A DNA stretch of 64,000 nucleotides, taken from Streptomyces daqingensis (GTDB lineage Bacteria > Actinomycetota > Actinomycetes > Streptomycetales > Streptomycetaceae). Of this stretch, positions 1-64,000 are shown in pieces. The position numbers were made by a program, and so were the translations under genes. The first letter of the stretch is position 1. Every line of letters begins with the position of its first letter. The notes under the pieces are model-generated. The model was not told the origin of the DNA, did no database searches, and was given only the letters and a program-made list of their open reading frames with translations. The DNA lies in the NCBI RefSeq assembly GCF_014645895.1, contig NZ_BMMP01000001.1:124001-188000 (forward strand). Direction: 5' to 3'.

Positions 1-34
1 TGCGCGCCGCGTTTCCCGCTCCCTGACCGGGAGT

Positions 35-757
35 TCAGCGGGCACCGTCCGGGCAGCCGCCCCGGCCGGTGCCCGCAGCGCGCGTGATCCACGCGTACGC
101 CCGGTCCGCGTCGAACTCCTCCTGGCCGCCCGCGAAGAGCAACCCCGCCGCGGCGAAGTCCGCGTCTCCGTCCGCCGGCCGGACGTACGGTACCGCCACG
201 CAGCGCATGCCCGCCCGCCGGGCGGCCTCGACCCCGGGCGCCGCGTCCTCGACCACCACGCAGCAGGCCGGGTCGGCCCCCACCAGCCGCGCGGCCTCAA
301 GGAAGACGTCCGGCTCGGGCTTTCCCCGCGCCACCTCCTCCGCCGAGACGCGGACGGGCAGCAGGGCATGCAGGCCTGTAGCCCCCAGCACCGCCTCGAC
401 GGCCTTCCTCGACGAGCCCGAGGCGACGGCCAACGGGTGCCCTGCCGCGTCCAGCCTCTCCACCAGGCCCAGCATCGCGGGGAACACACGCGCGGAACGG
501 GTCGCCAGCTCCAGGTAGGCGCGGTCCTTCTCCGCGACGAGCTGCTCGACAGGTGCGTCCAGGCCGTACTCGCGGCGCAGCGCAGCCATCGTCTCCACGG
601 TGCTGATGCCGATGAAGCGGGCATGCTCCTCCCACGTGAACTCGCCCGCTCCGTGCGCGGCGAGCACGCCCCGTGCCGCCTCCCAGTACAGGGGCTCGCT
701 GTCGACGAGAGTGCCGTCGAGGTCGAAGATCACAGGCCTGGCCGCGGAGTTGTCCAT
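35..757 (-). CDS. HAD-family phosphatase (beta-phosphoglucomutase/phosphatase-like)
   Basis: A 240-residue haloacid dehalogenase-superfamily enzyme. Motif I is DLDGT with nucleophile Asp12 and acid/base Asp14, motif II is the Ser in ASGSS (112-116), motif III is Lys146 in GKPEPD, and motif IV is the acidic pair Glu170-Asp171. A helical cap lies between motifs I and II, as in the subfamily I enzymes that act on sugar phosphates or 2-phosphoglycolate. The substrate cannot be read from the sequence. The ATG at 757 is used because the catalytic motif starts 11 residues later; I see no strong ribosome site before it. It is divergent from the lactonase-like gene. Confidence 0.88.
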   Translation of the reverse strand: MDNSAARPVIFDLDGTLVDSEPLYWEAARGVLAAHGAGEFTWEEHARFIGISTVETMAALRREYGLDAPVEQLVAEKDRAYLELATRSARVFPAMLGLVERLDAAGHPLAVASGSSRKAVEAVLGATGLHALLPVRVSAEEVARGKPEPDVFLEAARLVGADPACCVVVEDAAPGVEAARRAGMRCVAVPYVRPADGDADFAAAGLLFAGGQEEFDADRAYAWITRAAGTGRGGCPDGAR

Positions 758-909
758 GCAGGCCAGCGTGCCAGCACGAGCCGATTGTTGAGCTGCGGGG
801 GGAGGTACGTGCGGAGCGCCCGCGCCGCCGTATCCCCGCTGCTACCGTCGGCCATGATCGCGAAGAGTCCACGGCCGGGTCACCGGCCCCGGCGAAAGGG
901 CGCAGGGCA

Positions 910-2061
910 GTGAGCGGTTATGCAAGCGGCGGTGCGAACAGCGGCTCGGAGAACGGCCGGAGGGACGGCCGGTACGGGGACGCGGCCGAACAGCGGGCGG
1001 ACCGGGCCTACATCGGGTCGTTCACGTCGGCGGGAGGCCGAGGCATCACGACCGCCGCGATCGACTGGTCGGACGGGGCCCTCACCGAACTGCACCACAC
1101 CGAGAGCGCCGTACCCGACCCGTCCTACCTCGTCCTCGCCGAAGGACCCCGCGGAGCAGGAGCCCCCGGCGGACACCTCTACGCGGTCAGCGAGCGGGAC
1201 ACGGGCGGCGCCGCGGCTCTCTCCCTCGACGACCGGGACAGACCCGCGCTGCTCGGCGAACCCACACCGGTCAGAGGCGGCGGGCCCACCCATCTCACGC
1301 TCGCCCGGGGGCACCTCGTCACCGCCAACTACGGCTCGGGCAGCATCAGCGCGCTGCCCGTCCGCGCCGACGGCACCCTCGGCAGCCGCGCCTCGGTGCA
1401 CGTGCACACCGGCAGCGGCCCGGAGACGGCCCGTCAGGAAGGCCCGCACGCGCACGCCGTCGTCCCGGACCCGTCGGGCCGCTGGCTGCTGGCCGTCGAC
1501 CTCGGCACGGACTCGGTGTGGATCTACGACCTGCGCGGCGGCTGCGAGGACGGCGAGCCGCTGCCGCACTCCGAGGTGAGGCTGCGGCCGGGGACCGGGC
1601 CGAGGCACCTCGCCTTCCACCCTCGCGGCGGCCTCGCCTACGTCGTCAACGAGCTGGAGTCCTCCGTGACGGTGTGCCGCTGGGACCAGGAGACAGGCAC
1701 CCTGGAGCGGCTGACGGAGGCGCCGACCATCCCGGGGAACGCCACCCAGGAGCGCAACTACCCGTCCGGACTGGCGGTCTCCGCCGACGGCCGGTTCCTC
1801 TGGGCTGCGAACAGGGGCCACGACAGCATCGCCGTCCTGGCGCTGTCGGCCGCCGGCGACTCGATGGAGCTGACGGGCACCGTCCCGTGCGGCGGGCACT
1901 GGCCCCGGGACCTGGCGCTGCACCCCTCCGGCCGCTGGCTCTACGCCGCCAACGAGCGGTCGGGGGACGTCACCTGGTTCGGTATCGACCAGGCATCCGG
2001 CACCCCGCACCGTGCGGGCAGCCTGGGAGCTCCCGCCGCCAGCTGCGTCGTCTTCGGCTGA
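910..2061 (+). CDS. lactonase-family beta-propeller protein (6-phosphogluconolactonase YbhE type)
   Basis: A 383-residue protein of the seven-bladed propeller lactonase family. Repeated blade-like segments are visible, such as YIGSFTSAGGRGI near the start, LVTANYGSGSISALPV, LLAVDLGTDSVWIY and LWAANRGHDSIAVLAL. Members of this family hydrolyse 6-phosphogluconolactone or related cyclic esters, but many Streptomyces copies are untested. The GTG at 910 is preferred: a GAAAGGG-like ribosome site lies about 11 bases upstream and the propeller follows after a short polar leader. The same frame stays open back to 673, but the extra residues are arginine-rich and not protein-like. A hairpin follows at 2073-2103. 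Confidence 0.83.
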   Translation: MSGYASGGANSGSENGRRDGRYGDAAEQRADRAYIGSFTSAGGRGITTAAIDWSDGALTELHHTESAVPDPSYLVLAEGPRGAGAPGGHLYAVSERDTGGAAALSLDDRDRPALLGEPTPVRGGGPTHLTLARGHLVTANYGSGSISALPVRADGTLGSRASVHVHTGSGPETARQEGPHAHAVVPDPSGRWLLAVDLGTDSVWIYDLRGGCEDGEPLPHSEVRLRPGTGPRHLAFHPRGGLAYVVNELESSVTVCRWDQETGTLERLTEAPTIPGNATQERNYPSGLAVSADGRFLWAANRGHDSIAVLALSAAGDSMELTGTVPCGGHWPRDLALHPSGRWLYAANERSGDVTWFGIDQASGTPHRAGSLGAPAASCVVFG

Positions 2062-2072
2062 GCGGCCTCCGC

Positions 2073-2103
2073 CCCCGCCGCGCAGTAGTCCGCTGCGGCG
2101 GGG
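2073..2103 (+). terminator. terminator hairpin after the lactonase gene
   Basis: A 9-bp perfect GC stem (2073-2081 with 2095-2103) around a 13-base loop, starting 12 bases after the lactonase stop. There is no T-run, which is usual for Streptomyces terminators. Confidence 0.55.
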
Positions 2104-2316
2104 CAACGTACCGGCGCGCGCGTACGCGGCGCGGGCACCGGTCAACACGGCCCGGCGCGAGCTGAACGCGCGGGGCGGCCGTGCGGAAGCCACCCGCCCC
2201 CACCCTGCCCGGGCGGCGTTCCCGCGCTCTCCCAGAACCGCCGCCCACCGCGTACCGGACGTCGAACGCCGCGTCTTCAGCAGAGGGGCCCTACGACGTG
2301 CGCGGGCCGTCCTCCG

Positions 2317-3324
2317 TCAGCGTGCCGCCATGCCCTGCGGCGCGTTCTGCTGCCCGATGCCCAGCTTGGCGGCGTACGTGGACGCCACGAGCTTGCCGAC
2401 GGCCGGATAGGCGCCCAGCGGCTCCGCGACCGAGCAGCCCGCCTCCTCCGCGGCGGCGTCCAGCAGGCCCTCGGGAACCTCGGGGCCGATGAGGCAGGGA
2501 GCCACGGCCAGTTGCGAGGAACCGGCCTCGCGCAGCTGCTCGGCGATGCGCGCGACGGCGCCCGCCTCGTCCAGCCCCGCCGCCAGCACGGGGACGGCGA
2601 GACGCGCGGCGAGCAGCATGCCCGTGATCCCGGCCGCCTGCACCGCCTCCTCGCCGCCCACGGTGGCGAGGATGATGCCGTCAGCGGCCGTCGCGACCGT
2701 GAACAGCCGGGCACGGTCGGCCCTGGCCAGCCCGGCCTCCGACAGCTTTACGTGGACGCCCTCGGCGAGGAGCGGGTGGGGCCCCAGCACGTCGGTGAGT
2801 TCCGCGCCCGTGCCGCTGGAGAGCACCGCCTGCCGTATCTGCCGCATCTGCGCCGCGTCCGGCCCTGCCAGCAGGGGGACCACGACAGCGACGAGGCGCT
2901 CCTCGGAGGTCTGCGGCGGAGGCGTGGCGGCGGCCGCAGGGGCCTCACCGCCCGATTCGTCGTCGGCCTTCGCCTCGGCGGCCTCGGCTGCCTCGAGTTC
3001 GGCGAGCTCGGCAGCGCGTGCGGCGGCGGCGTCCTGTTCGGCGGCGGCCTGGGCGAGGACCCCGTCCAGCGTCGGGTACTCCTCGCCGTCGCCCTCCACG
3101 AAACCGATCCGCGCATCCATGCCCGGCAACTCCGAACGGGCGATGCTCAGCACCTCTTCGGAGAGGTTGCGGACAGCACTCGACGGGGTGCCGGGAACGG
3201 CGAGTACCAGCGCAGGGGCGTTCTCAGGCGCGACGACAGGCTCCGGCCGGCGGTGCCGACCGGGCCTGCGTGGACGCGGCATTCGTACAGGCAGGCCGTG
3301 GTCCGGGTCAGTGGGGGAGCTCAT
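2317..3324 (-). CDS. CbiX/SirB-like chelatase-fold protein lacking the usual active-site histidines
   Basis: A 335-residue protein whose two halves align by eye with the class II chelatase fold used for sirohydrochlorin (PALVLAV..GT near 37-46, VVVPLLAG near 147-154, GPHPLL, then a second half ending GAYPAVGKLV). Where active chelatases have His in HG(T/S), this protein has PGT (Pro44), and where they have GxH after PLLxG it has GPDA. An Ala/Glu-rich segment (about 92-125), probably helical, is inserted in the first half. The ATG at 3324 has no ribosome site but a TTAACAT-like -10 just upstream, suggesting a leaderless message. Annotation as sirohydrochlorin chelatase would be by fold only; activity is doubtful. 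Confidence 0.72.
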   Translation of the reverse strand: MSSPTDPDHGLPVRMPRPRRPGRHRRPEPVVAPENAPALVLAVPGTPSSAVRNLSEEVLSIARSELPGMDARIGFVEGDGEEYPTLDGVLAQAAAEQDAAAARAAELAELEAAEAAEAKADDESGGEAPAAAATPPPQTSEERLVAVVVPLLAGPDAAQMRQIRQAVLSSGTGAELTDVLGPHPLLAEGVHVKLSEAGLARADRARLFTVATAADGIILATVGGEEAVQAAGITGMLLAARLAVPVLAAGLDEAGAVARIAEQLREAGSSQLAVAPCLIGPEVPEGLLDAAAEEAGCSVAEPLGAYPAVGKLVASTYAAKLGIGQQNAPQGMAAR

Positions 3325-3351
3325 GCGCCCGCATGTTAACGCCTTGCGGTG

Positions 3352-3370
3352 CCCCGCTGTTCAGGCGGGG
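3352..3370 (-). terminator. small hairpin between the kinase-like and chelatase-like genes
   Basis: CCCCGC and GCGGGG arms (6 bp) around a 7-base loop, 61 bases after the stop of the upstream minus-strand kinase gene and 28 bases before the chelatase-like start. It is plausible as a weak terminator separating the two. Confidence 0.35.
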
Positions 3371-3430
3371 GAGAGTGGACCTATATGCCCGTTTCCCGGC
3401 GGCGCGGCCTATGGCTTTTTGTCCGTTATC

Positions 3431-4477
3431 TCAGGTCAGCGACAGGAGAGCGGGATCCTGGGGCAGACGCAGCGCATCCGACGAGAGCCGCGCCGCGATG
3501 AGCAGCGCGCCGTCCAGCGGGTCGCCGGCCGGCTCGGTGAGGTGCGCGTGGGGCGCGCGGCGGTGCAACTGCTCCCGCAGGGGGGCGAGCAGCGGCTCGC
3601 CGATGCGGAAGAGCCCTCCCGTGACGGCGACCGAAACCCCCTCCTCCGCGGGGCAGACGGCGGCCGCCGCCGTGGCGATCTCCTGCGCCGCCGCCCGGAG
3701 GATCTCGCTCGCCGCCGTGTCGCGGTCCGCGCAGGCCGCGACCTCGGGCGCGAACGAGGCGAGCACAGCAGGCCTGTCCGTGCGGGGATACAGCTGGGCG
3801 GGCAGCCCGCTGAGCGGGGCACCGAAAACGGCTTCCGCACGCTCCCTCAGCGCCGCCGAACCGCCCTCCCGGCCGTCGTAGGCACGCATCGCCGCCTGCA
3901 GACCGGCCTGGCCGATCCAGGCTCCGCTTCCGCAGTCGCCCAGCAGATGGCCCCAGCCGTCGGCGCGGCGCCAGTTCCGCAGGTCCGTCCCCATGGCGAT
4001 GAGGCCCGTGCCGCCGGCGACGACGGCACCCGGCAGCTGCCCCAGCGCTCCCGCGTAGGCGGTCACCGCGTCGGCCGCCAGCGCGATGCGGCGGACGCTG
4101 AACTCGCGTGTCAGGGCGGCCGGAAGCTCGGCGCGCAGCTGCCCGCCGAGTGTCGCCATGCCCGCCGCCCCCACGCACACCGACCGCAGGCCCGCGGCCT
4201 GTGCCCGCTCGCCCGCCCGTTCCAGCAACTCCCGCGCCGCGGGTACCAGTTGGGCCAGCATGTGCTCCGCGTCGATGCCCTGCGCCCCGGTCCGTACGGG
4301 CTCCGTGGACGTCACTGTGCCGACGGTCTGCGGGGCTCCGCCCTCCGGCACCGCGGCCAGCGTGATGCGCAGGCCCGAACCGCCGGAGTCGGCACCCAGC
4401 ACCCACGCGGAAACCGGGGCGTCCGCCGGCTCGCCGTGCCCGCCCGTTCCGTGCGCCGCCGTGACGCCGTCCGTCAT
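3431..4477 (-). CDS. BadF/BadG-type ATPase, N-acetylglucosamine kinase-like
   Basis: A 348-residue ASKHA-fold kinase. The N-terminal phosphate-binding loop is [11 protein letters not shown], the second phosphate motif is [12 protein letters not shown], and the family signature [14 protein letters not shown] follows. These are typical of eukaryotic-type N-acetylglucosamine kinase and BadF-like proteins. The substrate is probably an amino sugar but is unproven. The ATG at 4477 overlaps the ung stop as ATGA, so the two should be translationally coupled; longer upstream frames only extend into ung. The pairing of a base-excision repair enzyme with a sugar kinase looks positional rather than functional. 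Confidence 0.82.
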
Positions 4478-5151
4478 GGGAGCCGCCAGTCCACGGGCTC
4501 CGCTCCCTGCTGGGCGAGGAGCGCGTTGACGCGGCTGAAGGGACGCGAGCCGAAGAACCCACGGTCCGCCGACATGGGCGACGGGTGCGAGGACTCCACG
4601 ACGGGACGGCTGGAGAGCAACGGGCGCAGATTGCGCGCGTCGCGCCCCCACAGCACCGAGACCATCGGGCGGTCACGCTCCACCAGAGCCCTGATCGCCT
4701 GCTCGGTCACCTCTTCCCAGCCCTTGCCCCTGTGGGCACCGGGCTTTCGCGGTGCCGTGGTGAGCGCCCTGTTCAGCAACAGGACGCCCTGCCTCGTCCA
4801 CGGCGTGAGGTCGCCGTTGGACGGCCGGGGCAGGCCGAGGTCGCCGTGCAGCTCGCGGAAGATGTTCTCGAGGCTGCCCGGCAGCGGACTGACGTCCGGC
4901 GCCACCGAGAACGAGAGCCCCACCGCGTGGCCGGGAGTCGGATACGGGTCCTGCCCGACGACGAGGACGCGCACCTCGTCGAAAGGCTGCTGGAACGCAC
5001 GCAGTACGTTCTGGCCGGCCGGCAGATAGGTTCTCCCCGCCGCGATCTCCGCGCGCAGGAACTCGCCCATGGAGGCGACCTTCTCAGCCACCGGCTCCAG
5101 CGCCTTGGCCCAGCCCGGTTCGACAATCTCGTTCAACGGTCGTGCAGCCAC
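4474..5151 (-). CDS. ung: uracil-DNA glycosylase, family 1
   Basis: A 225-residue enzyme that removes uracil from DNA in the first step of base excision repair. The water-activating loop GQDPYP is at 66-71 (catalytic Asp68). The minor-groove loop near the C-terminus is [13 protein letters not shown], close to the usual HPSPLSAYRGFFG. Length matches the family. It starts a minus-strand pair with the kinase-like gene through an ATGA overlap at 4474-4477. Streptomyces often carry two ung copies, so this may not be the only one. Confidence 0.96.
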
Positions 5152-5202
5152 GGGCCGTTACTCTACTGGCTCCGCCGCACCGCCCCGGGTGTCACGCTCA
5201 CA

Positions 5203-6312
5203 TCAGTCGATCACCGTCGCCCTCACGCACAGCACGTCCGGGAAGTGCCCTGCGAGCTGCTGCCAGGTCTCGCCCTCGTCCGCGCTGGCGAAGACCTCGC
5301 CGTTGCGGTTGCCGAAGTAGATCCCCGCCGGATCGGCGTCGTCCGCACACATCGCGTCCCGCAGAACCGGCCCGTAGTGCGCCGACTCCGGCAGCCCGGA
5401 GCCGAGCTCCTGCCACGTCTCCCCGGCGTCCTCCGTGCGGTGGACGCGGCAGCGGCGCCCGGCCGGCACTCTGTCGGAGTCGGCGTTGAGGGGGAAGACG
5501 TAGGCGACGCCCGTGCGGTGCGGGTGGCTGACCACGGGGAAGCCGAAGTCCGACGGGAGGCTCTCGCCGATCGGCTGCCAGCTGGTTCCGGCGTCGTCGC
5601 TGCGGTAGACGCCCCAGTGGTTCTGGAGGTAGAGCCGGTCGGGGTCGATCGCGTCCCGGGAGATCTTGTGCACGCACTGCCCGTAATCCGGGAACTGCTG
5701 GTTCTCCGGCAGGAAGACAGCCTGGACGCCGCGGTTGCAGGGCTCCCAGCTCTTGCCCGCGTCGGCGGTGCGGTACGCCCCGCCGGTGGAGACCGCCACC
5801 GTCACCCTGCGGGCGTCCCTCGGGTCCACCAGGACGGTGTGCAGGCCGAGGCCGCCGCCTCCCGGGACCCACTCCTCGCGTGTGGGGTGCTCCCACAGGC
5901 CGCGTACCAGCTCGAAGCTGCTCCCGCCGTCCTCCGAGCGGAAGAGCGCGCCCGGCTCGGTGCCCGCGTACACGACGTCCGGCTCGCCCGCGCCGCCCGG
6001 CTCCAGCTGCCAGACGCGTTCGAGGGAAGTGCCCGTGTCCTGCGGGAACCTGACGGCGGGCTCGGGCGGCTCCGTCCACGTCGACCCCAGATCGTCGGAG
6101 TGGAACACCGACGGGCCCCAGTGCGCGCTGTCGCCGCCGACGAGGATGCGGGGCCCGGAGGGCCGCCTGGTGTCGATCGCGACGGAGTACACCGCCTGGG
6201 CGTTGAAGTGCGGACCGTCGAACTCCCAGCCCGGCGCACGCCGTTCGCCCACTCCACGCCTGGCGAGGAAGAGCCCCTTTCGCGTCCCCACCGCAAGAAT
6301 CACGTCTGCCAT
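5203..6312 (-). CDS. BNR/Asp-box repeat beta-propeller protein (sialidase/VPS10-like)
   Basis: A 369-residue protein built of Asp-box repeats: SDDLGSTW near 72-79, SEDGGSSF, TADAGKSW, SDDAGTSW, TEDAGETW and SADEGETW, spaced as expected for a six- to seven-bladed propeller. There is no signal peptide, so it is probably cytoplasmic. Family members include sialidases and photosystem assembly factors, but nothing here shows a sialidase active site, and the function is unknown. An AAGGGAGG ribosome site precedes the ATG. A promoter candidate is at 6351-6379. It lies downstream of, and on the same strand as, the TetR gene. Confidence 0.85.
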   Translation of the reverse strand: MADVILAVGTRKGLFLARRGVGERRAPGWEFDGPHFNAQAVYSVAIDTRRPSGPRILVGGDSAHWGPSVFHSDDLGSTWTEPPEPAVRFPQDTGTSLERVWQLEPGGAGEPDVVYAGTEPGALFRSEDGGSSFELVRGLWEHPTREEWVPGGGGLGLHTVLVDPRDARRVTVAVSTGGAYRTADAGKSWEPCNRGVQAVFLPENQQFPDYGQCVHKISRDAIDPDRLYLQNHWGVYRSDDAGTSWQPIGESLPSDFGFPVVSHPHRTGVAYVFPLNADSDRVPAGRRCRVHRTEDAGETWQELGSGLPESAHYGPVLRDAMCADDADPAGIYFGNRNGEVFASADEGETWQQLAGHFPDVLCVRATVID

Positions 6313-6350
6313 GCCGGATTTCGCCTCCCTTGACGTCGTTGTCCGAGGTG

Positions 6351-6379
6351 GGCATAAGTCTGCACCCGGCCACTGACAA
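6351..6379 (-). promoter_or_regulatory. candidate promoter for the BNR-repeat gene
   Basis: On the minus strand TTGTCA (6374-6379) is followed after 17 bases by TATGCC (6351-6356), a fair match to the Streptomyces housekeeping consensus. The predicted start of transcription is about 30 bases before the ATG. Confidence 0.4.
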
Positions 6380-6463
6380 TGGCGCCGTGCCGCCGGCGGC
6401 GACGGTCAGAAAGGTGCCGGAAGACGACAGGAGTGCTGCCCGCAGCGCCGGGGTCGCCGCACG

Positions 6464-7240
6464 TCAGGACTCCGCTGCCCCCGCCGCCTCCGCGCTCTCG
6501 CGCGTCTCGAACGGCAGCCCGCAGGCCGTGGTACCCCCGCCGCAGCACCCGGCTCCGTGCTGCGGCGGGGGAGCAGGTGCCCGCAGGGTGACCGACGGCT
6601 GCTGGACCGGCATCTGGCGCGCCCCGGCGGGCGGCGCCTCCTGCGGTGGGCGGCCCAGCCGCCACTCCAGTTCGTAGCGCGCGAACAGCTCGGCGCGCAG
6701 CCTCGCGACGGGCATCGGCGCGCCCGGCAGCAGCACGGCGACGACGGCGCCCATCAGCAGCGCACGGAGCAGCGGGTAGTCGGTGTCCGGATCGGGGGAT
6801 CCGTACCGTTCGATGGTCTGCTGCAGCAGTACCGCGAGGCGCTGCTGCTCGGGGCACTGGACGAAGCCCTCCTGCTGCAAAATCCCCGCCATGTGCGCCC
6901 GCATCAGCACGGGCCTGTCGACGGCCAGGCCGAGAATCGCGTCGATGGCGCGCGCGAGCTGCTCGTTCCCGGCCTCGGTGCCGGCCGGCTCGGGCGCGCG
7001 CCCCAGCGCCTCGTCCAGGGTCAGATGCATGAGCCGGTGCACGGCGGACTGGAAGAGCTGCCGCTTCCCCGCGAAGTAGTACGAGATGAGTCCGCGGGCG
7101 GAGCCGGCCCGGTCGGCGATGTCGCCGAGGGTCGTCGCTTCGAAGCCGCGCTCGCCCACCAGCTCCACAGTCGCCTGAAGCAATCGTTCGCGTGAGCGTC
7201 GGCGCAACTCTTCATTGACCGAAGCGCTCCGAGGGGACAT
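6464..7240 (-). CDS. TetR-family regulator with cysteine-rich C-terminal tail
   Basis: A 258-residue regulator. The N-terminal helix-turn-helix covers roughly residues 13-60 (LLQATVELVGERGFEATTLG, then DIADRAGSARGLISYYFAGK), and a long helical ligand domain follows. The last 50 residues are unusual: Pro/Gln-rich sequence leads to GAGCCGGGTTACG, which contains three Cys in about ten residues. A ribosome site (AGGAG) lies 6-7 bases before the ATG. A near-perfect inverted repeat at 7257-7275, just upstream, is a likely autoregulatory operator. The regulated target could be itself and the downstream BNR-repeat gene on the same strand. Confidence 0.88.
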   Translation of the reverse strand: MSPRSASVNEELRRRSRERLLQATVELVGERGFEATTLGDIADRAGSARGLISYYFAGKRQLFQSAVHRLMHLTLDEALGRAPEPAGTEAGNEQLARAIDAILGLAVDRPVLMRAHMAGILQQEGFVQCPEQQRLAVLLQQTIERYGSPDPDTDYPLLRALLMGAVVAVLLPGAPMPVARLRAELFARYELEWRLGRPPQEAPPAGARQMPVQQPSVTLRAPAPPPQHGAGCCGGGTTACGLPFETRESAEAAGAAES

Positions 7241-7256
7241 CCTGTAGCTCCTGTTG

Positions 7257-7275
7257 TTGACTGGCCCACAGCCAA
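7257..7275. promoter_or_regulatory. putative TetR operator
   Basis: TTGACTG and CAGCCAA arms (6 of 7 positions symmetric) around a 5-base centre, 16 bases upstream of the TetR start codon and next to a TATATT-like -10 on the minus strand. Size and position are typical of a TetR autoregulatory site. Confidence 0.5.
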
Positions 7276-7329
7276 TATACTCAGGACGACTTCGGACGCA
7301 CGCCCCGACCAGGCTGCGCCCGGCTGGCC

Positions 7330-7368
7330 ACCGGTATTGGGCGACACGGGGGATCGCCCAATACCGGT
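7330..7368. terminator. perfect 15-bp inverted repeat between lipoprotein and tetR genes
   Basis: Arms at 7330-7344 and 7354-7368 are exact reverse complements with a 9-base loop. It lies 170 bases after the lipoprotein stop and 90 bases upstream of tetR, with no T-run on either strand. A terminator is the simplest reading. The AT-containing arms (ACCGGTATTGGGCGA) are unlike the GC-only terminators elsewhere in the window, so an operator is also possible. The rest of the 300-base gap 7241-7540 shows no gene. Confidence 0.5.
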
Positions 7369-7540
7369 CGCTCTGCCGTCCCTCGCGACTCCTTCTCGGA
7401 GTGCGGGGGCCTTTTCGTTCGCCGATCAGGCAGCTGATCGGCTCTACGGGCTCGCCTCAGGGCTTCGGAGCCCTGCCAGGAGTCGGGCCCGCCGCCGGCT
7501 GGGGGCACGGCGACGGGCACAGCTCGCGAGGGCCGTCGGG

Positions 7541-8182
7541 CTATCGGATGGGACCCGTCCAGTTGGGTTCGGCGGCGAACACGTCGACGTCGCCGTCCGA
7601 CGGCATGTAGGCGAGGGTGACGAGGGCCTGGGTGCCGTACTTCTTGTCGAGGACGCCGTCCTCGGTCTTGTCCGCGGTCACGCCGGGCGCGATCCTGCCG
7701 CCCGCCATTTCGGAGGCTCCGTTCTCCCACGTGGTGATCTCGGCGTCGCCGCCCTTGGTGGCGCCGCTGACGAGGACGCTCATGTCGTCGAGGCTGACGG
7801 GCTTCTTGCTCCCGTTCGTGATCTTCAGGTGGACGCGGAACGCGTTCTGCGCGGGGGTGGGCTTCGAGTCGTACTCGTGGAAGTCGGCGAACCTCTCCAC
7901 GCGCGTGACGGTGACCTTGACGCCGTCGTGGAAGCGGAACCCGTCGCCGAACTTCAGCTCCGTGTCGGGGGCTTCCTCTTCGCCGGCGCCCTCTGCGCAG
8001 TGCTTCGTCCAGTCGGCCTGGGAGGTCTCCTGGGAGGTGCAGTCGACTTCGTCCTCGTCCGCCTTCGCCGCGGCGGCGGGCTTGTCCGCTGCGCGTTCGG
8101 CGGTGCCCTGGCTGCCGCAGGCCGCTGCCAGCGGCAGCGTGACGGCTATCGCCGCAGTGACCGCAATGCTACGGATCTTCAT
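7541..8182 (-). CDS. secreted lipoprotein, DUF4352-like
   Basis: A 213-residue lipoprotein. The signal peptide is basic then hydrophobic and ends in the lipobox-like LAAAC with Cys22 as the lipidation site. It is followed by a charged, low-complexity linker (24-75) and a beta-rich domain that reads as DUF4352/immunoglobulin-like (DGVKVTVTRVERF, NAFRVHLKITNGS, VSLDDMSVLV). Such domains sit outside the membrane, and their role is generally unknown. An AAGGGGGG ribosome site precedes the ATG by five bases. Confidence 0.82.
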   Translation of the reverse strand: MKIRSIAVTAAIAVTLPLAAACGSQGTAERAADKPAAAAKADEDEVDCTSQETSQADWTKHCAEGAGEEEAPDTELKFGDGFRFHDGVKVTVTRVERFADFHEYDSKPTPAQNAFRVHLKITNGSKKPVSLDDMSVLVSGATKGGDAEITTWENGASEMAGGRIAPGVTADKTEDGVLDKKYGTQALVTLAYMPSDGDVDVFAAEPNWTGPIR

Positions 8183-8310
8183 GGGATCCCCCCTTTACAT
8201 GTGGCCCGGAGCGGATCCGGCGGAATGGTGACTGTCGAGATCACGTAAAGATTGTGGCGGTTTTGTGTTCAACCTTCGTGTGGGGGCGCGGGTTGGGTCG
8301 GCAGAAAGCG

Positions 8311-8343
8311 GCCGCCCCGCCGGCAGGATCTCGGCGGGGCGGC
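8311..8343 (-). terminator. terminator hairpin after the small membrane protein gene
   Basis: A 12-bp perfect GC stem (8311-8322 with 8332-8343) and a 9-base loop, 82 bases downstream of the stop of the minus-strand gene at 8426. Confidence 0.6.
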
Positions 8344-8425
8344 GTCGTCGGTGTCCGGCGGTGCAGGGGTGTTCAGCCCGTCGCGGTCCGGGCGGGCGAC
8401 TGGGCTGGCGTGCCCTGAGTCCCCC

Positions 8426-8731
8426 TCAGATGGGCAGGCTCTGGTTGTGCAGAAGGAAGTTGCACAGACCGCCGCCCGCAAGGACGGCGAGCCCGATAGG
8501 CGCGGCGGGCAGGTCCGGTCTTCTCCCGGACTTGAGGCACCACAACCCCATCAGGGCGGGTGGAGTCCAGCCGGCGAAATAGACGGCCCAGGCCGCCATA
8601 TTGCCTCCGTAGTCATGCGGTGAGAGGAAGAGGGAAAGCGAGACGAAGACGAACAGGACCGGAGAGGCCCATATGTTGTCGTAGACGGCCTGGGCGCACG
8701 GCGTATCGCTCTGCTTGTTCTGCTCCTGCAT
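8426..8731 (-). CDS. small integral membrane protein of unknown function
   Basis: A 101-residue protein with three probable membrane helices: about 21-37 (SPVLFVFVSLSLFL), 45-66 (AAWAVYFAGWTPPALMG) and 77-94 (APIGLAVLAGGGLCNFLL). The short N-terminus MQEQNKQSDT is polar. The ATG at 8731 is chosen because GGAGGG ends three bases before it; an upstream start at 8782 would add 17 residues without a ribosome site. I do not recognise the family. The gene stands alone, with a terminator downstream and a 440-base gap upstream. Confidence 0.65.
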   Translation of the reverse strand: MQEQNKQSDTPCAQAVYDNIWASPVLFVFVSLSLFLSPHDYGGNMAAWAVYFAGWTPPALMGLWCLKSGRRPDLPAAPIGLAVLAGGGLCNFLLHNQSLPI

Positions 8732-9172
8732 GTACCCTCCGGACGGACCTTCGCCTTCGCCGGCAAGAGCCGGTCGGCTCACCCCTGCTGCGCCGCCTCC
8801 CCGGGCTGCGATGTGAGTCCGGACAAGGCGGGGCCGTCCTCTGCTGCCTGGTCGCGTACGGTGGCGAACCGCCGCCGCAGTCTCCCCCTGCCGCTGGAAT
8901 ACCCGGCCCCGCAGGAGTGCACCACGCGGGGGTCCGCCGGTATTGAGTAGGACTTACTCAAGCGCGAGTGGCGGGCCCTCGTGTTCCACAGCCTGCGCAC
9001 GAATACCGGCGGGGACTCGACGGAGATCGACCGCTTTCTGATACGCGGTGGACTTCCGCAATCGGTGTCCGGACGGCGGGCACGCACTCACGTGGTACCG
9101 GGATTGTCTCCCTCTCCCGCCTTCTTCACCGCGTTCTTTCGGGGGATCTTTCAGGAGGGCCGCACACGGGGA
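8732..9172. other. 440-base region without a convincing gene
   Basis: Several open frames cross this stretch, but none keeps third-position G/C bias for long. It contains the palindrome at 8943-8961 and the presumed promoter of the small membrane protein gene. A short run of good codon bias begins at GTG 8981 on the plus strand but decays after about 17 codons. Confidence 0.5.
8943..8961. promoter_or_regulatory. operator-like palindrome TTGAGTA-N5-TACTCAA
   Basis: Perfect 7-bp arms around GGACT, 19 bp in all, in an otherwise featureless region. The size suits a TetR- or MarR-type dimer. No gene starts immediately beside it, so its target is unclear. Confidence 0.4.
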
Positions 9173-9456
9173 TTACTTCGCCCCGTCCCGCCCCGCTCGC
9201 GAGGAGGTCATGAACGCGTCGGCGAACTGCAACATGGGGGAGGTGTCGACGTCGGCAGTGCAGCACGGACCGGGAGCTTCTGCGGGGCGAAGGAGTTCGC
9301 CACGTCGCGCGGGATCGCCGGAGCCCATGCGGCCAGCCGCCGCCGCACCTGCTCCGCCAGTCCGAGGACGAGCGCCTCGGCACTGCGGAACCGGCCTGCT
9401 CCCGGCCGGTCGCCGCGGATCTCCGCGCTGCGCCTCGCCGCCGAGTCGCGGGCCAC
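9173..9456 (-). pseudogene. possible frameshifted small gene, family unknown
   Basis: On the minus strand, codons from GTG 9456 down to about 9266 (VARDSAARRSAEIRGDRP..., ending NSFAPQKLPV) keep strong third-position G/C bias, then lose it. The bias reappears in another frame (CCTADVDTSPMLQFADAF...), which ends in TAA at 9173. Joined by one frameshift they would give about 94 residues. The second part alone is also open from ATG 9328 (51 residues). I recognise no family. It could be a decayed gene, a sequencing error or coincidence in GC-rich DNA. Confidence 0.28.
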
Positions 9457-9489
9457 GGCATTGTCAGTGCCGGGTGGTTGGGTGGTGCC

Positions 9490-10308
9490 ATGGCTGATGA
9501 CACGACGCTTGTTCTCGGAGCCACCGGCACGGTCGGCCGTCGGGTGGCGGACGGACTGCGCGCCGAGGGCGTGCCGGTGCGGGCCGCCTCGCGGAGCGGG
9601 GCGGTCCCCTTCGACTGGGCGGTGCGCGACACTTGGGAGGGCGCGATCGGCCCGGCCTCCCGGATGTGGCTGATGGCGCCCGAAGACACCGCGGTGGACC
9701 CGGAGTTCGTGGAGTGCGCGGTGCGGCGGGGCGTCCGGCGGATCGTGCTGCTCTCCAGCAGAGGGATCGAGGCGATGGGCGACGAACGCCTGCTGGCGGC
9801 GGAGCGGACGGTACGCGCGTCGGGGGTCGAGTGGACGATCGTCCGGCCGGACTGGTTCGACCAGAACTTCGACGAGGGCTTCTGCCTGCCGCAGGTCCTC
9901 GCGGGTGAGATCGTCCTGCCGCTGGGCGGCATGCGCCAGGTGTTCGTCGACGCGGAAGACATCGCGGCGTCGGCCGTCGCCGTCCTGACAGGCGGCGGGC
10001 ACGAGGGGCGGAGCTACGAACTCACCGGTCCCGAGGCGCTCTCCTTCGGCGACGCGGCGGCCGTCATCGGCGAGGCGTGCGGCCGCACCGTGCGCTACCG
10101 GGGTGGTGACGAGGAGTTCACCGCGGTCCTGGAGGCCGCGGGTACGCCCCGTGAGGTCACCGACGGCATGCTCTCGGCGTTCGCCGCGCTGCGCGCCCAG
10201 GGTGATTCCCAACCCAACGGCACCGTGGCCGAGTTGACGGGGCGCGAGCCGAAGAGCTTCGCCCGGTACGCCGCGGAGGCAGCAGCTCGCGGCGTCTGGA
10301 ACCCCTGA
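9490..10308 (+). CDS. NmrA-like NAD(P)-binding protein
   Basis: A 272-residue atypical short-chain dehydrogenase fold. The dinucleotide-binding loop GATGTVG is at 10-16. It lacks the YxxxK catalytic pair, and its VRPDWFDQNF, VFVDAEDIA and YELTGPEALSF segments are typical of NmrA/TMR-type NAD(P)-binding proteins. These act as NADPH-binding reductases or redox sensors. The ATG at 9490 is chosen; only a weak GGTGG ribosome site precedes it. A small open frame with a strong ribosome site (9210-9497) overlaps its start. Confidence 0.86.
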   Translation: MADDTTLVLGATGTVGRRVADGLRAEGVPVRAASRSGAVPFDWAVRDTWEGAIGPASRMWLMAPEDTAVDPEFVECAVRRGVRRIVLLSSRGIEAMGDERLLAAERTVRASGVEWTIVRPDWFDQNFDEGFCLPQVLAGEIVLPLGGMRQVFVDAEDIAASAVAVLTGGGHEGRSYELTGPEALSFGDAAAVIGEACGRTVRYRGGDEEFTAVLEAAGTPREVTDGMLSAFAALRAQGDSQPNGTVAELTGREPKSFARYAAEAAARGVWNP

Positions 10309-10472
10309 ACGGACGTCCGCGGCGGAGCCGGGGCGCCGGCCGTCGTGTACTTCCGGTAAGCGCTGACCGACCGGTGCGCCGTCCCGAGAGGCGGGTCCGG
10401 CGCGCGCTCCCCGCACGCCCCGTCCCGTCAAATACCGCTTCGTCCAACGGTGTTGCCTGCCGGCTGCATCCG

Positions 10473-10478
10473 TAGAAT
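10473..10478 (+). promoter_or_regulatory. -10 element TAGAAT upstream of the gene at 10575
   Basis: TAGAAT matches the Streptomyces -10 consensus well. The -35 region (GTGTTG near 10450) is poor. If used, it gives a leader of about 90 bases. Confidence 0.3.
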
Positions 10479-10574
10479 GCTGAACAAAGACGGTGAGACG
10501 GGCATGGCCGAAGGCAAGGGCTTGTCCGGACCTGTCGGACAGCGATCCCCATCCGCAGCTCACAGGGAGAGCTC

Positions 10575-11081
10575 ATGTCGTTAGCGGTGGTCTCGCTCAT
10601 CTGGGACGCGAAGTCCTCCCCCTCCCAGCGCGTGTCGTACGACGACGACGGCTACCACCTGGTCCGCTTCCCGTACGGCGCGGAGTCCTACGACCCCTGG
10701 AAGATGCACGACCCCGCCAACGGCGGCGATGACTCCGAGGACTTCCCGCACGCCCGTTCCGGCCTGATCTATCCCAGCCACGAGGGGTGGGGCATCGTCT
10801 CCGCGATGGTCCACTGGGAGAAGGACGGCGATCCGCACGAGTACCGCGCCCGCTTCGTGCGCGACCCGCTCGGCGACGGATACGACTCGACGGCGACGAC
10901 GGACGCGGCCGAGACGGGCGGCGGCCAGTACAAGTCCTACATGTGGCAGTTCTTCGTCCACCCGGGGACGCCGCTGGGGCTGAAGGTCTCGGCCCGGGGC
11001 AGGGGCGACAAGAAGATCTCCACCCCTCTGAGGCACGCCCAGTTCAAACTCGCCATCCACACGGACGTGATGAAGCCGTAG
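10575..11081 (+). CDS. conserved hypothetical protein, probably beta-rich
   Basis: A 168-residue protein that I do not recognise. It is rich in Asp, Gly, Tyr and Trp, with alternating hydrophobic strands (SLAVVSLIWD, YHLVRFPYG, GWGIVSAMVHW, SYMWQFFVHP, AQFKLAIHT), and has no signal peptide, Cys or membrane segment. A GGGAG ribosome site precedes the ATG. It is convergent with the PAP2 gene with only a 47-base gap. Codon use fits the chromosome. A cytoplasmic beta-sandwich role is a guess. Confidence 0.75.
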   Translation: MSLAVVSLIWDAKSSPSQRVSYDDDGYHLVRFPYGAESYDPWKMHDPANGGDDSEDFPHARSGLIYPSHEGWGIVSAMVHWEKDGDPHEYRARFVRDPLGDGYDSTATTDAAETGGGQYKSYMWQFFVHPGTPLGLKVSARGRGDKKISTPLRHAQFKLAIHTDVMKP

Positions 11082-11128
11082 GACCTGTCGTGGCAGGCCT
11101 TGGGCCGATATCTGACGGACGACGCACC

Positions 11129-11890
11129 CTAGCCGCGGGCGTCACCCGCCGCGGCAGCGGCATCGTTGTGCCCGTGGGGCTTCCACGAGCGCTGCAGGAG
11201 CGTGTACCACGCCCCGATCGCCGCGCCGGCGAGCGCGATGCCCAGCATCGCTCCGACGAGCGTGTCCGTCAGCCAGTGCACGCCCAGCGCGATCCGCGTC
11301 ACGCACACCCCGAGCACCGACACCGCGGCCAGCACCGCGACGGCCCGCCGCGCGTTCGCCGGAGCGGCGAACTCCCGCGCCAGCCACAGCATCAGCGTGC
11401 AGGTGACCGCCGCCGTCATGGCGTGCCCGGAGGGCATGGCCGCGTAGTGCGCGACGTCGACGGGCTGCTCCCACTGAGGGCGTTCCCGGTCTAGCGCTGC
11501 CTTGAGGCCCTGCTGAACTCCCGTACCCGCAGCGGACGTCGCCACGCACCACACAGCGAGCACCTTCTCCCCCCGCCGCAGCCACAGCCACACTGCGGCG
11601 GCGAGGACCAGCAGCCGCATCGTGACCGTGTCCCACACCCAGTCGGTGAGAACCCGGTTGGTCTCCGTCCAGGCGGGATGGGCGAGGGCCCGTGCGTGCG
11701 TCCAGTCCGCGACGTCCTCGTCGAGGTCGAGCAGCGGCTGCCACCCCAGCGCGACGAGCGCGACGAGAGTCGCCGAGGCCGCCGTCAGTCCGAGGGCGCT
11801 CCACAGCCACGGTGCCCGGGAGGGACGGCAGTCCGACGGGCCGGGGCCGGAAGAGGAGGAGCCGGACGAGGGGAGGGGGGACGGTCGCAT
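11129..11890 (-). CDS. PAP2-superfamily membrane phosphatase
   Basis: A 253-residue integral membrane phosphatase with all three family motifs: KxxxxxxRP (Lys130 to Arg137-Pro138), PSGH (153-156), and the C3 set Arg199, His205, Asp209 (R..LGVHWLTD). The active site faces outward; likely substrates are phosphatidic acid, undecaprenyl pyrophosphate or similar lipids. The N-terminus (1-25) is a Ser/Pro-rich cytoplasmic tail, and hydrophobic helices follow from residue 27. The gene stands 33 bases from the M56 gene stop on the same strand and may be cotranscribed with it. Confidence 0.9.
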   Translation of the reverse strand: MRPSPLPSSGSSSSGPGPSDCRPSRAPWLWSALGLTAASATLVALVALGWQPLLDLDEDVADWTHARALAHPAWTETNRVLTDWVWDTVTMRLLVLAAAVWLWLRRGEKVLAVWCVATSAAGTGVQQGLKAALDRERPQWEQPVDVAHYAAMPSGHAMTAAVTCTLMLWLAREFAAPANARRAVAVLAAVSVLGVCVTRIALGVHWLTDTLVGAMLGIALAGAAIGAWYTLLQRSWKPHGHNDAAAAAGDARG

Positions 11891-11923
11891 GCCTCGATCT
11901 TCACCTGCCGGAGGCCCGTTGGG

Positions 11924-12871
11924 CTATCGAAGCGCGGAGAGTCCTGGCACGAAGGCCACGAGCAACGGCACTGCCGGAACCACCGCCGCGGCCGCGGTCA
12001 TCCGCAGCCTGCGGGCCACCGGAAGCCTGGGCGGCGCCGTGAGCAGGCGGTGCACACGGTGCGGCACCTCGGCCAGCGGCGTGGGGCACGGACCGAACAC
12101 GCCCCGCTCCTCGTTGAGTTCGACGAGTGCGAGGGCGATCGTGAGCCGCCCGAAGCGGCGTGACGCGGTGTCGTCGGCCGCCATCTCGACCAGGGTGTGC
12201 ACCTGGTCGCGGAAAGCGGCGAACACCGGGACGCGCGGGAAGCCCGCCGCCAGCGCCGACGAGCAGTGCATCAGCCAGTCGTGCCGGGCCCGGGCGTGCC
12301 CCTGCTCGTGCTCCAGGACCGCATCGAGCTGCCGCCCCTTCAGGCGGCGCAGCGCGGCCGTCGTCACCACCAGCTGGGGCGCGTTGCCCGGCAGCCACCA
12401 CGCGTCCGGCTTGGCGCCTTCCAGGACGACGAGACGGTCGCCCTCGGACGGCTCCTCGCCGGGCAGGCGGGGCGCGCGCTCGCGCAGCTCGGCGCGGCGC
12501 CGGCGGCGGCGCACACGGGCCTCGTGCACCTCGCGCAGGAGCATCGCCCCGGTCCAGGCGCCGCCGCAGGCGAGCAGCACCGCCAGAAGCCCGGCCCACG
12601 GCCCGGGCGAACCCAGGGCATACGCCTCTTCGACGCCGCTCGGGGCGGGCGCGAAGACGTGTGAGCGCACGGCCTGCCAGGCGGCCGCCGCGGAGAAGGC
12701 CATCGCCAGCGCGCAGCACAGCAGTACGGCGGCGATCACGCACTGCCACATCCACAGCCCGAGCACGGGTTCCCTCTCGGGCCAGGAGGAGCGCGCCAGC
12801 ACGCGGGGCGCCACGGCGGCGGCGAGACCGGCCAGTACGAGCAGCGCCAACGGGAGCGTCATGCGTCTCAC
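11924..12871 (-). CDS. M56-family membrane zinc metallopeptidase (BlaR1/MecR1 type)
   Basis: A 315-residue membrane peptidase. The zincin motif HEQGH is at 188-192 within HEQGHARARHDWL, between hydrophobic N-terminal helices (6-22, 38-65, 92-112) and C-terminal helices. In this family the peptidase is usually activated by a signal and relieves repression by a BlaI-type repressor. No BlaI gene is next to it here; the upstream neighbour is DUF5134. Two 19-bp direct repeats lie just upstream at 12921-12960. Confidence 0.9.
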   Translation of the reverse strand: MRRMTLPLALLVLAGLAAAVAPRVLARSSWPEREPVLGLWMWQCVIAAVLLCCALAMAFSAAAAWQAVRSHVFAPAPSGVEEAYALGSPGPWAGLLAVLLACGGAWTGAMLLREVHEARVRRRRRRAELRERAPRLPGEEPSEGDRLVVLEGAKPDAWWLPGNAPQLVVTTAALRRLKGRQLDAVLEHEQGHARARHDWLMHCSSALAAGFPRVPVFAAFRDQVHTLVEMAADDTASRRFGRLTIALALVELNEERGVFGPCPTPLAEVPHRVHRLLTAPPRLPVARRLRMTAAAAVVPAVPLLVAFVPGLSALR

Positions 12872-12920
12872 ACTATGAGCCGACCGCTACGGAGCGGTAC
12901 GTCTGCCTGCGGGAAGTGAC

Positions 12921-12960
12921 GGACGCCTCACGTCCGAAGAGGGACGCCTCACATCAGAAG
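12921..12960. repeat. two 19-bp direct repeats upstream of the M56 gene
   Basis: GGACGCCTCACGTCCGAAG (12921-12939) and GGACGCCTCACATCAGAAG (12942-12960) match at 17 of 19 positions, offset by 21 bp (two helical turns). The second copy overlaps the DUF5134 stop codon. They could be paired regulator sites for the M56 gene. Confidence 0.45.
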
Positions 12961-13593
12961 CAGCATGGCCAGCATGCCCGTGCCCATCGCCACGCGGCAC
13001 GCGCTGACCAGCTCCCCGGGGCCGTGCGCGGCACACGACGGCGGCTGCTGCCCCCGGCCGGCGGCAGTACCGGCAGGGAGGGCGAGACCGGGCGGGCCCG
13101 GCAGCAGACCGAGGCCGGTGCGCAGCACGTATGCGGCGAAGTACGCGAGGAGCATTCCGCTGAGCAGGGGCGTCGCGGCGAGGGACGCTCCGGGCGCCGC
13201 GTGGGCGTGGCCCCCTCCCGCCTGCGCTCCCGGCGCCGCGAGCGCCATGGAGAGCATGGCCAGGGCGCCGAGCAGGTGGTGGAGGTGGTGCGCGCTGCCG
13301 TGTGCGGGGCGCTCGCCGCGCTCCCGAAGACGTGTCAGCAGCAGCCGCAGCTCCCAGACCGCCACCGCCCCGAAGAGCGGCCCCAAGAACGCTGCGAGGA
13401 CGAACGGGGGGACGGCTGCCGCGGGCAGGCTGCCGGCCAGCGCCATCACTGCCATCCCCCACCCCATCAGGGCCTCGCTCCAGGCAGTGCTCCGCTGCAT
13501 CCCCCCGGCCCGCCGCGCCCGCAGCAGACACGCGCCCCCCGTCACGGCGCAGAGCGCCGCCAGCAGCAGGCCGACCGCCGCCGAGCTGTGCAT
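12949..13593 (-). CDS. DUF5134-like multi-pass membrane protein
   Basis: A 214-residue protein with about six hydrophobic segments (5-24, 40-58, 62-80, 108-124, 146-166, 198-213) and a His-rich loop (HGSAHHLHHLLG, GGGHAHAAPG) that could bind metal. From memory, DUF5134 proteins accompany M56 peptidases in actinomycetes, as here. The function is unknown. The ATG at 13593 leads directly into the first hydrophobic helix. Confidence 0.75.
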   Translation of the reverse strand: MHSSAAVGLLLAALCAVTGGACLLRARRAGGMQRSTAWSEALMGWGMAVMALAGSLPAAAVPPFVLAAFLGPLFGAVAVWELRLLLTRLRERGERPAHGSAHHLHHLLGALAMLSMALAAPGAQAGGGHAHAAPGASLAATPLLSGMLLAYFAAYVLRTGLGLLPGPPGLALPAGTAAGRGQQPPSCAAHGPGELVSACRVAMGTGMLAMLLLM

Positions 13594-13766
13594 CGCCGCC
13601 CTCCCCGTTCGTCCAGGGGGAGGCTGCCCGGCTCGTCACTTCCGTACGGGAGCGCACGGTCGCACAGGGGAGCGCCCGGCTGCGCTCGTGAGGGGTTCAG
13701 GGGGCGGCCCCAGCCCGCCGTCGGGGCCAGGCCGCGCGGTCGCACGCCCCGTGCGGGGGAGGGCCC

Positions 13767-14159
13767 TCAGATGCCCGGCCGGTAGCGCATCGGGTGGTCC
13801 TCGGGGATCTCGACGACGCAGATGCGGACTCCGTCCGGATCGGCGATCCACATCTCGATGAGGCCCCACGGCTCCCGCACCGGCGGTCGCAGCACCTTCG
13901 CGCCCGCCGCGGCGAGTTCGCGGTGCGCGGCTTCGGCGTCCTCCACCTGGAGCCACAGCTGGAGGCCCGGTGACGGCGGGGCGTCGGAGCGGCCGGAGAC
14001 CTCCAGGAACCCTCCGCCGAGGAAGTAGACCGTGCCGCGTTCCGTGCCCGTCCCGAACTCGCGGTGGACGGCGAGGCCCAGCGTCCGTCCGTAGAAGGCC
14101 CGCGTGCGCTCGGGATCGGTGGGCCGCAGGAGGACCCGGCTGCTCAGTACGTGCACCAT
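13767..14159 (-). CDS. VOC-family (glyoxalase/bleomycin-resistance fold) protein
   Basis: A 130-residue protein with two babbabbb halves: SRVLLRPTDPERTRAFYGRTLG at the start and LQLWLQVEDAEAAHRELAAAGA then LIEMWIADPDGVRICVVEIP in the second half. Such proteins are metal-dependent lyases, dioxygenases or drug-binding proteins; the substrate is unknown. The ATG at 14159 (MVHVLSSR) is preferred because it gives the standard domain length. It is divergent from the GNAT gene across 46 bases, and a TAGAGT-like -10 about 12 bases upstream suggests a leaderless transcript. Confidence 0.82.
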   Translation of the reverse strand: MVHVLSSRVLLRPTDPERTRAFYGRTLGLAVHREFGTGTERGTVYFLGGGFLEVSGRSDAPPSPGLQLWLQVEDAEAAHRELAAAGAKVLRPPVREPWGLIEMWIADPDGVRICVVEIPEDHPMRYRPGI

Positions 14160-14188
14160 GCCTGCCGACTCTATTGCCGCCGGCGCCG

Positions 14189-14194
14189 TATTAA
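14189..14194 (+). promoter_or_regulatory. -10 element TATTAA for the GNAT gene (leaderless)
   Basis: TATTAA lies 11 bases before the ATG at 14206, so transcription should start at or beside the start codon. No ribosome site is present. Confidence 0.35.
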
Positions 14195-14205
14195 GGTCGC
14201 TCACC

Positions 14206-14775
14206 ATGGAGAACGTCAAGGAGTTCGCGCCCGCGGCCGGTGAGCTGACCTTCCGCGCCGCCACAGAGGAGGACGTCCCCGCTCTCGTGGCGCTCGTGGA
14301 GTCCGCCTACCGGGGCGAGGCGAGCCGCGCCGGATGGACGACGGAGGCGGACCTGCTGGGCGGTCAGCGCACCGACCCGGAGGGCGTGTCCGCCGTCGTC
14401 GCCGACCCGGGCAGCATCGTGCTGACGGCGGAGCGCGCCGGCCGGCTGGTGGCGTGCTGCCATCTCGAACGGCGAGGCGGAGAGGCCTACTTCGGCATGT
14501 TCGCGGTGAGCCCCGCTCAGCAGGGCGCCGGTCTGGGGAAGGCCGTGCTCGCAGAGGCGGAGCGCATGGCGGGGGCCGAGTGGGGTGCCCGCCGGATGCA
14601 GATGACGGTGATCCGGCAGCGGGACGACCTGATCGCCTGGTACGAGCGCCGCGGCTACTCCCGGACGGGCGAGCTCAGCCCCTTCCCTTACGGCGACGAG
14701 CGGTTCGGCATCCCGCGCCGCTCCGACCTCGCCTTCGAGCTGCTGGTCAAGCCTCTCGCGCCGCAGCCCTCTTGA
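14206..14775 (+). CDS. GNAT-family N-acetyltransferase
   Basis: A 189-residue acetyltransferase. The acetyl-CoA loop is QQGAGLGKAVLAEAE (V/Q-x-x-G-x-G/A), after the central strand AYFGMFAVSPA, and the late DLIAWYERRGYSRTGEL segment is typical of the fold. The substrate is unknown. The start ATG is fixed by the divergent VOC gene and the -10 element. The 3' end overlaps the glycerophosphodiesterase gene on the other strand by 29 bases. Confidence 0.88.
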   Translation: MENVKEFAPAAGELTFRAATEEDVPALVALVESAYRGEASRAGWTTEADLLGGQRTDPEGVSAVVADPGSIVLTAERAGRLVACCHLERRGGEAYFGMFAVSPAQQGAGLGKAVLAEAERMAGAEWGARRMQMTVIRQRDDLIAWYERRGYSRTGELSPFPYGDERFGIPRRSDLAFELLVKPLAPQPS

Positions 14776-15430
14776 TCTCCGGCATATCGGTCACCACTCC
14801 GTCGAGGCCCAGTTCGCGGACGCGGGCGAGGTCGTCGTCGGTGTTGACCGTCCAGCTGATGACCTTGATGCCGTGTGCGTGGCACCGGTCGACCGTCTCC
14901 CGCTCCAGCCACCGCAGTTCGCAGGAGACCATCTCCGCGCCGAGTTCGAGCGCCCGCTCGGGCGCCGTGGGCGTGGAGCGGCCGGTGACCAGGACGAGCG
15001 GCATCTCCGGCAGCAGGGCGCGCACTTCGCGCAGGGCCTCGTCGTGGAAGGAGATGACGGTCACCCGGTCGTGCAGCCCGAGCTCCCCGATCACTGCGAC
15101 GAGGACGCGTGCGGCGGCCTTGTCCTTGATCTCCGCCTGCAGCGGCGACCGCACCGCCTGCACGACCTCCTGGAAGGCGGGGATGCGCTCGCCCTGCCCG
15201 GCGTCGAGCTGGCGGAGTTCGGCGAGCGTGAAGTCGCCGATGGCACCCGAACCGTCCGTGGTGCGCGCGACGTCGGCGTCGTGCATCACCACCAGTTCCC
15301 CGTCCTTGCTCAGATGCAGATCGAGTTCGATGACGTCGAGGCCTTCTTCCTCGGCGCGGACGAAGGACCGCAGGGTGTTCTCGGGCTCCACGCCCATCAC
15401 CCCGCGGTGGCCGACGGTGAGCAGTGACAC
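14747..15430 (-). CDS. glycerophosphodiester phosphodiesterase
   Basis: A 227-residue TIM-barrel enzyme of the GDPD family, which releases glycerol-3-phosphate from deacylated phospholipids. Catalytic His8 and Arg9 are in GHRG, the metal ligands Glu35 and Asp37 are in ELD, and the second catalytic His50 is in MHD. The last strand, GLDGVVTDMPE, is also typical. There is no signal peptide, so it is cytoplasmic. GTG at 15430 is chosen because GGAAAG lies upstream and the barrel begins at residue 3; the frame is open to 15484. Confidence 0.92.
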   Translation of the reverse strand: MSLLTVGHRGVMGVEPENTLRSFVRAEEEGLDVIELDLHLSKDGELVVMHDADVARTTDGSGAIGDFTLAELRQLDAGQGERIPAFQEVVQAVRSPLQAEIKDKAAARVLVAVIGELGLHDRVTVISFHDEALREVRALLPEMPLVLVTGRSTPTAPERALELGAEMVSCELRWLERETVDRCHAHGIKVISWTVNTDDDLARVRELGLDGVVTDMPEIKRAAAREA

Positions 15431-15604
15431 GGCGCGCTCTCGCTTTCCTGTGGTGACGGCGCACGGGGCACGTGCGCGCCGCACAGACTAACTGCCCGGC
15501 CGCTGCTGCCAGGGCGCACGTCCGCGCGCGGGAGGCGCACGTCCGAGGACCGCTCTGGCGCGACCGGCAGCCGGGCGGCCTACCCGAGGAGAAGGAGCAG
15601 ACAC

Positions 15605-16621
15605 GTGACCGGAGTCGCGTCACCCGGCCCGGCCGGACCCGAGCGTCTCGCGCCCGGGGCCCGCCCCCTGATGGAGGCGATGGCCGCCGTCTTCCCGGAC
15701 GTGGGGGTGACGGTGACGGACGCCGCGGAGGCGCGGCGGATACTCGCCCGCATGATGCCGCCGCCGACGGGCAACCCCGCCGTGGGGCAGGTGGAGGACC
15801 GCACGGTCCCCGGCCCCGAGGGCGCACCGCAGCTGCCCGTGCGGATCTACCGTCCGCCCGGCGGGAGCGTCGCGGCGGTGCCGACGGCCGTGTTCTTCCA
15901 CGGCGGCGGCTGGGTCCTCGGCGGTCTCGACAGCCACGACGCGACGGCGAGGAGTCTGTGCCTCGCCTCGGGCGCCGTCGTGGTCTCCGTCGACTACCGG
16001 CTCGCTCCGGAGGCCCGGTTCCCCGAGCCCGCCGAGGACGCGTACGCGGCCGTGTCCTGGGCCTCGGAGCACGTCGGGGAGCTGGGCGGGGATCCGCGGG
16101 CCCTGGTGGTCGCCGGGGACAGCGCGGGCGGCAACCTCGCGACGGTCTGCACGCTGATGGCGCGGGAGCGCGGCGGCCCGCGCATAGCCCACCAGTCGCT
16201 GATCTACCCGTCCACCGACACCGAGGCGCGCACGCCGTCGCGAGCGGCCAACGCGCGGGGCTACTTCCTCACCGAGGAAGCCATGCGCTGGTTCGGCACC
16301 CAGTACTTCGGACCGGACGCGGACCTCTCCCACCCCCACGCGGCGCCGCTGCGGGCGGACCTTCGGGGTCTGCCGCCCGCGCACGTCGTCACGGCCGGCT
16401 GCGATCCGCTGTGCGACGAGGGCCGGCTGTACGCCGCCAGGCTCTCGGAGGCCGGGGTGCCCGTGACCGAGGCGCACTTCCCGGGGATGTTCCACGGCTT
16501 CCTGGGAGCGGGCCGTCTGCTTCCGGACGCTCAGGAAGCCATGGCAGGACTGGGCAAAGTCATTGCCGCGACAGCTTCTGACAGGAAGATCGACGGCGAT
16601 GAGGGGGGTTCAGAAGGATAA
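15605..16621 (+). CDS. alpha/beta-hydrolase, hormone-sensitive-lipase family esterase
   Basis: A 338-residue esterase. The HSL-family oxyanion motif HGGG is at 99-102, the nucleophile elbow is GDSAGGN (171-177, Ser173), and Asp267 and His297 complete the triad. It acts on short-chain esters or lactones; the natural substrate is unknown. A strong GAGGAGAAGGAG ribosome site precedes the GTG at 15605. Without a signal peptide it should be cytoplasmic. Confidence 0.93.
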   Translation: MTGVASPGPAGPERLAPGARPLMEAMAAVFPDVGVTVTDAAEARRILARMMPPPTGNPAVGQVEDRTVPGPEGAPQLPVRIYRPPGGSVAAVPTAVFFHGGGWVLGGLDSHDATARSLCLASGAVVVSVDYRLAPEARFPEPAEDAYAAVSWASEHVGELGGDPRALVVAGDSAGGNLATVCTLMARERGGPRIAHQSLIYPSTDTEARTPSRAANARGYFLTEEAMRWFGTQYFGPDADLSHPHAAPLRADLRGLPPAHVVTAGCDPLCDEGRLYAARLSEAGVPVTEAHFPGMFHGFLGAGRLLPDAQEAMAGLGKVIAATASDRKIDGDEGGSEG

Positions 16622-16701
16622 TTTGCGGCGCCTCCACTTGAGAGGGGGATCGGGTGCGGCTACCGTTTAGTCACGCCAGGTTCTTTCGTGGAGGGGTAGT
16701 C

Positions 16702-18099
16702 ATGACGGAAATTCTTTCGTCCGAGACCGAGGCCGGCGGGGGTACGTCCGACGAGCGCGTGGTCGAACACCCGGCGTGGGCCGTACTCAAGGACGCGGTG
16801 GAGGCGATCCGTCCGGCCCAGTCCAAGGACGGCTCCATCGACTTCGACGCCGAAGACGCACCCTCGCGCACCGCGGTGGAGGGCGAGGTCGCGCAGATAT
16901 GCAACGCGGTACGCGACCTCTCCGCGCTCCTCCCGCACGACGCCGAATACCACGAAGCGCTCGTCGCCGACCTGCGCCGCTGGGCCGAGGACGGCTTCGG
17001 CGTGCCCGACTTCCTCGACTCCCTGCTCGCCTTCCAGCCCGCACAGGACCGCCGCGACGGGCTGCAGCACCTGGTCGTCTTCCCCATGTACACCCAGAAC
17101 GGCAACCCCGACCGCAACCTGGAAGCGGTCGTGCTGCGCATGGTCTGGCCCGACTGGCTCGCCGAGCTGGAGCGCACGCGCTACGACAACCCCCTCTTTT
17201 GCGGCATCACCTTCGAGGACTTCACCTCCGGCTACGACACCAACTCCGCGGTGCTCTTCCCCGAGACGGTGGCCGTCCGTCAGGCGCCCGAGCGCTTCTC
17301 CTGGGGCGGCATCTTCTGCGACCGCGAGGCCGCCCGCTTCCGCCGCGTCATCGACGCCGCCTGCGACGTGACCAGCCTCAGCCTCCCCGACGACGCCAGG
17401 GGACTGGTGTCCGACCAGGCGCGCTGCCAGCAGACCTTCGTGCTCTGGGACATGATCCACGACCGCACGCACAGCCACGGCGACCTGCCCTTCGACCCCT
17501 TCATGATCAAGCAGCGCCAGCCGTTCTGGATGTACGGGCTGGAGGAGCTGCGCTGCGACCTGACGGCCTTCCACGAGGGCGTGCGCCTGGAGGCGGACGG
17601 CTACCCGCAGGGCCGCGACGTGCAGTTCGCGGTCCTCCTCGACCGGCTCTTCCGCTTCCCCGTCACCGGCGAGCGCAACCGCAACTACGACGGGCTGGGC
17701 GGCCAGCTCCTCTTCGCCTACCTCCACCAGCACGACGCGCTGCGCTGGAGGGACAACAAGCTCTCCATGGACTGGGACCGCGCGCGGGAGGTGACGGTGC
17801 GTCTCCGGGAAGAGATCGAGACGCTCTACCGCGCGGGCATCGACCGCCCGAAGATCGTCCACTGGTTCAAGGCGTACGAACTCGTCTCCACCTACCTGGC
17901 CCCGCACCCCGGTTCGAAGTGGGCCCGCGGCCCGGAGGCGCTCGACCTCAGCCTGCCGCCCCGCAAGCTCGTGGACGATGTGCTTCCGGATGAGTTTCCG
18001 CTGAGCATGTTCTACGAGGCCCTCGCGAAGAAGCTCCGTTCCGTGATCGCATCGACCAAGGGCATCACGGCGGAGGCCCCAGCCCTCGCCGCCGCCTGA
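16702..18099 (+). CDS. DUF6421-like protein with a possible zincin-type metal site
   Basis: A 465-residue cytoplasmic protein that I match from memory to DUF6421, a Streptomyces family of unknown function. Residues 253-257 read HDRTH, an HExxH-like motif with Asp for Glu, followed by Ser-His-Gly; 24 residues on comes EELRCD (281-286), reminiscent of the second ligand motif of gluzincin peptidases. This metal-site reading is my inference. A strong GGAGGGG ribosome site precedes the ATG at 16702. SDR and threonine aldolase genes follow on the same strand, with a hairpin at 18107-18143 in between. Confidence 0.7.
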   Translation: MTEILSSETEAGGGTSDERVVEHPAWAVLKDAVEAIRPAQSKDGSIDFDAEDAPSRTAVEGEVAQICNAVRDLSALLPHDAEYHEALVADLRRWAEDGFGVPDFLDSLLAFQPAQDRRDGLQHLVVFPMYTQNGNPDRNLEAVVLRMVWPDWLAELERTRYDNPLFCGITFEDFTSGYDTNSAVLFPETVAVRQAPERFSWGGIFCDREAARFRRVIDAACDVTSLSLPDDARGLVSDQARCQQTFVLWDMIHDRTHSHGDLPFDPFMIKQRQPFWMYGLEELRCDLTAFHEGVRLEADGYPQGRDVQFAVLLDRLFRFPVTGERNRNYDGLGGQLLFAYLHQHDALRWRDNKLSMDWDRAREVTVRLREEIETLYRAGIDRPKIVHWFKAYELVSTYLAPHPGSKWARGPEALDLSLPPRKLVDDVLPDEFPLSMFYEALAKKLRSVIASTKGITAEAPALAAA

Positions 18100-18106
18100 C
18101 CGGCGG

Positions 18107-18143
18107 CCCGGTGCGCCTCCCGGACCCGGGGCGGCGCACCGGG
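18107..18143 (+). terminator. hairpin between the DUF6421-like and SDR genes
   Basis: An 11-bp perfect stem (18107-18117 with 18133-18143) and a 15-base loop, 7 bases after the upstream stop. It could be a terminator or partial terminator, lowering expression of the two downstream genes relative to the first. Confidence 0.5.
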
Positions 18144-18222
18144 GCCCGGCAGGCGCACACGACAGCACAACGCACGCGGCACCACGGCGGCGCGGGGCGT
18201 CCATGACCAGGAGGCAGCAGGC

Positions 18223-19002
18223 ATGACCAGCACGACGGCACGTGGATACCAGGGCAACGGGAACGGCAGCCTCGAGGGCTCTGTCGTCGCCGTCGCCGGT
18301 GCGGCGGGCCCCGCGGGAGCGGCGGCGGTCCTGCACCTCGCCGAAGAGGGAGCCACGGTGGTCGCCGCCGACGCGGACGCCGAACGCCTCGCGCAGGCCG
18401 TCGACGCCGCCCGGTTCGCCCACGGCGGCGCGAGCGTCACTGGCGACACCGTCGACCTGCTGGACCTGGGCGCCGCCCAGGAGTGGGCCTCGCGGACGGA
18501 GAAGGAGTTCGGACGCGTCGACGGCCTCGTGCACCTCGTCGGCGGCTGGCGCGGCTCCCGCTCGTTCGCGGAGACGGACCTCGCCGACTGGGACGCGCTG
18601 CACAGCCTGCTGATCCGCACCGTCCAGCACACCTCCCTCGCCTTCGAGGGCGCCCTCAAGCGCAGCGGGAACGGCCGCTTCCTCCTCGTCAGCGCGGCCG
18701 GCGCGACCAAGCCGACGGCCGGCAACGCCGCCTACTGCGCCGCCAAGGCCGCCGCCGAGGCATGGACCCTGGCCCTCGCCGACTCCTTCCGCAAGGCCGG
18801 GGGCGACGCGGGCCCGTCGGCGGCTGCTGCCATCCTTGTGGTGAAGGCGCTGGTGAGCGAGCAGATGCGCGCCGACCGCCCGAACGCGAAGTTCGCGGGC
18901 TTCACCGACGTATCGGAGCTGGCGGAGGCCATCGCCGGGACATGGAGCACGCCCACCGAGGAAGTGAACGGAAACCGCCTGTGGTTGACTCCGAAGCCGT
19001 GA
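18223..19002 (+). CDS. short-chain dehydrogenase/reductase
   Basis: A 259-residue Rossmann-fold oxidoreductase. The cofactor loop is GAAGPAG (26-32), a variant of GxxxGxG. Ser157, Tyr171 and Lys175 form the catalytic set, with YCAAK as the YxxxK motif. The N-terminal 18 residues are Gly/Asn-rich and probably disordered. An AGGAGG ribosome site precedes the ATG. Its TGA overlaps the GTG of the threonine aldolase gene (GTGA), so the two are translationally coupled and may act in one pathway. Confidence 0.9.
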   Translation: MTSTTARGYQGNGNGSLEGSVVAVAGAAGPAGAAAVLHLAEEGATVVAADADAERLAQAVDAARFAHGGASVTGDTVDLLDLGAAQEWASRTEKEFGRVDGLVHLVGGWRGSRSFAETDLADWDALHSLLIRTVQHTSLAFEGALKRSGNGRFLLVSAAGATKPTAGNAAYCAAKAAAEAWTLALADSFRKAGGDAGPSAAAAILVVKALVSEQMRADRPNAKFAGFTDVSELAEAIAGTWSTPTEEVNGNRLWLTPKP

Positions 19003-20060
19003 CCACCGACGCCAGGCGCCGCCACGACCCAGGGGTCCGCGGTTTTGCCAGCGACAACTACGCGGGCGTCCACCCCGAGGTCCTGGCGGCACTGGCCCTG
19101 GCCAACGGCGGCCACCAGTCCGCGTACGGGGACGACGACTACACCGCCCACCTGCAGCAGACCGTCCGCAGCCATTTCGGCGCGCGTGCCGAGGCCTTCC
19201 CCGTCTTCAACGGGACGGGCGCGAACGTCGTCGCGCTGCAGGCGCTCACCGACCGATGGGGTGCGGTGGTCTGCGCCGAGAGCGCCCACATCAACGTCGA
19301 CGAGTGCGGGGCGCCCGAACGCGTCGGCGGCCTCAAGCTGCTGACGGTCCCCACCGAGGACGGCAAGCTCACCCCGGAGCTCATCGACCGCGAGGCGCAC
19401 GGCTGGGAAGACGAGCACCGGGCGATGCCGCAGGTCGTCTCGATCACACAGAACACCGAACTCGGCACCTGCTACACGGTCGAGGAGGTGCGGGCCATCT
19501 GCGAGCACGCCCACGAGCGCGGCATGAAGGTCCACCTCGACGGCGCCCGCATCGCGAACGCCGCGGCGTCGCTCGACGTGCCCATGCGGGCCTTCACCAA
19601 CGCGGCGGGCGTCGACGTGCTCTCCCTGGGCGGCACCAAGAACGGGATGCTCTTCGGCGAGGCCGTGATCGTCCTCGATCCCGGGGCGGTCGGCGCCATG
19701 AAGCACCTGCGCAAGCTGTCGATGCAGCTCGCCTCCAAGATGCGCTTCATATCCGTGCAGTGGGACGCCCTGCTCTCCGGCGACCTGTGGCTGCGCAACG
19801 CCCGCCACGCCAACGCGATGGCGCAGCGCCTCGCGGAGGGCGTGAAGAGCGTCGACGGGGTCGAGATCCTCTACCCCGTGCAGGCCAACGCCGTCTTCGC
19901 GCGCCTCCCGAACGAGGTCAGCGAACGCCTGCAGAAGCGCTTCCGCTTCTACTTCTGGGACGAGGCGGCCGGCGACGTGCGCTGGATGTGCTCCTTCGAC
20001 ACCACGGAGGAGGACGTCGACGGGTTCGTCGCGGCGCTGCGCGAGGAGATGGGCCGTTAG
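18999..20060 (+). CDS. low-specificity threonine aldolase-family PLP enzyme
   Basis: A 353-residue fold-type I PLP enzyme. The PLP lysine is Lys214 in LSLGGTKNGM, the cofactor Asp is in HLDGARI (179-185), and His97 in SAHINVDE probably stacks on PLP. Threonine aldolases split threonine or allo-threonine and other beta-hydroxy amino acids into glycine and an aldehyde. GTG at 18999 overlaps the SDR stop as GTGA and is preferred to GTG 18981. A coupled SDR could oxidise or reduce a hydroxy amino acid or the aldehyde product; that is inference. A strong bidirectional terminator follows. Confidence 0.92.
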   Translation: MTTDARRRHDPGVRGFASDNYAGVHPEVLAALALANGGHQSAYGDDDYTAHLQQTVRSHFGARAEAFPVFNGTGANVVALQALTDRWGAVVCAESAHINVDECGAPERVGGLKLLTVPTEDGKLTPELIDREAHGWEDEHRAMPQVVSITQNTELGTCYTVEEVRAICEHAHERGMKVHLDGARIANAAASLDVPMRAFTNAAGVDVLSLGGTKNGMLFGEAVIVLDPGAVGAMKHLRKLSMQLASKMRFISVQWDALLSGDLWLRNARHANAMAQRLAEGVKSVDGVEILYPVQANAVFARLPNEVSERLQKRFRFYFWDEAAGDVRWMCSFDTTEEDVDGFVAALREEMGR

Positions 20061-20085
20061 ACAGGCGCGGCGGCACAGGAACGAA

Positions 20086-20117
20086 GAAGGGCGCACCGCT
20101 TGAGCGATGCGCCCTTC
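20086..20117. terminator. bidirectional terminator between threonine aldolase and acyltransferase genes
   Basis: A 10-bp perfect outer stem (20086-20095 with 20108-20117) with an inner CGCT-TG-AGCG stem-loop. It sits between convergent genes and serves both strands. Confidence 0.8.
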
Positions 20118-20128
20118 CGTCGTCCGCG

Positions 20129-20848
20129 CTACATGGACTGCGCCTCCGAGGCCGTCGGGGCCGTTCCGCCCATGTGCGCCGGCAGCCACCACCTGTCGCT
20201 GTCGTCCTTCGGCACCGCGGGATAGGCGCGCTGCGCGGCCTCCAGCAGCTCCTGGACACGCTCACGCAGCCTGGCCGTCAGCCCCGCGGCGGACTCCTCC
20301 GCGGGAGCTTGCATCGGCTCACCGACGCGGATGTTCACGGGGAAGTGGTTGCGTCCGAAGTCCCGCTTGCGGCCCTTGGTCCACAGCCGCTGCGTGCCCC
20401 ACAGGGCCATGGGCACCAGCGGCACACCCGCTTCCTGCGCGAGCCGGGCCGCGCCCGACTTGAAGTCCTTGAGCGTGAAGGAGCGGGAGATCGTCGCCTC
20501 CGGGAAGACGCCGATGATCTCCCCGGACCGCAGGGAGTCCAGCGCGTGGCTGTAGGCGCCCTCGCCCTTCGAGCGGTCCACCGGTATGTGCTTCATCGCC
20601 CGCATCAGCGGTCCGGAGACCTTGTGCCGGAAGACGGAGTCCTTGGCCATGAAGCGCACCAGCCGCTTCGAGGGCAGGGCCGCCAGGCCGGAGAAGATGA
20701 AGTCGAGATAGCTGATGTGGTTGCTGACCAGGACGGCTCCGCCCCGCTGCGGCACATGCTCGGTCCCGTCGATGTCGAAGCGCAGGTCCAGTGCCTTGAA
20801 CCAGGCCCGCGCCGTGGCGATCACCGGCGGGTAGACGAGTTCTGCCAT
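20129..20848 (-). CDS. lysophospholipid (1-acylglycerol-3-phosphate) acyltransferase
   Basis: A 239-residue PlsC-type enzyme that moves an acyl group onto lysophosphatidic acid or a similar acceptor in phospholipid synthesis. The catalytic HX4D motif is NHISYLD (His44, Asp49), and the acceptor-binding FPEATISRS lies near residues 113-121. It is probably membrane-associated. A short hydrophobic segment precedes the HX4D motif. Terminator at its 3' end; the 338-base gap upstream separates it from the thioredoxin gene. Confidence 0.9.
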   Translation of the reverse strand: MAELVYPPVIATARAWFKALDLRFDIDGTEHVPQRGGAVLVSNHISYLDFIFSGLAALPSKRLVRFMAKDSVFRHKVSGPLMRAMKHIPVDRSKGEGAYSHALDSLRSGEIIGVFPEATISRSFTLKDFKSGAARLAQEAGVPLVPMALWGTQRLWTKGRKRDFGRNHFPVNIRVGEPMQAPAEESAAGLTARLRERVQELLEAAQRAYPAVPKDDSDRWWLPAHMGGTAPTASEAQSM

Positions 20849-21186
20849 GTCGGGAGACCTTCCTGTCGCTGCCTGGGGAGGGAGTCTCCGGCCAGGGGGT
20901 GCCCATTACCTACGGACGCGTAACTTCGGCCCGCGCCAGATGGTTCCCGAAGGGCAGGCCCCTGGCTACCCCGCAACGTGGTCCGGGGGAGGCCCGCGGG
21001 GAGATCCTCGTCACCGGCTGCCGGGAACGGACGGGAATGCCCGTGCGTACCGTGCATGCTGCACACTTCGGACGGCCCGCACCGCGAGGACCCGAGCGGC
21101 GGGCGCCCAGGACGGCCGGCGACAGCGGGCGGGAACCACCCGGCCGCGGCCTTGGCAGAGGCACGAACGCGCGACGGGAGAGAGCA
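20849..21186. other. 338-base divergent intergenic region
   Basis: It separates the minus-strand acyltransferase gene and the plus-strand thioredoxin gene, so it should hold both promoters. I see no convincing -35/-10 pair. A 13-bp palindrome, GTGCA-TGC-TGCAC, is at 21052-21064. The plus-strand frame is open from 20899 but its residues before 21187 are arginine-rich and not protein-like. Confidence 0.4.
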
Positions 21187-21555
21187 GTGGACGAGGGCGG
21201 GAGCGACGGCGGACGGCCCGCGGGCGAGGACGTGCTGCTCGAACCGGCGGTCCTCGGCCTTCCGCGCCTGGGGGAGCGTGCCACGCTCGTGCACTTCTCC
21301 AGCGCCTTCTGCCAGCCGTGCCGCGCTACCCGGCGCGTCCTGGCCGAGGTCGGAGGCATGGTCGAGGGCGTGGCCCACGTCGAGATCGATGCGGAGGAGC
21401 ACCTCGGACTCGTGCGCCGGCTGGGCATCCAGGGGACGCCGGCCGTGCTCGTCCTCTCCGCCGGAGGGCGCGTGGTGCGCCGTGCGTACGGGCAGCCCCG
21501 CACGGCTGACGTCATCGCCGCTGTCGGCGAGGCAGCGGAGGCGGCGGAACGGTGA
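21187..21555 (+). CDS. thioredoxin-family protein
   Basis: A 122-residue thioredoxin fold. The redox motif is FCQPC (Cys42, Cys45), and the cis-proline loop is GIQGTPAVLVL. There is no signal peptide, so it should act in the cytoplasm as a disulfide reductase or redox partner. GTG at 21187 with an upstream GGGAGAG site is preferred. It lies 298 bases upstream of etfB on the same strand. Confidence 0.85.
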   Translation: MDEGGSDGGRPAGEDVLLEPAVLGLPRLGERATLVHFSSAFCQPCRATRRVLAEVGGMVEGVAHVEIDAEEHLGLVRRLGIQGTPAVLVLSAGGRVVRRAYGQPRTADVIAAVGEAAEAAER

Positions 21556-21751
21556 GAGGGGGCGGCGTTCGCGCCGGTGGAAGGCGTGCCGTGATTGATC
21601 TCGCATCGCCTGAGCGCTTGCTTGACGCTCGGAGCGCCGTGTCGGCACCGTGACGGTACGCGCTCGCCCGTTCCGGCGCCGCGCGGCGGCCGTGATTGAG
21701 TTGGCCGTGTGCCCGGTGCGACAGGCGTTGGCAAGGTCACAGTTCCCGGCC

Positions 21752-21780
21752 TTGAGTACGGGGTACGCGCTGTGTGTACT
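21752..21780 (+). promoter_or_regulatory. candidate promoter for etfBA
   Basis: TTGAGT (21752-21757) and TGTACT (21775-21780) with a 17-base spacer lie about 75 bases before the etfB start, in an AT-richer patch. A second -10-like TAATAT follows at about 21787. Confidence 0.38.
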
Positions 21781-21853
21781 GACGAGTAATATTTGAACGG
21801 GGTCCGGACCAGTGACGGACCGGAACCGTAGGACAAGCAGTAGGAGAGCCGGC

Positions 21854-22642
21854 GTGAGCTTGAGGATCGTTGTCTGTGTGAAGTACGTGCCCGACGCCAC
21901 CGGCGACCGGCAGTTCGCCGATGACCTGACCACCGACCGCGAATCGGTGGACGGTCTCCTCTCGGAGCTGGACGAGTACGCCGTGGAGCAGGCGCTCCAG
22001 ATCGGCGAGAACTCCGACGACGACGCCGAGATCACCGTGCTCACCGTCGGTCCCGAGGACGCGAAGGACGCCCTGCGCAAGGCGCTCTCCATGGGTGCCG
22101 ACAAGGCCGTCCACGTGGAGGACGACGACCTGCACGGTACCGACGCCCTCGGCACCTCCGCGGTCCTGGCCAAGGCCATCGAGAAGACCGGTTACGACCT
22201 GGTCATGTGCGGCATGGCCTCCACCGACGGCACCATGGGCGTCCTTCCGGCCCTGCTGTCCGAGCGTCTCGGCGTGCCGCAGGTGACCCTGCTGTCCGAG
22301 GTCTCGGTGACCGACGGCAAGGTCAACGGCCGCCGCGACGGCGACGCCGCGACCGAGCAGCTCGAGGCGTCGCTGCCCGCCGTCGTCTCCGTCACCGACC
22401 TCTCCGGCGAGGCGCGTTACCCCTCCTTCAAGGGGATCATGGCGGCCAAGAAGAAGCCGGTGGAGTCCCTGGACCTGGACGACCTGGACATCGACGCGGA
22501 CGAGGTCGGACTCGAGGGCTCCTGGACGAAGGTCGACGAGGCCACGCCGCGTCCGGCTCGCACCGCGGGCACGGTCGTGACGGACGAGGGCGAGGGCGCC
22601 AAGCAGCTCGCCGAGTACCTCGCGGGCCAGAAGTTCATCTGA
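21854..22642 (+). CDS. etfB: electron transfer flavoprotein beta subunit
   Basis: A 262-residue FixA/EtfB subunit. The N-terminus VSLRIVVCVKYVPDATGDRQ and the AMP-binding region DLVMCGMASTDGTMG are characteristic. With EtfA it takes electrons from acyl-CoA dehydrogenases and passes them to the quinone pool. GTG at 21854 with AGGAG 7 bases upstream is chosen; the frame is open from 21812. EtfA follows after 64 bases. No ETF-quinone oxidoreductase gene is in the window. Confidence 0.96.
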   Translation: MSLRIVVCVKYVPDATGDRQFADDLTTDRESVDGLLSELDEYAVEQALQIGENSDDDAEITVLTVGPEDAKDALRKALSMGADKAVHVEDDDLHGTDALGTSAVLAKAIEKTGYDLVMCGMASTDGTMGVLPALLSERLGVPQVTLLSEVSVTDGKVNGRRDGDAATEQLEASLPAVVSVTDLSGEARYPSFKGIMAAKKKPVESLDLDDLDIDADEVGLEGSWTKVDEATPRPARTAGTVVTDEGEGAKQLAEYLAGQKFI

Positions 22643-22706
22643 GCGGCCGCCCGAGCCCACGTCCTCCCGCCCGCAGAACCGTCACGATTCCCGCAGGAGC
22701 AACCCC

Positions 22707-23669
22707 ATGGCTGAAGTCCTTGTCTACGTCGACCACGTGGACGGTGCCGTCCGCAAGCCGACCCTCGAACTGCTGACCCTGGCCCGCCGCATCGGCGACC
22801 CCGTCGCCCTGCACCTCGGCGCCGGCGCCGAGGAGGCCGCCAAGACCCTCGGCGAGTACGGCGCGGTGAAGGTGCTGGCCGCCGACGCGCCCGAGTTCTC
22901 CGACTACCTCGTCGTACCGAAGGTGGACGCGCTGCAGGCCGCCTACGAGGCCGTCTCCCCGGCCGCGGTGCTGGTGCCCTCCTCCTCGGAGGGCAAGGAG
23001 ATCGCCGCCCGCCTCGCGGTGCGCATCGGCTCCGGCCTCATCACCGACGCCGTCGATCTGGAGGCGGGGGACGAGGGGCCGGTGGCCTCCCAGTCCGTCT
23101 TCGCCGCCGGTTTCACGACCAAGTCCCGCGTCACCAAGGGCACTCCGGTCATCACCGTCAAGCCCAACTCGGCCGCGCCCGAGGCGGCTCCGGCCGCCGG
23201 CGGCGTGGAGCAGCTGCAGGTTGCCTTCGGCGAGAAGTCGACCGGGACGAAGGTCGTCTCCCGCACGCCGCGCGAGTCGACCGGACGTCCGGAGCTGACC
23301 GAGGCGGCGATCGTCGTCTCGGGTGGCCGCGGCGTCAACGGCGCGGAGAACTTCCACGTCATCGAGGGCCTCGCCGACTCGCTCGGTGCGGCCGTGGGCG
23401 CCTCCCGCGCCGCGGTGGACGCCGGCTGGTACCCGCACTCCAACCAGGTCGGGCAGACCGGTAAGACGGTCTCCCCGCAGCTGTACGTCGCGACGGGTAT
23501 CTCCGGTGCGATCCAGCACCGGGCCGGGATGCAGACGTCCAAGACCATCGTCGCGATCAACAAGGACGCCGAGGCGCCGATCTTCGACCTCGTCGACTAC
23601 GGCGTCGTCGGCGACCTTTTCGACGTCGTCCCCGCGCTGACGGAAGAGATCAACTCCCGCAAGGGCTGA
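22707..23669 (+). CDS. etfA: electron transfer flavoprotein alpha subunit
   Basis: A 320-residue FixB/EtfA subunit. The C-terminal FAD domain is clear: GRGVNGAENF near 209, then GASRAAVDAGW, QVGQTGKTVSPQLYVA, GISGAIQHRAGM and AINKD. The N-terminal half is the Rossmann-like domain shared with EtfB. A GCAGGAGCA ribosome site precedes the ATG. It forms an operon with etfB, ended by the strong hairpin at 23702-23739. Confidence 0.97.
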   Translation: MAEVLVYVDHVDGAVRKPTLELLTLARRIGDPVALHLGAGAEEAAKTLGEYGAVKVLAADAPEFSDYLVVPKVDALQAAYEAVSPAAVLVPSSSEGKEIAARLAVRIGSGLITDAVDLEAGDEGPVASQSVFAAGFTTKSRVTKGTPVITVKPNSAAPEAAPAAGGVEQLQVAFGEKSTGTKVVSRTPRESTGRPELTEAAIVVSGGRGVNGAENFHVIEGLADSLGAAVGASRAAVDAGWYPHSNQVGQTGKTVSPQLYVATGISGAIQHRAGMQTSKTIVAINKDAEAPIFDLVDYGVVGDLFDVVPALTEEINSRKG

Positions 23670-23701
23670 GGAACTTCCGCGAGCGCCGAGCTCCGCACCA
23701 C

Positions 23702-23739
23702 CCTCGCCCCAGCACACCGCCCGGTGTGCTGGGGCGAGG
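23702..23739 (+). terminator. terminator of etfBA
   Basis: A 17-bp perfect stem (23702-23718 with 23723-23739) with a 4-base loop, then GTTTC. It is one of the strongest hairpins in the window. Confidence 0.88.
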
Positions 23740-23834
23740 TGTTTCACGTCGTCGGCGGGTCCGCCATGCGGGTGCGATTCTGCTGACAGCAGGACGGGGC
23801 CCCGAACCGGCCGGCGGCCGGGGAGGGTTGGGGC

Positions 23835-24845
23835 ATGAGACTGCTGATGCTGGGAGGAACAGGGTTCGTCGGGCGGGCGATCGCGCAGGCCGCCGCGGGG
23901 CGTGGCTGGCAGGTCACCGTCTTCCACCGAGGCCGGCACGAGCCGCCGCCCGGCATGGCGCGCGTACTGCACGGGGACCGGAGGGCCGACGGAGGCCTGG
24001 CGGCCCTCGAAGGCGGTGAATGGGACGCCGTCGTGGACACCTGGTCGGGAGCCGCGGACGCCGTACGCGCCTCGGCCCGCCGCCTAGCCGAGGGCGGGTG
24101 CGCCGAGAGGTACGCCTACATCTCCAGCCGGTCGGTCTACGCCGGGCCGGTCGCCGCTGGGCTGGACGAGACGGGCCCGGTCGTCGCCGCGTCCGTCGAG
24201 GACACCGCCGAGGAGACCGCGGGCGACTACGCGCGGGAGAAGCGCGGCGGCGAACTCGCCGCGTGCGAGTCCTTCGGCGACCGCGCCCTGCTCGTACGCG
24301 CGGGGCTGATCCTCGGGCCGGGCGAGGATGTCGGACGGCTGCCGTGGTGGCTGCTGCGCATGGCGCGCGGCGGGGCGGTACCGGCACCGGGGCCGCGTGA
24401 GCTGCCGGTCCAGTACATCGACGTCCGGGATCTGGCGGAGTGGGTGCTGGACGCCCTGCCCGCCGGCCTCTCGGGCCCGTACAACCTGGTGTCCCCGCCG
24501 GGGCACACCACGATGGGCGGGTTCCTGGAGGCGTGTGCGCGCGTCACGGGCGGCGGGGCCGAACTGCACTGGAGGAGCCCGGAGTCGGTCCTCGCCTCGG
24601 GGGCCGAACCGTGGACCGGCCTGCCCGTGTGGCTGCCGCCGGGCGCCGACTACGACCACATGCACCGGGGCGACGTCTCCAAGGCCCTCGCCGCGGGACT
24701 GCGCTGCCGCCCGGTGGGGGAGACGGTGGAGGACACCTGGGAGTGGCTCCGGCAGCTGGGAGGCGAGGCTCCGCTGCGGCCGGACCGCTCGCCGAAAGGG
24801 CTGGACGCGGAGACGGAGGCGAGGTTGCTGGCGATGCCGGGCTGA
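23835..24845 (+). CDS. NAD-dependent epimerase/dehydratase-family reductase
   Basis: A 336-residue extended-SDR protein. The cofactor loop GGTGFVG is at 7-13. The YISSRSVYAG strand supplies the Ser/Tyr region, and YAREKRGGE resembles a shifted YxxxK motif. The C-terminal half (QYIDVRDLAEWVLDAL, GPYNLVSPPGHTTMG) is as in sugar-nucleotide or flavonoid-type reductases. The substrate is unknown. It stands alone after the etfA terminator. Confidence 0.87.
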   Translation: MRLLMLGGTGFVGRAIAQAAAGRGWQVTVFHRGRHEPPPGMARVLHGDRRADGGLAALEGGEWDAVVDTWSGAADAVRASARRLAEGGCAERYAYISSRSVYAGPVAAGLDETGPVVAASVEDTAEETAGDYAREKRGGELAACESFGDRALLVRAGLILGPGEDVGRLPWWLLRMARGGAVPAPGPRELPVQYIDVRDLAEWVLDALPAGLSGPYNLVSPPGHTTMGGFLEACARVTGGGAELHWRSPESVLASGAEPWTGLPVWLPPGADYDHMHRGDVSKALAAGLRCRPVGETVEDTWEWLRQLGGEAPLRPDRSPKGLDAETEARLLAMPG

Positions 24846-24863
24846 CCGGTCCGGGATGCACGG

Positions 24864-24893
24864 TTGACCTGCTCCGGTGGCCGTGGATAGCTT
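24864..24893 (+). promoter_or_regulatory. candidate promoter for the DUF6986-like gene
   Basis: TTGACC (24864-24869), an 18-base spacer and TAGCTT (24888-24893), a good match to the housekeeping consensus. The predicted transcript starts near 24900, about 43 bases before the chosen TTG start. Confidence 0.5.
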
Positions 24894-24942
24894 CGTTCTA
24901 CGAATTGTTGATTCCGTCATGTGGAAAGTAGGGAGTCAGGGC

Positions 24943-26247
24943 TTGAGCGAGGAAGCGGCCGTAGCCACGAGCCTGCCGGGCAGGGTGACCGAGGACCTTG
25001 CCGCCCGGCTGGCCCCCGTCGACGCGGAACTCGCACGTCGCTACCCGGGCGAGCCGGGCACGCGCCAGCCCGTCCACACCGTCTACGTGCCCGCGGACGC
25101 CTACTCGGCCGGCACCGTCGCCGAATGGGGAGGGCAGGCCCTGGAGCTCTTGGGCCGGCACGCCCCGAGTGCAGGGGAGTTCGCGGACGTCCTGGGCCTC
25201 CCCGACGAGCTCGCCGGGCCGGTGCACGAACGGGTGCTGGCCAAGCTGGAGCGCGAGCCCGTCGAGGACCTGCGCATCGATTTCGAGGACGGCTACGGCG
25301 TGCGTCCCGACGCGGAGGAGGACGCCGACGCCGCCAAGGCCGCCCGCCTCCTGGCCGGCTCCTGGGAGGCGGGAGGCGCGCCGCCGTACGCGGGCATCCG
25401 CATGAAGTGCATGGAGGCCGCCGTCCGCGACCGCGGCGTCCGCACCCTCGACATCTTCCTCACCGGCCTGCTGGAGGCCGGGGACCTGCCCGAGGGGCTG
25501 GTGCTGACGCTGCCGAAGGTCAGCTTCCCCGAGCAGGTCGACGCCATGGCCGGGCTCTGCGGGGAGTTCGAGGAGGCCCGCGGACTTCCCAGGGGCCGTA
25601 TCGGCTTCGAGATCCAGATCGAGACCACCCAGTCCATCCTCGGCCCCGACGGCCGCGCCACCGTGGCACGCATGATCGAGGCAGCCGGCGGGAGGGCCAC
25701 GTCCCTGCACTACGGCACCTTCGACTACAGCGCCGCATGCGGCGTGAGCGCCGCCTACCAGGCCATGGACCACCCCGCCGCGGACCACGCCAAAGCGGTC
25801 ATGCAGGTGGCCGCCGCGGGCACGGGGGTGCGCCTGTCGGACGGCTCGACGAACGTCGTGCCGAGCGGGTCGCGGCAGCAGGTCCACGAGGCGTGGAAGC
25901 TCCACCACGGCCTCGTGCGGCGCTCGTTGGCCCGCGCCTACTACCAGGGCTGGGACATGCACCCCGGCCACCTGCCCACCCGCTACGCCGCCACCTACGC
26001 CTTCTACCGCGAGGGCATGGAGCGCGCGGCGTCCCGACTCGCCGCCTACGCGGGCCACTTCGGCGGTGAGAGCGCGGTGATGGACGAGCCGGCGACGGCC
26101 CGCGCGCTGAGCAACTACCTGCTGCGCGGCCTGGACTGCGGTGCGCTGACGAGCAGTGAGGTCGCCCGCTACTCCGGCATGACACGGGCCGACCTCGACC
26201 GGCTGGCGGGCCGGAGCGCACCCACCGGGCAGACCGGCGCGACCTGA
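24943..26247 (+). CDS. DUF6986-like protein of the aldolase/citrate-lyase (HpcH/HpaI-like) fold
   Basis: A 434-residue TIM-barrel protein related by motif to citrate lyase beta subunit and malate synthase-type enzymes: DLRIDFEDGYG (109-119) holds metal-binding acidic residues, and RIGFEIQIETTQS and HYGTFDYSAACG are later barrel strands. It may cleave or form a C-C bond on an acyl or hydroxy acid, but the reaction is unknown. Start choice: TTG 24943 has GGGAG 7 bases upstream; ATG 24919 has no ribosome site and would add 8 residues. The Ser/Thr kinase gene begins 47 bases after its stop. Confidence 0.78.
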   Translation: MSEEAAVATSLPGRVTEDLAARLAPVDAELARRYPGEPGTRQPVHTVYVPADAYSAGTVAEWGGQALELLGRHAPSAGEFADVLGLPDELAGPVHERVLAKLEREPVEDLRIDFEDGYGVRPDAEEDADAAKAARLLAGSWEAGGAPPYAGIRMKCMEAAVRDRGVRTLDIFLTGLLEAGDLPEGLVLTLPKVSFPEQVDAMAGLCGEFEEARGLPRGRIGFEIQIETTQSILGPDGRATVARMIEAAGGRATSLHYGTFDYSAACGVSAAYQAMDHPAADHAKAVMQVAAAGTGVRLSDGSTNVVPSGSRQQVHEAWKLHHGLVRRSLARAYYQGWDMHPGHLPTRYAATYAFYREGMERAASRLAAYAGHFGGESAVMDEPATARALSNYLLRGLDCGALTSSEVARYSGMTRADLDRLAGRSAPTGQTGAT

Positions 26248-26294
26248 CGGAGCCGTAGGCTGTCCTCCTCGGCACGCGGAAAAGGGGACGGCCT

Positions 26295-28127
26295 GTGCAG
26301 ACACCGGGGGAGCAGCCGAAGGGCAACGGCGGCGCGGCGCACGGCAGTTCGGGCGGTGATCCGTCCGCCCCGGAGGCGGCCGGCACCGCCGGCGACGCCG
26401 TAGGCCGCGTCCTCGCCGGCCGCTACCGCGTGACCGGGCGGCTCGGCCGCGGCGGCATGGGCGTCGTCTGGCGGGCCACCGACGAGCGGCTGGGCCGGGA
26501 GGTCGCGGTCAAGGAGCTGCGCACCTGGACCGATGCCGCGAGCAGCGAACTCGGCGATCTCCGCACCCGGATGGAGCGCGAAGCGCGCGCGGCAGCACGC
26601 GTCCGGCACTCCGGCGTGATCGCCGTGCACGACGTCGCCCAGCACGAGGGGCGCCCCGTCATCGTCATGGAACTCATCGAGGGCCCCTCGCTGGACGACG
26701 TGCTGCGTGAACGCGGCTCCCTGGAGCCGCGCGAGGCCGCGGCCATCGGCGCCAAGGTCATGAAGGCGCTCGACGCGGCGCACCGCGCCGGCGTGCTGCA
26801 CCGTGACGTCAAACCGGGGAACGTGCTGCTGGAGGGCGACGGCGAGCGCGTCGTCCTGACGGACTTCGGGATCGCGACGATGGAGGACCCGGACGACGGG
26901 TCCAGCACGCGCCTGACGGGCAGCGGCGAACTCGTCGGATCGCTGGACTACCTCGCGCCGGAGCGGGCGCGCGGAGAGCAGCCGCGTGAGGCGTCCGACG
27001 TGTGGGCGCTGGGGGCGATGCTCTACGCCGCCGTCGAGGGCGCCGCGCCCTTCCGCCGCACGTCCACGTGGTCGACGCTCAACGCGATCGTGGTCGAACC
27101 GCTCCCCGAACCCCGTCGTGCGGGCCCCCTCGCGCCCGTCCTCGCCGAGCTCATGGCCAAGGACCCCGGACAGCGGCCGGACGCGGCTCGGGCGACGGCG
27201 CTGCTGATGGCCGTAGCGGAGGGGGCCGACACGCCTCCCGCCTCGGAGACGGTGAGGCTGCGCACCGCCGGCGCCCCGTCACCCGGGCAGGCCCAACCGC
27301 CGGGCGGGGAGGGCGTGTTCGGGGCTGGGCAGGCCGGCGGTCCGCAACCCCCGTACGGCTCCGCGCAGCCGCCGGGCGGGGCGTACGGGCCGCAGCCGGA
27401 GCGGGACACCGTCCGTACCGGGCCGGGCCGCTCCCGCAGGCGCGCGCTGGTGGCCGCGGCCGCGGCTGCCGTGGTGCTGGCCGGTTCCGGGGTGGCGTAC
27501 GCGCTCGCGGGCGCTGACGACGACGGTACGCGGGCGGCCGGCAGCCAGCAGGAGCGTGCGGGAGCATCCGGCGGCAAAGGCGCCAGGAGCGAGGACCCCT
27601 CGAAGAGCGACGAGCGCACCGGCGGAGGCGGCGAAAGGCCCGACTCCCGCCCGGAGGGGGACGGTTCGGCGGACGACGCCGAAGGCGGCAGTCGCGCCGG
27701 GGACGGCGGCGGCGACCGCAAGCCGGGAGGCTCAGGAGGCAGTCCGACGACGGGCGGTCTCCCCGGGGGCGACGGCGGGGACGCGGGGAGCGGCGGCAGC
27801 GGGGGAGGCGCCGCCGTTTCGGGCGGTGGCGGGCAGGGGCCCGGCCCCGCCTGCGCTCCCAGGGGCGGCGGCAAGTTCGACTGCTCCGTGTGGAAGAAGG
27901 CGACGTCCTTCAACTCGGCGCACAAGCCCGTCGGCGAACTCAACGCCGGCGCCAACTACTTCTTCTGCCAGAAGAAGCTCAACCACCGAGAGACCTCCGG
28001 TCGCTGGACCAACGTCTGGTGGGCGAAGACGGACGACGACAGCGGCAACAGGAAGGTGTGGGTGAGCGTCGTCTACATCCGGGGCGGGCACAACGACGGC
28101 CCCGTGCCGGGCCTGCCCACCTGCTGA
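26295..28127 (+). CDS. transmembrane Ser/Thr protein kinase with Cys-containing extracellular domain
   Basis: A 610-residue Hanks-type kinase. The domain runs from about 44 to 300: P-loop GRGGMG (51-56), Lys73 in VAVKE, catalytic HRDVKPGN (Asp171, Asn176) and DFG (190-192). A Pro/Gly-rich linker follows, one membrane helix (about 385-407), a low-complexity Gly/Ser/Asp-rich stalk, and a compact domain of about 95 residues with four Cys (ACAPRGGGKFDC, FFCQKK, LPTC). It has no PASTA repeats. The end domain probably senses or binds something outside the cell. GTG 26295 has AAAAGGGG upstream. Confidence 0.92.
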   Translation: MQTPGEQPKGNGGAAHGSSGGDPSAPEAAGTAGDAVGRVLAGRYRVTGRLGRGGMGVVWRATDERLGREVAVKELRTWTDAASSELGDLRTRMEREARAAARVRHSGVIAVHDVAQHEGRPVIVMELIEGPSLDDVLRERGSLEPREAAAIGAKVMKALDAAHRAGVLHRDVKPGNVLLEGDGERVVLTDFGIATMEDPDDGSSTRLTGSGELVGSLDYLAPERARGEQPREASDVWALGAMLYAAVEGAAPFRRTSTWSTLNAIVVEPLPEPRRAGPLAPVLAELMAKDPGQRPDAARATALLMAVAEGADTPPASETVRLRTAGAPSPGQAQPPGGEGVFGAGQAGGPQPPYGSAQPPGGAYGPQPERDTVRTGPGRSRRRALVAAAAAAVVLAGSGVAYALAGADDDGTRAAGSQQERAGASGGKGARSEDPSKSDERTGGGGERPDSRPEGDGSADDAEGGSRAGDGGGDRKPGGSGGSPTTGGLPGGDGGDAGSGGSGGGAAVSGGGGQGPGPACAPRGGGKFDCSVWKKATSFNSAHKPVGELNAGANYFFCQKKLNHRETSGRWTNVWWAKTDDDSGNRKVWVSVVYIRGGHNDGPVPGLPTC

Positions 28128-28162
28128 GCCTCCCGGCGTCTCGCCATGACTCCCGCCGAACG

Positions 28163-29263
28163 TTAGGTGGCGGGCGGGAGTTCGCCCGAACCGCGGGCGA
28201 TCAGGCGCGTCGGGTGGGTCATCCGCCGGGGCGGGTCGTTAGCCCCTTCCAGGCGCCTGAAGAGCAACCCGGCAGCAGTGCGGCCCAGTTGGGCGGGGTC
28301 CTGCGCGACGACCGTCACCGGTGGTACGAGCAGATCGGCCAGTTCGAAGTCGTCGAAGCCCACCAGGGCGACGGGGCGGTCGAGTTCGGCGAGCACCCGC
28401 ACGAGGGTGACGGTCACCCGGTTGTTCCCGGCGAAGAAAGCGGTGACCCCGTCCGGTCCGGAGAGCATCCGCTCTGCGTCGGCCCGCACGCGCTCCGGGT
28501 CGGTGGTCCCGGCCGCCACCCATCCGTCGTGGACGGGGAGTTGAGCCGCCTCCATCGCCGCGAGGTAGCCCCGCTGCCGCTCGTGGGCGGTGTGGATGCC
28601 GGGGCGGTCGCCGATGAACCCGATGCGCCTGTGCCCGTGGGCGATGAGGTGGGCGACGCCGTCGCGGGCGCCGGCGAAGCTGTCGGCGAGGACCTGATCG
28701 GCCTCGATGTGACCCGGGGGGCGGTCGACGAAGACGGTGGCGACGCCGGCCGCTATCTCCGGTTCGAGGTAGCGGTGGTCGCCGCTGGCGGGGACGATGA
28801 CCAGGCCGTCCACGCGCCTCGCACACAGAGCCAGCACCAACTCCTGCTCGCGGGCCGGGTCTTCGGCGCTCGAACCGTTGATCAGCAGCGCTCCGTGGGC
28901 GCGTGCGACCTCTTCGACGGCGCGGCTGAGCGGAGCGTAGAAGGGGTCGGCGAGGTCCTCCAGCACGAGCCCGATGCTCGCGGTGCGCCCCTTGCGGAGG
29001 ATGCGGGCGCTGTCGTTGCGCCGGAATCCCAGTGCGGTGATCGACTCCTGTACGCGGCGCTCGGTGTCGGGGGAGACGCCGGCCTCGCCGTTGACCACCC
29101 GGGAGACCGTCTTCAGGCCGACCCCCGCCCGGGCCGCGACGTCCTTCATGGTGGGACGGTTCCCGTAGCGGCGTTCGGGGGTAGGGCCTGCGGCAGCGCG
29201 TGCGGTGTCGGGCACTGGGGCGGCTTCCCTCTCAGGGTCTCTTTCAGTGGCAGCGAGCAGCAT
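28163..29263 (-). CDS. LacI-family transcriptional regulator
   Basis: A 366-residue repressor. After a 37-residue disordered leader the helix-turn-helix begins at MKDVAARAGVGLKTVSRVVNG, with the hinge helix RNDSARILRKGRT. The periplasmic-binding-protein-like domain follows (SIGLVLEDLADPFYAPL ... GFDDFELADLLVPP). It probably controls sugar use. The ATG at 29263 is used; the frame is open far upstream, but only because it lies opposite the ROK gene. A perfect 12-bp palindrome with central CG at 29288-29299, between this gene and the divergent ROK kinase, is its likely operator. Confidence 0.93.
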   Translation of the reverse strand: MLLAATERDPEREAAPVPDTARAAAGPTPERRYGNRPTMKDVAARAGVGLKTVSRVVNGEAGVSPDTERRVQESITALGFRRNDSARILRKGRTASIGLVLEDLADPFYAPLSRAVEEVARAHGALLINGSSAEDPAREQELVLALCARRVDGLVIVPASGDHRYLEPEIAAGVATVFVDRPPGHIEADQVLADSFAGARDGVAHLIAHGHRRIGFIGDRPGIHTAHERQRGYLAAMEAAQLPVHDGWVAAGTTDPERVRADAERMLSGPDGVTAFFAGNNRVTVTLVRVLAELDRPVALVGFDDFELADLLVPPVTVVAQDPAQLGRTAAGLLFRRLEGANDPPRRMTHPTRLIARGSGELPPAT

Positions 29264-29280
29264 AGCTCTACGCCGCACAC

Positions 29281-29315
29281 CAGTCTGGACAACGTTGTCA
29301 AGTAGCGCCAGACTG
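29281..29315. promoter_or_regulatory. LacI-type operator inside a larger inverted repeat
   Basis: GACAACGTTGTC (29288-29299) is a perfect palindrome with the central CG typical of LacI-family sites. It overlaps one arm of a second inverted repeat, CAGTCTGG (29281-29288) and CCAGACTG (29308-29315). It lies 18 bases from the lacI start and 64 bases from the ROK start, well placed to control both. Confidence 0.7.
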
Positions 29316-29378
29316 AACGCGCTCACCGTTCCCGGCCCGGGACGGATCGCCCGCACCGTCCTCAGGAGAACATCGCCC

Positions 29379-30314
29379 ATGCACCAGGACCTCGTCGCCG
29401 CTCTCGACATCGGCGGCACCAAGATCGCGGGCGCCCTGGTGGACAGTACCGGCGGGCTGCTCGTGCGGGCCCAGCGCCCCACCCCGTCGCGGGCCCCCGC
29501 GGAAGAGGTGATGGCGGCGCTCGCGGAGGTGCTCGGGGAGCTCGCCGCGTCCCCCGAGTGGTCCGGCGTGCGCGCCGTGGGGATCGGCAGCGCCGGGCCC
29601 GTGGACGCCAAGGGGGGAACCGTCTCCCCGGTCAACATCCCCGGCTGGCGCGACTTCCCACTCGTGGGCAACGTGCGTGAGCGCACGGGCGGGCTGCCCG
29701 TCACCCTCGTCGGCGACGGCGTCGCGATGGCCGCCGCCGAGCACTGGCAGGGCGCGGCACGCGGACGGGCGGGCGCCCTGTGCATGGTCGTCTCGACGGG
29801 GGTGGGCGGCGGCCTCGTCCTCGGCGGGGAGCTGCACCCCGGCCCCAGCGGAAACGCCGGCCACATCGGGCACATCAGCGTCGACCTCGACGGCGACAGC
29901 TGCCCCTGCGGGGGCCGCGGCTGCGTCGAACGCATCGCGAGCGGCCCCAACATCGCCCGCCGGGCCCTGGACGGGGGCTGGCGACCCGGCCCGGACGGCG
30001 ACGTCAGCGCGGCCGGCGTGGCCGCGGCCGCCGCCGCCGGCGATCCCGTCGCCCTCGCCTCCTTCGAGCGGGCGGCGCGGGCGCTGGCGGCCGGTATCGC
30101 CGCCACCGCCACGCTCGTCGAGATCGAGATCGCCGTGGTGGGAGGCGGAGTGGCGAAGGCGGGTGAGGTCCTCTTCGCGCCCCTGCGGCGTGCGTTGGCG
30201 GAGTTCGCGACGCTGTCCTTCGTGCAGGGCCTGGAGGTGGCCCCGGCCCAGACGGGTACCGACGCGGGTCTCGTCGGGGCTGCCGCGGCCTGCTGGAACC
30301 TGGAGGGCCGCTGA
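29379..30314 (+). CDS. ROK-family sugar kinase (glucokinase-like)
   Basis: A 311-residue kinase that phosphorylates a hexose or amino sugar. The ATP loop is DIGGTK (10-15), the catalytic base is Asp113 in VGDGVAMA, and the ROK zinc motif CPCGGRGC is at 175-182. It lacks an N-terminal helix-turn-helix, so it is an enzyme rather than a repressor. An AGGAG ribosome site lies about ten bases before ATG 29379. The divergent LacI regulator and shared operator suggest sugar-inducible expression. Confidence 0.93.
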   Translation: MHQDLVAALDIGGTKIAGALVDSTGGLLVRAQRPTPSRAPAEEVMAALAEVLGELAASPEWSGVRAVGIGSAGPVDAKGGTVSPVNIPGWRDFPLVGNVRERTGGLPVTLVGDGVAMAAAEHWQGAARGRAGALCMVVSTGVGGGLVLGGELHPGPSGNAGHIGHISVDLDGDSCPCGGRGCVERIASGPNIARRALDGGWRPGPDGDVSAAGVAAAAAAGDPVALASFERAARALAAGIAATATLVEIEIAVVGGGVAKAGEVLFAPLRRALAEFATLSFVQGLEVAPAQTGTDAGLVGAAAACWNLEGR

Positions 30315-30401
30315 GGACCGTCACGCCGGTGCTCCGAAGGCTCGGCGCGGGACGCGGATGCGGATGCGGACCGTGCTGCGAGTGGCGACCCCGCCGCACC
30401 C

Positions 30402-31328
30402 TCACCCGGCGGGCGGCCCCGGCGACCCGGAGGCGGCACGGGCGACCGCCCGGGCGTAGTCCGTCGGCGGCAGGCCCACAGTGCGTGTGAAGTCCCGTAC
30501 GAGATGGGCCTGATCGCTGTAGCCCAGCTCGGCCGCCAGCCGTGCCCAGTCGGTGCCCCGCTGCGAACCAGCGGCCTCCAGCGCCTCGTGGATCCGGTAG
30601 CGCAGGATCACCCACTTCGGGCTGACGCCGACGCACGAGGAGAACAGCCGCTGCAGCGCGCGCATCGACAGGCCGCCCTCGCGGGCGAGTTGCTCGACGC
30701 GGGTGATGCCGCGGTCGGTCCGTACGCGGTGCGCCAGCGCCATGGCGCGCTCGGCGGCCGGGTCGGGCGACGGGCCGGAGCGCAGCAGCAGGGAGTCCAG
30801 CGCCGCGACCCTCTCGTCCTCCCGCTCCGGCGAGACGACACGCGCCGCCGCACCCTCCCCGGCGTGGGGGAAGACCTCCGGAAGCGGCAGGCTCCGGCCC
30901 GTCAGCGCGGCGACGTCACACGGGCCGGGAGCCCCGCCCGCTGCGGCCAGGAAGGGCCGGAACCCGCCGGGGCGGAACTGCACGCCGCACACGCGGCCCG
31001 TCTCCCGCAGCGTGATGGAGAAGAGTCCGAGTCCCACCCCGGCCACCTCCGCGCCGGGCGGCTCGTCGCCGTAGCGGTGGAAGACGAGGTTCACCGACGG
31101 ATGCGGCACGAGCTGGGAGACGTAGGGCTCCTCCAGCTCCCAGTCGATCAGCCAGTAGTGCTCGACGTACGGGCGCAGCGCGTCGGCGGCCGGGCGGCGC
31201 CGGAAGCGGACGTGCGAGAAGAGCTCCGCGGCGTCGAGGATGCCCCTGGTGTCGGCGCGCGGCCCGTCCGGCCCGTACTGCCCGGGCTCCGGCGGCGCCG
31301 GGCCCTCCTGGCCGTTCCCACCTGCCAT
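30402..31328 (-). CDS. AraC-family transcriptional regulator
   Basis: A 308-residue regulator. The N-terminal domain (FRRRPAADALRPYVEHYWLIDW, then VNLVFHRYG, GVGLGLFSITL and GVQFRPGGFRPFL) is the DUF6597-like sensor found in AraC proteins, and the C-terminal pair of helix-turn-helices is TRVEQLAREGGLSMRALQRL and DWARLAAELGYSDQAHLVRD. ATG 31328 with AGGATCG upstream is preferred over a TTG at 31367. It is divergent from the TIGR03086 gene across 74 bases, its probable target. Confidence 0.9.
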   Translation of the reverse strand: MAGGNGQEGPAPPEPGQYGPDGPRADTRGILDAAELFSHVRFRRRPAADALRPYVEHYWLIDWELEEPYVSQLVPHPSVNLVFHRYGDEPPGAEVAGVGLGLFSITLRETGRVCGVQFRPGGFRPFLAAAGGAPGPCDVAALTGRSLPLPEVFPHAGEGAAARVVSPEREDERVAALDSLLLRSGPSPDPAAERAMALAHRVRTDRGITRVEQLAREGGLSMRALQRLFSSCVGVSPKWVILRYRIHEALEAAGSQRGTDWARLAAELGYSDQAHLVRDFTRTVGLPPTDYARAVARAASGSPGPPAG

Positions 31329-31402
31329 GACGGCGATCCTATGCCCGGCGGTGTCGCATTTCTTCAAGCCCGCGGCGGCCGGGCCGCCATAGCGTTCCGG
31401 GC

Positions 31403-31990
31403 ATGACGAACACGTACGACCTCACCGATCTGCTGAAGGGCGCCGCCGAGCGCGCGGAGCCCGTGGTGCGCGGGGTGAAGGAGTCCGACCTCGGCTCCGC
31501 CACGCCCTGCTCCGAGTACGACGTGCGGGACCTGCTCAACCACTCCCTCCACGTCGTGATCAGCTTCCAGGCACTCGCCGCCAAGGGCACAGCCGACTTC
31601 TCCACGACCCCCGACTACCTCCTTGAAGACGGCTGGCGGGAGCGTTTCGGGCGGGAGACCGGCCTTCTCGTGACGGCCTGGTCGCAGCCGGGAGCGCTGG
31701 AGGGGACCTCGCAGGGAATGGGACTGCCGCAGCGCACCGTGGGGGAGATGGTGCTGGGCGACCTGACGTTGCACGCCTGGGACCTGGCGCGCGCGACGGG
31801 GCAGGACTTCGTCCCGTACGAGCCGAGCCTGCCCGTGCTGCGGGAGGGCCTGGCGGCGCTGGCGCCCACGGGGCGGAAGATGAACGTTTTCGCGGAGCCC
31901 GTACCGGTCGGCGCGGACGCTCCCGACTTCGACAAGCTGCTCGCCCTCACGGGGCGCGATCCCGCGTGGCGGGCGCCTGTCGCGCAGTGA
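31403..31990 (+). CDS. TIGR03086-family protein (DinB/mycothiol-dependent isomerase-like)
   Basis: A 195-residue four-helix-bundle protein. SATPCSEYDVRDLLNHSLHV near residues 32-51 is the typical metal-binding region (His in LLNH) and GEMVLGDLTLHAWDLARATG supplies the second motif. Related proteins include mycothiol-dependent maleylpyruvate isomerase and DinB-like thiol S-transferases, which fits an actinomycete using mycothiol. The exact reaction is unknown. It is probably regulated by the divergent AraC gene. Confidence 0.85.
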   Translation: MTNTYDLTDLLKGAAERAEPVVRGVKESDLGSATPCSEYDVRDLLNHSLHVVISFQALAAKGTADFSTTPDYLLEDGWRERFGRETGLLVTAWSQPGALEGTSQGMGLPQRTVGEMVLGDLTLHAWDLARATGQDFVPYEPSLPVLREGLAALAPTGRKMNVFAEPVPVGADAPDFDKLLALTGRDPAWRAPVAQ

Positions 31991-32237
31991 GCCCGGGAGC
32001 TGCGGCCGGTTCTCGCGGGCCCGCCCTGCCGGCCGCCCACCGCCGACGTCACATTCCCGGCGATCGCCCTCACATCCCTCCCAACTGCTCCCCGTGCGAG
32101 CCCGGTTCTCCGCACGCACCGTAGGGGAATCCGCCGCGTGCGCCCGCCTTTTGCGACGGCGCCGCCCCCGCGCGTTTCCGTGGCAGGGTGGAACGGGCAG
32201 CGTCAAACGGGGGGCGACGGATGAGGGGGAACCGATC

Positions 32238-33281
32238 GTGATCGTGTGGCTCAACGGCGCCTATGGCGCGGGCAAGACCACCGTGGCGCACGAACTGGCG
32301 GACCTGCTTCCGGGAAGCATGCTCTGCGAACCGGAGCTCATCGGTGCCGGACTGAGATGCGTGCTCCCCAAGGAGCGCCTCGCCCAGATCGACGACTTCC
32401 AGCAACTTCCGTCCTGGCGGCGGCTGGTGGCCGACACGGCTGCCGCGCTTCTCACGGAGGTCCCGGGCCCTCTGATCATTCCGATGACCCTGCTGCGGCA
32501 GGACTACCGGGACGAGATATTCGGCGCGCTCGCCGCCCGCCGCATTCCGGTCCAGCACGTGCTGCTCCACGCGGACGAAACGATCCTTCGGACCCGTCTG
32601 GAGCAACGCACGTACACGGACGGCCAGTCGGACACGGTCTGGTGCAGGGAGCAACTGCCCGCGTACCGAGCCGCACTCGACTGGCTCGGCGAGGACGCCC
32701 ACGCCGTGGAGACCTCCGGCCTCACGCCCCGCCAGACCGCCGAACGTGTCGCCGGCGCTCTGGACGAAGGCGCCGGGAGCCTGGACATCGTCCAGACACC
32801 GGAGCCGACGGCCGAGACCGTCGCGGCGGGGGTTCTCCTCTTCGACGAGCAGGGGCGGGTGCTGCTCGTCGACCCCACCTACAAGCCGTGCTGGGAGTTC
32901 CCCGGCGGCGTCGTCGAGCCCGGAGAGGCGCCCGCGGGGGCCGGAGTCCGCGAGGTGGCCGAGGAGTTGGGCCTCCAGCTGCGCATCGATCCCAGCCTGC
33001 TCGTCGCGGACTGGGAACCCCCGAAGCCGCCCGCCTACGGCGGACTGCGGCTCCTCTTCGACGGCGGGTCGCTCTCCGCCGACGAGATACGGCAACTGCT
33101 GCTGCCCAGTGCCGAGTTGAGGGCGTGGCGGTTCGTCACCGAGGAGCAGGCGGCCGAACTCCTGCCGCCCGCGCACCTGGAGCGGCTCAAGGGTGCGCTG
33201 CGTGCCCGCGAGACGGGGCATCCGCTCTACCTGGAGGCCGGCATCCCGGTCGGCGGCACGGCAGGCCGGGCCGCCGGGTAG
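32238..33281 (+). CDS. P-loop (TmrB-like) ATPase fused to a NUDIX hydrolase
   Basis: A 347-residue two-domain protein. The N-terminal domain (1-175) starts VIVWLNGAYGAGKTT with a Walker A at 7-15 and resembles the tunicamycin-resistance protein TmrB and small nucleotide kinases. The C-terminal domain is a NUDIX hydrolase: its box runs about 222-245, with GGVVEPGEAPAG then REVAEELGL, keeping the REVxEExG core. Nudix enzymes split nucleoside diphosphates linked to another group. A very good GAGGGGGA ribosome site sits 6 bases before GTG 32238. It stands alone; a drug-inactivation or nucleotide-salvage role is possible. Confidence 0.88.
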   Translation: MIVWLNGAYGAGKTTVAHELADLLPGSMLCEPELIGAGLRCVLPKERLAQIDDFQQLPSWRRLVADTAAALLTEVPGPLIIPMTLLRQDYRDEIFGALAARRIPVQHVLLHADETILRTRLEQRTYTDGQSDTVWCREQLPAYRAALDWLGEDAHAVETSGLTPRQTAERVAGALDEGAGSLDIVQTPEPTAETVAAGVLLFDEQGRVLLVDPTYKPCWEFPGGVVEPGEAPAGAGVREVAEELGLQLRIDPSLLVADWEPPKPPAYGGLRLLFDGGSLSADEIRQLLLPSAELRAWRFVTEEQAAELLPPAHLERLKGALRARETGHPLYLEAGIPVGGTAGRAAG

Positions 33282-33399
33282 CGGCCGCCACACGCAGAAG
33301 CCCTGCGGGCGGTGCGCAGCCGTTGCCCGCACCGCCCGCAGGGCCTTCGCCCGGCGCAACGCCGCCCCGCCCGCAGCACCGCCGCCGGCGGCAGGCGGC

Positions 33400-34797
33400 T
33401 CAGACGCGCTGCGCGTACCTCAGCAGGAACAGCGCCTCCGCGACGGACAGCCGCTCCAGCTCCTCGGGCGAGACGCTCTCGTTGACCGCGTGGATCTGCG
33501 CCTCCGGCTCGCTCAGGCCGATGAGCAGGAACTCCGCCCGCGGATAGAGGGAGGCGAGCGTGTCGCACAGCGGGATGGAGCCGCCCTGTCCCGCGATCTG
33601 CATCTCCTCGCCGTCGTAGGCGGCCCGCATCGCCTCGGCCATCGCCCGGTACGCCGGGCTCGACGTGTCGGCGCTGAACGGCTGCCCCTGGCCCGCCACT
33701 TCGATGGAGACCCGGGCGCCCCACGGCACGTGCGCCTCCAGATGGGAGACGAGCAGCGACGTCGCCTTCACCGTGTCCATGCCCGGCGGCACCCGCAGGC
33801 TCACCGCCGCCCGCGCGCTCGCCTGCACGGAGGCGGTGGCCGTGGCCACCGATGGGCAGTCGATTCCCAGCACCGTCACGGACGGGCGAGCCCAGATGCT
33901 CTCCGCGACGCTCCCCGAACCCGTCAGCCGCACCCCGTCCAGGACGCGGGCGTCCTTGCGGAAGTCGTCGGCCGGGTACTCCAGTCCGTCCCATCCGGCG
34001 TCCACCTCCATGCCGTCGATGACGGTGTTGCCCTCGGCGTCCCGGACGGAGTCGAGCATGCGGATCAGAGCGGCCAGCGCGTCGGGTGCCGCACCCCCGA
34101 ACTGGCCGGAGTGCAGGTTGCCTTCGAGGGTGTCCACCCGGACGTGCAGCATCGCCATGCCGCGCAGCGACGCGGTGACGGTCGGAAGGCCCACGCGGAA
34201 GTTGCCCGTGTCCCCGATGACGATCGTGTCGGCCGCCAGCAACTCCGGGTGCGCTTCCGCGTATTGCTGCAGCCCCTCGGTGCCCTGCTCCTCGGAGCCC
34301 TCAGCGATGAACTTCACGGTGACGGGCAACTCGCCCTGGGCGCGCAGCGCACGCAGCGCCAGCAGATGCATGACGATGCCGCCCTTGCAGTCCGCGGCGC
34401 CTCGCCCGTACCAGCGTCCGTTCCGTTCCGTTAGCTCGAACGGAGGCGTTTCCCAGGCGGATTCGTCCAGCGGCGGCTGCACGTCGTAGTGCCCGTAGAG
34501 CAGCACCGTGGGGGCGCCCTTCGGGCCCGGGATCATCCCGTAGACGCTCTGCGTGCCGTCGGGAGTGTCGAGCAGGGCGACGTCCTGGAAGCCTTCCTGA
34601 CGCAGCGTGGCGGCGACCCAGCTCGCGGCGCCCTCGCACTCGCTGACCGGGAACTGCGACGCGTCGGCCACCGAACGGAACGCCACCAGCTCGGCCAGCT
34701 CCGCCCTGGCCTGCGGCATGAGAGAGGCGACGGTGGCGGCCACGGCGTCCGTGTACGCGGCGTGCTCGTCGGCACCGGGGGCCGGCGTGAGTGTCAT
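33400..34797 (-). CDS. M20-family dipeptidase/peptidase
   Basis: A 465-residue di-zinc exopeptidase. The metal site motifs are YGHYDVQPP (first His, with catalytic Asp two residues on), GRGAADCKGG (bridging Asp), EGSEEQGT (catalytic Glu-Glu) and the C-terminal IHAVNESVS (His). The lid domain between holds GMAMLHVRVDTLEGNLHSG. It is cytoplasmic and probably cleaves dipeptides such as carnosine-like or cysteinylglycine. AAGGAG lies 7 bases before ATG 34797. It is divergent from the FAD-dependent reductase gene. Confidence 0.95.
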   Translation of the reverse strand: MTLTPAPGADEHAAYTDAVAATVASLMPQARAELAELVAFRSVADASQFPVSECEGAASWVAATLRQEGFQDVALLDTPDGTQSVYGMIPGPKGAPTVLLYGHYDVQPPLDESAWETPPFELTERNGRWYGRGAADCKGGIVMHLLALRALRAQGELPVTVKFIAEGSEEQGTEGLQQYAEAHPELLAADTIVIGDTGNFRVGLPTVTASLRGMAMLHVRVDTLEGNLHSGQFGGAAPDALAALIRMLDSVRDAEGNTVIDGMEVDAGWDGLEYPADDFRKDARVLDGVRLTGSGSVAESIWARPSVTVLGIDCPSVATATASVQASARAAVSLRVPPGMDTVKATSLLVSHLEAHVPWGARVSIEVAGQGQPFSADTSSPAYRAMAEAMRAAYDGEEMQIAGQGGSIPLCDTLASLYPRAEFLLIGLSEPEAQIHAVNESVSPEELERLSVAEALFLLRYAQRV

Positions 34798-34966
34798 GGA
34801 AGGCTCCTTGTGGGGGCGGTGTCGGACTCCCGGATGCGCGGTCCGTGTGCGGTGCGCGCGCACGAGAAGTCAGAAGCCGATCCTCCCACAGGGGGACGCG
34901 CCGGGGCCGAGCCGTAGGATGCGGTCGGCAACGCAAAGACGAGGTCGAGCGGAGCGGAAGGACATC

Positions 34967-36286
34967 GTGAGCAGCGAGGACGCAGCCGGGGCAGAGGGCC
35001 GGGGCGGGAACGGGCGCGCGGAGGAGGTCCCGGGCTCCGGGGAGCCGGCACCGGAAGGCGGCCAGGACGCACGGAGCACGGACGCGGCGGCCGCCCCGGA
35101 CGGCGGGGACGAACCCGTCTGGGACGTGGTCGTCGTCGGTGCGGGACCCGCCGGTGCCTCGGCCGCGTACGCGGCCGCGGTCGCGGGACGCCGGGTGCTG
35201 CTGCTGGAGAAGGCGGAGCTGCCCCGCTACAAGACGTGCGGCGGCGGCATCATCGGCCCCTCGCGCGACGCGCTGCCTCCCGGCTTCGAACTCCCCCTGC
35301 GGGACCGCGTGCACGCGGTCACCTTCTCGCTCAACGGCCGCATGGCCCGCACCCGCCGCTCCCGGCACATGCTCTTCGGGCTGGTCAACCGCTCGGACCT
35401 CGACCACAGGCTGGTCGAGCACGCGGTCAAGGCGGGCGCCACCGTACGCACGGGCGTGAGCGTCTCGCGCGTCGAGCAGCACGGGCCGGCGGTGCCGGAC
35501 CGCCGCACGGTGGCCGTCGTCCTGTCCGGCGAGGAGCGGCCGGTACTGGCCCGCGCAGTGGTCGGAGCGGACGGAAGTGCCAGCCGCATAGGGGCACATG
35601 TCGGCGTGAAGATGGAACAGGTCGACCTCGGCCTGGAGGCGGAGGTGCCGGTCCCCGAGAGTGTCGCCGAGGACTGGGCGGGACGGGTGCTGATCGACTG
35701 GGGCCCCCTGCCCGGCAGTTACGGCTGGGTCTTCCCCAAGGGCGACACCCTCACCGTCGGTGTCATCTCGGCACGTGGTGAAGGGGCCGCGACCAAGCGG
35801 TACTTGGAGGACTTCGTGGGACGGCTCGGGCTCGCCGGCTTCGAACCCCACATCTCCTCGGGCCACTTGACCCGCTGCCGCGCCGATGACTCTCCGCTCT
35901 CCCGCGGCCGGGTGCTGGTCTGCGGGGACGCGGCCGGGCTGCTCGAACCGTGGACGAGGGAAGGCATCTCCTTCGCCCTGCGTTCCGGACGCCTGGCCGG
36001 AGAGTGGGCGGTGCGCGTCGCCGAGGCGCACGACGCGGTGGAGGCCCGGCGGCAGGCGCTGAACTACGCGTTCGCCATCAAGGCGGGGCTGGGCGTGGAG
36101 ATGGGCGTCGGACGGCGGATGCTCAACGTCTTCGCCCGCCGCCCCGGAATGCTCCACGCGGCGCTCACGGGGTTCCGTCCGGCGTGGAACGTCTTCGCAC
36201 GGTTCGCGCGAGGAGCGACGTCGCTGGCCGAGGTCGTACGGACGAACGCGGTGGCGCGGCGGGCTCTGGAGACGCTGGACCGGTAG
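34967..36286 (+). CDS. geranylgeranyl reductase-family FAD-dependent oxidoreductase
   Basis: A 439-residue flavoprotein. After about 55 acidic, disordered residues the FAD-binding GAGPAGASAAYAAA begins, followed by LPRYKTCGGGI, GADGSASRIG (the DG motif) and GRVLVCGDAAGLLEPWTREGISFALRSG, the second FAD motif. Family members reduce isoprenoid double bonds in quinones, carotenoids or lipids. GTG 34967 with GGAAGGA upstream is used. A hairpin follows at 36310-36329. Confidence 0.92.
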   Translation: MSSEDAAGAEGRGGNGRAEEVPGSGEPAPEGGQDARSTDAAAAPDGGDEPVWDVVVVGAGPAGASAAYAAAVAGRRVLLLEKAELPRYKTCGGGIIGPSRDALPPGFELPLRDRVHAVTFSLNGRMARTRRSRHMLFGLVNRSDLDHRLVEHAVKAGATVRTGVSVSRVEQHGPAVPDRRTVAVVLSGEERPVLARAVVGADGSASRIGAHVGVKMEQVDLGLEAEVPVPESVAEDWAGRVLIDWGPLPGSYGWVFPKGDTLTVGVISARGEGAATKRYLEDFVGRLGLAGFEPHISSGHLTRCRADDSPLSRGRVLVCGDAAGLLEPWTREGISFALRSGRLAGEWAVRVAEAHDAVEARRQALNYAFAIKAGLGVEMGVGRRMLNVFARRPGMLHAALTGFRPAWNVFARFARGATSLAEVVRTNAVARRALETLDR

Positions 36287-36637
36287 TCCGGGGTTCTTCA
36301 GTCAGGGGCTCGGCCGCCTGTGCGGCCGACTTCGTTCAGCCGGTGGCCGGAAGACGGGCAGCGCCGTATCCCCGGGGGGAGCACCGGGGGTGGGGCGTCG
36401 GGAAGTGGTGCCTCCGGGGCGGGCAACCGAGGGCGGTGCGCGCTCTGCTGACGCACAGCCGGGGAGGCCGCCCCCTCCGCGCACTGAGCGCCGTCGGGGC
36501 CGGCCCTCGTGGGCACGGCGGGGCGGCGTCGAGCTCCGGGCATCGCCGGCACGGCAGCCGCGCGGGGGGCCACGCATCGGGGGCCCTGCCGCGTTGCGGG
36601 GCCGCCGTCCGTACCGGTGCAGGCGGCCCCGTCGGGC
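36287..36637. other. 351-base convergent intergenic region
   Basis: Between the FAD-reductase and nitroreductase stops. Apart from the hairpin at 36310-36329 I see no gene; open frames here are Arg/Pro-rich and have no coding bias. Confidence 0.5.
36310..36329 (+). terminator. terminator hairpin after the FAD-reductase gene
   Basis: TCGGCCGC and GCGGCCGA arms (8 bp) around CTGT, 24 bases after the stop, followed by CTTCGTT. Confidence 0.55.
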
Positions 36638-37087
36638 TCAGTCCGCGGTGATGCGGAATACGGGGTACTTCGGGGCGGCGGCGAGGAGTTCGGCGTCCGA
36701 CGACTCGGCGCTGAGTCCCTTGAAGAACGCGCCGACCTCCCAGCTCCACTTCTTGATGTAGGCGCGCAGCACCACGGGCTTCTCCTCGTCGCGGAGCTCG
36801 ACGGCCCGGAAGGTCTCGACGCTCTTGCCCTTGCGCAACTCGCCCCCGCCCGCGGCACGCATGTTGTGCGTCCACTGCACGTGACCGCGGGGAGCCACCA
36901 GGTACCGCTCGCCGTCGAGGGGGAGCGGGTTGACGGGGGTCGTGCGCCACTCGCCGGTCTTGCGGCCGCGGACGGCGAGGACGCGGGAGCCCGCGAGGCT
37001 TACGTTCCGCCGGGCCAGCCAGGCGACGGTGGGGTTGAGGACCTTGCGCGTGAAGCCGTCCGGCTTGACGAAGTGGGCAGTGGTCAT
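36638..37087 (-). CDS. deazaflavin (F420)-dependent nitroreductase-family protein
   Basis: A 149-residue DDN-like split-barrel protein: TVAWLARRNVSLAGSRVLAV then GRKTGEWRTTPVNPLPLDGERYLVAPRGHVQW and NMRAAGGGELRKGK, typical of F420H2-dependent oxidoreductases. Such enzymes reduce nitro groups or enones. ATG 37087 has GAAGGAAA upstream; the frame is open to 37210 but that would run into the operator region. The divergent TetR gene and three operator-like sites upstream indicate that this gene is its target. Confidence 0.88.
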   Translation of the reverse strand: MTTAHFVKPDGFTRKVLNPTVAWLARRNVSLAGSRVLAVRGRKTGEWRTTPVNPLPLDGERYLVAPRGHVQWTHNMRAAGGGELRKGKSVETFRAVELRDEEKPVVLRAYIKKWSWEVGAFFKGLSAESSDAELLAAAPKYPVFRITAD

Positions 37088-37189
37088 GGCGGTTTCCTTC
37101 GTGCATGAGGGCTGCCGGTGGCGGCGGCTGACGAGGTCTAGGCGGAGCTGGGCGAGCCGGCTCGAGCCGGCGAAGCACTGAACCGATTC

Positions 37190-37256
37190 GAGAGCACTGC
37201 TCTCATTCAAGAGCAGTGTTGCACGGGCGGTGCACTAAAACAAGAGCAGTGCTCTC
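37190..37256. promoter_or_regulatory. three-site operator array for the divergent TetR/nitroreductase pair
   Basis: Site 1 is GAGAGCACTGCTCTC, a near-perfect 15-bp palindrome (37190-37204). Site 3, AAGAGCAGTGCTCTC, is at 37242-37256 (13-bp core palindrome). Between them AAGAGCAGTGTT (37209-37220) is a half-degenerate copy. Site spacing (33 bp between the last two) is close to whole helical turns. The array lies between the two divergent starts and overlaps where promoters should be. Confidence 0.75.
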
Positions 37257-37297
37257 GTTCTTGGTCAGTGCTCCGCCAAGCTGGCACACTGACCCCC

Positions 37298-38080
37298 ATG
37301 ACCAAGATCCAGGGCGCGCGGGAGCGGGCACGCGGTGAGATCACCACAGCCATCAAGGACGAGGCACGTCGGCAGCTCGCGGCGCACGGCGCGGCCAAGC
37401 TCTCCCTGCGCGCCGTGGCACGCGAGTTGGGCATGGTCTCCTCGGCGCTCTACCGCTACTTCCCCAACCGGGACGACCTGCTCACCGCACTGATCACCGA
37501 CTCCTACGACGCCCTGGGCGCCGCCGCGGAGGCGGCCCTCGCTCATTCTGCCGAGCAAGGCGACGCCCACCTCGCCCGCTGGCAGGCGGTGTGCCGCGCC
37601 GTCCGCGGATGGGCTCTCGACCACCCGCACGAGTACGCGCTCATCTACGGCTCACCCGTCCCGGGCTACGCGGCGCCCGAGACCACCACCGGCCCCGCGG
37701 CACGGGCGGCCCTGACCCTCATCACGATCGCGGCGGACGCGTATGCGGCCGGCGCCCTGCGCGTCCCCGGCGCGACGGAAGACCGCTGTGCCGGCCCTGG
37801 TGCCGGCTTCCCCGCCGCATCCGCCGGTCCGGGGCCTGACCCCTCGGTGCCCCTCCCTGCCGCACCCGCGCCCGTCCTGGTCGACACCCGCGACCTGACG
37901 GAGCGGCTCGACGTGGCCCTCCCTGCTGCGGCCATGGCCCAACTAGCCGCGGTCTGGGCCCAGTTGTTCGGCCTGCTGAGCTTCGAGCTGTTCGGGCAGT
38001 TCGACGGCGTCATCGCGGCGAGGGACGAGTTCTTCGATCACGCGGTGGTGGGACTGGCAAGGACGGCCGGCCTCGTCTGA
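37298..38080 (+). CDS. TetR-family transcriptional regulator (WHG-domain type)
   Basis: A 260-residue regulator. The helix-turn-helix is LRAVARELGMVSSALYRYFPNRDDLLTALI in the first 75 residues, cut here by position 40-70. The ligand domain includes GWALDHPHEYALIYGSPVPGY, typical of TetR proteins with the WHG domain. An Ala/Pro-rich insertion lies near 165-200. TTGGTC (37261-37266), 18 bases and CACACT (37285-37290) form a possible promoter that would start transcription at the ATG, a leaderless message. It is probably autoregulated through the adjacent operator array. Confidence 0.9.
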   Translation: MTKIQGARERARGEITTAIKDEARRQLAAHGAAKLSLRAVARELGMVSSALYRYFPNRDDLLTALITDSYDALGAAAEAALAHSAEQGDAHLARWQAVCRAVRGWALDHPHEYALIYGSPVPGYAAPETTTGPAARAALTLITIAADAYAAGALRVPGATEDRCAGPGAGFPAASAGPGPDPSVPLPAAPAPVLVDTRDLTERLDVALPAAAMAQLAAVWAQLFGLLSFELFGQFDGVIAARDEFFDHAVVGLARTAGLV

Positions 38081-38536
38081 ACGGTCCCGGCCGGCCCTCC
38101 CGCCCGGATACCACCGGCACCGGGTCGAGGCTTCTTCCCGGAGCGGCCGGACCAGGGTGCCCCAACCCCCGCCCGCCCACCGGCCCCTTTCCGGCCGCGC
38201 CCCAGCCCCTACCGTGACCGCTCGCCGGGGGCAGGGAGGACGCCCTCTCGCGGCTGACTCGACCACGGCCGCTCCCGGCTAACGGTGCGAGGCATTGAAC
38301 GTTCCCCGTCTGCTCCGCGGCCGAGGCCTCCCCGGTGCTTCGAGCGGCGGCGCGAGAGGGGCGCACACGGCCCCCGCGCACGGCGCTGACATCGGCGGGA
38401 AAGAAATGTATGCGCTTCCAATTTTCTGGGCACGTTTGCTCTCGATGCATCCGCCGTCAGTGTGGCCGGGGCTCCGCGCCCCGTACGGCCAGGCGGCCGG
38501 TGCACCGGTCGTCACGTCCGTCGAAGGAGCCATCGA
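38081..38536. other. 456-base upstream region of the beta-glucosidase gene
   Basis: No gene with coding bias. The stretch 38400-38450 is clearly AT-richer than its surroundings and contains TGTATGCGCTTCCA at 38407-38420, whose right half resembles LacI-family sites (GCGCTTCCA). It probably holds the regulated promoter of the GH3 gene. Confidence 0.45.
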
Positions 38537-40885
38537 GTGGCCGAAAACCTCAGCCGTCGCAGCGTGTCCAGGGCATCCGCGGGTGCCTCAGCCCTCGCTA
38601 CGTCCGCGTCCGTCCCACCGCTCACGGCCACTCCCGCGGCGGACGCCCCCGCCACCGGAGGGGCTGCCGCCGACGGAGGCCCCGCGCCCCGGCCGGCAGG
38701 CCCCCAAAGCGCCGAGAGCCACGAGAGGACCGAGCAGCGCGTCCGCGAGCTGCTGGCGCGGATGACCGTCGAGGAGAAGTTCGGGCAGCTCCAGCAGCTG
38801 ACCTGGAATCCCGACACCGGCCCCGGCGAAGGGCAGAACGAGCAGGCTACCGTGGCCGCGGCCGAAGGACGGCTGGGCTCCGTCCTCAACATCACCGGCG
38901 CCAAGGAGTGCAACGCCCTCCAGCGTCACGCCGTCGAGGAGTCCCGCCTGGGCATTCCGCTCATCTTCGGCCTCGACGTCATCCACGGTTACCTGACGAC
39001 GTTCCCCGTGCCCCTCGCCCAGGGCGCGAGCTTCGACCCCGAGGTCGTCACGCGCGACGCCGAGGTGAGCGCACGGGAGGCCGCCTCCTGGGGCGTGCAC
39101 TGGACCTTCTCGCCGATGGCGGACGTCAGTCACGAGCCGCGCTGGGGCAGGGTCGCCGAGGGAAACGGCGAAGACCCTTACCTGACCGCGCAGTTGGCGG
39201 CCGCCAAGGTGCGGGGCTACCAGGGCGAGGACTACTCGGCCGACGGACGGCTGGCAGCGTGCGTCAAGCACTTCGTGGGCTACGGCTTCCCCGAGGGCGG
39301 CCGGGACTACAACACCGTCGACATCTCCGAACGGCGCCTCAGGGACGTGGCGCTGCCGCCGTTCAAAGCCGCGGTGGACGCCGGTGTCGCTACTGTGATG
39401 GCGGCCTTCAACACCGTCAACGGCGTGCCGGCGCACGCCAATCCGCACACGCTCACCCGCATCCTCCACGAGGAGCTGGGTTTCGACGGCTTCGTCGTCG
39501 GTGACTACAACGGCGTGCAGGAGCTGATCCCGCACGGCGTCGCCGCGGACGGTGCCGACGCGGCACGCCTCGCGCTGGGCGCCGGTGTCGACATGGAGAT
39601 GGTCAGCACGACGTACGCCGAGCACGGCAAGGAGCTCCTGGAAGCGGGCAGGATCGACCCGCGGCGGCTGGACGACGCCGTCGCCCGCATCCTCCGCGTC
39701 AAGGTGCGGCTGGGGCTCTTCGAGAACCCCTACACAGACGAGGACGGGCAGATCGCCGAACCGACCGCGGCGGCCCGCCGTCACGCACGGGAGACGGCGG
39801 CGTCCTGCGCGGTCCTGCTCAAGAACGAGGGCCGCACCCTGCCCTTGAGCAAGGACACGCCCTCCCTTGCCGTCGTCGGTCCCCTGGGCGACGACACCAA
39901 GGAGTTGCACGGCACGTGGGCGGGACCGGGATCCAGGATGTTCCCCGCCGTCTCCGTGCTGGAGGGGATCGAGAAGGCGGCTCCCGGTGCGAAGGTGACG
40001 TTCGCGAGCGGCTGCGACGTCACCGGCAGCGGGACCGGCGGACTCGCCGAAGCGGTGGCCGCGGTGGAGGCGTCGGACGCCGCGGTCGTCGTCGTGGGGG
40101 AGAAGGCAGGTCACAGCGGTGAGGCGGCGGTCCGCAGCGACATCGCGCTGCCCGGCGTGCAGGAGGAGCTGATCCGGCGGGTCGCGGAGACGGGCAAGCC
40201 GTTCGCCGTCGTGGTGCTCGCGGGGCGGCCCCTCGCTCTTTCGGGAGTGGCCGAGCAGGCCCCGGCGCTCCTCTACGCCTGGCATCCCGGCATCGAGGGG
40301 GGCAACGCGGTGGCGGACCTGCTCTTCGGCGACGTGGCTCCCGGCGGCAAACTCCCCGCCACGCTGCCGCGGACGGTGGGCCAGACCGCCGTGTACTACG
40401 GGCACGAGAACACCGGACGCCCCTATTCACCGGACGACCCCTACACCTCCAAGTACCTCGACCTGCCCCACGGCCCGCTGTTCCCCTTCGGGCACGGCCT
40501 GGCCTACACCACTTTCCGCTTCTCGGGCCTGGAGTTGAGCGAGAAGAGCGTGAGCGCCCGGGCCGTGCGGGAAGGACGTGCCACGGTCATGGCCTCCGTG
40601 ACGGTCGAGAACACCGGGGACCGTAAGGGCGACGAGGTGGCCCAGCTGTACGTCCGCGACAAGGTCGCCAGCCTCGCCCAGCCCGTCCGGCGGCTGCGGG
40701 GGTTCGAGCGGATGACGCTCGAAGAGGGCGAGCGCCGGACCGTCACCTTCGAACTCGGAGCGTCGGACCTCGGCTTCCACACCAACGATCCGCGCGGCGA
40801 ACTGCTCGTCGAACCGGGCGAGTTCGAGATCTACGCGGGCGGCAGCTCGGAGGCGGAACTGCACACGACGCTGACGCTCACCTGA
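38537..40885 (+). CDS. glycoside hydrolase family 3 beta-glucosidase (BglX-like)
   Basis: A 782-residue GH3 enzyme. Domain 1 (about 75-385) has the typical LARMTVEEKFGQLQQL, PLIFGLDVIHGY, EPRWGRVAEGNGEDP, CVKHFVGYG and the nucleophile Asp near 322 in FVVGDYNGVQ. Domain 2 follows (LLKNEGRTLPL, VVVVGEKAGHSGE), and the C-terminus is a fibronectin III-like domain (VTVENTGDRKGDEVAQLYV). The first 30 residues have an Arg-Arg pair and Ala-rich stretch that may be a poor Tat signal. AAGGAG lies 7-8 bases before GTG 38537. It probably degrades beta-glucosides, and may be exported. Confidence 0.94.
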   Translation: MAENLSRRSVSRASAGASALATSASVPPLTATPAADAPATGGAAADGGPAPRPAGPQSAESHERTEQRVRELLARMTVEEKFGQLQQLTWNPDTGPGEGQNEQATVAAAEGRLGSVLNITGAKECNALQRHAVEESRLGIPLIFGLDVIHGYLTTFPVPLAQGASFDPEVVTRDAEVSAREAASWGVHWTFSPMADVSHEPRWGRVAEGNGEDPYLTAQLAAAKVRGYQGEDYSADGRLAACVKHFVGYGFPEGGRDYNTVDISERRLRDVALPPFKAAVDAGVATVMAAFNTVNGVPAHANPHTLTRILHEELGFDGFVVGDYNGVQELIPHGVAADGADAARLALGAGVDMEMVSTTYAEHGKELLEAGRIDPRRLDDAVARILRVKVRLGLFENPYTDEDGQIAEPTAAARRHARETAASCAVLLKNEGRTLPLSKDTPSLAVVGPLGDDTKELHGTWAGPGSRMFPAVSVLEGIEKAAPGAKVTFASGCDVTGSGTGGLAEAVAAVEASDAAVVVVGEKAGHSGEAAVRSDIALPGVQEELIRRVAETGKPFAVVVLAGRPLALSGVAEQAPALLYAWHPGIEGGNAVADLLFGDVAPGGKLPATLPRTVGQTAVYYGHENTGRPYSPDDPYTSKYLDLPHGPLFPFGHGLAYTTFRFSGLELSEKSVSARAVREGRATVMASVTVENTGDRKGDEVAQLYVRDKVASLAQPVRRLRGFERMTLEEGERRTVTFELGASDLGFHTNDPRGELLVEPGEFEIYAGGSSEAELHTTLTLT

Positions 40886-40890
40886 GACGG

Positions 40891-40951
40891 CGGGCCGCGC
40901 TGTCCACCCCTGACCGGACCCGGGGCGTGGACAGTGCGGCGCCGCGGCCCG
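40891..40951 (+). terminator. terminator of the beta-glucosidase gene
   Basis: A long hairpin beginning 5 bases after the stop: outer 9-bp arms 40891-40899 and 40943-40951, and inner 8-bp arms CTGTCCAC (40900-40907) and GTGGACAG (40927-40934), with an asymmetric internal loop. Confidence 0.72.
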
Positions 40952-41004
40952 CCCGCGCCTCCGGCGCTCGCCCCAGGCCCCGGCAGCGCTGTCCGCCTCT
41001 CCCG

Positions 41005-41478
41005 CTAGCGGCCCGGTTTCCTGCGTACGTACAGCTGCTTGCGTACGCGTGCCACGACCGTGCCGTCGGCGGCGGTCACGGTCGACTCGAACCAGGGAAG
41101 GGCCTTGGAACCGTCCGCCGTCGCCTGCCGTATCTCCGCGACTCTCTCCTCGCTCAGCCGGAACTCGCTGTAGACGGTGCCGCGGCCCGGGGAGACGAAT
41201 TCGATCTCGCCGGTCTTGTCCCACACGACGTAGTCGCGTCCCAGCCGGTTGACGGCCAGCAGCACCCAGAAGGGATCGCTCATGGAGTAGAGCGAGCCGC
41301 CGAAGTGCGTGCCGAAGTAGTTGCGGTTGAACATGCCGAGGCGCAAGCGGATGCGCGCGCTGCTCCAGTCGTCCGCGATGTGCACGACCTTGATCCCCGC
41401 GCAGCGGTACGGCGGCCACCAGGCCAGCGTGCGGCGCAGACCGCGGGGATTGGAGATCAGCTTGGCGAGCTTGGGCAT
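41005..41478 (-). CDS. DUF4442 hot-dog-fold protein
   Basis: A 157-residue protein of the DUF4442 family, related to acyl-CoA thioesterases: SARIRLRLGMFNRNYFGTHFGGSLYSMSDPFWVLLAV includes the FGG(S/T) turn and the hot-dog helix. It may act on acyl-CoAs or bind them; the substrate is unknown. It is convergent with the beta-glucosidase gene and 36 bases after the MFS gene stop on the same strand. Confidence 0.85.
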   Translation of the reverse strand: MPKLAKLISNPRGLRRTLAWWPPYRCAGIKVVHIADDWSSARIRLRLGMFNRNYFGTHFGGSLYSMSDPFWVLLAVNRLGRDYVVWDKTGEIEFVSPGRGTVYSEFRLSEERVAEIRQATADGSKALPWFESTVTAADGTVVARVRKQLYVRRKPGR

Positions 41479-41514
41479 ACGGGGAAGCTACCACGGTGCG
41501 TACTGGCGAGTAAC

Positions 41515-42783
41515 TCAGCGCCCCGCGGCGCCTCGTGCCCCCCAGGCGACCGCTCCGGCCACCGCCGCGAGCAGGGCGACCGTCGTGAGAGCCGCCGGCA
41601 GGGAGATCCACTCGGCCAGGAACCCGATGGCGACGGGGCCGACGAGCATGCCGCCGTACCCCAGGGTCGAGGCGGCGGCCACGCCGCGGGGCCCCGCGAG
41701 TGCCCCGGCGTGCGCGACCGCGACGGGGAAGAGGTTGGCCAGGCCCAGGCCCGTGATCACGAAGCCGGCCAGTGCGGCCCACGTCCACGGCGCCAGGGCG
41801 CCGAGCGTCATCCCCGCCCCCGCGCTGAGCCCTCCCACCGTCAGCAGGCGGCGCTGGCCCAGCCGTTCGAGCAGAGCCGTCCCCGTCAGCCGTCCGACGG
41901 TCATGGCCAGCGCGAAGACGGAGTACCCGGCCGCTGCGAGAGACGCGCCCGCTCCGAGGTCCTCGGCCAGGTGCAGAGCGCTCCAGTCGGCCAGGGCGCC
42001 CTCGCCGTACGCCGTACACAGTGCGATCAGCCCCATGACGAGGACCAGGCACCGGGTGCTCCCGGAACGCTTCCCCGCCGCTCCGGCCGGTCCGTCCGCC
42101 GACGCGGCCTCGGTCCCCGCTTCGCCGGGGGGTGCCGCGAGGGCCGGCTGCCTCAGCAGGGCCCGTCCGGCCACTGCGGTGACGCACAGGCCCAGCGCGG
42201 TGAGCGCCAGCAGATGGCGGGCGGGGTCCCAGTGGCCTGCCACGAGACCGCCCAAGCCGGCGCCGAGCATGCCGCCGAGGCTGAACGCCGCGTGGAAACC
42301 GGGCATGACGGGACGGCCCAGTGCGGCGATCAGATCGACCGCCGCGGCGTTCATCGCGACGTTCAACGCCCCGTAGGCTGCCCCGAACACGGCGAGTACG
42401 AGACCGAGGGCGAGGGCGGAGTGGGTGAGCGGGGGAAGCGCCACACCGGCCGACAGCAGCACTGCCGCCGCGACGGTCACCGTGTGGCCCCCGAAGCGGT
42501 CGCAGAGCCGCCCGGTGAGCATCATGGTGATCACGCCCCCGGCGGAGACGCCGAGCAGTGCGAGCCCCAGTGCGCTGGGGGAGGCGCCGGTCTGCTCCTT
42601 GATCGCCGGGATGCGCACGACCCAGCCGGCGAAGAGGAATCCGTCGACGGCGAAGAAGGCGGTGAGCGCTGCGCGGAGGCGGGGCAGGGCCGCCGGGGTC
42701 CCGGACGCGGAGGCGTCCCGGGAACCGGTCTGGCGCCCCTTCGCGCCGGCGAGCGCCGACCGTATTTTGTTCAGTGTCGACAC
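41515..42783 (-). CDS. MFS transporter
   Basis: A 422-residue transporter with about 12 membrane helices, in two six-helix halves split by a loop near 205-235 (GTEAASADGPAGAAGKRSG). The loop GRLCDRFGGHTV after the second helix is the MFS signature. The likely cargo is a small sugar or drug; the family resembles FucP-like or ROK-linked exporters. The start is GTG 42783, inside the palindrome GTGTCGACAC; no ribosome site precedes it. The divergent ROK repressor probably controls it. Confidence 0.85.
   Translation of the reverse strand: MSTLNKIRSALAGAKGRQTGSRDASASGTPAALPRLRAALTAFFAVDGFLFAGWVVRIPAIKEQTGASPSALGLALLGVSAGGVITMMLTGRLCDRFGGHTVTVAAAVLLSAGVALPPLTHSALALGLVLAVFGAAYGALNVAMNAAAVDLIAALGRPVMPGFHAAFSLGGMLGAGLGGLVAGHWDPARHLLALTALGLCVTAVAGRALLRQPALAAPPGEAGTEAASADGPAGAAGKRSGSTRCLVLVMGLIALCTAYGEGALADWSALHLAEDLGAGASLAAAGYSVFALAMTVGRLTGTALLERLGQRRLLTVGGLSAGAGMTLGALAPWTWAALAGFVITGLGLANLFPVAVAHAGALAGPRGVAAASTLGYGGMLVGPVAIGFLAEWISLPAALTTVALLAAVAGAVAWGARGAAGR
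42774..42783. promoter_or_regulatory. palindrome GTGTCGACAC shared by divergent MFS and ROK-repressor genes
   Basis: A perfect 10-bp palindrome that gives an in-frame GTG on each strand: the MFS start on the minus strand and an alternative ROK start on the plus strand. It probably overlaps the promoters and may be a repressor site. Confidence 0.4.
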
Positions 42784-42800
42784 AAAGCGAGAATAGAGGG

Positions 42801-44033
42801 GTGACCCCGACGCGTACAAGCAAACTGGAGAGAGGCCGCAGCGCCCTCGGCCCGGCACTGGAACTCGTCCACACGGGAAGGGCGCCCACACGCGCCGTCC
42901 TGACCGCCGAACTCGGCGTCACCAGGGCGACGGCGGGAGCGGTCGCGGCCGAACTGGAGACGCTCGGCCTGATCACGGTCGACTCCAGCCCGGGCGCCGC
43001 GTCCGGCACCCAGGGACGTCCCTCGCACCGCCTCTCCGTCAACGGCGACGGCCCCGTCGTACTCGCCGCACAGGTGCACGCCGACGGATTCCGCGCGGCA
43101 CTCGTCGGACTCGGGGGACGGCTCATCGCCACGGCGCCCGGCGCGGGAACGGCGTCCGCCGACCCCGCGCACGTCCTGCGAGAGGTCGTCGAAGCGGGCG
43201 CCGGCCTGCTGAAGGAGACCGGACGCAGGTGCGTGGGAGCGGGGCTGGCGGTGCCCTCCGCCGTCGCCGAGCCCGAAGGAACGGCCCTCAATCCGCTGCA
43301 CCTGGCGTGGGAGGCGGGCGCCCCGGTGAGGGAGATCTTCACGCGCAGCCTGGCGCGGGCGCGTATCCCCGGCATCGCGGGCGAGACGGCCGCACGCGGC
43401 TACGCGGCCAACGACATCAACCTCGCCGCACTCGCGGAACACCGCCACGGCGCCGGCCGGGGAGCCGAGCACCTTCTCGTCGTCGGCACCGGCCACCGCG
43501 GTGTCGGCGGTGCCCTCGTGCTCGACGGCCGCCTCCACACCGGGAGTTCGGGCCTGGCCCTGGAGGTCGGGCACCTCACCGTCGACCCCGGCGGACGGCC
43601 GTGCCACTGCGGCAGCCGGGGATGCCTCGACGTGGAGACCGACCCGCTCGCGTTCCTCGAAGCGGCCGGACGGGAACCCGGCCCCGAGGTCTCCCTGCTG
43701 AAGCAGGCCAAGGAGCTGATCCTCTCCGACTACGAGTCGGACCCCGCCGTGCGCACCGCCGTGCACACGCTCAACGAGCGGCTAGGCCTGGGGATCGCGG
43801 GACTGGTGAACATCCTCAACCCCGACCGCGTCATCCTCGGCGGTCTGCACCGTGCCCTACTCGAAGCCGAGGGCGAGCATCTGCGCGCCGTGATCGCCGA
43901 CCGCAGCCTGTGGGGGAGGAGCGGGAGCGTGCCGGTGCTGCCCAGCTCGCTGCAGCACAACAGCCTCGTCGGAGCCGCGGAGCTGGCCTGGCAGCCCGTG
44001 CTCGACGATCCGCTCGGAGCTCTGGCGTCATGA
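42801..44033 (+). CDS. ROK-family transcriptional repressor
   Basis: A 410-residue regulator with an N-terminal winged helix (HTGRAPTRAVLTAELGVTRATAGAVAAELETLGLI, cut by position about 18-53) and a ROK sugar-binding domain. The zinc motif CHCGSRGCLD is present, and the ATP-loop region is degenerate, as in repressors. GTG 42801 is preferred for its typical N-terminus; GTG 42774 would add 9 residues. It probably represses the divergent MFS gene in response to a sugar. Its stop overlaps the GNAT ATG as ATGA. Confidence 0.9.
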   Translation: MTPTRTSKLERGRSALGPALELVHTGRAPTRAVLTAELGVTRATAGAVAAELETLGLITVDSSPGAASGTQGRPSHRLSVNGDGPVVLAAQVHADGFRAALVGLGGRLIATAPGAGTASADPAHVLREVVEAGAGLLKETGRRCVGAGLAVPSAVAEPEGTALNPLHLAWEAGAPVREIFTRSLARARIPGIAGETAARGYAANDINLAALAEHRHGAGRGAEHLLVVGTGHRGVGGALVLDGRLHTGSSGLALEVGHLTVDPGGRPCHCGSRGCLDVETDPLAFLEAAGREPGPEVSLLKQAKELILSDYESDPAVRTAVHTLNERLGLGIAGLVNILNPDRVILGGLHRALLEAEGEHLRAVIADRSLWGRSGSVPVLPSSLQHNSLVGAAELAWQPVLDDPLGALAS

Positions 44034-44560
44034 CGGCGGCGATCTCGGTCCGGCCCGGACGCGAGGAGGACCTGCGGGACCTTCAGGACATCGAACGTGC
44101 CGCCGGCCGCGTCTTCCGGGACCTGGGCATGGACCTCGTCGCCGACGACGCCCCGCCCGCGCTCGCCGTGCTGCGCCGCTTCCGCCGCGGCGGCGGGCTG
44201 TGGGTCGCCGCCGCCCCTCCGGACGACCGTCCCGTCGCCTACGCCCTGGTCGAACCCGTGGACGGCAACGCGCACATCGAGCAGATCTCCGTCCATCCCG
44301 ACCACGCGCGGCAGCGCATCGGGCAGGCCCTCATCGAGCATGTGGCGGAGCGCGCGGAAGCGGTCGGCATCCCCGCTCTCACGCTCTCCACCTTCACCCG
44401 GGTCCCCTGGAACGCGCCCTACTACGAGCGCCTCGGCTTCCGCGCGCTGGAACCGCGGGAGCTGACACCCGGCCTGCTGCGGATCCGGGAGGAGGAAACC
44501 CTCGCCGGCCTGGACCGCTGGCCGCGTGTCTGCATGCGCCGTCCCCTGCGGGCGCGCTGA
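44030..44560 (+). CDS. GNAT-family N-acetyltransferase
   Basis: A 176-residue acetyltransferase: VRPGREEDLRDLQDIERAA, then HIEQISVHPDHARQRIGQALIEH, with the acetyl-CoA loop DHARQRIGQA, and NAPYYERLGFRALEP near the end. The substrate is unknown. The ATG at 44030 overlaps the ROK repressor stop, so the pair is translationally coupled. It may acetylate an amino sugar or amine linked to the ROK/MFS locus; this is inference. Confidence 0.9.
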   Translation: MTAAISVRPGREEDLRDLQDIERAAGRVFRDLGMDLVADDAPPALAVLRRFRRGGGLWVAAAPPDDRPVAYALVEPVDGNAHIEQISVHPDHARQRIGQALIEHVAERAEAVGIPALTLSTFTRVPWNAPYYERLGFRALEPRELTPGLLRIREEETLAGLDRWPRVCMRRPLRAR

Positions 44561-44596
44561 ACCGGCGGCCGTATCGACGGCAGAAGAGGGGGAGCA

Positions 44597-45715
44597 GTGG
44601 CCGCGACGCTCATCGACGAGCTCCGTGCTTTCGCCCGCGCGGCGGTTGAGGCCGGGAATCCGGAGGGCATGACCGCAGACGAAGCGGACGTCCTGGCCGA
44701 CCGTTCCGACGGCACCGTGCTCGGCTACGGCGCAGTCGTCGCCAAGGCCCATCCGCCGCCACGCCCCGGGCGTGGTGCGCCGGCACGCCGGGACGACCGA
44801 GCAGGGGGCGAACACTCCGACGGTGACGTGGAGTTGACGGTACGTCTGGGCATCGCCGCCCACCCGTGTCTCACCGGCATACTGCTCCCGCCGATTGGCG
44901 CCGCCCGTGGCGTTCCGCAGCCACGGCGTCTGCCCGGCGGACGGCTCGCCACGCTCTGGCCGCGCGGCACACCCGTCAGCCCGGACGCGCCGGACGCCGT
45001 CCCCTGGGAGGCGGCCGGCGTGCTCCTCGCCCGGCTGCACGCCGTGCGGCCCGGAGACCTGGCGGGAGATCTGCCCGCCCCCGTACCGGCGATGCGGGGC
45101 CCCGCCAAGGCGGCCCGGGCGATGCGGCGTCTGCGCTCGGCACGTGGCGCCGGCGAGGGCGCAGCCACCGGCACCGCCTCCCCCGGAAGCCTCGCGCCCG
45201 AACTCGCCGCGGCCGCCGACGCCGTCGAGACGGCCTGGGCGCTGCTGCCGCCCTGGTGCCGAGACGAAGCCCCGCCCCCGGCGTCACGGGCCGGATCGCT
45301 CTGCCACGGCGACTTCCACCTCGGCCAGCTGATCAGTCACCCGCGCTGCGGGGGCAGTTGGCTGCTCATCGACGTCGACGACCTCGGACTGGGGGACCCC
45401 GCGTGGGATCTCGCCCGCCCGGCGGCCTGGTACGCGTCAGGGCTGCTGGACCCGGCCGACTGGGAGCGCTTCCTCGGCGCCTACCGGCACACAGCCGGCG
45501 AGCACTGCCGGGACCCCTGGCCCCTCCTGGACGCGCCCGCCCGGACGCTCACCGCGCAGACGGCCGCGCTCGGGATCGTCAAGGCCCACGCCGCCGGGCG
45601 GCCGCTGGACGAGGCGGAGTCGGCATGCGTCGAAGCATGCGTGCGGATGGCCCACGTCGACACCACCAGCACCACCCGCACCATCTCCACCGGTGGACGT
45701 GAGACGAACACCTAG
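44597..45715 (+). CDS. aminoglycoside phosphotransferase-like (APH family) protein
   Basis: A 372-residue kinase-fold protein. The catalytic loop is CHGDFHLGQL (HGDxH with Gln for the usual Asn) and the metal-binding motif is IDVDDLGLGDPAWDLA. The N-terminal part has an ATP lobe with VAKAHPPP. It is likely a small-molecule kinase such as a choline, maltokinase-like or amino-sugar kinase; resistance is possible but not shown. AGAGGGGGAGCA precedes GTG 44597. It follows the GNAT gene by 36 bases. Confidence 0.84.
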   Translation: MAATLIDELRAFARAAVEAGNPEGMTADEADVLADRSDGTVLGYGAVVAKAHPPPRPGRGAPARRDDRAGGEHSDGDVELTVRLGIAAHPCLTGILLPPIGAARGVPQPRRLPGGRLATLWPRGTPVSPDAPDAVPWEAAGVLLARLHAVRPGDLAGDLPAPVPAMRGPAKAARAMRRLRSARGAGEGAATGTASPGSLAPELAAAADAVETAWALLPPWCRDEAPPPASRAGSLCHGDFHLGQLISHPRCGGSWLLIDVDDLGLGDPAWDLARPAAWYASGLLDPADWERFLGAYRHTAGEHCRDPWPLLDAPARTLTAQTAALGIVKAHAAGRPLDEAESACVEACVRMAHVDTTSTTRTISTGGRETNT

Positions 45716-45769
45716 TCTGTAGACGCAGAGCCGACTGGTGAATCCACTTTCGTGGAGAGGGAGTTGACC

Positions 45770-46084
45770 ATGCAGTGTCCCAAGTGCGGTGCCCCGATGC
45801 AGACGTTCAACCGCAACGGCGTCCAGATCGAGCAATGCGGAGGCTGCCGGGGCATCTTCCTCGACTACGGGGAGCTGGAGGCCCTCACGCGCCTGGAATC
45901 GCAGTGGTCGCAGCCCGCCGGACCGCCTCCGGCCGCTCCGTACGGTCAAGGGGGCGGTCCCGTGCCTCAGTCGCCGCAGTCGTATCCCACGGGACCGGCC
46001 TGGGGTGCGCCGCACCACGGTCACCACGGCCATCACCGGCACGGGCACAAGCGGGGGTTCGGGCACATGCTCTTCTCGTCATGA
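45770..46084 (+). CDS. TFIIB-type zinc-ribbon protein with His-rich tail
   Basis: A 104-residue protein. The zinc ribbon CPKC (Cys3, Cys6) and CGGC (Cys23, Cys26) is complete, followed by GIFLDYGELEALTRLE as in zf-TFIIB domain proteins. The rest is Pro/Gly/Gln-rich and ends in HHGHHGHHRHGHKRGFGH, a tract likely to bind Zn or Ni. The function is unknown. GGGAG lies eight bases before ATG 45770. Confidence 0.85.
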   Translation: MQCPKCGAPMQTFNRNGVQIEQCGGCRGIFLDYGELEALTRLESQWSQPAGPPPAAPYGQGGGPVPQSPQSYPTGPAWGAPHHGHHGHHRHGHKRGFGHMLFSS

Positions 46085-46196
46085 GCCGCTTCCCGGTCGT
46101 GTACGGGCAGTGAGCATGCCGCACGGGGCCGGGAGTGACGGGAGGCCGGAGAAGCCGCGCCACCGCGTGAACGTCTCTGAGTGAACGCCTCTGACA

Positions 46197-46230
46197 CGAG
46201 TGCCCCGGTCGTCGCCGACCGGGGCACTCG
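46197..46230. terminator. terminator of the minus-strand tRNA operon
   Basis: A 14-bp perfect stem (46197-46210 with 46217-46230) and a 6-base loop, 12 bases after the last tRNA. It can also serve the zinc-ribbon gene on the other strand. Confidence 0.82.
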
Positions 46231-46241
46231 GATCTCGCTGT

Positions 46242-46312
46242 GGACGATACTGGGATTGAACCAGTGACCTCTTCCGTGTCAGGGAAGCGCTCTCCCGCTG
46301 AGCTAATCGTCC
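46242..46312 (-). tRNA. tRNA-Val(GAC)
   Basis: A cloverleaf with acceptor GGACGAT/ATCGTCC, anticodon stem-loop CTTCC-CTGACAC-GGAAG with anticodon GAC, and T-arm ACTGG-TTCAATC-CCAGT. No CCA is encoded. It is the last of five tRNAs in a minus-strand operon. Confidence 0.97.
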
Positions 46313-46371
46313 TCTGCTGTGGACTCCCACAGCTCTCGGAGAGCAAAAGGGCCCCGTGGGGCCTTCCGCGT

Positions 46372-46442
46372 GCGCGGTACTGGGATTGAACCAGTGACCT
46401 CTTCCGTGTCAGGGAAGCGCTCTCCCGCTGAGCTAACCGCGC
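46372..46442 (-). tRNA. tRNA-Val(GAC)
   Basis: The same body as the neighbouring Val tRNA with a different acceptor stem, GCGCGGT/ACCGCGC. Anticodon GAC. Confidence 0.97.
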
Positions 46443-46486
46443 AGTCCCTATGCCGTAGCAGAGGGAAGGGCCCTTGCGGGCCCGGT

Positions 46487-46557
46487 GGACGATACTGGGA
46501 TTGAACCAGTGACCTCTTCCGTGTCAGGGAAGCGCTCTCCCGCTGAGCTAATCGTCC
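46487..46557 (-). tRNA. tRNA-Val(GAC)
   Basis: Identical over its length to the tRNA at 46242-46312, with acceptor GGACGAT. Anticodon GAC. Confidence 0.97.
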
Positions 46558-46561
46558 TTGG

Positions 46562-46632
46562 AGGTGGAGACGGGATTTGAACCCGTGTAGACGGCTTTGC
46601 AGGCCGTTGCCTCGCCTCTCGGCCACTCCACC
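46562..46632 (-). tRNA. tRNA-Cys(GCA)
   Basis: Acceptor GGTGGAG/CTCCACC with discriminator U, anticodon stem-loop ACGGC-CTGCAAA-GCCGT giving anticodon GCA, and T-arm ACGGG-TTCAAAT-CCCGT. Confidence 0.97.
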
Positions 46633-46661
46633 TAGGCGGGGGTCGGTGAACCCCCACTCAG

Positions 46662-46734
46662 AGCGGACGACGAGATTCGAACTCGCGACCCTCACCTTGG
46701 CAAGGTGATGCTCTACCAACTGAGCCACGTCCGC
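46662..46734 (-). tRNA. tRNA-Gly(GCC)
   Basis: Acceptor GCGGACG/CGTCCGC with discriminator U, loop TTGCCAA giving anticodon GCC, and T-arm GCGAG-TTCGAAT-CTCGT. It is the first gene of the operon. Confidence 0.97.
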
Positions 46735-46777
46735 AGGTTGTCGTCCGTTCTGCTTCCGCGTCCCGGCGACGTGGTGA

Positions 46778-46805
46778 ACTCTAGCGGATATCGGTGCCAG
46801 CTCAA
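46778..46805 (-). promoter_or_regulatory. promoter of the Gly-Cys-Val-Val-Val tRNA operon
   Basis: On the minus strand TTGAGC (46800-46805), a 16-base spacer and TAGAGT (46778-46783). The -10 is a strong consensus match, and the predicted start is about 37 bases before tRNA-Gly. Confidence 0.65.
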
Positions 46806-46870
46806 ATTCTGTTTGCCCTCCGTGCACGCTCGTACGCACCGCCGAACTGCGACGGCGGCCTCACGAAACG

Positions 46871-46940
46871 CGGCCCTTGCGCCCCGTCGCGGCCGCGCGG
46901 CACGGCCGGCCCGGACGGCCGCGACGGGGCGCAAGGGCCG
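46871..46940. repeat. 25-bp perfect inverted repeat upstream of pabC
   Basis: Arms 46871-46895 and 46916-46940 are exact reverse complements, GC-rich, with a 20-base loop. They lie between two divergent transcription units, so this is not a terminator of either unit as read. It may be a cruciform, an operator, an antiterminator or an end-on remnant of a lost element. Confidence 0.75.
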
Positions 46941-47083
46941 GGTCCCTGCCGTCGGCCCACCGCTGGGATCACGCCATGATCGACCCGGTTCGGGGTGATC
47001 GCGGAGGCGAAGCCGAAGGCTTTCGCCTGCTCAAGGTAGCGTCGGAGGCGCGGCACAGGACGGGGCGATCGGAGGAGAGGCCC

Positions 47084-47905
47084 ATGAGGATCTGGCTCGA
47101 CGGCGGGCTCCAGGACGTCGACGGCGCACGCGTCTCGGTGCTCGACCACGGACTGACGGTCGGCGACGGCGTCTTCGAGACGATCAAGGTCACTGACGGG
47201 CGGCCCTTCGCGCTGACCAGGCACATCGACAGGCTCGGGGTCTCCGCCCGAGGCCTCGGCCTGCCGGAGCCCGACCGCGACGAGGTGCGCCGCGCGTGCG
47301 AGTCCGTCACCGAGGCGGAGCCCCTGGCGCTCGGCCGGCTGCGGGTCACTTACACCGGAGGGACCTCACCGCTGGGGTCCGAGCGGAGCGGGGCCCGGCC
47401 GACCCTCGTCGTCGCCCTCGCGGAAGCCGCACGGCGCCCCGACTCCACCGCGGCGGTCACGGTCCCCTGGACGCGCAACGAACGCGGAGCGCTCGCCGGC
47501 CTGAAGACGACGTCATACGGCGAGAACGTGCTCGCCCTATCCCGAGCCCACCAACATGGAGCCAGCGAGGCGGTGTTCGGCAACACGCGCGACAGGCTGT
47601 GCGAAGGCACCGGCACCAACGTCTTCGTCGTCCTCGACGGCCAACTCCACACTCCGCCGCTGGAGTCGGGGTGCCTCGCGGGCATCACCCGGGCGCTCGT
47701 GGCGGAGTGGGCCGGAGCACGCGAGACCGACCTGCCCCTGGACTCCCTCGAGCAGGCCGAGGAGATCTTCTTGACCTCCTCGCTCCGCGACGTCCAGGCC
47801 GTGCACCGCATCGACGGCCGCGAACTGCCCGGCGCCCCGGGGCCCGTCACCGCCAAGGCGATGCGCCTCTTCGCGGAGGGTTCCGCCGCCGACATCGACC
47901 CGTGA
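47084..47905 (+). CDS. pabC: aminodeoxychorismate lyase-like class IV aminotransferase
   Basis: A 273-residue fold-type IV PLP enzyme. The PLP lysine is Lys141 in LKTTSYGENVLA. The start MRIWLDG with DHGLTVGDGVFETIKV is typical of aminodeoxychorismate lyase (PabC), which makes 4-aminobenzoate for folate; branched-chain and D-amino-acid aminotransferases are the alternatives. GTGTNVFVVLDG supplies the phosphate-binding loop. A strong GGAGGAGAG ribosome site precedes ATG 47084. No other pab gene is in the window, so the name is tentative. Confidence 0.82.
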   Translation: MRIWLDGGLQDVDGARVSVLDHGLTVGDGVFETIKVTDGRPFALTRHIDRLGVSARGLGLPEPDRDEVRRACESVTEAEPLALGRLRVTYTGGTSPLGSERSGARPTLVVALAEAARRPDSTAAVTVPWTRNERGALAGLKTTSYGENVLALSRAHQHGASEAVFGNTRDRLCEGTGTNVFVVLDGQLHTPPLESGCLAGITRALVAEWAGARETDLPLDSLEQAEEIFLTSSLRDVQAVHRIDGRELPGAPGPVTAKAMRLFAEGSAADIDP

Positions 47906-47975
47906 GCCGGTGAGCGCCCCGGAACCCGCGGCCGATCCGGTGACGCCGGGCGCCGCGCGCGGGTAGAACTCGACC

Positions 47976-48812
47976 GTGACCACCACGCTGCGCCCCAGGG
48001 GCCCCGAGCAGTTCGACGCCGAAGGCGTCCGCTCCCGCTGCTACGACATCTGCGTCAACAGCCGACCCGTCGGCTCCCTGGAGCTGAGCACCGACCCGCA
48101 GAAGGGGCCCACGACGGGCCGCGTCGTCCGCCTCGCCGTCGACGAGGGGGAGCGGCGGCGCGGACGGGGCGCGGTCGCGGCTCTCTCCGCCGAGGAAGTG
48201 CTCCGCCGCTGGGGCTGCAACCGCGTGGAGACGAGCATTCCCGCCGATGCGCACGCCGCCCTCGGTCTGACCGGGAGCCTGGGCTACCAGGAGCGCGGCC
48301 GCAGCATGCTGAAGGAGCTCCGCGACAGGCCGCGGCTGCCGCCCGGCAGCGAGGACCGCGCGATGACGCAGGCGGAGTTCCCCGCCTGGCGCGAGCGCGG
48401 GCAGCCGCTGCAGCAGCGGCTCCTGGCCGAGCGGGGCGTACCCGCGCACGAGGTGGTTCGCAGAGCGGCGGAGTCCTTCGACGGTCTGCTGCCCCAGGGC
48501 GCCGCCACCCCGACCGCCGCCCTCCGCGTGCTCGTCCACGACGGAGAGGAGGTCGGCGTCGTGTGGGTCGAGCTCGAACACAGCCCCCATAGGGACGCCG
48601 GCGCCTACGTGTACGAGGTCGAGGTCGACGAGGCGCACCGGGGCCGGGGGCACGGCCGTTCGCTCATGCTGGCCGCCGAGCGCGAAGCCCTCGACGCCGG
48701 AGCCGGAGTCCTCGGACTGCACGTCTACGCGTATAACACCCCGGCGCTGAACCTGTACTCCTCACTCGGCTACCGCCCGGTGGAGCTCCACTTCTTCAAG
48801 CCGCTGCTGTGA
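47976..48812 (+). CDS. GNAT-family N-acetyltransferase (tandem-domain)
   Basis: A 278-residue protein with two GNAT-like halves. The first has VRLAVDEGERRRGRGAVAALSAEE (acetyl-CoA loop with RRRGRG), and the second has YEVEVDEAHRGRGHGRSLMLAAE and NTPALNLYSSLGYRPVEL. The second half looks catalytic. TAGAAC lies about seven bases before GTG 47976, suggesting a leaderless transcript. It follows pabC by 70 bases. Confidence 0.85.
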   Translation: MTTTLRPRGPEQFDAEGVRSRCYDICVNSRPVGSLELSTDPQKGPTTGRVVRLAVDEGERRRGRGAVAALSAEEVLRRWGCNRVETSIPADAHAALGLTGSLGYQERGRSMLKELRDRPRLPPGSEDRAMTQAEFPAWRERGQPLQQRLLAERGVPAHEVVRRAAESFDGLLPQGAATPTAALRVLVHDGEEVGVVWVELEHSPHRDAGAYVYEVEVDEAHRGRGHGRSLMLAAEREALDAGAGVLGLHVYAYNTPALNLYSSLGYRPVELHFFKPLL

Positions 48813-48816
48813 GCGT

Positions 48817-49329
48817 TCAGTTACGCCCGCTCTCCAGCAGACCGTCTGCGATCTCCTCGATCTGCTCCCGTAGCCCTTCCTGGCTCTTCCCGCCGTCCAG
48901 CCGGCGGCCCGCGATGACATACGTGGGCGTGCCCGTCACGCCGATCGCCTTCCCCTCGGCCTGGTCGGCGTCGACCATCAGCAGGTGGCGCCCGTCGATG
49001 AGCGCGGTCTCGAACTCATCGGCGTCCAGGCCGAGTTCGCGGGCGACGTCGAGCAGCAGGGCCTCGCCCCGCGAGGCCAGTTCGGCGTGGCGCTCCAGCA
49101 CGGCGGCGGCGAACTCGTCGCCTTTGCCCTGCTCGTACGCCTCCTCGGCGGCCTGGGCGGCGGCGTAGGCGTGCTTGTGCTTCTCCAGCGGGAAGTGCCG
49201 CAGTCGGATCTCCAGCCGCTCCCCGTACCGCTCGCGTAGCGCGTCCAGGTCGTGCTGCGCCTTGTGGCAGTCGGGGCACTGAAGCTCGCACCAGTAGTCG
49301 AGCACGGGGCGGGAGGCGGCGTCGTCCAT
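48817..49329 (-). CDS. DsbA/FrnE-family thioredoxin-fold protein
   Basis: A 170-residue protein with redox motif CPDC (Cys18, Cys21) at the start of the thioredoxin fold, a helical insertion (AYAAAQAAEEAYEQGKGDEFAAAVL) and the cis-Pro loop GVTGTPTYVIAG. It has no signal peptide, so it probably works in the cytoplasm as an oxidoreductase. It is convergent with the GNAT gene with only 4 bases between stops. Confidence 0.85.
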   Translation of the reverse strand: MDDAASRPVLDYWCELQCPDCHKAQHDLDALRERYGERLEIRLRHFPLEKHKHAYAAAQAAEEAYEQGKGDEFAAAVLERHAELASRGEALLLDVARELGLDADEFETALIDGRHLLMVDADQAEGKAIGVTGTPTYVIAGRRLDGGKSQEGLREQIEEIADGLLESGRN

Positions 49330-49432
49330 GAGGACAGTCTCTCAGCCGCGAGGACCGCCCCGGACCCCGAGATCTCCCTGAATCGGGCTGCAGGCATGGC
49401 TTCTCACCTGCTGCTCGTAGCAGACTGGAGGC

Positions 49433-49948
49433 ATGCTCACCACGACCGTCTGCGCCGCGCTCTCGGCGGCCGGCCTGGCCGTCGCCTTCCTGACGGCCTT
49501 CCGGCGGCGTTTCGCCGCCGCCACCCGCATCGCCGCGATCGCGCTGGTGCCGATCGGACTGGCGATGGCCGGTCTCGTCGGCCTGGGCGGGAAGATCGTC
49601 AGGGCGGTCGGCAGCTGGGCGGCGGACCTCGTGCTGAACCCCACGGTCTGGGCCGGCTTCGCGGTGCTGGCGGTCGCCTTCGTGCTGTATGTCATCGGGC
49701 GCGTGGCCGGGCGCAACAGCCCCAGCCGCAAGGAGCGCCGGGCCGCGGCCCGTGCGGAGAGGTCCCAGGCGGCTGCCTCCGGCACCGCGGGCGCGCCCGC
49801 CCTCGGGGGCCCGCCGGCGTCCACGGCCGGCAGGACGGGCACGGGCAGCGGCCGTGAGCCCGCCGCTCAGGGGAAGAAGCCCGGCTCCGACGCCGGAGGG
49901 GAAGACTTCTCCGATATCGAGGCGATCCTCAAGAAGCACGGAATCTGA
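49433..49948 (+). CDS. membrane protein of unknown function with DIEAILKKHGI tail
   Basis: A 171-residue protein with three hydrophobic segments: about 5-21 (VCAALSAAGLAVAFLTA), 32-52 (RIAAIALVPIGLAMAGLVGLGG) and 66-88 (NPTVWAGFAVLAVAFVLYVIG). A basic stretch follows (RNSPSRKERRAAARAERSQA), then a low-complexity Gly/Ala region and the conserved-looking tail DFSDIEAILKKHGI. I do not recognise the family. A similar DIEAIL(x)2HG tail occurs in the small gene at 50216. Confidence 0.72.
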   Translation: MLTTTVCAALSAAGLAVAFLTAFRRRFAAATRIAAIALVPIGLAMAGLVGLGGKIVRAVGSWAADLVLNPTVWAGFAVLAVAFVLYVIGRVAGRNSPSRKERRAAARAERSQAAASGTAGAPALGGPPASTAGRTGTGSGREPAAQGKKPGSDAGGEDFSDIEAILKKHGI

Positions 49949-50215
49949 CCTCCTCGACCTGTTCACGAGCTGGGCTTCCGCTCCGGCCGGCGAGGCCGGG
50001 GCTCCGGTCACCGATCACGCGGTCGATCTTGCATCCGTCTACGGCGGCGGAGCCCTCGGAGCCCGTTGCGTAGGGCGTTCGGTGAGTCAAGGACGCGTAT
50101 CCGGCGGCAAGGTGGCGGGCCGGGTACGGAACCGCCGACGAAGCCACACTTCCGGAAGCCGTGGTCAGAGCCCGGCCGCGGGCACCGCCGGCGGTTCGGG
50201 GGGCGACGGCCGGGG

Positions 50216-50590
50216 ATGCGCAGGAAAAGCGTCGTGGATGAGACACTGACGCAGCCCCCGAGAGAGGCCGCGGCAGCTACCCACGCCGCAGGATCTCCCG
50301 GGGCGGGTTCATGGGAGACGCCCGGACGACGAGGCCCTCCCATCGACCCGGAGACACCCTGGCAACACCCGACGCCAGGGGCACGGTTCCCGAACCTGGG
50401 TGAAACGGCCCGTAGAGACCCAGGTCGACGCCCTGACGTCAGGCTTCTCGATATCGAGGCGATCCTCGAGGAGCACGGGCTCCGACACCCCGCCCCCACG
50501 CTGCACGTACGCAAGACCGGCCGCCTGTACCACGTCTGCCGCACGAGTATCGGAAGTCTCGGCAACTCCACCGTCACGTGGGCGTGTTGA
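50216..50590 (+). CDS. possible small gene with DIEAILEEHG motif
   Basis: An open frame of 124 residues from ATG 50216 (frame open from 50066) with good third-position G/C bias in its last 50 codons: LLDIEAILEEHGLRHPAPTL then VRKTGRLYHVCRTSIGSLG. The motif repeats the tail of the upstream membrane protein. Start uncertain; no ribosome site. It could be a real gene, or a decayed copy of the upstream gene. The stretch 49949-50080 also has a patch of coding bias in another frame (DLLDLFTSWASAPAGEAG). Confidence 0.35.
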   Translation: MRRKSVVDETLTQPPREAAAATHAAGSPGAGSWETPGRRGPPIDPETPWQHPTPGARFPNLGETARRDPGRRPDVRLLDIEAILEEHGLRHPAPTLHVRKTGRLYHVCRTSIGSLGNSTVTWAC

Positions 50591-50630
50591 CCTTCATCAG
50601 GGTTGCCGGCTGCGTCATCATCACCGCGAG

Positions 50631-50867
50631 ATGGACATGACGCCGAATTTCCCGGCCGAGCTCGAAGAGCCGCCCTCCGCGCCCGCCGCGACCGCCCCTG
50701 CCGTCCCCGTCCTGCACGACTTCCAGGACCACCAGCGCGAACTGACGCAGCTGGCCGAGGCGAAAGGCTGCCTCTACGCGATCTCCCAGCCGCCGCTGAT
50801 GCTTTTCCTGGCGGTGATCGCTCTGCTCCTGGCCGTCACCGGGGTCTACGACCTCTTCCTGCTGTGA
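50631..50867 (+). CDS. small single-pass membrane protein
   Basis: A 78-residue protein with one C-terminal helix (about 57-76, LMLFLAVIALLLAVTGVYDL) after an acidic, Pro-rich N-terminus (MDMTPNFPAELEEPPSAP) and a middle LHDFQDHQRELTQLAEAKGCLYA. It has no signal peptide, so it is probably tail-anchored. ATG 50631 or 50637 could be the start; ribosome site GCGAG is weak. Unknown family. Confidence 0.6.
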   Translation: MDMTPNFPAELEEPPSAPAATAPAVPVLHDFQDHQRELTQLAEAKGCLYAISQPPLMLFLAVIALLLAVTGVYDLFLL

Positions 50868-50898
50868 GCGGGCCGCGTACGGACCGCGACGCGACAGC

Positions 50899-51468
50899 TC
50901 AGTTGCGAGCGGTCTGCGCGGACTCCCGCTGCCGTGCGCGGTAGGCGGCCACGTGCAGCCTGTTGCCGCACGTACGGCTGTCGCAGTACCGCCGCGAGCG
51001 GTTGCGGGAGAGGTCGATGAAGGCCCGCCCACAGCCTGGCGCGGCGCATCTGCGCAGCCTGTCGCGCTCCCCGGCGACGATGATGAAGGCGAGGGCCATC
51101 CCGCCGTCGGCGGCGAGGTGGTCCGCGGCGGAGGCACCCGGCGCGAAGTAGTGCACGTGCCAGTCGTAGCCGTCGTGGTCGGTCAGCTGCGGCGTGGTGC
51201 CGGCCTCGGCCACCAGCGCGTTGACCAGCTCCGCAGCCGTACGGGCCTCCTCGGCGGCGAAGACCTTCGCGAACCGCTCCCGCACGGAGCGCACCGCCTC
51301 CAGGTCGCGCTCCGTGAGCGTTCCCAGCCCGCTGAGGCTGTGGCTCTCGACGTAGGCCGTGAGATCGCCCACGGAGACGAGCTGGTCGGGCCGGTCGCCC
51401 TCAGCGGCGGTGTTGATCAGATCGACCACGTCGTCGAGGGCGCACCGGGTGTCGTGGTTGATCTGCAC
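50899..51468 (-). CDS. CGNR zinc-finger domain protein (transcription regulator-like)
   Basis: A 189-residue protein of the ABATE/CGNR family. The C-terminal zinc finger is CAAPGCGRAF, then YCDSRTCGNRLHVAAYR, with CGNR at the start of the last helix. The N-terminal part is helical and includes an EAVRSVRERFAKVFAAEEARTAAEL stretch cut by position about 62-86. These proteins bind DNA as stress or metabolic regulators. GTG 51468 with GAGGAG upstream is preferred. It lies downstream of ssgB, separated by a strong hairpin. Confidence 0.87.
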   Translation of the reverse strand: MQINHDTRCALDDVVDLINTAAEGDRPDQLVSVGDLTAYVESHSLSGLGTLTERDLEAVRSVRERFAKVFAAEEARTAAELVNALVAEAGTTPQLTDHDGYDWHVHYFAPGASAADHLAADGGMALAFIIVAGERDRLRRCAAPGCGRAFIDLSRNRSRRYCDSRTCGNRLHVAAYRARQRESAQTARN

Positions 51469-51531
51469 GGGTCGCTCCTCGGGTTCTGCCCTGCGGTTCC
51501 GGTGGGCAGAGACTAGCGCCTGCACGGCACG

Positions 51532-51594
51532 ACGACGCCGCCATCGCCGAGGCCTCCCGGTTGTGCTGGGAGGTCCCGGCGGTGACGGCGTCGT
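51532..51594. terminator. large imperfect hairpin downstream of ssgB
   Basis: Arms 51532-51558 and 51568-51594 match at 23 of 27 positions, with the rest largely G-U wobbles, around a 9-base loop. It is 72 bases after the ssgB stop and 64 bases before the CGNR start, so it is a likely terminator between them. Confidence 0.65.
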
Positions 51595-51666
51595 ACGTGC
51601 CGATCACGGCCGAGGGAGGCGCAGCCGTCGCCCCGAGTCGGACGGCTGCGCGGACAGGTGGGCGGC

Positions 51667-52080
51667 TCAGCTCTCCGCGAGGATGTGGGAGAGCTCTGTG
51701 TCGAGGTCGAAGTGGCGGTGCTCGGTGCCGGGCGGCACGGCCGCGTCGGTTCGCTTGAGGAAGGACTCCAGGGCCCGCGCCGGGGCCTCGAGCAGAGCCT
51801 CGCCCTCAGGACTGCTGAGAGCGATGCAGACCACGCCCTGGCCGTGACTCCTCGACGGCCATACACGGACGTCACCGGTGCCTGTGGGGCGGTGCAGCCC
51901 CTCGGCGAGGAGATCGCGGGCGAAGACCCACTCGACGGTCTCCTCGGCGCCGGTGTGGAAGGTGGCGTGGACGGCGTAGGGATCGGCCGTGTCGTACCGC
52001 AGCCCCGCGGGTACCGGCAGTGATGACTCGCTCGAAACAACGAGGCGCAGGTGCAGCTCGCAGCTGACCGTGGTGTTCAT
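51667..52080 (-). CDS. ssgB: sporulation and cell-division protein SsgB
   Basis: A 137-residue SALP-family protein. MNTTVSCELHLRLVVSSES at the start, AEETVEWVFARDLLAEGL and VWPSRSHGQGVVCIALSSPEG are characteristic, and length equals known SsgB. In Streptomyces, SsgB recruits FtsZ to future septa during sporulation in aerial hyphae, with SsgA. ATG 52080 is fixed by the conserved N-terminus. It is divergent from the TIGR02611-like gene across about 190 bases. Confidence 0.97.
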   Translation of the reverse strand: MNTTVSCELHLRLVVSSESSLPVPAGLRYDTADPYAVHATFHTGAEETVEWVFARDLLAEGLHRPTGTGDVRVWPSRSHGQGVVCIALSSPEGEALLEAPARALESFLKRTDAAVPPGTEHRHFDLDTELSHILAES

Positions 52081-52270
52081 AAGCGCCAGGGCCTTTCGCT
52101 CAGTGTGCGCTCGGGGGTTCGCACGTCGGCGAAATCGACATGCCACGTACTCGTCGGTTGTAAACCCCTCTGACCGTTTTGCCAGTAATGCAGCCCTTGA
52201 TATGGCCTGTCGCCTTTCTGGGCTGTACGGCTATTCCGGTGACCCCCGGCGCGTCGGTTAGGTTGGCACC

Positions 52271-52591
52271 ATGTGCGCAGAGCGTGACGAGAAGCCTTTG
52301 GGGTCTCGTGCCCCGAGGTTCATCAAGGCATCGCGGCCTCTCCACCTCAGCTGGCGCGTGGTGATCTTCGTGCTCGGGCTGGCGGTCGTGGGCGGCGGCA
52401 TCGTGCTGCTTCCGCTGCCGGGTCCGGGCTGGCTGATCATCTTCGCGGGCATCGGTCTGTGGGCCACCGAGTTCTCCTGGGCGCAGCGCGTGCTGCGCTG
52501 GACGAAGCGCCAGGTGAGGGAGTGGTCGCACTGGTGGAAGGTCCGCCGCGAGGAACGGAGGCAGCTCAAGCGGGAGGCCGGGCGGCGGTGA
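52271..52591 (+). CDS. TIGR02611-family (PGPGW) membrane protein
   Basis: A 106-residue protein with one or two membrane segments (about 28-45 and 51-70) separated by LPLPGPGWLIIFAG, the family's PGPGW motif. A basic, Trp/Arg-rich C-terminus (KRQVREWSHWWKVRREERRQL) follows. The function is unknown; the family is small and actinobacterial. The ATG at 52271 is used. A tRNA-Val follows after 63 bases. Confidence 0.9.
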   Translation: MCAERDEKPLGSRAPRFIKASRPLHLSWRVVIFVLGLAVVGGGIVLLPLPGPGWLIIFAGIGLWATEFSWAQRVLRWTKRQVREWSHWWKVRREERRQLKREAGRR

Positions 52592-52654
52592 CGGTCCGCT
52601 CCGCCGCCCGGGTCATCGGCACCCGCTGACATGCGGTAATCTTGTGCGCGCAGC

Positions 52655-52726
52655 GGGCGATTAGCTCAGCGGAAGAGCGCTTCGTTCACACCGAAGAGGT
52701 CACTGGTTCGAACCCAGTATCGCCCA
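52655..52726 (+). tRNA. tRNA-Val(CAC), copy 1
   Basis: Acceptor GGGCGAT/ATCGCCC with discriminator A, loop TTCACAC giving anticodon CAC, and T-arm ACTGG-TTCGAAC-CCAGT. Its coding region and short flanks are repeated exactly at 53536-53611. A TAATCT -10-like box is at 52637-52642. Confidence 0.97.
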
Positions 52727-52742
52727 CTTCCCGCGGATCATG

Positions 52743-52778
52743 CCGGGGTGCGAGCCGAAAGGCAGCACCCCGGTTTTT
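52743..52778 (+). terminator. terminator of tRNA-Val(CAC) copy 1
   Basis: A 9-bp stem (52743-52751 with 52765-52773) with an inner GCC-GAAA-GGC loop, then TTTTT. This is a textbook intrinsic terminator, rare in this GC-rich window. Confidence 0.93.
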
Positions 52779-53022
52779 CGTATGCGCATACCTTCGGCCG
52801 TGCCGCATTCCGTCGGCAGGTCCTCTTCCGTTTTCCCGAGGTCTCCCCGTGGACGGAATTCGCCCCGGGCGGCGAGAACTTGGGAATGGTCTCCGTGCCG
52901 AATGGGCGAACCGGCGGTGTGCGGCGGAAATTGGGGAGGGGGCTCGTGATGGGGCCGCCGGATCTGCCGCCGCGAGCGGGGGAGTGGGTTGCGGACCCGG
53001 AATGCGGGGGACTGGAGCGCCC

Positions 53023-53505
53023 ATGGACTCGAAGCTGTACAGGTTCCGGTTCCGGAGCGTGTGGCGCCTTTCCGCACCGCCTGAGCGGGTCTTCGCGGTG
53101 CTCGAACGAGGTGAGGAGTACCCCGCGTGGTGGCCGCAGGTGAAGGAGGTCCACGACTCGGAGGGCGGGCCGGACGAGGAGGGGAGAGCGCGTATCCGCT
53201 CGTTCCTCCCGTACGACCTGTGGATCACGGGCCGGGGGACGCGGCGCGATCCGGTTGCCGGGGTCCTGGAGATGGAGATCGGCGGCGATCTGGCGGGCTG
53301 GGCGCGCTGGACGGTCGGACGCTCCTCCGTCGGACGGGGTGGGAGCACCGCCGTCTACGAGCAGCAAGTGGAGGTGCGGAGGCCGCTGCTGAGGCTGCTG
53401 ACGCCGCTGGGGCGCCCCCTTCTCCGGGCCAACCACGCGTGGATGATGCGGGCCGGCCGGCGGGGCCTGCAGCGGCGGCTGGGAAGGGGTTTGGATGATG
53501 GCTGA
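53023..53505 (+). CDS. SRPBCC-family (polyketide cyclase/Bet v1-like) protein
   Basis: A 160-residue helix-grip fold protein: RFRSVWRLSAPPERVFAVLERGEEYPAWWPQVKEVH (cut by position 8-43) then YDLWITGRGTRRDPVAGVLEMEIGGDLAGW. Typical of START-like proteins that bind lipids or polyketides. It sits between two identical tRNA-Val genes. GGAG lies six bases before ATG 53023. Its stop codon is inside the promoter region of the second tRNA. Confidence 0.85.
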   Translation: MDSKLYRFRFRSVWRLSAPPERVFAVLERGEEYPAWWPQVKEVHDSEGGPDEEGRARIRSFLPYDLWITGRGTRRDPVAGVLEMEIGGDLAGWARWTVGRSSVGRGGSTAVYEQQVEVRRPLLRLLTPLGRPLLRANHAWMMRAGRRGLQRRLGRGLDDG

Positions 53506-53520
53506 GCGGCACTGTATGGT
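53491..53520 (+). promoter_or_regulatory. candidate promoter of tRNA-Val(CAC) copy 2
   Basis: TTGGAT (53491-53496), an 18-base spacer and TATGGT (53515-53520) lie 19 bases before the tRNA and overlap the end of the SRPBCC gene. Confidence 0.5.
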
Positions 53521-53538
53521 TCTGCCCGTGCCGCGAGC

Positions 53539-53610
53539 GGGCGATTAGCTCAGCGGAAGAGCGCTTCGTTCACACCGAAGAGGTCACTGGTTCGAACCCA
53601 GTATCGCCCA
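53539..53610 (+). tRNA. tRNA-Val(CAC), copy 2
   Basis: Identical in sequence to copy 1 at 52655-52726, with anticodon CAC. The identity extends a few bases on each side (53536-53611). It has its own promoter and terminator. Confidence 0.97.
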
Positions 53611-53620
53611 CGTGATGCGT

Positions 53621-53652
53621 AAGGCCGGTCCGTCAACCGACGGGCCGGCCTT
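53621..53652. terminator. terminator of tRNA-Val(CAC) copy 2
   Basis: 14-bp arms, 53621-53634 and 53639-53652, with one G-U wobble and a 4-base loop. It also serves the convergent minus-strand gene. Confidence 0.82.
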
Positions 53653-53693
53653 CGCCGTTGGCAGGCGCGGCTTCGCGGGCCGTCCCGGGCCGC

Positions 53694-54398
53694 TCAACCG
53701 GCGGTCATGGGCCGCAGCGGCCACGCGGGGTAGCTCTTCGACCGCGTGCACGGCGCGAACCAGGCGGCGGAACCGCGGGCCTCGCCGGCGTACCAGACGG
53801 CCTGCAGCGCGTGCAGCACCGGAGGCGTGAGCCGTCCCAGCTGGGGAGCGTAGCGGCGGCCGAGCGCCCGTACGAGCGCCAATGTTGCGACGGCCGTGGG
53901 TCCGGGGTCGGCGAGGGGTTCCGCAAGAGGGTCGGTCTCCGGGTCGCGCTGCAGCGGGACGCCGTAGTCGGCACACAGGTCGGCAAGGCGTCGGCGGCCA
54001 CCGGTGCTGTTCAGCCGGCGATCGAGGAGCACGGGATCGACGACGCACAGGCTGCGGTGGCCGAGGTAGGCGGTCAGGGGCCGGTTCCGGTGACGTCTCA
54101 ACTCGCGGTCGAGCAGCGTCAGATCGTAGGGAGCCTGCGCGACGGCGAGCGGCCCGGCGACGGCCCCGGCGAGGTTCCTGGCGACCGCCTCCACGACGGG
54201 CCCGGCCGGTGCGCCGGGCGTGGAAGGCCAGCTGTGCACCTCGGCGTGGGCGTGCGGCGCCTCCTGCACGGCGAGCGCGGCGGCCGTCAGTGCGTCGTGT
54301 TCGGGGTCGGGACCGCCCTGCGTGCCCGCGCCGGGCAGGTCCGGCTGCCTGGCACGTACGGTCAGCGCGACGAGCGGCCCTTCGTACCACGGCGTCAT
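53694..54398 (-). CDS. DnaQ-like exonuclease-fold protein, function uncertain
   Basis: A 234-residue protein. [27 protein letters not shown] and [13 protein letters not shown], plus [14 protein letters not shown], resemble the DEDD exonuclease fold (ExoI/II/III-like motifs with Asp and Glu), but key acidic residues are not all clear to me. GGAAGTG lies upstream of ATG 54398. The frame is open to 54605, into Arg/Ser-rich residues. It is divergent from thrS. A 3'-5' exonuclease-like or degenerate enzyme role is possible. Confidence 0.65.
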
Positions 54399-54630
54399 GG
54401 CACCACTTCCCGTCCGTGGGAGCGTCCTCGCAGCTGATACCGCAGAGTGGCCCGGGTCAACCCCTGCTACCGGTACCGGATCACCGGCGCGCTCCGGAGA
54501 GCGGGAAGAAGCCGGGCGGAGCGTGCGGGAGCGAGCGGAAACCGTTTCGCGGAGCGGGGCGCGGGCTCGGTACGATTCGAGCGTGCCCGGCACTCGCCGG
54601 CGCACCCCAGTTAAGAGTCAGGAGAGACCG

Positions 54631-56607
54631 GTGACCGACGTCCGTGTGATCATCCAACGCGATTCCGAGCGGGAAGAGCGCGTGGTGACTACGGGCACGA
54701 CGGCCGGCGCTCTCTTCGAGGGCGAGCGCTCCGTCATCGCCGCCCGCGTCGCCGGTCAGCTCAAGGACCTGGCGTACGAGATCGCGGAGGGCGACGAGGT
54801 CGAGCCGGTCGAGATCTCCAGCCCTGACGGGCTCGACATCCTGCGGCACTCCACCGCGCACGTCATGGCGCAGGCCGTGCAGGAGCTGTTCCCCGAGGCG
54901 AAGCTCGGCATCGGCCCGCCTGTCCGCGACGGCTTCTACTACGACTTCGACGTGGCCGAGCCTTTCACCCCGGACGATCTGAAGCTCATCGAGAAGAAGA
55001 TGCAGCAGATCCAGAAGCAGGGGCAGCGCTTTTCCCGCCGCGTCACGAACGACGAGGACGCCCGCGAGGAGCTGGCGGACGAGCCGTACAAGCTGGAGCT
55101 GATCGGGCTGAAGGGCTCCGCCGCCGAAGCCGCCGAGGGCGCCTCCGCGGAGGTCGGCGCCGGTGAGCTGACCATCTACGACAACCTGGACGCCAAGTCG
55201 GGCGAGCTGTGCTGGAAGGACCTGTGCCGCGGTCCGCACCTGCCGACGACCCGGGCCATCCCCGCGTTCAAGCTGATGCGCAGCGCCGCCGCGTACTGGC
55301 GCGGCAGCGAGAAGAACAAGCAGCTGCAGCGCATCTACGGCACCGCGTGGCCGACCAAGGACGAGCTGAAGGCGTACCTGGAGTTCCTCGCCGAGGCCGA
55401 GAAGCGCGACCACCGCAAGCTGGGCGCCGAGCTCGACCTCTTCTCCATCCCGGAGGAGCTGGGTTCGGGGCTGGCCGTCTTCCACCCCAAGGGCGGCGTC
55501 GTACGCAAGGTGATGGAGGACTACGCGCGGCGACGGCACGAGGAGTCCGGCTACGAGTTCGTCAACACCCCGCACATCTCGAAGGAGCAGCTCTTCGAGA
55601 CCTCGGGGCACCTGCCGAACTACGCGGAGGCGATGTTCCCGCCGCTGGAGTTCGACGGGCAGAACTACCGGCTGAAGGCCATGAACTGCCCGATGCACAA
55701 CCTGATCTTCAAGGCGCGGGGGCGTTCGTACCGCGAACTGCCGCTGCGGCTCTTCGAGTTCGGGACGGTCTACCGCTATGAGAAGTCGGGCGTCGTCCAC
55801 GGCCTGACCCGTGCGCGGGGGTTCACGCAGGACGACTCGCACATCTACTGCACCAAGGAGCAGATGGCGGACGAGCTCGACAACCTGCTGACCTTCGTGC
55901 TGAACCTGCTCCGCGACTACGGCCTCAACGACTTCTACCTGGAGCTGTCCACCCGCGAGGAGGGCAACTCCAAGTTCATCGGCGAGCCGGAGGAGTGGGA
56001 GGAGGCCACCCAGGCGCTGCGGGAGGCCGCCGGCAAGCAGGGCCTGGAGCTGGTGATGGACCCGGGGGGTGCCGCCTACTACGGGCCGAAGATCTCCGTG
56101 CAGGCCAAGGACGCCATCGGCCGGACCTGGCAGATGTCCACCCTCCAGGTCGACTTCCAGCAGCCCAAGCGGTTCGGCCTGGAGTACACCGCGGCCGACG
56201 GCTCGCGGCAGCAGCCGGTGATGCTGCACCGCGCGCTCTTCGGCTCCATCGAGCGCTTCTTCGCCGTCCTGCTGGAGCACTACGCGGGGGCGTTCCCGGC
56301 GTGGCTCGCCCCCGTGCAGGCGGTGGGCATCCCGATCGGCGACACGCACGTGCCGTATCTGGAGGAGTTCGCCGCAGAGGCGAAGAAGAAGGGCCTCCGC
56401 ATCGAGGTCGACTCCTCTTCGGACCGGATGCAGAAGAAGATCCGCAACGCCCAGAAGGCCAAGGTCCCCTTCATGATCATCGCGGGGGACGAGGACGTCT
56501 CGGCCGGCGCGGTCTCCTTCCGCTACCGGGACGGCTCCCAGAAGAACGGGGTGCCGCAGAACGAGGCGGTCGCGGAGCTGCTGGACGCCGTCGAGCGCCG
56601 CGCGTAG
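54631..56607 (+). CDS. thrS: threonyl-tRNA synthetase
   Basis: A 658-residue class II synthetase that charges tRNA-Thr. The N-terminal TGS domain (1-65) is followed by the editing domain ([26 protein letters not shown]). The catalytic core has motif 2 [26 protein letters not shown], cut here, zinc ligand Cys in MNCPMHN, and motif 3 [12 protein letters not shown]. The anticodon-binding domain is last ([13 protein letters not shown]). AGGAGA precedes GTG 54631. A TACGAT -10-like box is near 54571. Ended by the hairpin at 56667-56697. Confidence 0.98.
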
Positions 56608-56666
56608 GCCCGCGGCGGCGCCGCCCCGGGGCCGCCGTTCCCCGCCCCGTTCCCGACGTGCGCTGA

Positions 56667-56697
56667 GCGGGGCCCCAGGGTCACCCTGGGGCCCCGC
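56667..56697. terminator. terminator between thrS and the HIT gene
   Basis: 15-bp perfect arms, 56667-56681 and 56683-56697, with one base at the centre; in RNA it would fold with a tight loop. It lies 60 bases after the thrS stop and 32 bases before the HIT start. Confidence 0.75.
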
Positions 56698-56715
56698 GCC
56701 GTACCGCGGAAGTTC

Positions 56716-56721
56716 TATGCT
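56716..56721 (+). promoter_or_regulatory. -10 element TATGCT for the HIT gene (leaderless)
   Basis: TATGCT lies eight bases before ATG 56729, so transcription should begin at the start codon itself. It would also remove the first ATG (56717) as a start. Confidence 0.42.
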
Positions 56722-56728
56722 GGCCCGC

Positions 56729-57280
56729 ATGACGAGCGAGCCGGAACAGCAGATCGGGGTCGGAACGCCGGACGCGTTCCAGCGCCTGTGGACACCGCAC
56801 CGCATGGCCTACATCCAGGGTGAGAACAAGCCCACCGGCCCCAACGCTGAAGACGGCTGCCCCTTCTGCACCATCCCCGCCAAGAGCGACGAGGACGGCC
56901 TCGTCCTGGCCCGTGGCGAGCACGTCTACGCGGTGCTGAACCTCTACCCGTACAACGGCGGGCACCTCATGGTCGTCCCGTTCCGCCACGTCGCCGACTA
57001 CCCGGACCTGACGGCGGAGGAGACCGGTGAGCTCGCGGAGTTCACGAAGGACGCCATGAGGACGCTGCGTTCCGTGTCCGGCGCGCAGGGCTTCAACATC
57101 GGGATGAACCAGGGCTCCGTCGCGGGCGCCGGCATCGCCGCCCACCTGCACCAGCACATCGTCCCGCGGTGGGGCGGCGACACCAACTTCATGCCGGTCG
57201 TCGGACACACCAGGGTGCTGCCCCAACTCCTCGGCGAGACGCGCAGGATGCTCGCCGACGCGTGGCTCGGGAAGAGCTGA
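56729..57280 (+). CDS. HIT-domain nucleotide hydrolase/transferase
   Basis: A 183-residue HIT protein. The zinc-like CPFC is near residue 44 and the catalytic triad motif HLHQHIVPRW follows near 144-153. These hydrolyse diadenosine polyphosphates or nucleotide adducts. In Actinobacteria this gene type is adjacent to thrS and the pgsA region. ATG 56729 is preferred because ATG 56717 overlaps the -10 element; the difference is four residues. Confidence 0.93.
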   Translation: MTSEPEQQIGVGTPDAFQRLWTPHRMAYIQGENKPTGPNAEDGCPFCTIPAKSDEDGLVLARGEHVYAVLNLYPYNGGHLMVVPFRHVADYPDLTAEETGELAEFTKDAMRTLRSVSGAQGFNIGMNQGSVAGAGIAAHLHQHIVPRWGGDTNFMPVVGHTRVLPQLLGETRRMLADAWLGKS

Positions 57281-57311
57281 CCGGCCCGCGACGGGAGGCC
57301 GCCGGCACGTA

Positions 57312-57350
57312 CGCGTGTGCCCCGGACCCCGCGGGTCCGGGGCACACGCG
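57312..57350. terminator. bidirectional terminator between HIT and the membrane protein gene
   Basis: 18-bp perfect arms, 57312-57329 and 57333-57350, with a 3-base loop, just before the stop of the convergent gene. It is the longest uninterrupted terminator stem here. Confidence 0.85.
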
Positions 57351-57356
57351 CGGGCG

Positions 57357-59027
57357 TCAGGCGTCGTAGGCGTCGGCCTGCTTCGGTTCCGCTCCCTGCA
57401 CCTGTCCGCTGAGGACGAGCGAACGGGCGCCGAACGCCTCGGTGTTGCAGCCGTTCTCCTCCAGCACGCGCATCGCCGCGGAGTGCACGACGCGCAGCAC
57501 TGGGGTCGCCGCGCGGAGGGCGTCGTCCGCCATGAAGCGGTGCCGCCAGGGCTTGTCGGCCCAGGCGTGGCGCAGCCCGAACGGTTCGGGGAGCGTGAGC
57601 TTGCCGCCGAGGAAGTCCATCACCGGCGGGAACCACGTGAAGGGCGCCCGCGCCGCGAGCCTGACGACCTCCGGGGCCTCCACCAGCGGCAGGCTGACCT
57701 CCTTGGTTTCCCAGAACCGCACGCTCTTGGAGACCTCCTTGGTCTTCGCCTTTGGCTTCGTGGTGAACAGCGGGTGGACCGGGCCCAGCGCATGGCCGGT
57801 GACCTCGATGCGCAGCGTGTGGTGCAGCACCGTCACCGTGATGAGCAGGGTGATCACCAACTGGCCGTCCCAGAGCACGAACTGGACGCCCAGGTAGTGC
57901 CGGTTGCCGCTGCCGAACTGCTGCTCGTTGCAGATGCGCTGTATCTCGAAGTCCTTGATGCGGTAGCCCTCGACCTCCTGGCCTTCGGGCCGCTTGACCT
58001 CCGAGGCGCCCTCACCGATGGGGGAGACGATCCAGTGGCGTATGGAGGGCCGGGGGAAGCCGCCGGTGTGCAGGGGGCCGCGCTCCAGCATGCGCAGCTG
58101 GTCGGAGATCGCGCGGATCACGTCCCAGCTGCGGAAGGGGTTGATGTCGCCTCCGGGGTCCGCCGGCACGAGCTCCTCCGCGAGCTGCCAGCTTCCCCAG
58201 CGGGTGCCCATGCCCAGTATCCCCTTGGGGCCCGCGTAGTAGACCAGGTTGCTGGCCTGCTCGGCGCTGAGCTTCGCCAGCCCCAGACGGATGCGCTCGG
58301 CGCCCGCGTCGTTCGGGTCCTGCGGGACCGCCTCGGGGATCTTCGCTCCGACGCCGCCGCCTCCCAGCAGCTGCTCCCACTGGCCGCGCAGCATCTTCGC
58401 GGAGCGCTCGCACACCTGCTTCGCCCACAGCCAGCCGACGACCGGTGCGATCAGCATGCCCCGGAGGTAGAGGGCCAGCAGACCGGTGAAGGGCAGCTTG
58501 AGGACGAACAGGACCGCCAGCCCGCCCAGCGCCACCATGGCCGCGACGCCGAACGCGCCGACCCGCTTGTTCTGGGACCCGGCGAGGGCCCGGCGCAGCT
58601 GGAAGGCGAGCAGCCAGAGAAGGGTGCCGGGGAGGAAGAGCACCCCGAAGATCGACATGATGACGGTGAGCCGGGTGTCGCGGTCCTTGCGGATCCTGGT
58701 GGCCGCGAGGCAGTGCTCGACGACCGTCTGCGGTTCGATGCCGAAGGACTGGATGAGCGCCTTGCGGGCGCCGCCGAGCAGCCGTACCTGCACCGCGCGG
58801 GAGAAGGCCTCTCCCAGGTTCGGCTCGAACAGCGACAGGCGGGGCGCCTTGACCTTGGCACCGTCGTTGGCCGCGATCAGGTCGGTGACGGGGCCGTCGC
58901 GGTAGGCGGCCGACGCGAGCGCCTGAGTGGCGGCCGTCTGGCCTCCCGAGCCCGAGAGCGGCACCTGGGCTCCGGGACTGAAGTCCGACGCGGCCTCGAT
59001 CCCTTCGAAGTCCTCGAATCCGGCCAC
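57357..59027 (-). CDS. conserved hypothetical membrane protein
   Basis: A 556-residue protein that I do not recognise. An N-terminal cytoplasmic part (1-115) is followed by two close membrane helices (about 122-143, TVIMSIFGVLFLPGTLLWLLAF, cut by position; and 156-190, FGVAAMVALGGLAVLFVLKLPFTG...). The rest is soluble, with one later hydrophobic run (QLVITLLITVTVLHHTLRI). It is found in the thrS - pgsA neighbourhood, but I see no motif giving a function. It is convergent with the HIT gene. Confidence 0.8.
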   Translation of the reverse strand: MAGFEDFEGIEAASDFSPGAQVPLSGSGGQTAATQALASAAYRDGPVTDLIAANDGAKVKAPRLSLFEPNLGEAFSRAVQVRLLGGARKALIQSFGIEPQTVVEHCLAATRIRKDRDTRLTVIMSIFGVLFLPGTLLWLLAFQLRRALAGSQNKRVGAFGVAAMVALGGLAVLFVLKLPFTGLLALYLRGMLIAPVVGWLWAKQVCERSAKMLRGQWEQLLGGGGVGAKIPEAVPQDPNDAGAERIRLGLAKLSAEQASNLVYYAGPKGILGMGTRWGSWQLAEELVPADPGGDINPFRSWDVIRAISDQLRMLERGPLHTGGFPRPSIRHWIVSPIGEGASEVKRPEGQEVEGYRIKDFEIQRICNEQQFGSGNRHYLGVQFVLWDGQLVITLLITVTVLHHTLRIEVTGHALGPVHPLFTTKPKAKTKEVSKSVRFWETKEVSLPLVEAPEVVRLAARAPFTWFPPVMDFLGGKLTLPEPFGLRHAWADKPWRHRFMADDALRAATPVLRVVHSAAMRVLEENGCNTEAFGARSLVLSGQVQGAEPKQADAYDA

Positions 59028-59180
59028 TGAGCCCCCACTTCGCTATGCCTCGCCTTGCGCGTGCCCCCACGGCCGCATGTCCGCGACGCTGCCGTGCCCA
59101 CGTGCGTGCCGACCACGGCACATTCCCAACTACCGTGGCCGGCACACTTATTCACGCGCCTTTTCCCAGCGTAGCGGTGA

Positions 59181-61379
59181 TCAGCCGCCGTTCTGGGCCG
59201 CTTCCAGGATCTTGCTCGCCAGTTGCTGCGGCATCGGTTCGTGGCAGGCGTAGGAGCGCGTGAAACGGCCCGTCCCGTGGGAGAGCGAGCGCAGCTCCAC
59301 GGCGTAGCGGCTGATCTCGATCTCGGGGACCGACGCCCGTACGAGCGTGTGGCCTTCGGACGCCTGCTCCGTGCCGGAGACCTTCCCGCGCCGTCCGGAC
59401 AGGTCGCTCATCACCGATCCGACGTACTCGTCCGCCACCGTCACGCCCAGCTCCGCGACGGGCTCCAGCAGATGGATGCGGGCCTTCGAAGCGCAGTCGC
59501 GCAGCGCCAGGGCGCCGGCCATCTGGAAGGCGGCGTCGGAGGAGTCCACCGAGTGCGCCTTGCCGTCGTGCAGCGTCGCGCGGAAGTCCACGAGGGGGTG
59601 GCCGGCGGCGACGCCCTTGGCGGCCTGCGCCCTGATGCCCTTCTCGACGGAGGGTATGAACTGCCGCGGCACCGCGCCTCCGACCACCTTGTCGACGAAC
59701 TCGATGCCGGAACCGCCGGGCAGCGGCTCCACGGTGATCTCGCAGATCGCGAACTGGCCGTGCCCACCCGACTGTTTGACGTGCCGTCCGCGCCCCGACG
59801 CCTCCTCGGCGAAGGTCTCCCGCAGGGACACCTTGTGCGGCACGGAGTCGACGTTCACGCCGTACCGGCTGCGCAACCGCTCCAGGGCGACGCCCATGTG
59901 GGCCTCGCCGAGGCACCACAGGACGAGCTGACCGGTGCCGGAGTCGTGTTCCAGCCGCATCGTGGGGTCCTCGGCGACGAGCCGCGCCAGGCCCTGCGAG
60001 AGCTTGTCCTCGTCCGCCTTGCTGTGCGCCTGGATGGCGACAGGCAGCAGCGGATCGGGCATGGCCCACGGCTCCATCAGCAGCGGATCGTCCTTGCCGG
60101 ACAGGGTGTCGCCGGTCTCCGCGCGCGACAGTTTCGCCACGCAGGCGAGATCCCCGGCGACCGCCTTCGACAGCGGCCGCTGCTGCTTGCCGAAGGGCGC
60201 CGACAGGGTGCCCACCCGCTCGTCGACATCGTGGTCCTCGTGGCCGCGGTCCTCCAGCCCGTGGCCGGAGACGTGGACCGTCTGATCGGGGCGCAGCGTG
60301 CCGGAGAAGACCCGGACGAGCGATACGCGCCCCACGTACGGGTCCGAGCTTGTCTTGACGACCTCCGCCGCCAGCGGCCCCTCCGGGTCGCAGGTGAGTG
60401 CCGGCCGGGGCTTGCCCTCGGGCGTGGTGACGGCGGGGATCTCTCGCTCCAGCGGCGTCGGGAAGCCTCCGGTGATCAGCTCCAGCAGCTCGACGGTGCC
60501 GAGCCCTTGCGTGCTGCCGCCGGCGGCCGGCGCGGCGGCGAGCACGGGATGGAAGACGCCTCGGGCCACGGCCTTCTCCAGGTCCGTGATGAGGGTCTTG
60601 ATGTCGCAGTCGCCGCCTTCGAGGTACCGGTCCATCAGGGACTCGTCCTCGCTCTCGGCGATGATCCCCTCGATGAGGCGGCCCCGGGCGTCCTCGATCA
60701 GCGGCAGCTGGGCGGGGTCGGGGTCGCGCTCGGTGCGCTTTCCCGACGAGTAGTCGAAGATACGCTGTGAGAGCAGCCCGATGAGGCCCTGTACGGGCGC
60801 GTGCCCGTCGGCTCCCTGCTCGCCGCGCAGCGGAAGGTAGAGGGGGAGGACGGCGTCGGGGTCGTCGCCGCCGAAGACCCGCCGGCAGGTGTCCACCATC
60901 TCCTCGAAGTCGGCGCGTGAGGCGTCGAGATGGGTGACCACGATGGCGCGCGGCATACCGACGGCGGCGCACTCGTCCCAGACGAGGCGGGTGGCGCCGT
61001 CCACACCGTCCGCGGCCGAGACGACGAAGAGGGCCGCGTCCGCTGCCCGCAGACCGGCCCTCAACTCCCCGACGAAGTCGGCGTATCCAGGAGTGTCCAG
61101 TACGTTGATCCGGATGCCGTCCCACTCGACAGGCACCAGGGAGAGCTGCACCGAACGATGTTGACGGTGCTCTATCTCGTCGTAGTCCGAGAGCGAGGCG
61201 CCGTCCTCGACCCTGCCCGCTCTCTTCACCGCCCCGGAAGCAAGGGCCAGCGCCTCGACGAGGGTGGTCTTGCCCGATCCGCTGTGGCCGACCAGTACCA
61301 CGTTGCGCAGTTTGGACGGATGGCCGGCCGCCACCGCCCTGCCGGCGGCTCCGGGGTGTGCACTCGCTTTGTCGCCCAT
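59181..61379 (-). CDS. elongation factor G-like protein (EF-G2 type)
   Basis: A 732-residue translational GTPase-like protein. GHSGSGKT (31-38) is the G1 motif, DTPGYADF the G3 motif, and the domain-II, III-V EF-G sequence follows to the C-terminus. The G4 motif is VTHLDASRADF, so the canonical NKxD is replaced by THLD. This is typical of EF-G2/FusA2-like proteins, which do not have full EF-G activity in elongation. ATG 61379 is used. The main fusA should be elsewhere. Confidence 0.92.
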   Translation of the reverse strand: MGDKASAHPGAAGRAVAAGHPSKLRNVVLVGHSGSGKTTLVEALALASGAVKRAGRVEDGASLSDYDEIEHRQHRSVQLSLVPVEWDGIRINVLDTPGYADFVGELRAGLRAADAALFVVSAADGVDGATRLVWDECAAVGMPRAIVVTHLDASRADFEEMVDTCRRVFGGDDPDAVLPLYLPLRGEQGADGHAPVQGLIGLLSQRIFDYSSGKRTERDPDPAQLPLIEDARGRLIEGIIAESEDESLMDRYLEGGDCDIKTLITDLEKAVARGVFHPVLAAAPAAGGSTQGLGTVELLELITGGFPTPLEREIPAVTTPEGKPRPALTCDPEGPLAAEVVKTSSDPYVGRVSLVRVFSGTLRPDQTVHVSGHGLEDRGHEDHDVDERVGTLSAPFGKQQRPLSKAVAGDLACVAKLSRAETGDTLSGKDDPLLMEPWAMPDPLLPVAIQAHSKADEDKLSQGLARLVAEDPTMRLEHDSGTGQLVLWCLGEAHMGVALERLRSRYGVNVDSVPHKVSLRETFAEEASGRGRHVKQSGGHGQFAICEITVEPLPGGSGIEFVDKVVGGAVPRQFIPSVEKGIRAQAAKGVAAGHPLVDFRATLHDGKAHSVDSSDAAFQMAGALALRDCASKARIHLLEPVAELGVTVADEYVGSVMSDLSGRRGKVSGTEQASEGHTLVRASVPEIEISRYAVELRSLSHGTGRFTRSYACHEPMPQQLASKILEAAQNGG

Positions 61380-61842
61380 GTGTCCCGCCTTCCGGTCGAC
61401 ACTTCCGGGTCCGTCGCGGTGACCGCGGTACTTCGAGCTTTCCACCGCTGCCAGCATGCGTCCATACGTGACGCAGGGGGCGATTCGGACCTGGGCGGGA
61501 GCAGCGCAGCAGGGGCCGGAACGGCCTTCCGGCAGCAGCGGACGCGGTGGCGGCACCTCACCGTCCGCCGCCATGCCGCTCACGATGCGCAGCCGTGGAG
61601 CGCACGCGGCGAGGACGGTGCGACGCAGCGTCACCGGGGGTGCCGACCGGGCGGCTGGAGGTCTCCCCGGGGAAGGCGCAGCAGCAGCGAGGGCGGTCTC
61701 CCGGGCGGCCGGCCCGCAGGGCGCCCGTCCGTGCGGCCCCGAGGCTGCGGGTCCGTGGACTTGAGCCCTCGCGAGGCTGACTACGATGGGCTCCCCGGTG
61801 GCCCGAATCCGTCACCGGGAGCCGTCGAACTCCGGGACAACC

Positions 61843-62496
61843 ATGCTGAACAAGTACGCGCGTGCGTTCTTCACGCGTGTCCTCACTCCGTTCGCCGCCC
61901 TGCTGCTGCGCCTGGGAGTGAGCCCCGACACGGTCACCCTGATCGGCACCGGCGGGGTGGTGGCGGGCGCGCTGGTCTTCTACCCGCTGGGCGAGTTCTT
62001 CTGGGGCACCGTCGTCATCACGCTCTTCGTCTTCTCCGACCTCGTCGACGGCAACATGGCGCGGCAGCTCGGCCGTTCGAGCCGCTGGGGCGCCTTCCTC
62101 GACTCCACACTCGACCGCGTCGCGGACGCGGCGGTCTTCGGCGGTATCGCCCTGTGGTACGCGGGCGGAGGAGACGACGTGCTGATGTGCGCCGTCGCCA
62201 TCTTCTGCCTGGCCAGTGGGCAGGTCGTCTCCTACACCAAGGCCCGCGGCGAGAGCATCGGGCTGCCGGTCGCCGTCAACGGCCTGGTGGAGCGGGCGGA
62301 ACGGCTCGTCATCACGCTCGTCCTGACCGGATTCTCCGGGCTCGCCAAGTTCGGCGTGCCGCACATCGAGATCCTCCTTCCCGTCTCGCTGTGGATCGTC
62401 GCGCTCGGCAGCCTCGTGACGCTGGGGCAGCGGGTCGTGACCGTCCGCCGGGAAGCCGCGGAAGCCGCCGAGGCAGAAGGGACGGGCACGGCGTGA
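61843..62496 (+). CDS. pgsA: CDP-alcohol phosphatidyltransferase (phosphatidylinositol-phosphate synthase)
   Basis: A 217-residue membrane enzyme with about six helices. The full CDP-OH-P-transferase motif is present: Asp66, Asp69-Gly70, Ala73-Arg74, Gly83, Asp87 and Asp91. In actinomycetes the gene ahead of the acyltransferase and PimA makes phosphatidylinositol phosphate from CDP-diacylglycerol and inositol phosphate. ATG 61843 gives the standard N-terminus; an earlier GTG at 61798 is possible. Its stop overlaps the next GTG (GTGA), and the three genes form an operon. Confidence 0.95.
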   Translation: MLNKYARAFFTRVLTPFAALLLRLGVSPDTVTLIGTGGVVAGALVFYPLGEFFWGTVVITLFVFSDLVDGNMARQLGRSSRWGAFLDSTLDRVADAAVFGGIALWYAGGGDDVLMCAVAIFCLASGQVVSYTKARGESIGLPVAVNGLVERAERLVITLVLTGFSGLAKFGVPHIEILLPVSLWIVALGSLVTLGQRVVTVRREAAEAAEAEGTGTA

Positions 62497-63485
62497 CCGC
62501 CCGCGAAAAGCTGACGGACTCCCTGTACGGCCTGGGCTGGGCCTCCGTGCGCAGGCTTCCCGAGCCCGCCGCGGCGGCCCTGGGGCAGCGCATCGCGGAC
62601 ACCGCCTGGAAGCGGCGCGGCCGGGGTGTGCGCCAGCTCGAGGCGAACCTCGCCCGCGTGGTGCCCGACGCGACTCCGGAGCGACTGCACGAGCTGTCCC
62701 GCGCGGGCATGCGCTCCTACCTGCGGTACTGGATGGAGGCCTTCCGCCTGCCCTCGTGGAGCGAGGAGCGCATAAGGGGGAGCGTGCGGATCACCGATCT
62801 GCACCGGCTGACGGACGGCATCGCGTCCGACAGGGGCGTCATCCTCGCCCTGCCCCACCTGGCGAACTGGGACCTGGCCGGCGCGTACGTCACCGCCGGT
62901 CTCAAGACCCCCTTCAGCACCGTCGTGGAGCGGCTGAAGCCCGCCTCGCTCTTCGACCGCTTCGTCGCCTACCGCGAGAGCCTGGGCATGGAGGTGCTGC
63001 CGCACTCCGGCGGCACCGCCTTCGGGACGCTCGCACGGCGGCTGCGGGAGGGCGGCCTGGTGTGCCTGGTGGCGGACCGCGACCTGTCCGCGTCCGGTGT
63101 CGGCGTCACGTTCTTCGGTGAGCGCACGCGCATGCCGGCCGGGCCCGCCCTCCTCGCGCAGCAGACCGGTGCGCTGCTGCTCCCCGTCACCCTCTGGTAC
63201 GAGCGGCCGCCGGTCCTGCGGGGACGCGTGTACCCGCCCGTCGAGGTGCCCGCGGACGGCACGCGCCAGGAGAAGACGGCGGTGATGACGCAGGCCGTGG
63301 CGCGCTGCTTCGAGGAGGGCATCGCCGAACACCCGGAGGACTGGCACATGTTGCAGCGTCTGTGGCTCTCCGACTTCCCGCAGCCGGACGGCTCCGGCGG
63401 TACGGGAGAGGCCCGTGCGGCGGGCGCGGCCGACACGGGGGGCGACGGCGTCGCGGCGCCGTCGAAGGAGGACCGGGAGGCATGA
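62493..63485 (+). CDS. phosphatidylinositol mannoside acyltransferase (PatA/LpxL-like)
   Basis: A 330-residue lysophospholipid-type acyltransferase. The HX4D motif is HLANWD (His122, Asp127), and LVADRDLSASGVGVTFFGE lies further on, as in HtrB/LpxL and PatA. It transfers a fatty acyl chain to the mannose of phosphatidylinositol mannosides. GTG 62493 overlaps the pgsA stop (GTGA), and its own TGA overlaps the pimA ATG (ATGA). The last 35 residues are a Gly/Ala-rich, unstructured tail. Confidence 0.93.
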   Translation: MTAREKLTDSLYGLGWASVRRLPEPAAAALGQRIADTAWKRRGRGVRQLEANLARVVPDATPERLHELSRAGMRSYLRYWMEAFRLPSWSEERIRGSVRITDLHRLTDGIASDRGVILALPHLANWDLAGAYVTAGLKTPFSTVVERLKPASLFDRFVAYRESLGMEVLPHSGGTAFGTLARRLREGGLVCLVADRDLSASGVGVTFFGERTRMPAGPALLAQQTGALLLPVTLWYERPPVLRGRVYPPVEVPADGTRQEKTAVMTQAVARCFEEGIAEHPEDWHMLQRLWLSDFPQPDGSGGTGEARAAGAADTGGDGVAAPSKEDREA

Positions 63486-64000
63486 GGATCGGGATCGTCT
63501 GCCCGTACTCGTGGGACGTGCCCGGCGGCGTCCAGTTCCACGTCCGCGACCTCGCGGAGCATCTGACGGGCCTCGGCCACGAGGTGTCCGTGCTGGCCCC
63601 CTCGGACGACGAGACCCCGCTGCCGCCGTACGTCGTCTCGGCGGGACGTGCCGTGCCCGTGCCGTACAACGGCTCCGTCGCCCGGCTCAACTTCGGCTTC
63701 CTCTCCGCGGCGAGGGTGCGGCGCTGGGTGCACGACGGCCGCTTCGACGTGCTGCACATCCACGAACCCGCCACACCCTCCCTCGCGTTGCTCGCCTGCT
63801 GGGCGGCGGAGGGCCCCATCGTCGCGACGTTCCACACCTCGAACCCCCGCTCCAGGGCGATGATCGCGGCCTACCCGATCCTGCAGCCCGCGCTGGAGAA
63901 GATCAGCGCACGCATCGCGGTGAGCGAGTACGCCCGGCGGACCCTGGTCGAACACCTCGGCGGGGACGCGGTCGTGATCCCCAACGGCGTGGACGTCGAC
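63482..64000 (+). CDS. pimA: phosphatidyl-myo-inositol mannosyltransferase (PimA-like), 5' part
   Basis: The first 173 residues of a GT4 (GT-B) glycosyltransferase, cut by the window end. MRIGIVCPYSWDVPGGVQFHV with the Gly-Gly loop and HIHEPATPSLALLACW are typical of PimA, which adds the first mannose from GDP-mannose to phosphatidylinositol. ATG 63482 overlaps the acyltransferase stop as ATGA, so the operon order is pgsA - acyltransferase - pimA. Confidence 0.92.
   Translation, partial: MRIGIVCPYSWDVPGGVQFHVRDLAEHLTGLGHEVSVLAPSDDETPLPPYVVSAGRAVPVPYNGSVARLNFGFLSAARVRRWVHDGRFDVLHIHEPATPSLALLACWAAEGPIVATFHTSNPRSRAMIAAYPILQPALEKISARIAVSEYARRTLVEHLGGDAVVIPNGVDVD

Follow-up and report, generated by a model that had tools for sequence, protein, structure and literature searches.

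A conserved DUF6421, short-chain dehydrogenase/reductase and threonine-aldolase gene trio of Streptomyces as a candidate operon for pterin-dependent amino-acid oxidation

Background

The sole DUF6421 member with a published reaction in the literature searched is PolE, a distant relative from the polyoxin pathway, whose enzyme type was described in 2025 (PMC12614342; PDB 9j2e, 9j3g). According to that source, PolE has an HE/DxxH…E site and works as an oxidase dependent on Fe(II) and tetrahydropterin, desaturating L-isoleucine to 3,4-dehydro-isoleucine for polyoxin; Fe(II), O2, and BH4 are required, the motif mutants were inactive with the exception of E203A, which was insoluble, and activity was boosted about 2-3 times by dihydropteridine reductase. 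The same source relates the fold of the PolE family to dipeptidyl-peptidase III (DPP III), notes that PolE lacks conservation of the DPP III motif and of its catalytic His, and gives PolE no sequence or structural homology to the aromatic amino-acid hydroxylases. In S. coelicolor, the operon SCO1089-SCO1088-SCO1087-SCO1086 has been reported to be SigB-dependent.

Organization of the locus and its upstream region

The locus was studied in a window of 64,000 nucleotides of Streptomyces daqingensis DNA, the window being the whole stretch that was analyzed. Its features, with positions counted from the first letter of the window, are as follows.

16581..16589, + strand, conserved upstream box ACAGGAA(A/G)A, with GGAA invariant in 11 aligned upstream regions
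16615..16624, + strand, conserved upstream box AGGATAATTT, with the final TTT invariant in 11 upstream regions
16638..16666, + strand, likely vegetative promoter (TTGAGA at 16638-16643, 17-base spacer, TACCGT at 16661-16666)
16690..16696, + strand, ribosome-binding site GGAGGGG, by direct reading, with the DUF6421 ATG 5 bases downstream
16702-18099, + strand, DUF6421 gene, 465 aa, ATG start
17458..17472, + strand, HDRTH codons, residues 253-257, by direct reading
17542..17559, + strand, EELRCD codons, residues 281-286, by direct reading
18223-19002, + strand, SDR gene, 259 aa, a classical short-chain dehydrogenase/reductase and candidate pterin-recycling reductase
18999-20060, + strand, L-threonine-aldolase family gene, 353 aa, GTG start, a PLP-dependent enzyme

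The three + strand genes, both motifs, and the GTGA at 18999-19002, in which the SDR stop and the aldolase start overlap by direct reading, are present in the sequence as a preliminary description had given them, and a PlsC-type gene adjoins the trio. The upstream alignment comprised 11 sequences, namely the window and 10 Streptomyces loci, drawn from 14 loci; L143, L145, L158, and L159 were omitted, and the two upstream boxes are absent, by eye, from L143 and L158. The second box overlaps the 3' end of an esterase gene (15605-16621). CTTG and TAC-GT of the promoter, which is presumably of the HrdB type, were invariant in 11/11 upstream regions.

Judged by gene order and product names, the S. 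coelicolor operon appears to be equivalent to the trio: SCO1089-1086 carry a hypothetical protein, an oxidoreductase, and an L-threonine aldolase in that order, and SCO1085 is listed as a putative acyltransferase, like the PlsC-type gene of the window, whereas no gene like the transglutaminase-like SCO1086 separates aldolase and acyltransferase there. The published SigB control is not visible in the window, because an SCO1089p-type SigB pattern matched a single one of the 25 upstream regions searched (0.5 of 25 in shuffles) and was missing from the other 24, that of the window among them; a looser SigB pattern gave scattered matches elsewhere and none in the window.

The DUF6421 protein

The window protein matched PF19985 over the full length of the profile (745.2 bits against a cut-off of 25, E 2.7e-224, profile positions 1-436 of 437). 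Motifs were compared in 80 loci, which are the best 80 among at least 590 relatives confirmed for a single distant query (L080, from a genome of the phylum) and therefore not a random sample. In that set the first motif read HDRTH in 69, HDRAH in 8, and HDRNH, HDRWH, and HDTSH in one each, the second read EELRCD in 78 and EELRVD in 2, and the spacer between them was 23 residues in 80/80; the window protein follows the HE/DxxH x(21-23) E pattern with HDRTH, 23 residues, and E281. Alignment A3 was made of the window and 56 of the 80 loci (57 sequences), and H253, D254, H257, G260, E281, E282, and D286 were each found in 57/57, which bears out both the expected invariance of His253, His257, Glu281, and Asp286 and the proposed Asp-for-Glu variant site at residue 254. 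Gly260 of the His259-Gly260 pair singled out earlier held as well, but residue 259 varies (H in 45 of the 57, R in the other 12), so that His259 lies outside any invariant site, and HExxGH was not found, the sequence being HDRTH. The conservation of the motifs exceeds chance, and the predicted metal ligands are H253 and H257 together with E281 or E282.

The structure model of the protein (pLDDT 91.3) was aligned over 362 residues with SnPolE (9j2e; Z 30.9, 3.7 A, 18% identity) and with DPP III at Z 18.1 (6eom) down to 9.0. If DUF6421 were a zinc metallopeptidase-like hydrolase descended from M49 dipeptidyl-peptidase III, the shared DPP III fold and the resemblance of EELRCD to EECRAE (the M49 motif as given in the preliminary description) would be explained; HExxGH is absent, however, the catalytic Glu is Asp in 57/57, the closest structures are those of the Fe/pterin enzyme PolE, and PMC12614342 reports neither the DPP III motif nor the catalytic His to be conserved, which leaves this reading very improbable. 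The grounds for rejecting the peptidase candidate were the motif and the ranking of the structures (PolE Z 30.9 vs DPP III Z 18.1). What DUF6421 shares with DPP III is the fold and a related second glutamate motif; it differs in the missing HExxGH and catalytic Glu and in its chemistry. The earlier proposal of a metalloenzyme-type site related to M49 was sound in this respect, while its gluzincin peptidase variant gives way to the published Fe(II)/pterin oxidase family (PMC12614342). The model shows DUF6421 to have a peptidase-related fold, its function is most likely that of an oxidase, and we consider it highly probable that the window protein is an Fe/pterin oxidase.

PolE and the window protein have in common the family, the fold, the HE/DxxH…EELR.D site, and the equivalents of SnPolE F140 and Y280, residues that were mutated by the structure depositors and that correspond to F186 and Y329, both invariant (57/57 in alignment A3). 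They differ in HE of PolE against HD of the window protein, and Tyr157 of PolE is not kept: its position holds T in 29, H in 12, S in 7, N in 6, Y in 2, and E in 1 of the 57 sequences, with S in the window. Since Thr, His, Ser, or Asn stands there in 54/57 clade members, the substrate is probably an amino-acid side chain other than that of isoleucine, the bearing of Tyr157 on the substrate being inferred from PDB entry titles alone. PolE is bound to an antibiotic cluster, whereas window-type DUF6421 is near-universal in Streptomycetaceae and, unlike PolE, is linked to SDR and aldolase genes. The aromatic amino-acid hydroxylases (PF00351) resemble DUF6421 in the predicted cofactors, Fe(II) and tetrahydropterin, and in the need for pterin recycling; a genome search found no PF00351 in the window genome.

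Linkage and distribution of the genes

Co-occurrence of the trio, for which a survey of neighbourhoods had been proposed, is common. The trio was complete in 34/40 loci hand-picked for diversity and in 67/80 of the best 80 of at least 590 relatives, where a partner was counted at >150 bits anywhere in the locus, adjacency not being required, and order was tested separately; the order DUF-SDR-aldolase was found in 66/66 loci with both partners scorable on one strand. In L073 of the 40-locus set, aldolase and SDR are 1.6 kb apart. DUF6421 has a neighbouring SDR but no full match to the aldolase in L075, L076, and L079 (40-locus set) and in L107 (80-locus set), and an aldolase occurs without a scored SDR in 10/80 loci as well as in L063 (40-locus set), so neither partner is indispensable to DUF6421. 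The gaps in these 10 loci are 0-119 bases in six and 477-825 bases in four; one of the four (L167) holds an AsnC-like ORF, and another of the four partly reads N. L126 (Anaerolineae) carries DUF6421 with neither partner, the next gene encoding a Pyr_redox_2 protein.

When neighbours were grouped in 30 of the 80 loci, other SDRs formed a group in 8 loci and the remaining clusters, among those listed and with the trio and reading-frame shadows excluded, had at most 5 loci each. In 9 distant loci DUF6421 has a divergently oriented neighbour of the Lrp/AsnC regulator type, which was counted in favour of the preferred explanation. DUF6421 was present in 149/150 Streptomycetaceae genomes, with ETF and acyltransferase genes adjoining it in many of them. 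The trio as a described pathway was found neither in the literature searched nor in the available portion of the PolE paper (PMC12614342), in keeping with the earlier remark on this point; the chemistry of PolE is published. We are strongly inclined to the view that the three genes act in one pathway.

Pterin-4a-carbinolamine dehydratase (PCD) was found in 21/22 genomes with DUF6421 against 191/374 others, a co-occurrence confounded by kinship, as it falls to 9/10 against 191/374 (p 0.02) when the own genus is left out. PCD is also not a specific mark, because it is present without DUF6421 and without PF00351 in 183/396 genomes.

The SDR and its possible role in pterin recycling

The SDR matched PF00106 (E 7.2e-23), was modeled at pLDDT 93.6, and has the conserved Tyr171 and Lys175 and near-invariant Ser157 of a classical SDR; the motif HLVGGWRG is invariant in a 16-row alignment. 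In whole-SDR sequence and fold searches, FabG-like and other classical SDRs rank first and no dihydropteridine reductase was among the matches listed, an absence that is not probative. When the substrate half only was searched, seven dihydropteridine reductase sequences ranked 8-53 of 299 PDB sequences, and with the C-terminal 75 positions only there were 6 matches at E<=10, of which the sole SDRs were three dihydropteridine reductases, each at E 0.12. The likeness was weaker when a profile was made from six trio SDRs of the distant type, the only dihydropteridine reductase among the matches listed ranking 57 of 224. Dihydropteridine reductases (1dhr, 1hdr, 8b5t) share the SDR class, the GGW segment, and the C-terminal segment with the window protein, but the best whole-length matches of the latter are other SDRs. 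A lost catalytic serine was dropped as a dihydropteridine-reductase mark, as other clade members keep the serine (alignment, by eye).

Genomes of the phylum with a member of the SDR clade (E<=1e-30) numbered 31/396; 21 of these have DUF6421, a count biased upward by a profile built from DUF6421-linked SDRs, 3 more have PF00351, and 7/31 have neither. DUF6421 or aldolase was not found in ten stretches around the SDRs of genomes without DUF6421.

The substrate-half and C-terminal matches are suggestive of a role in pterin recycling, to which we assign slightly less than an even chance. With the same oxidase, the SDR might instead oxidise a β-hydroxy amino acid or reduce the aldehyde that the aldolase sets free, while other enzymes of the cell recycle the pterin. 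The conserved Tyr171 and Lys175, the near-invariant Ser157, the best matches to FabG-like and classical SDRs, the overlap of the SDR and aldolase genes, and an L-phenylserine-oxidising SDR described in Pseudomonas (PMC2963168) speak for such a carbon substrate, whereas dihydropteridine reductases are indicated by the GGW motif and the C-terminal segment, and in four loci (L075, L076, L079, L107) the SDR accompanies DUF6421 although no aldolase is matched in full; we hold this alternative to be rather unlikely.

The aldolase and the proposed pathway

The aldolase matched PF01212 (E 2.8e-52), the L-threonine aldolase 5vye (E 1.3e-85 over 15-348), and 1v72 (E 2.4e-77). It shares a full-length family match with these L-threonine and phenylserine aldolases and a GGTKNG segment with the solved enzymes, the Lys of which we take to bind PLP; unlike them, it is linked to DUF6421. 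For threonine-aldolase-type enzymes, retro-aldol cleavage is the favoured direction.

In the pathway that we propose, DUF6421 would bind Fe(II) through H253, H257, and a glutamate of EELRCD; O2 and tetrahydropterin would give an Fe(IV)-oxo species by which a side-chain C-H bond is oxidised, as inferred from PolE; the aldolase would cleave a β-hydroxy-α-amino acid to glycine and an aldehyde; and the SDR may use NAD(P)H to reduce the quinonoid dihydropterin left by the oxidase. That the aldolase acts on the product of the oxidase is an evenly balanced proposition, and for the whole reading, an operon that oxidises a free L-amino acid, cleaves the product, and recycles the pterin, the chances for and against seem to us about equal.

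The aldolase could also work upstream, or in the synthetic direction, joining glycine and an aldehyde to a β-hydroxy amino acid that DUF6421 then oxidises or desaturates into a natural-product amino acid. PolE does yield 3,4-dehydro-isoleucine for polyoxin, and the formation of unusual amino acids by DUF6421 neighbours is suggested in the same paper (PMC12614342). A gene present in 149/150 Streptomycetaceae, in many beside ETF and acyltransferase genes, is however unlike a strain-specific natural-product cluster, and synthesis would run against the favoured cleavage; we judge this order of events improbable.

Significance

The trio turns a core Streptomyces gene, DUF6421, into a testable pathway, with an oxidase, a candidate cofactor recycler, and an aldolase, the class of which predicts what kind of product to expect. 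Such a pathway would carry pterin-dependent amino-acid oxidation from an antibiotic cluster into the core metabolism of a large group of bacteria. A broader and more doubtful extension is a self-contained, stress-controlled pterin pathway in nearly every Streptomyces, in which a non-canonical Fe/pterin oxygenase would β-hydroxylate a common amino acid, the aldolase remove glycine and leave an aldehyde, and a dedicated SDR regenerate the pterin. If true, amino-acid catabolism would have a new route, and the PCDs would gain a partner in genomes mostly without aromatic hydroxylases.

Organization and linkage of the trio

Three genes on one strand of the 6.5-Mb Streptomyces daqingensis genome form the trio, in which the GTG start of the aldolase gene overlaps the SDR stop as GTGA.

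Genes of the trio (window positions)
16702-18099, + strand, DUF6421 gene, 465 aa (Pfam PF19985, 745 bits)
18223-19002, + strand, short-chain dehydrogenase/reductase (SDR) gene, 259 aa (Pfam PF00106, 81.5 bits)
18999-20060, + strand, threonine-aldolase family gene, 353 aa (Pfam PF01212, 178 bits)

A co-directional gene for a LipP1 esterase of the hormone-sensitive-lipase type (15605-16621; NCBIfam 364.7 bits, cut-off 350) lies directly upstream; of 40 neighbouring loci, L083 alone had a similar gene.

The preliminary description had linked the three genes, and a gene-neighbourhood survey recovered the complete trio, in order, at 34 of 40 loci, which were chosen for diversity. The misses comprised one locus without an SDR match (L063), three without a full aldolase (L075, L076, and L079), one at a contig end (L081), and one of PolE type (L084). 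The named loci are the best 80 of at least 590 confirmed relatives of the distant query L080, and their record titles name Solirubrobacterales, Streptosporangiaceae genera, Mobilicoccus, Pedococcus, Tsukamurella, Sinomonas, and Streptomycetaceae. Both partners were present in 67 of these 80, and an aldolase without a scored SDR in 10; aldolase plus an SDR lacking GGW, SDR alone, and neither partner occurred once each. The order DUF6421-SDR-aldolase was kept in all 66 loci with both partners scorable on the DUF6421 strand. The genes flanking the Streptomyces trio (GNAT, GDPD, acyltransferase, ETF) had no match in the distant loci L073-L083, which suggests that selection maintains the linkage of the trio as such.

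DUF6421 was detected in 149 of 150 Streptomycetaceae genomes. A phylum-wide sample of 396 genomes contained it in 22, of which 12 belong to the same genus as the window genome. Outside Actinobacteria, a bin titled Anaerolineae carries a DUF6421 gene (L126:118-2247) without SDR or aldolase, followed by a Pyr_redox_2 gene. At L107, L108, and L114, DUF6421 has, at a distance of a few kb, a gene judged by eye to be alanine-dehydrogenase-like. In one genome (G074:C4:4375489-4376810), DUF6421 appears as two neighbouring, slightly overlapping matches and may be broken or misassembled.

The DUF6421 protein and its substrate

According to the available text of PMC12614342, the DUF6421 protein PolE of the polyoxin pathway is an L-isoleucine desaturase that strictly requires Fe(II), O2, and BH4, and its motif mutants were inactive, the insoluble E203A excepted. 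The same text proposes a family with HE/DxxHx(21-23)E, points out its dipeptidyl-peptidase III (DPP III) fold, and remarks in general that many DUF6421 members adjoin amino-acid-modifying enzymes. Family chemistry, fold, and HE/DxxH motif are already published. The trio as a pathway, or its substrate, was not found in a literature search covering few subscription papers, which is weak evidence of absence.

The residue positions given in the preliminary description for an HDxxH...EExxxD metal-type site were exact in the window translation, and H253, H257, E281, and D286 showed no variation in a 57-row alignment of the window protein and 56 of the 80 named loci. D254, G260, and E282 were likewise invariant, and H259 varied. 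Among the best 80 of at least 590 relatives, the first motif read HDRTH in 69 and HDRAH in 8, with the other three each showing a variant of its own; the second read EELRCD in 78 and EELRVD in 2, and the HDxxH-to-EELR spacer was 23 residues in all 80. Because the PolE-like copy at L084 reads HEYHH…EELRVD, the motif Asp is, among the sequences seen, characteristic of the trio clade, and Glu of the PolE type. This second copy (G044:C1, about 6569105) shares 30% identity with the window protein over the matched part, and its genome, of the same genus, also holds a standard DUF6421.

The window protein matched the PDB PolE sequences at E 9.2e-13 to 2.5e-10. Its AlphaFold model (pLDDT 91.3, pTM 0.89; residues 261-270 averaging only 52) gave 22 Foldseek matches at E<=0.001, all PolE or DPP III entries, and VIA-align scored Z 30.9 to SnPolE, a PolE with a PDB structure, versus 18.1 to the best DPP III. 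In the model, helix 239-260 carries H253 and H257, and helix 275-298 carries E281 and E282. E282 is the likelier putative metal ligand, going by the SnPolE register and by the motif EECRAE, which we take as an analogue of EELRCD; E281 fits the published 21-23 spacer.

Outside Streptomycetaceae, a length of about 700 aa is common among DUF6421 proteins. An additional N-terminal region of ~270 residues, which the window protein lacks, was present in all six ORFs scanned (L108, L098, L126, L149, L107, and L094), matching DUF4350 (over the cut-off in five of six), ABC_transp_aux, or IFT52_GIFT; going by the names of these matches, it would have a glutamine-amidotransferase-like fold.

By entry titles, the SnPolE mutants in the PDB are F140A, Y157A, and Y280A, Y157A being in complex with L-Ile. 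F140 and Y280 correspond to window F186 and Y329, both invariant in the alignment, whereas Y157 corresponds to S200, a variable position with Tyr in only 2 of 57 rows. For these reasons the window clade probably shares cofactor handling with PolE and differs in substrate.

The aldolase was closest to L-threonine aldolase 5vye (E 1.3e-85), followed by 1v72 (E 2.4e-77), presumably a phenylserine aldolase. It was the strongest of 12 PF01212 matches in the window genome, two of which exceeded 90 bits. The usual reaction of the threonine-aldolase family predicts a β-hydroxy-α-amino acid substrate.

The SDR and pterin context

The SDR model was a classical SDR (pLDDT 93.6) with unspecific best structural matches. 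HLVGGWRG was invariant in 16 members; across 42 members, G107, G108, and G111 were invariant and W109 and R110 nearly so. A substrate-half profile of 14 sequences, searched against the PDB, placed seven dihydropteridine reductases at ranks 8, 19, 24, 28, 29, 49, and 53 of 299. Their matches begin before the GGW segment, with profile positions 2-5 as the first aligned, and among the other 53 rows of the matches listed only 2ag5 (5) and 3rkr (7) begin before position 10. A profile restricted to the final 75 positions recovered six PDB sequences at E<=10, the only SDRs being three dihydropteridine reductases at E 0.12, alone not significant. A profile of six SDRs from distant-type trios, including two Solirubrobacterales and one 'Actinomycetes bacterium', gave only one dihydropteridine reductase (rank 57) among the 60 matches listed. 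A role of the SDR as pterin recycler is plausible.

The SDR clade (E<=1e-30) occurred in 31 of 396 genomes, including 21 of the 22 with DUF6421, a co-occurrence that is no independent test because SDRs linked to DUF6421 were used to build the query profile and because of kinship among the genomes. The clade genomes without DUF6421 were three with aromatic hydroxylase PF00351 and seven with neither; no DUF6421 or aldolase was found in stretches of 8.5-12 kb around the ten SDRs of these genomes. Same-clade SDRs with VGGWAGG were seen in three genomes of one family (L188, L190, and L191) with an aromatic amino-acid hydroxylase elsewhere; by eye, the gene adjoining each SDR starts like a Rossmann-fold dehydrogenase.

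The window genome encodes GTP cyclohydrolase I and pterin-4a-carbinolamine dehydratase (PCD), and a PF00351 search of it found no aromatic hydroxylase. PCD was present in 21 of 22 DUF6421 genomes versus 191 of 374 others, and in 183 of 396 genomes it occurred with neither oxidase. With the genus of the window genome left out, it was present in 9 of 10 DUF6421 genomes (p 0.02, confounded by kinship).

Regulation

A TTGAGA-17-TACCGT-like promoter was conserved in 11 upstream regions (the window and 10 Streptomyces loci).

Conserved boxes upstream of the promoter
Window 16581-16624, boxes ACAGGAAAA and AGGATAATTT, from 11 aligned Streptomyces regions

The boxes are possible operators for some regulator. 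A divergent Lrp/AsnC-type gene adjoins DUF6421 in nine loci (within a longer open frame in L100, L103, and L107) and was confirmed by Pfam in both loci tested (L097 and L098). Seven of the nine (L098-L101, L103, L104, and L107) have Thermoleophilia-type names, a class assignment that is partly our assumption; the others are L093, 'Actinobacteria bacterium', and L097, 'Marmoricola sp.'. This arrangement hints at amino-acid-responsive control of the operon. At L167, DUF6421 and the aldolase have an AsnC-like ORF (62 bits) between them.

In the available text of PMC8346170, the S. coelicolor operon SCO1089-1086 encodes a hypothetical protein, an oxidoreductase, a threonine aldolase, and a hypothetical protein, and has a SigB-dependent promoter, the dependence being reported under osmotic stress. 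ArgR represses SCO1086, according to the portions available of PMC3293853 and PMC5839063. By gene order and names only, SCO1089-1087 would be the equivalent of the trio.

The trio is thus a real, conserved operon; its enzyme is of a kind known yet very new, and its clade is distinct.
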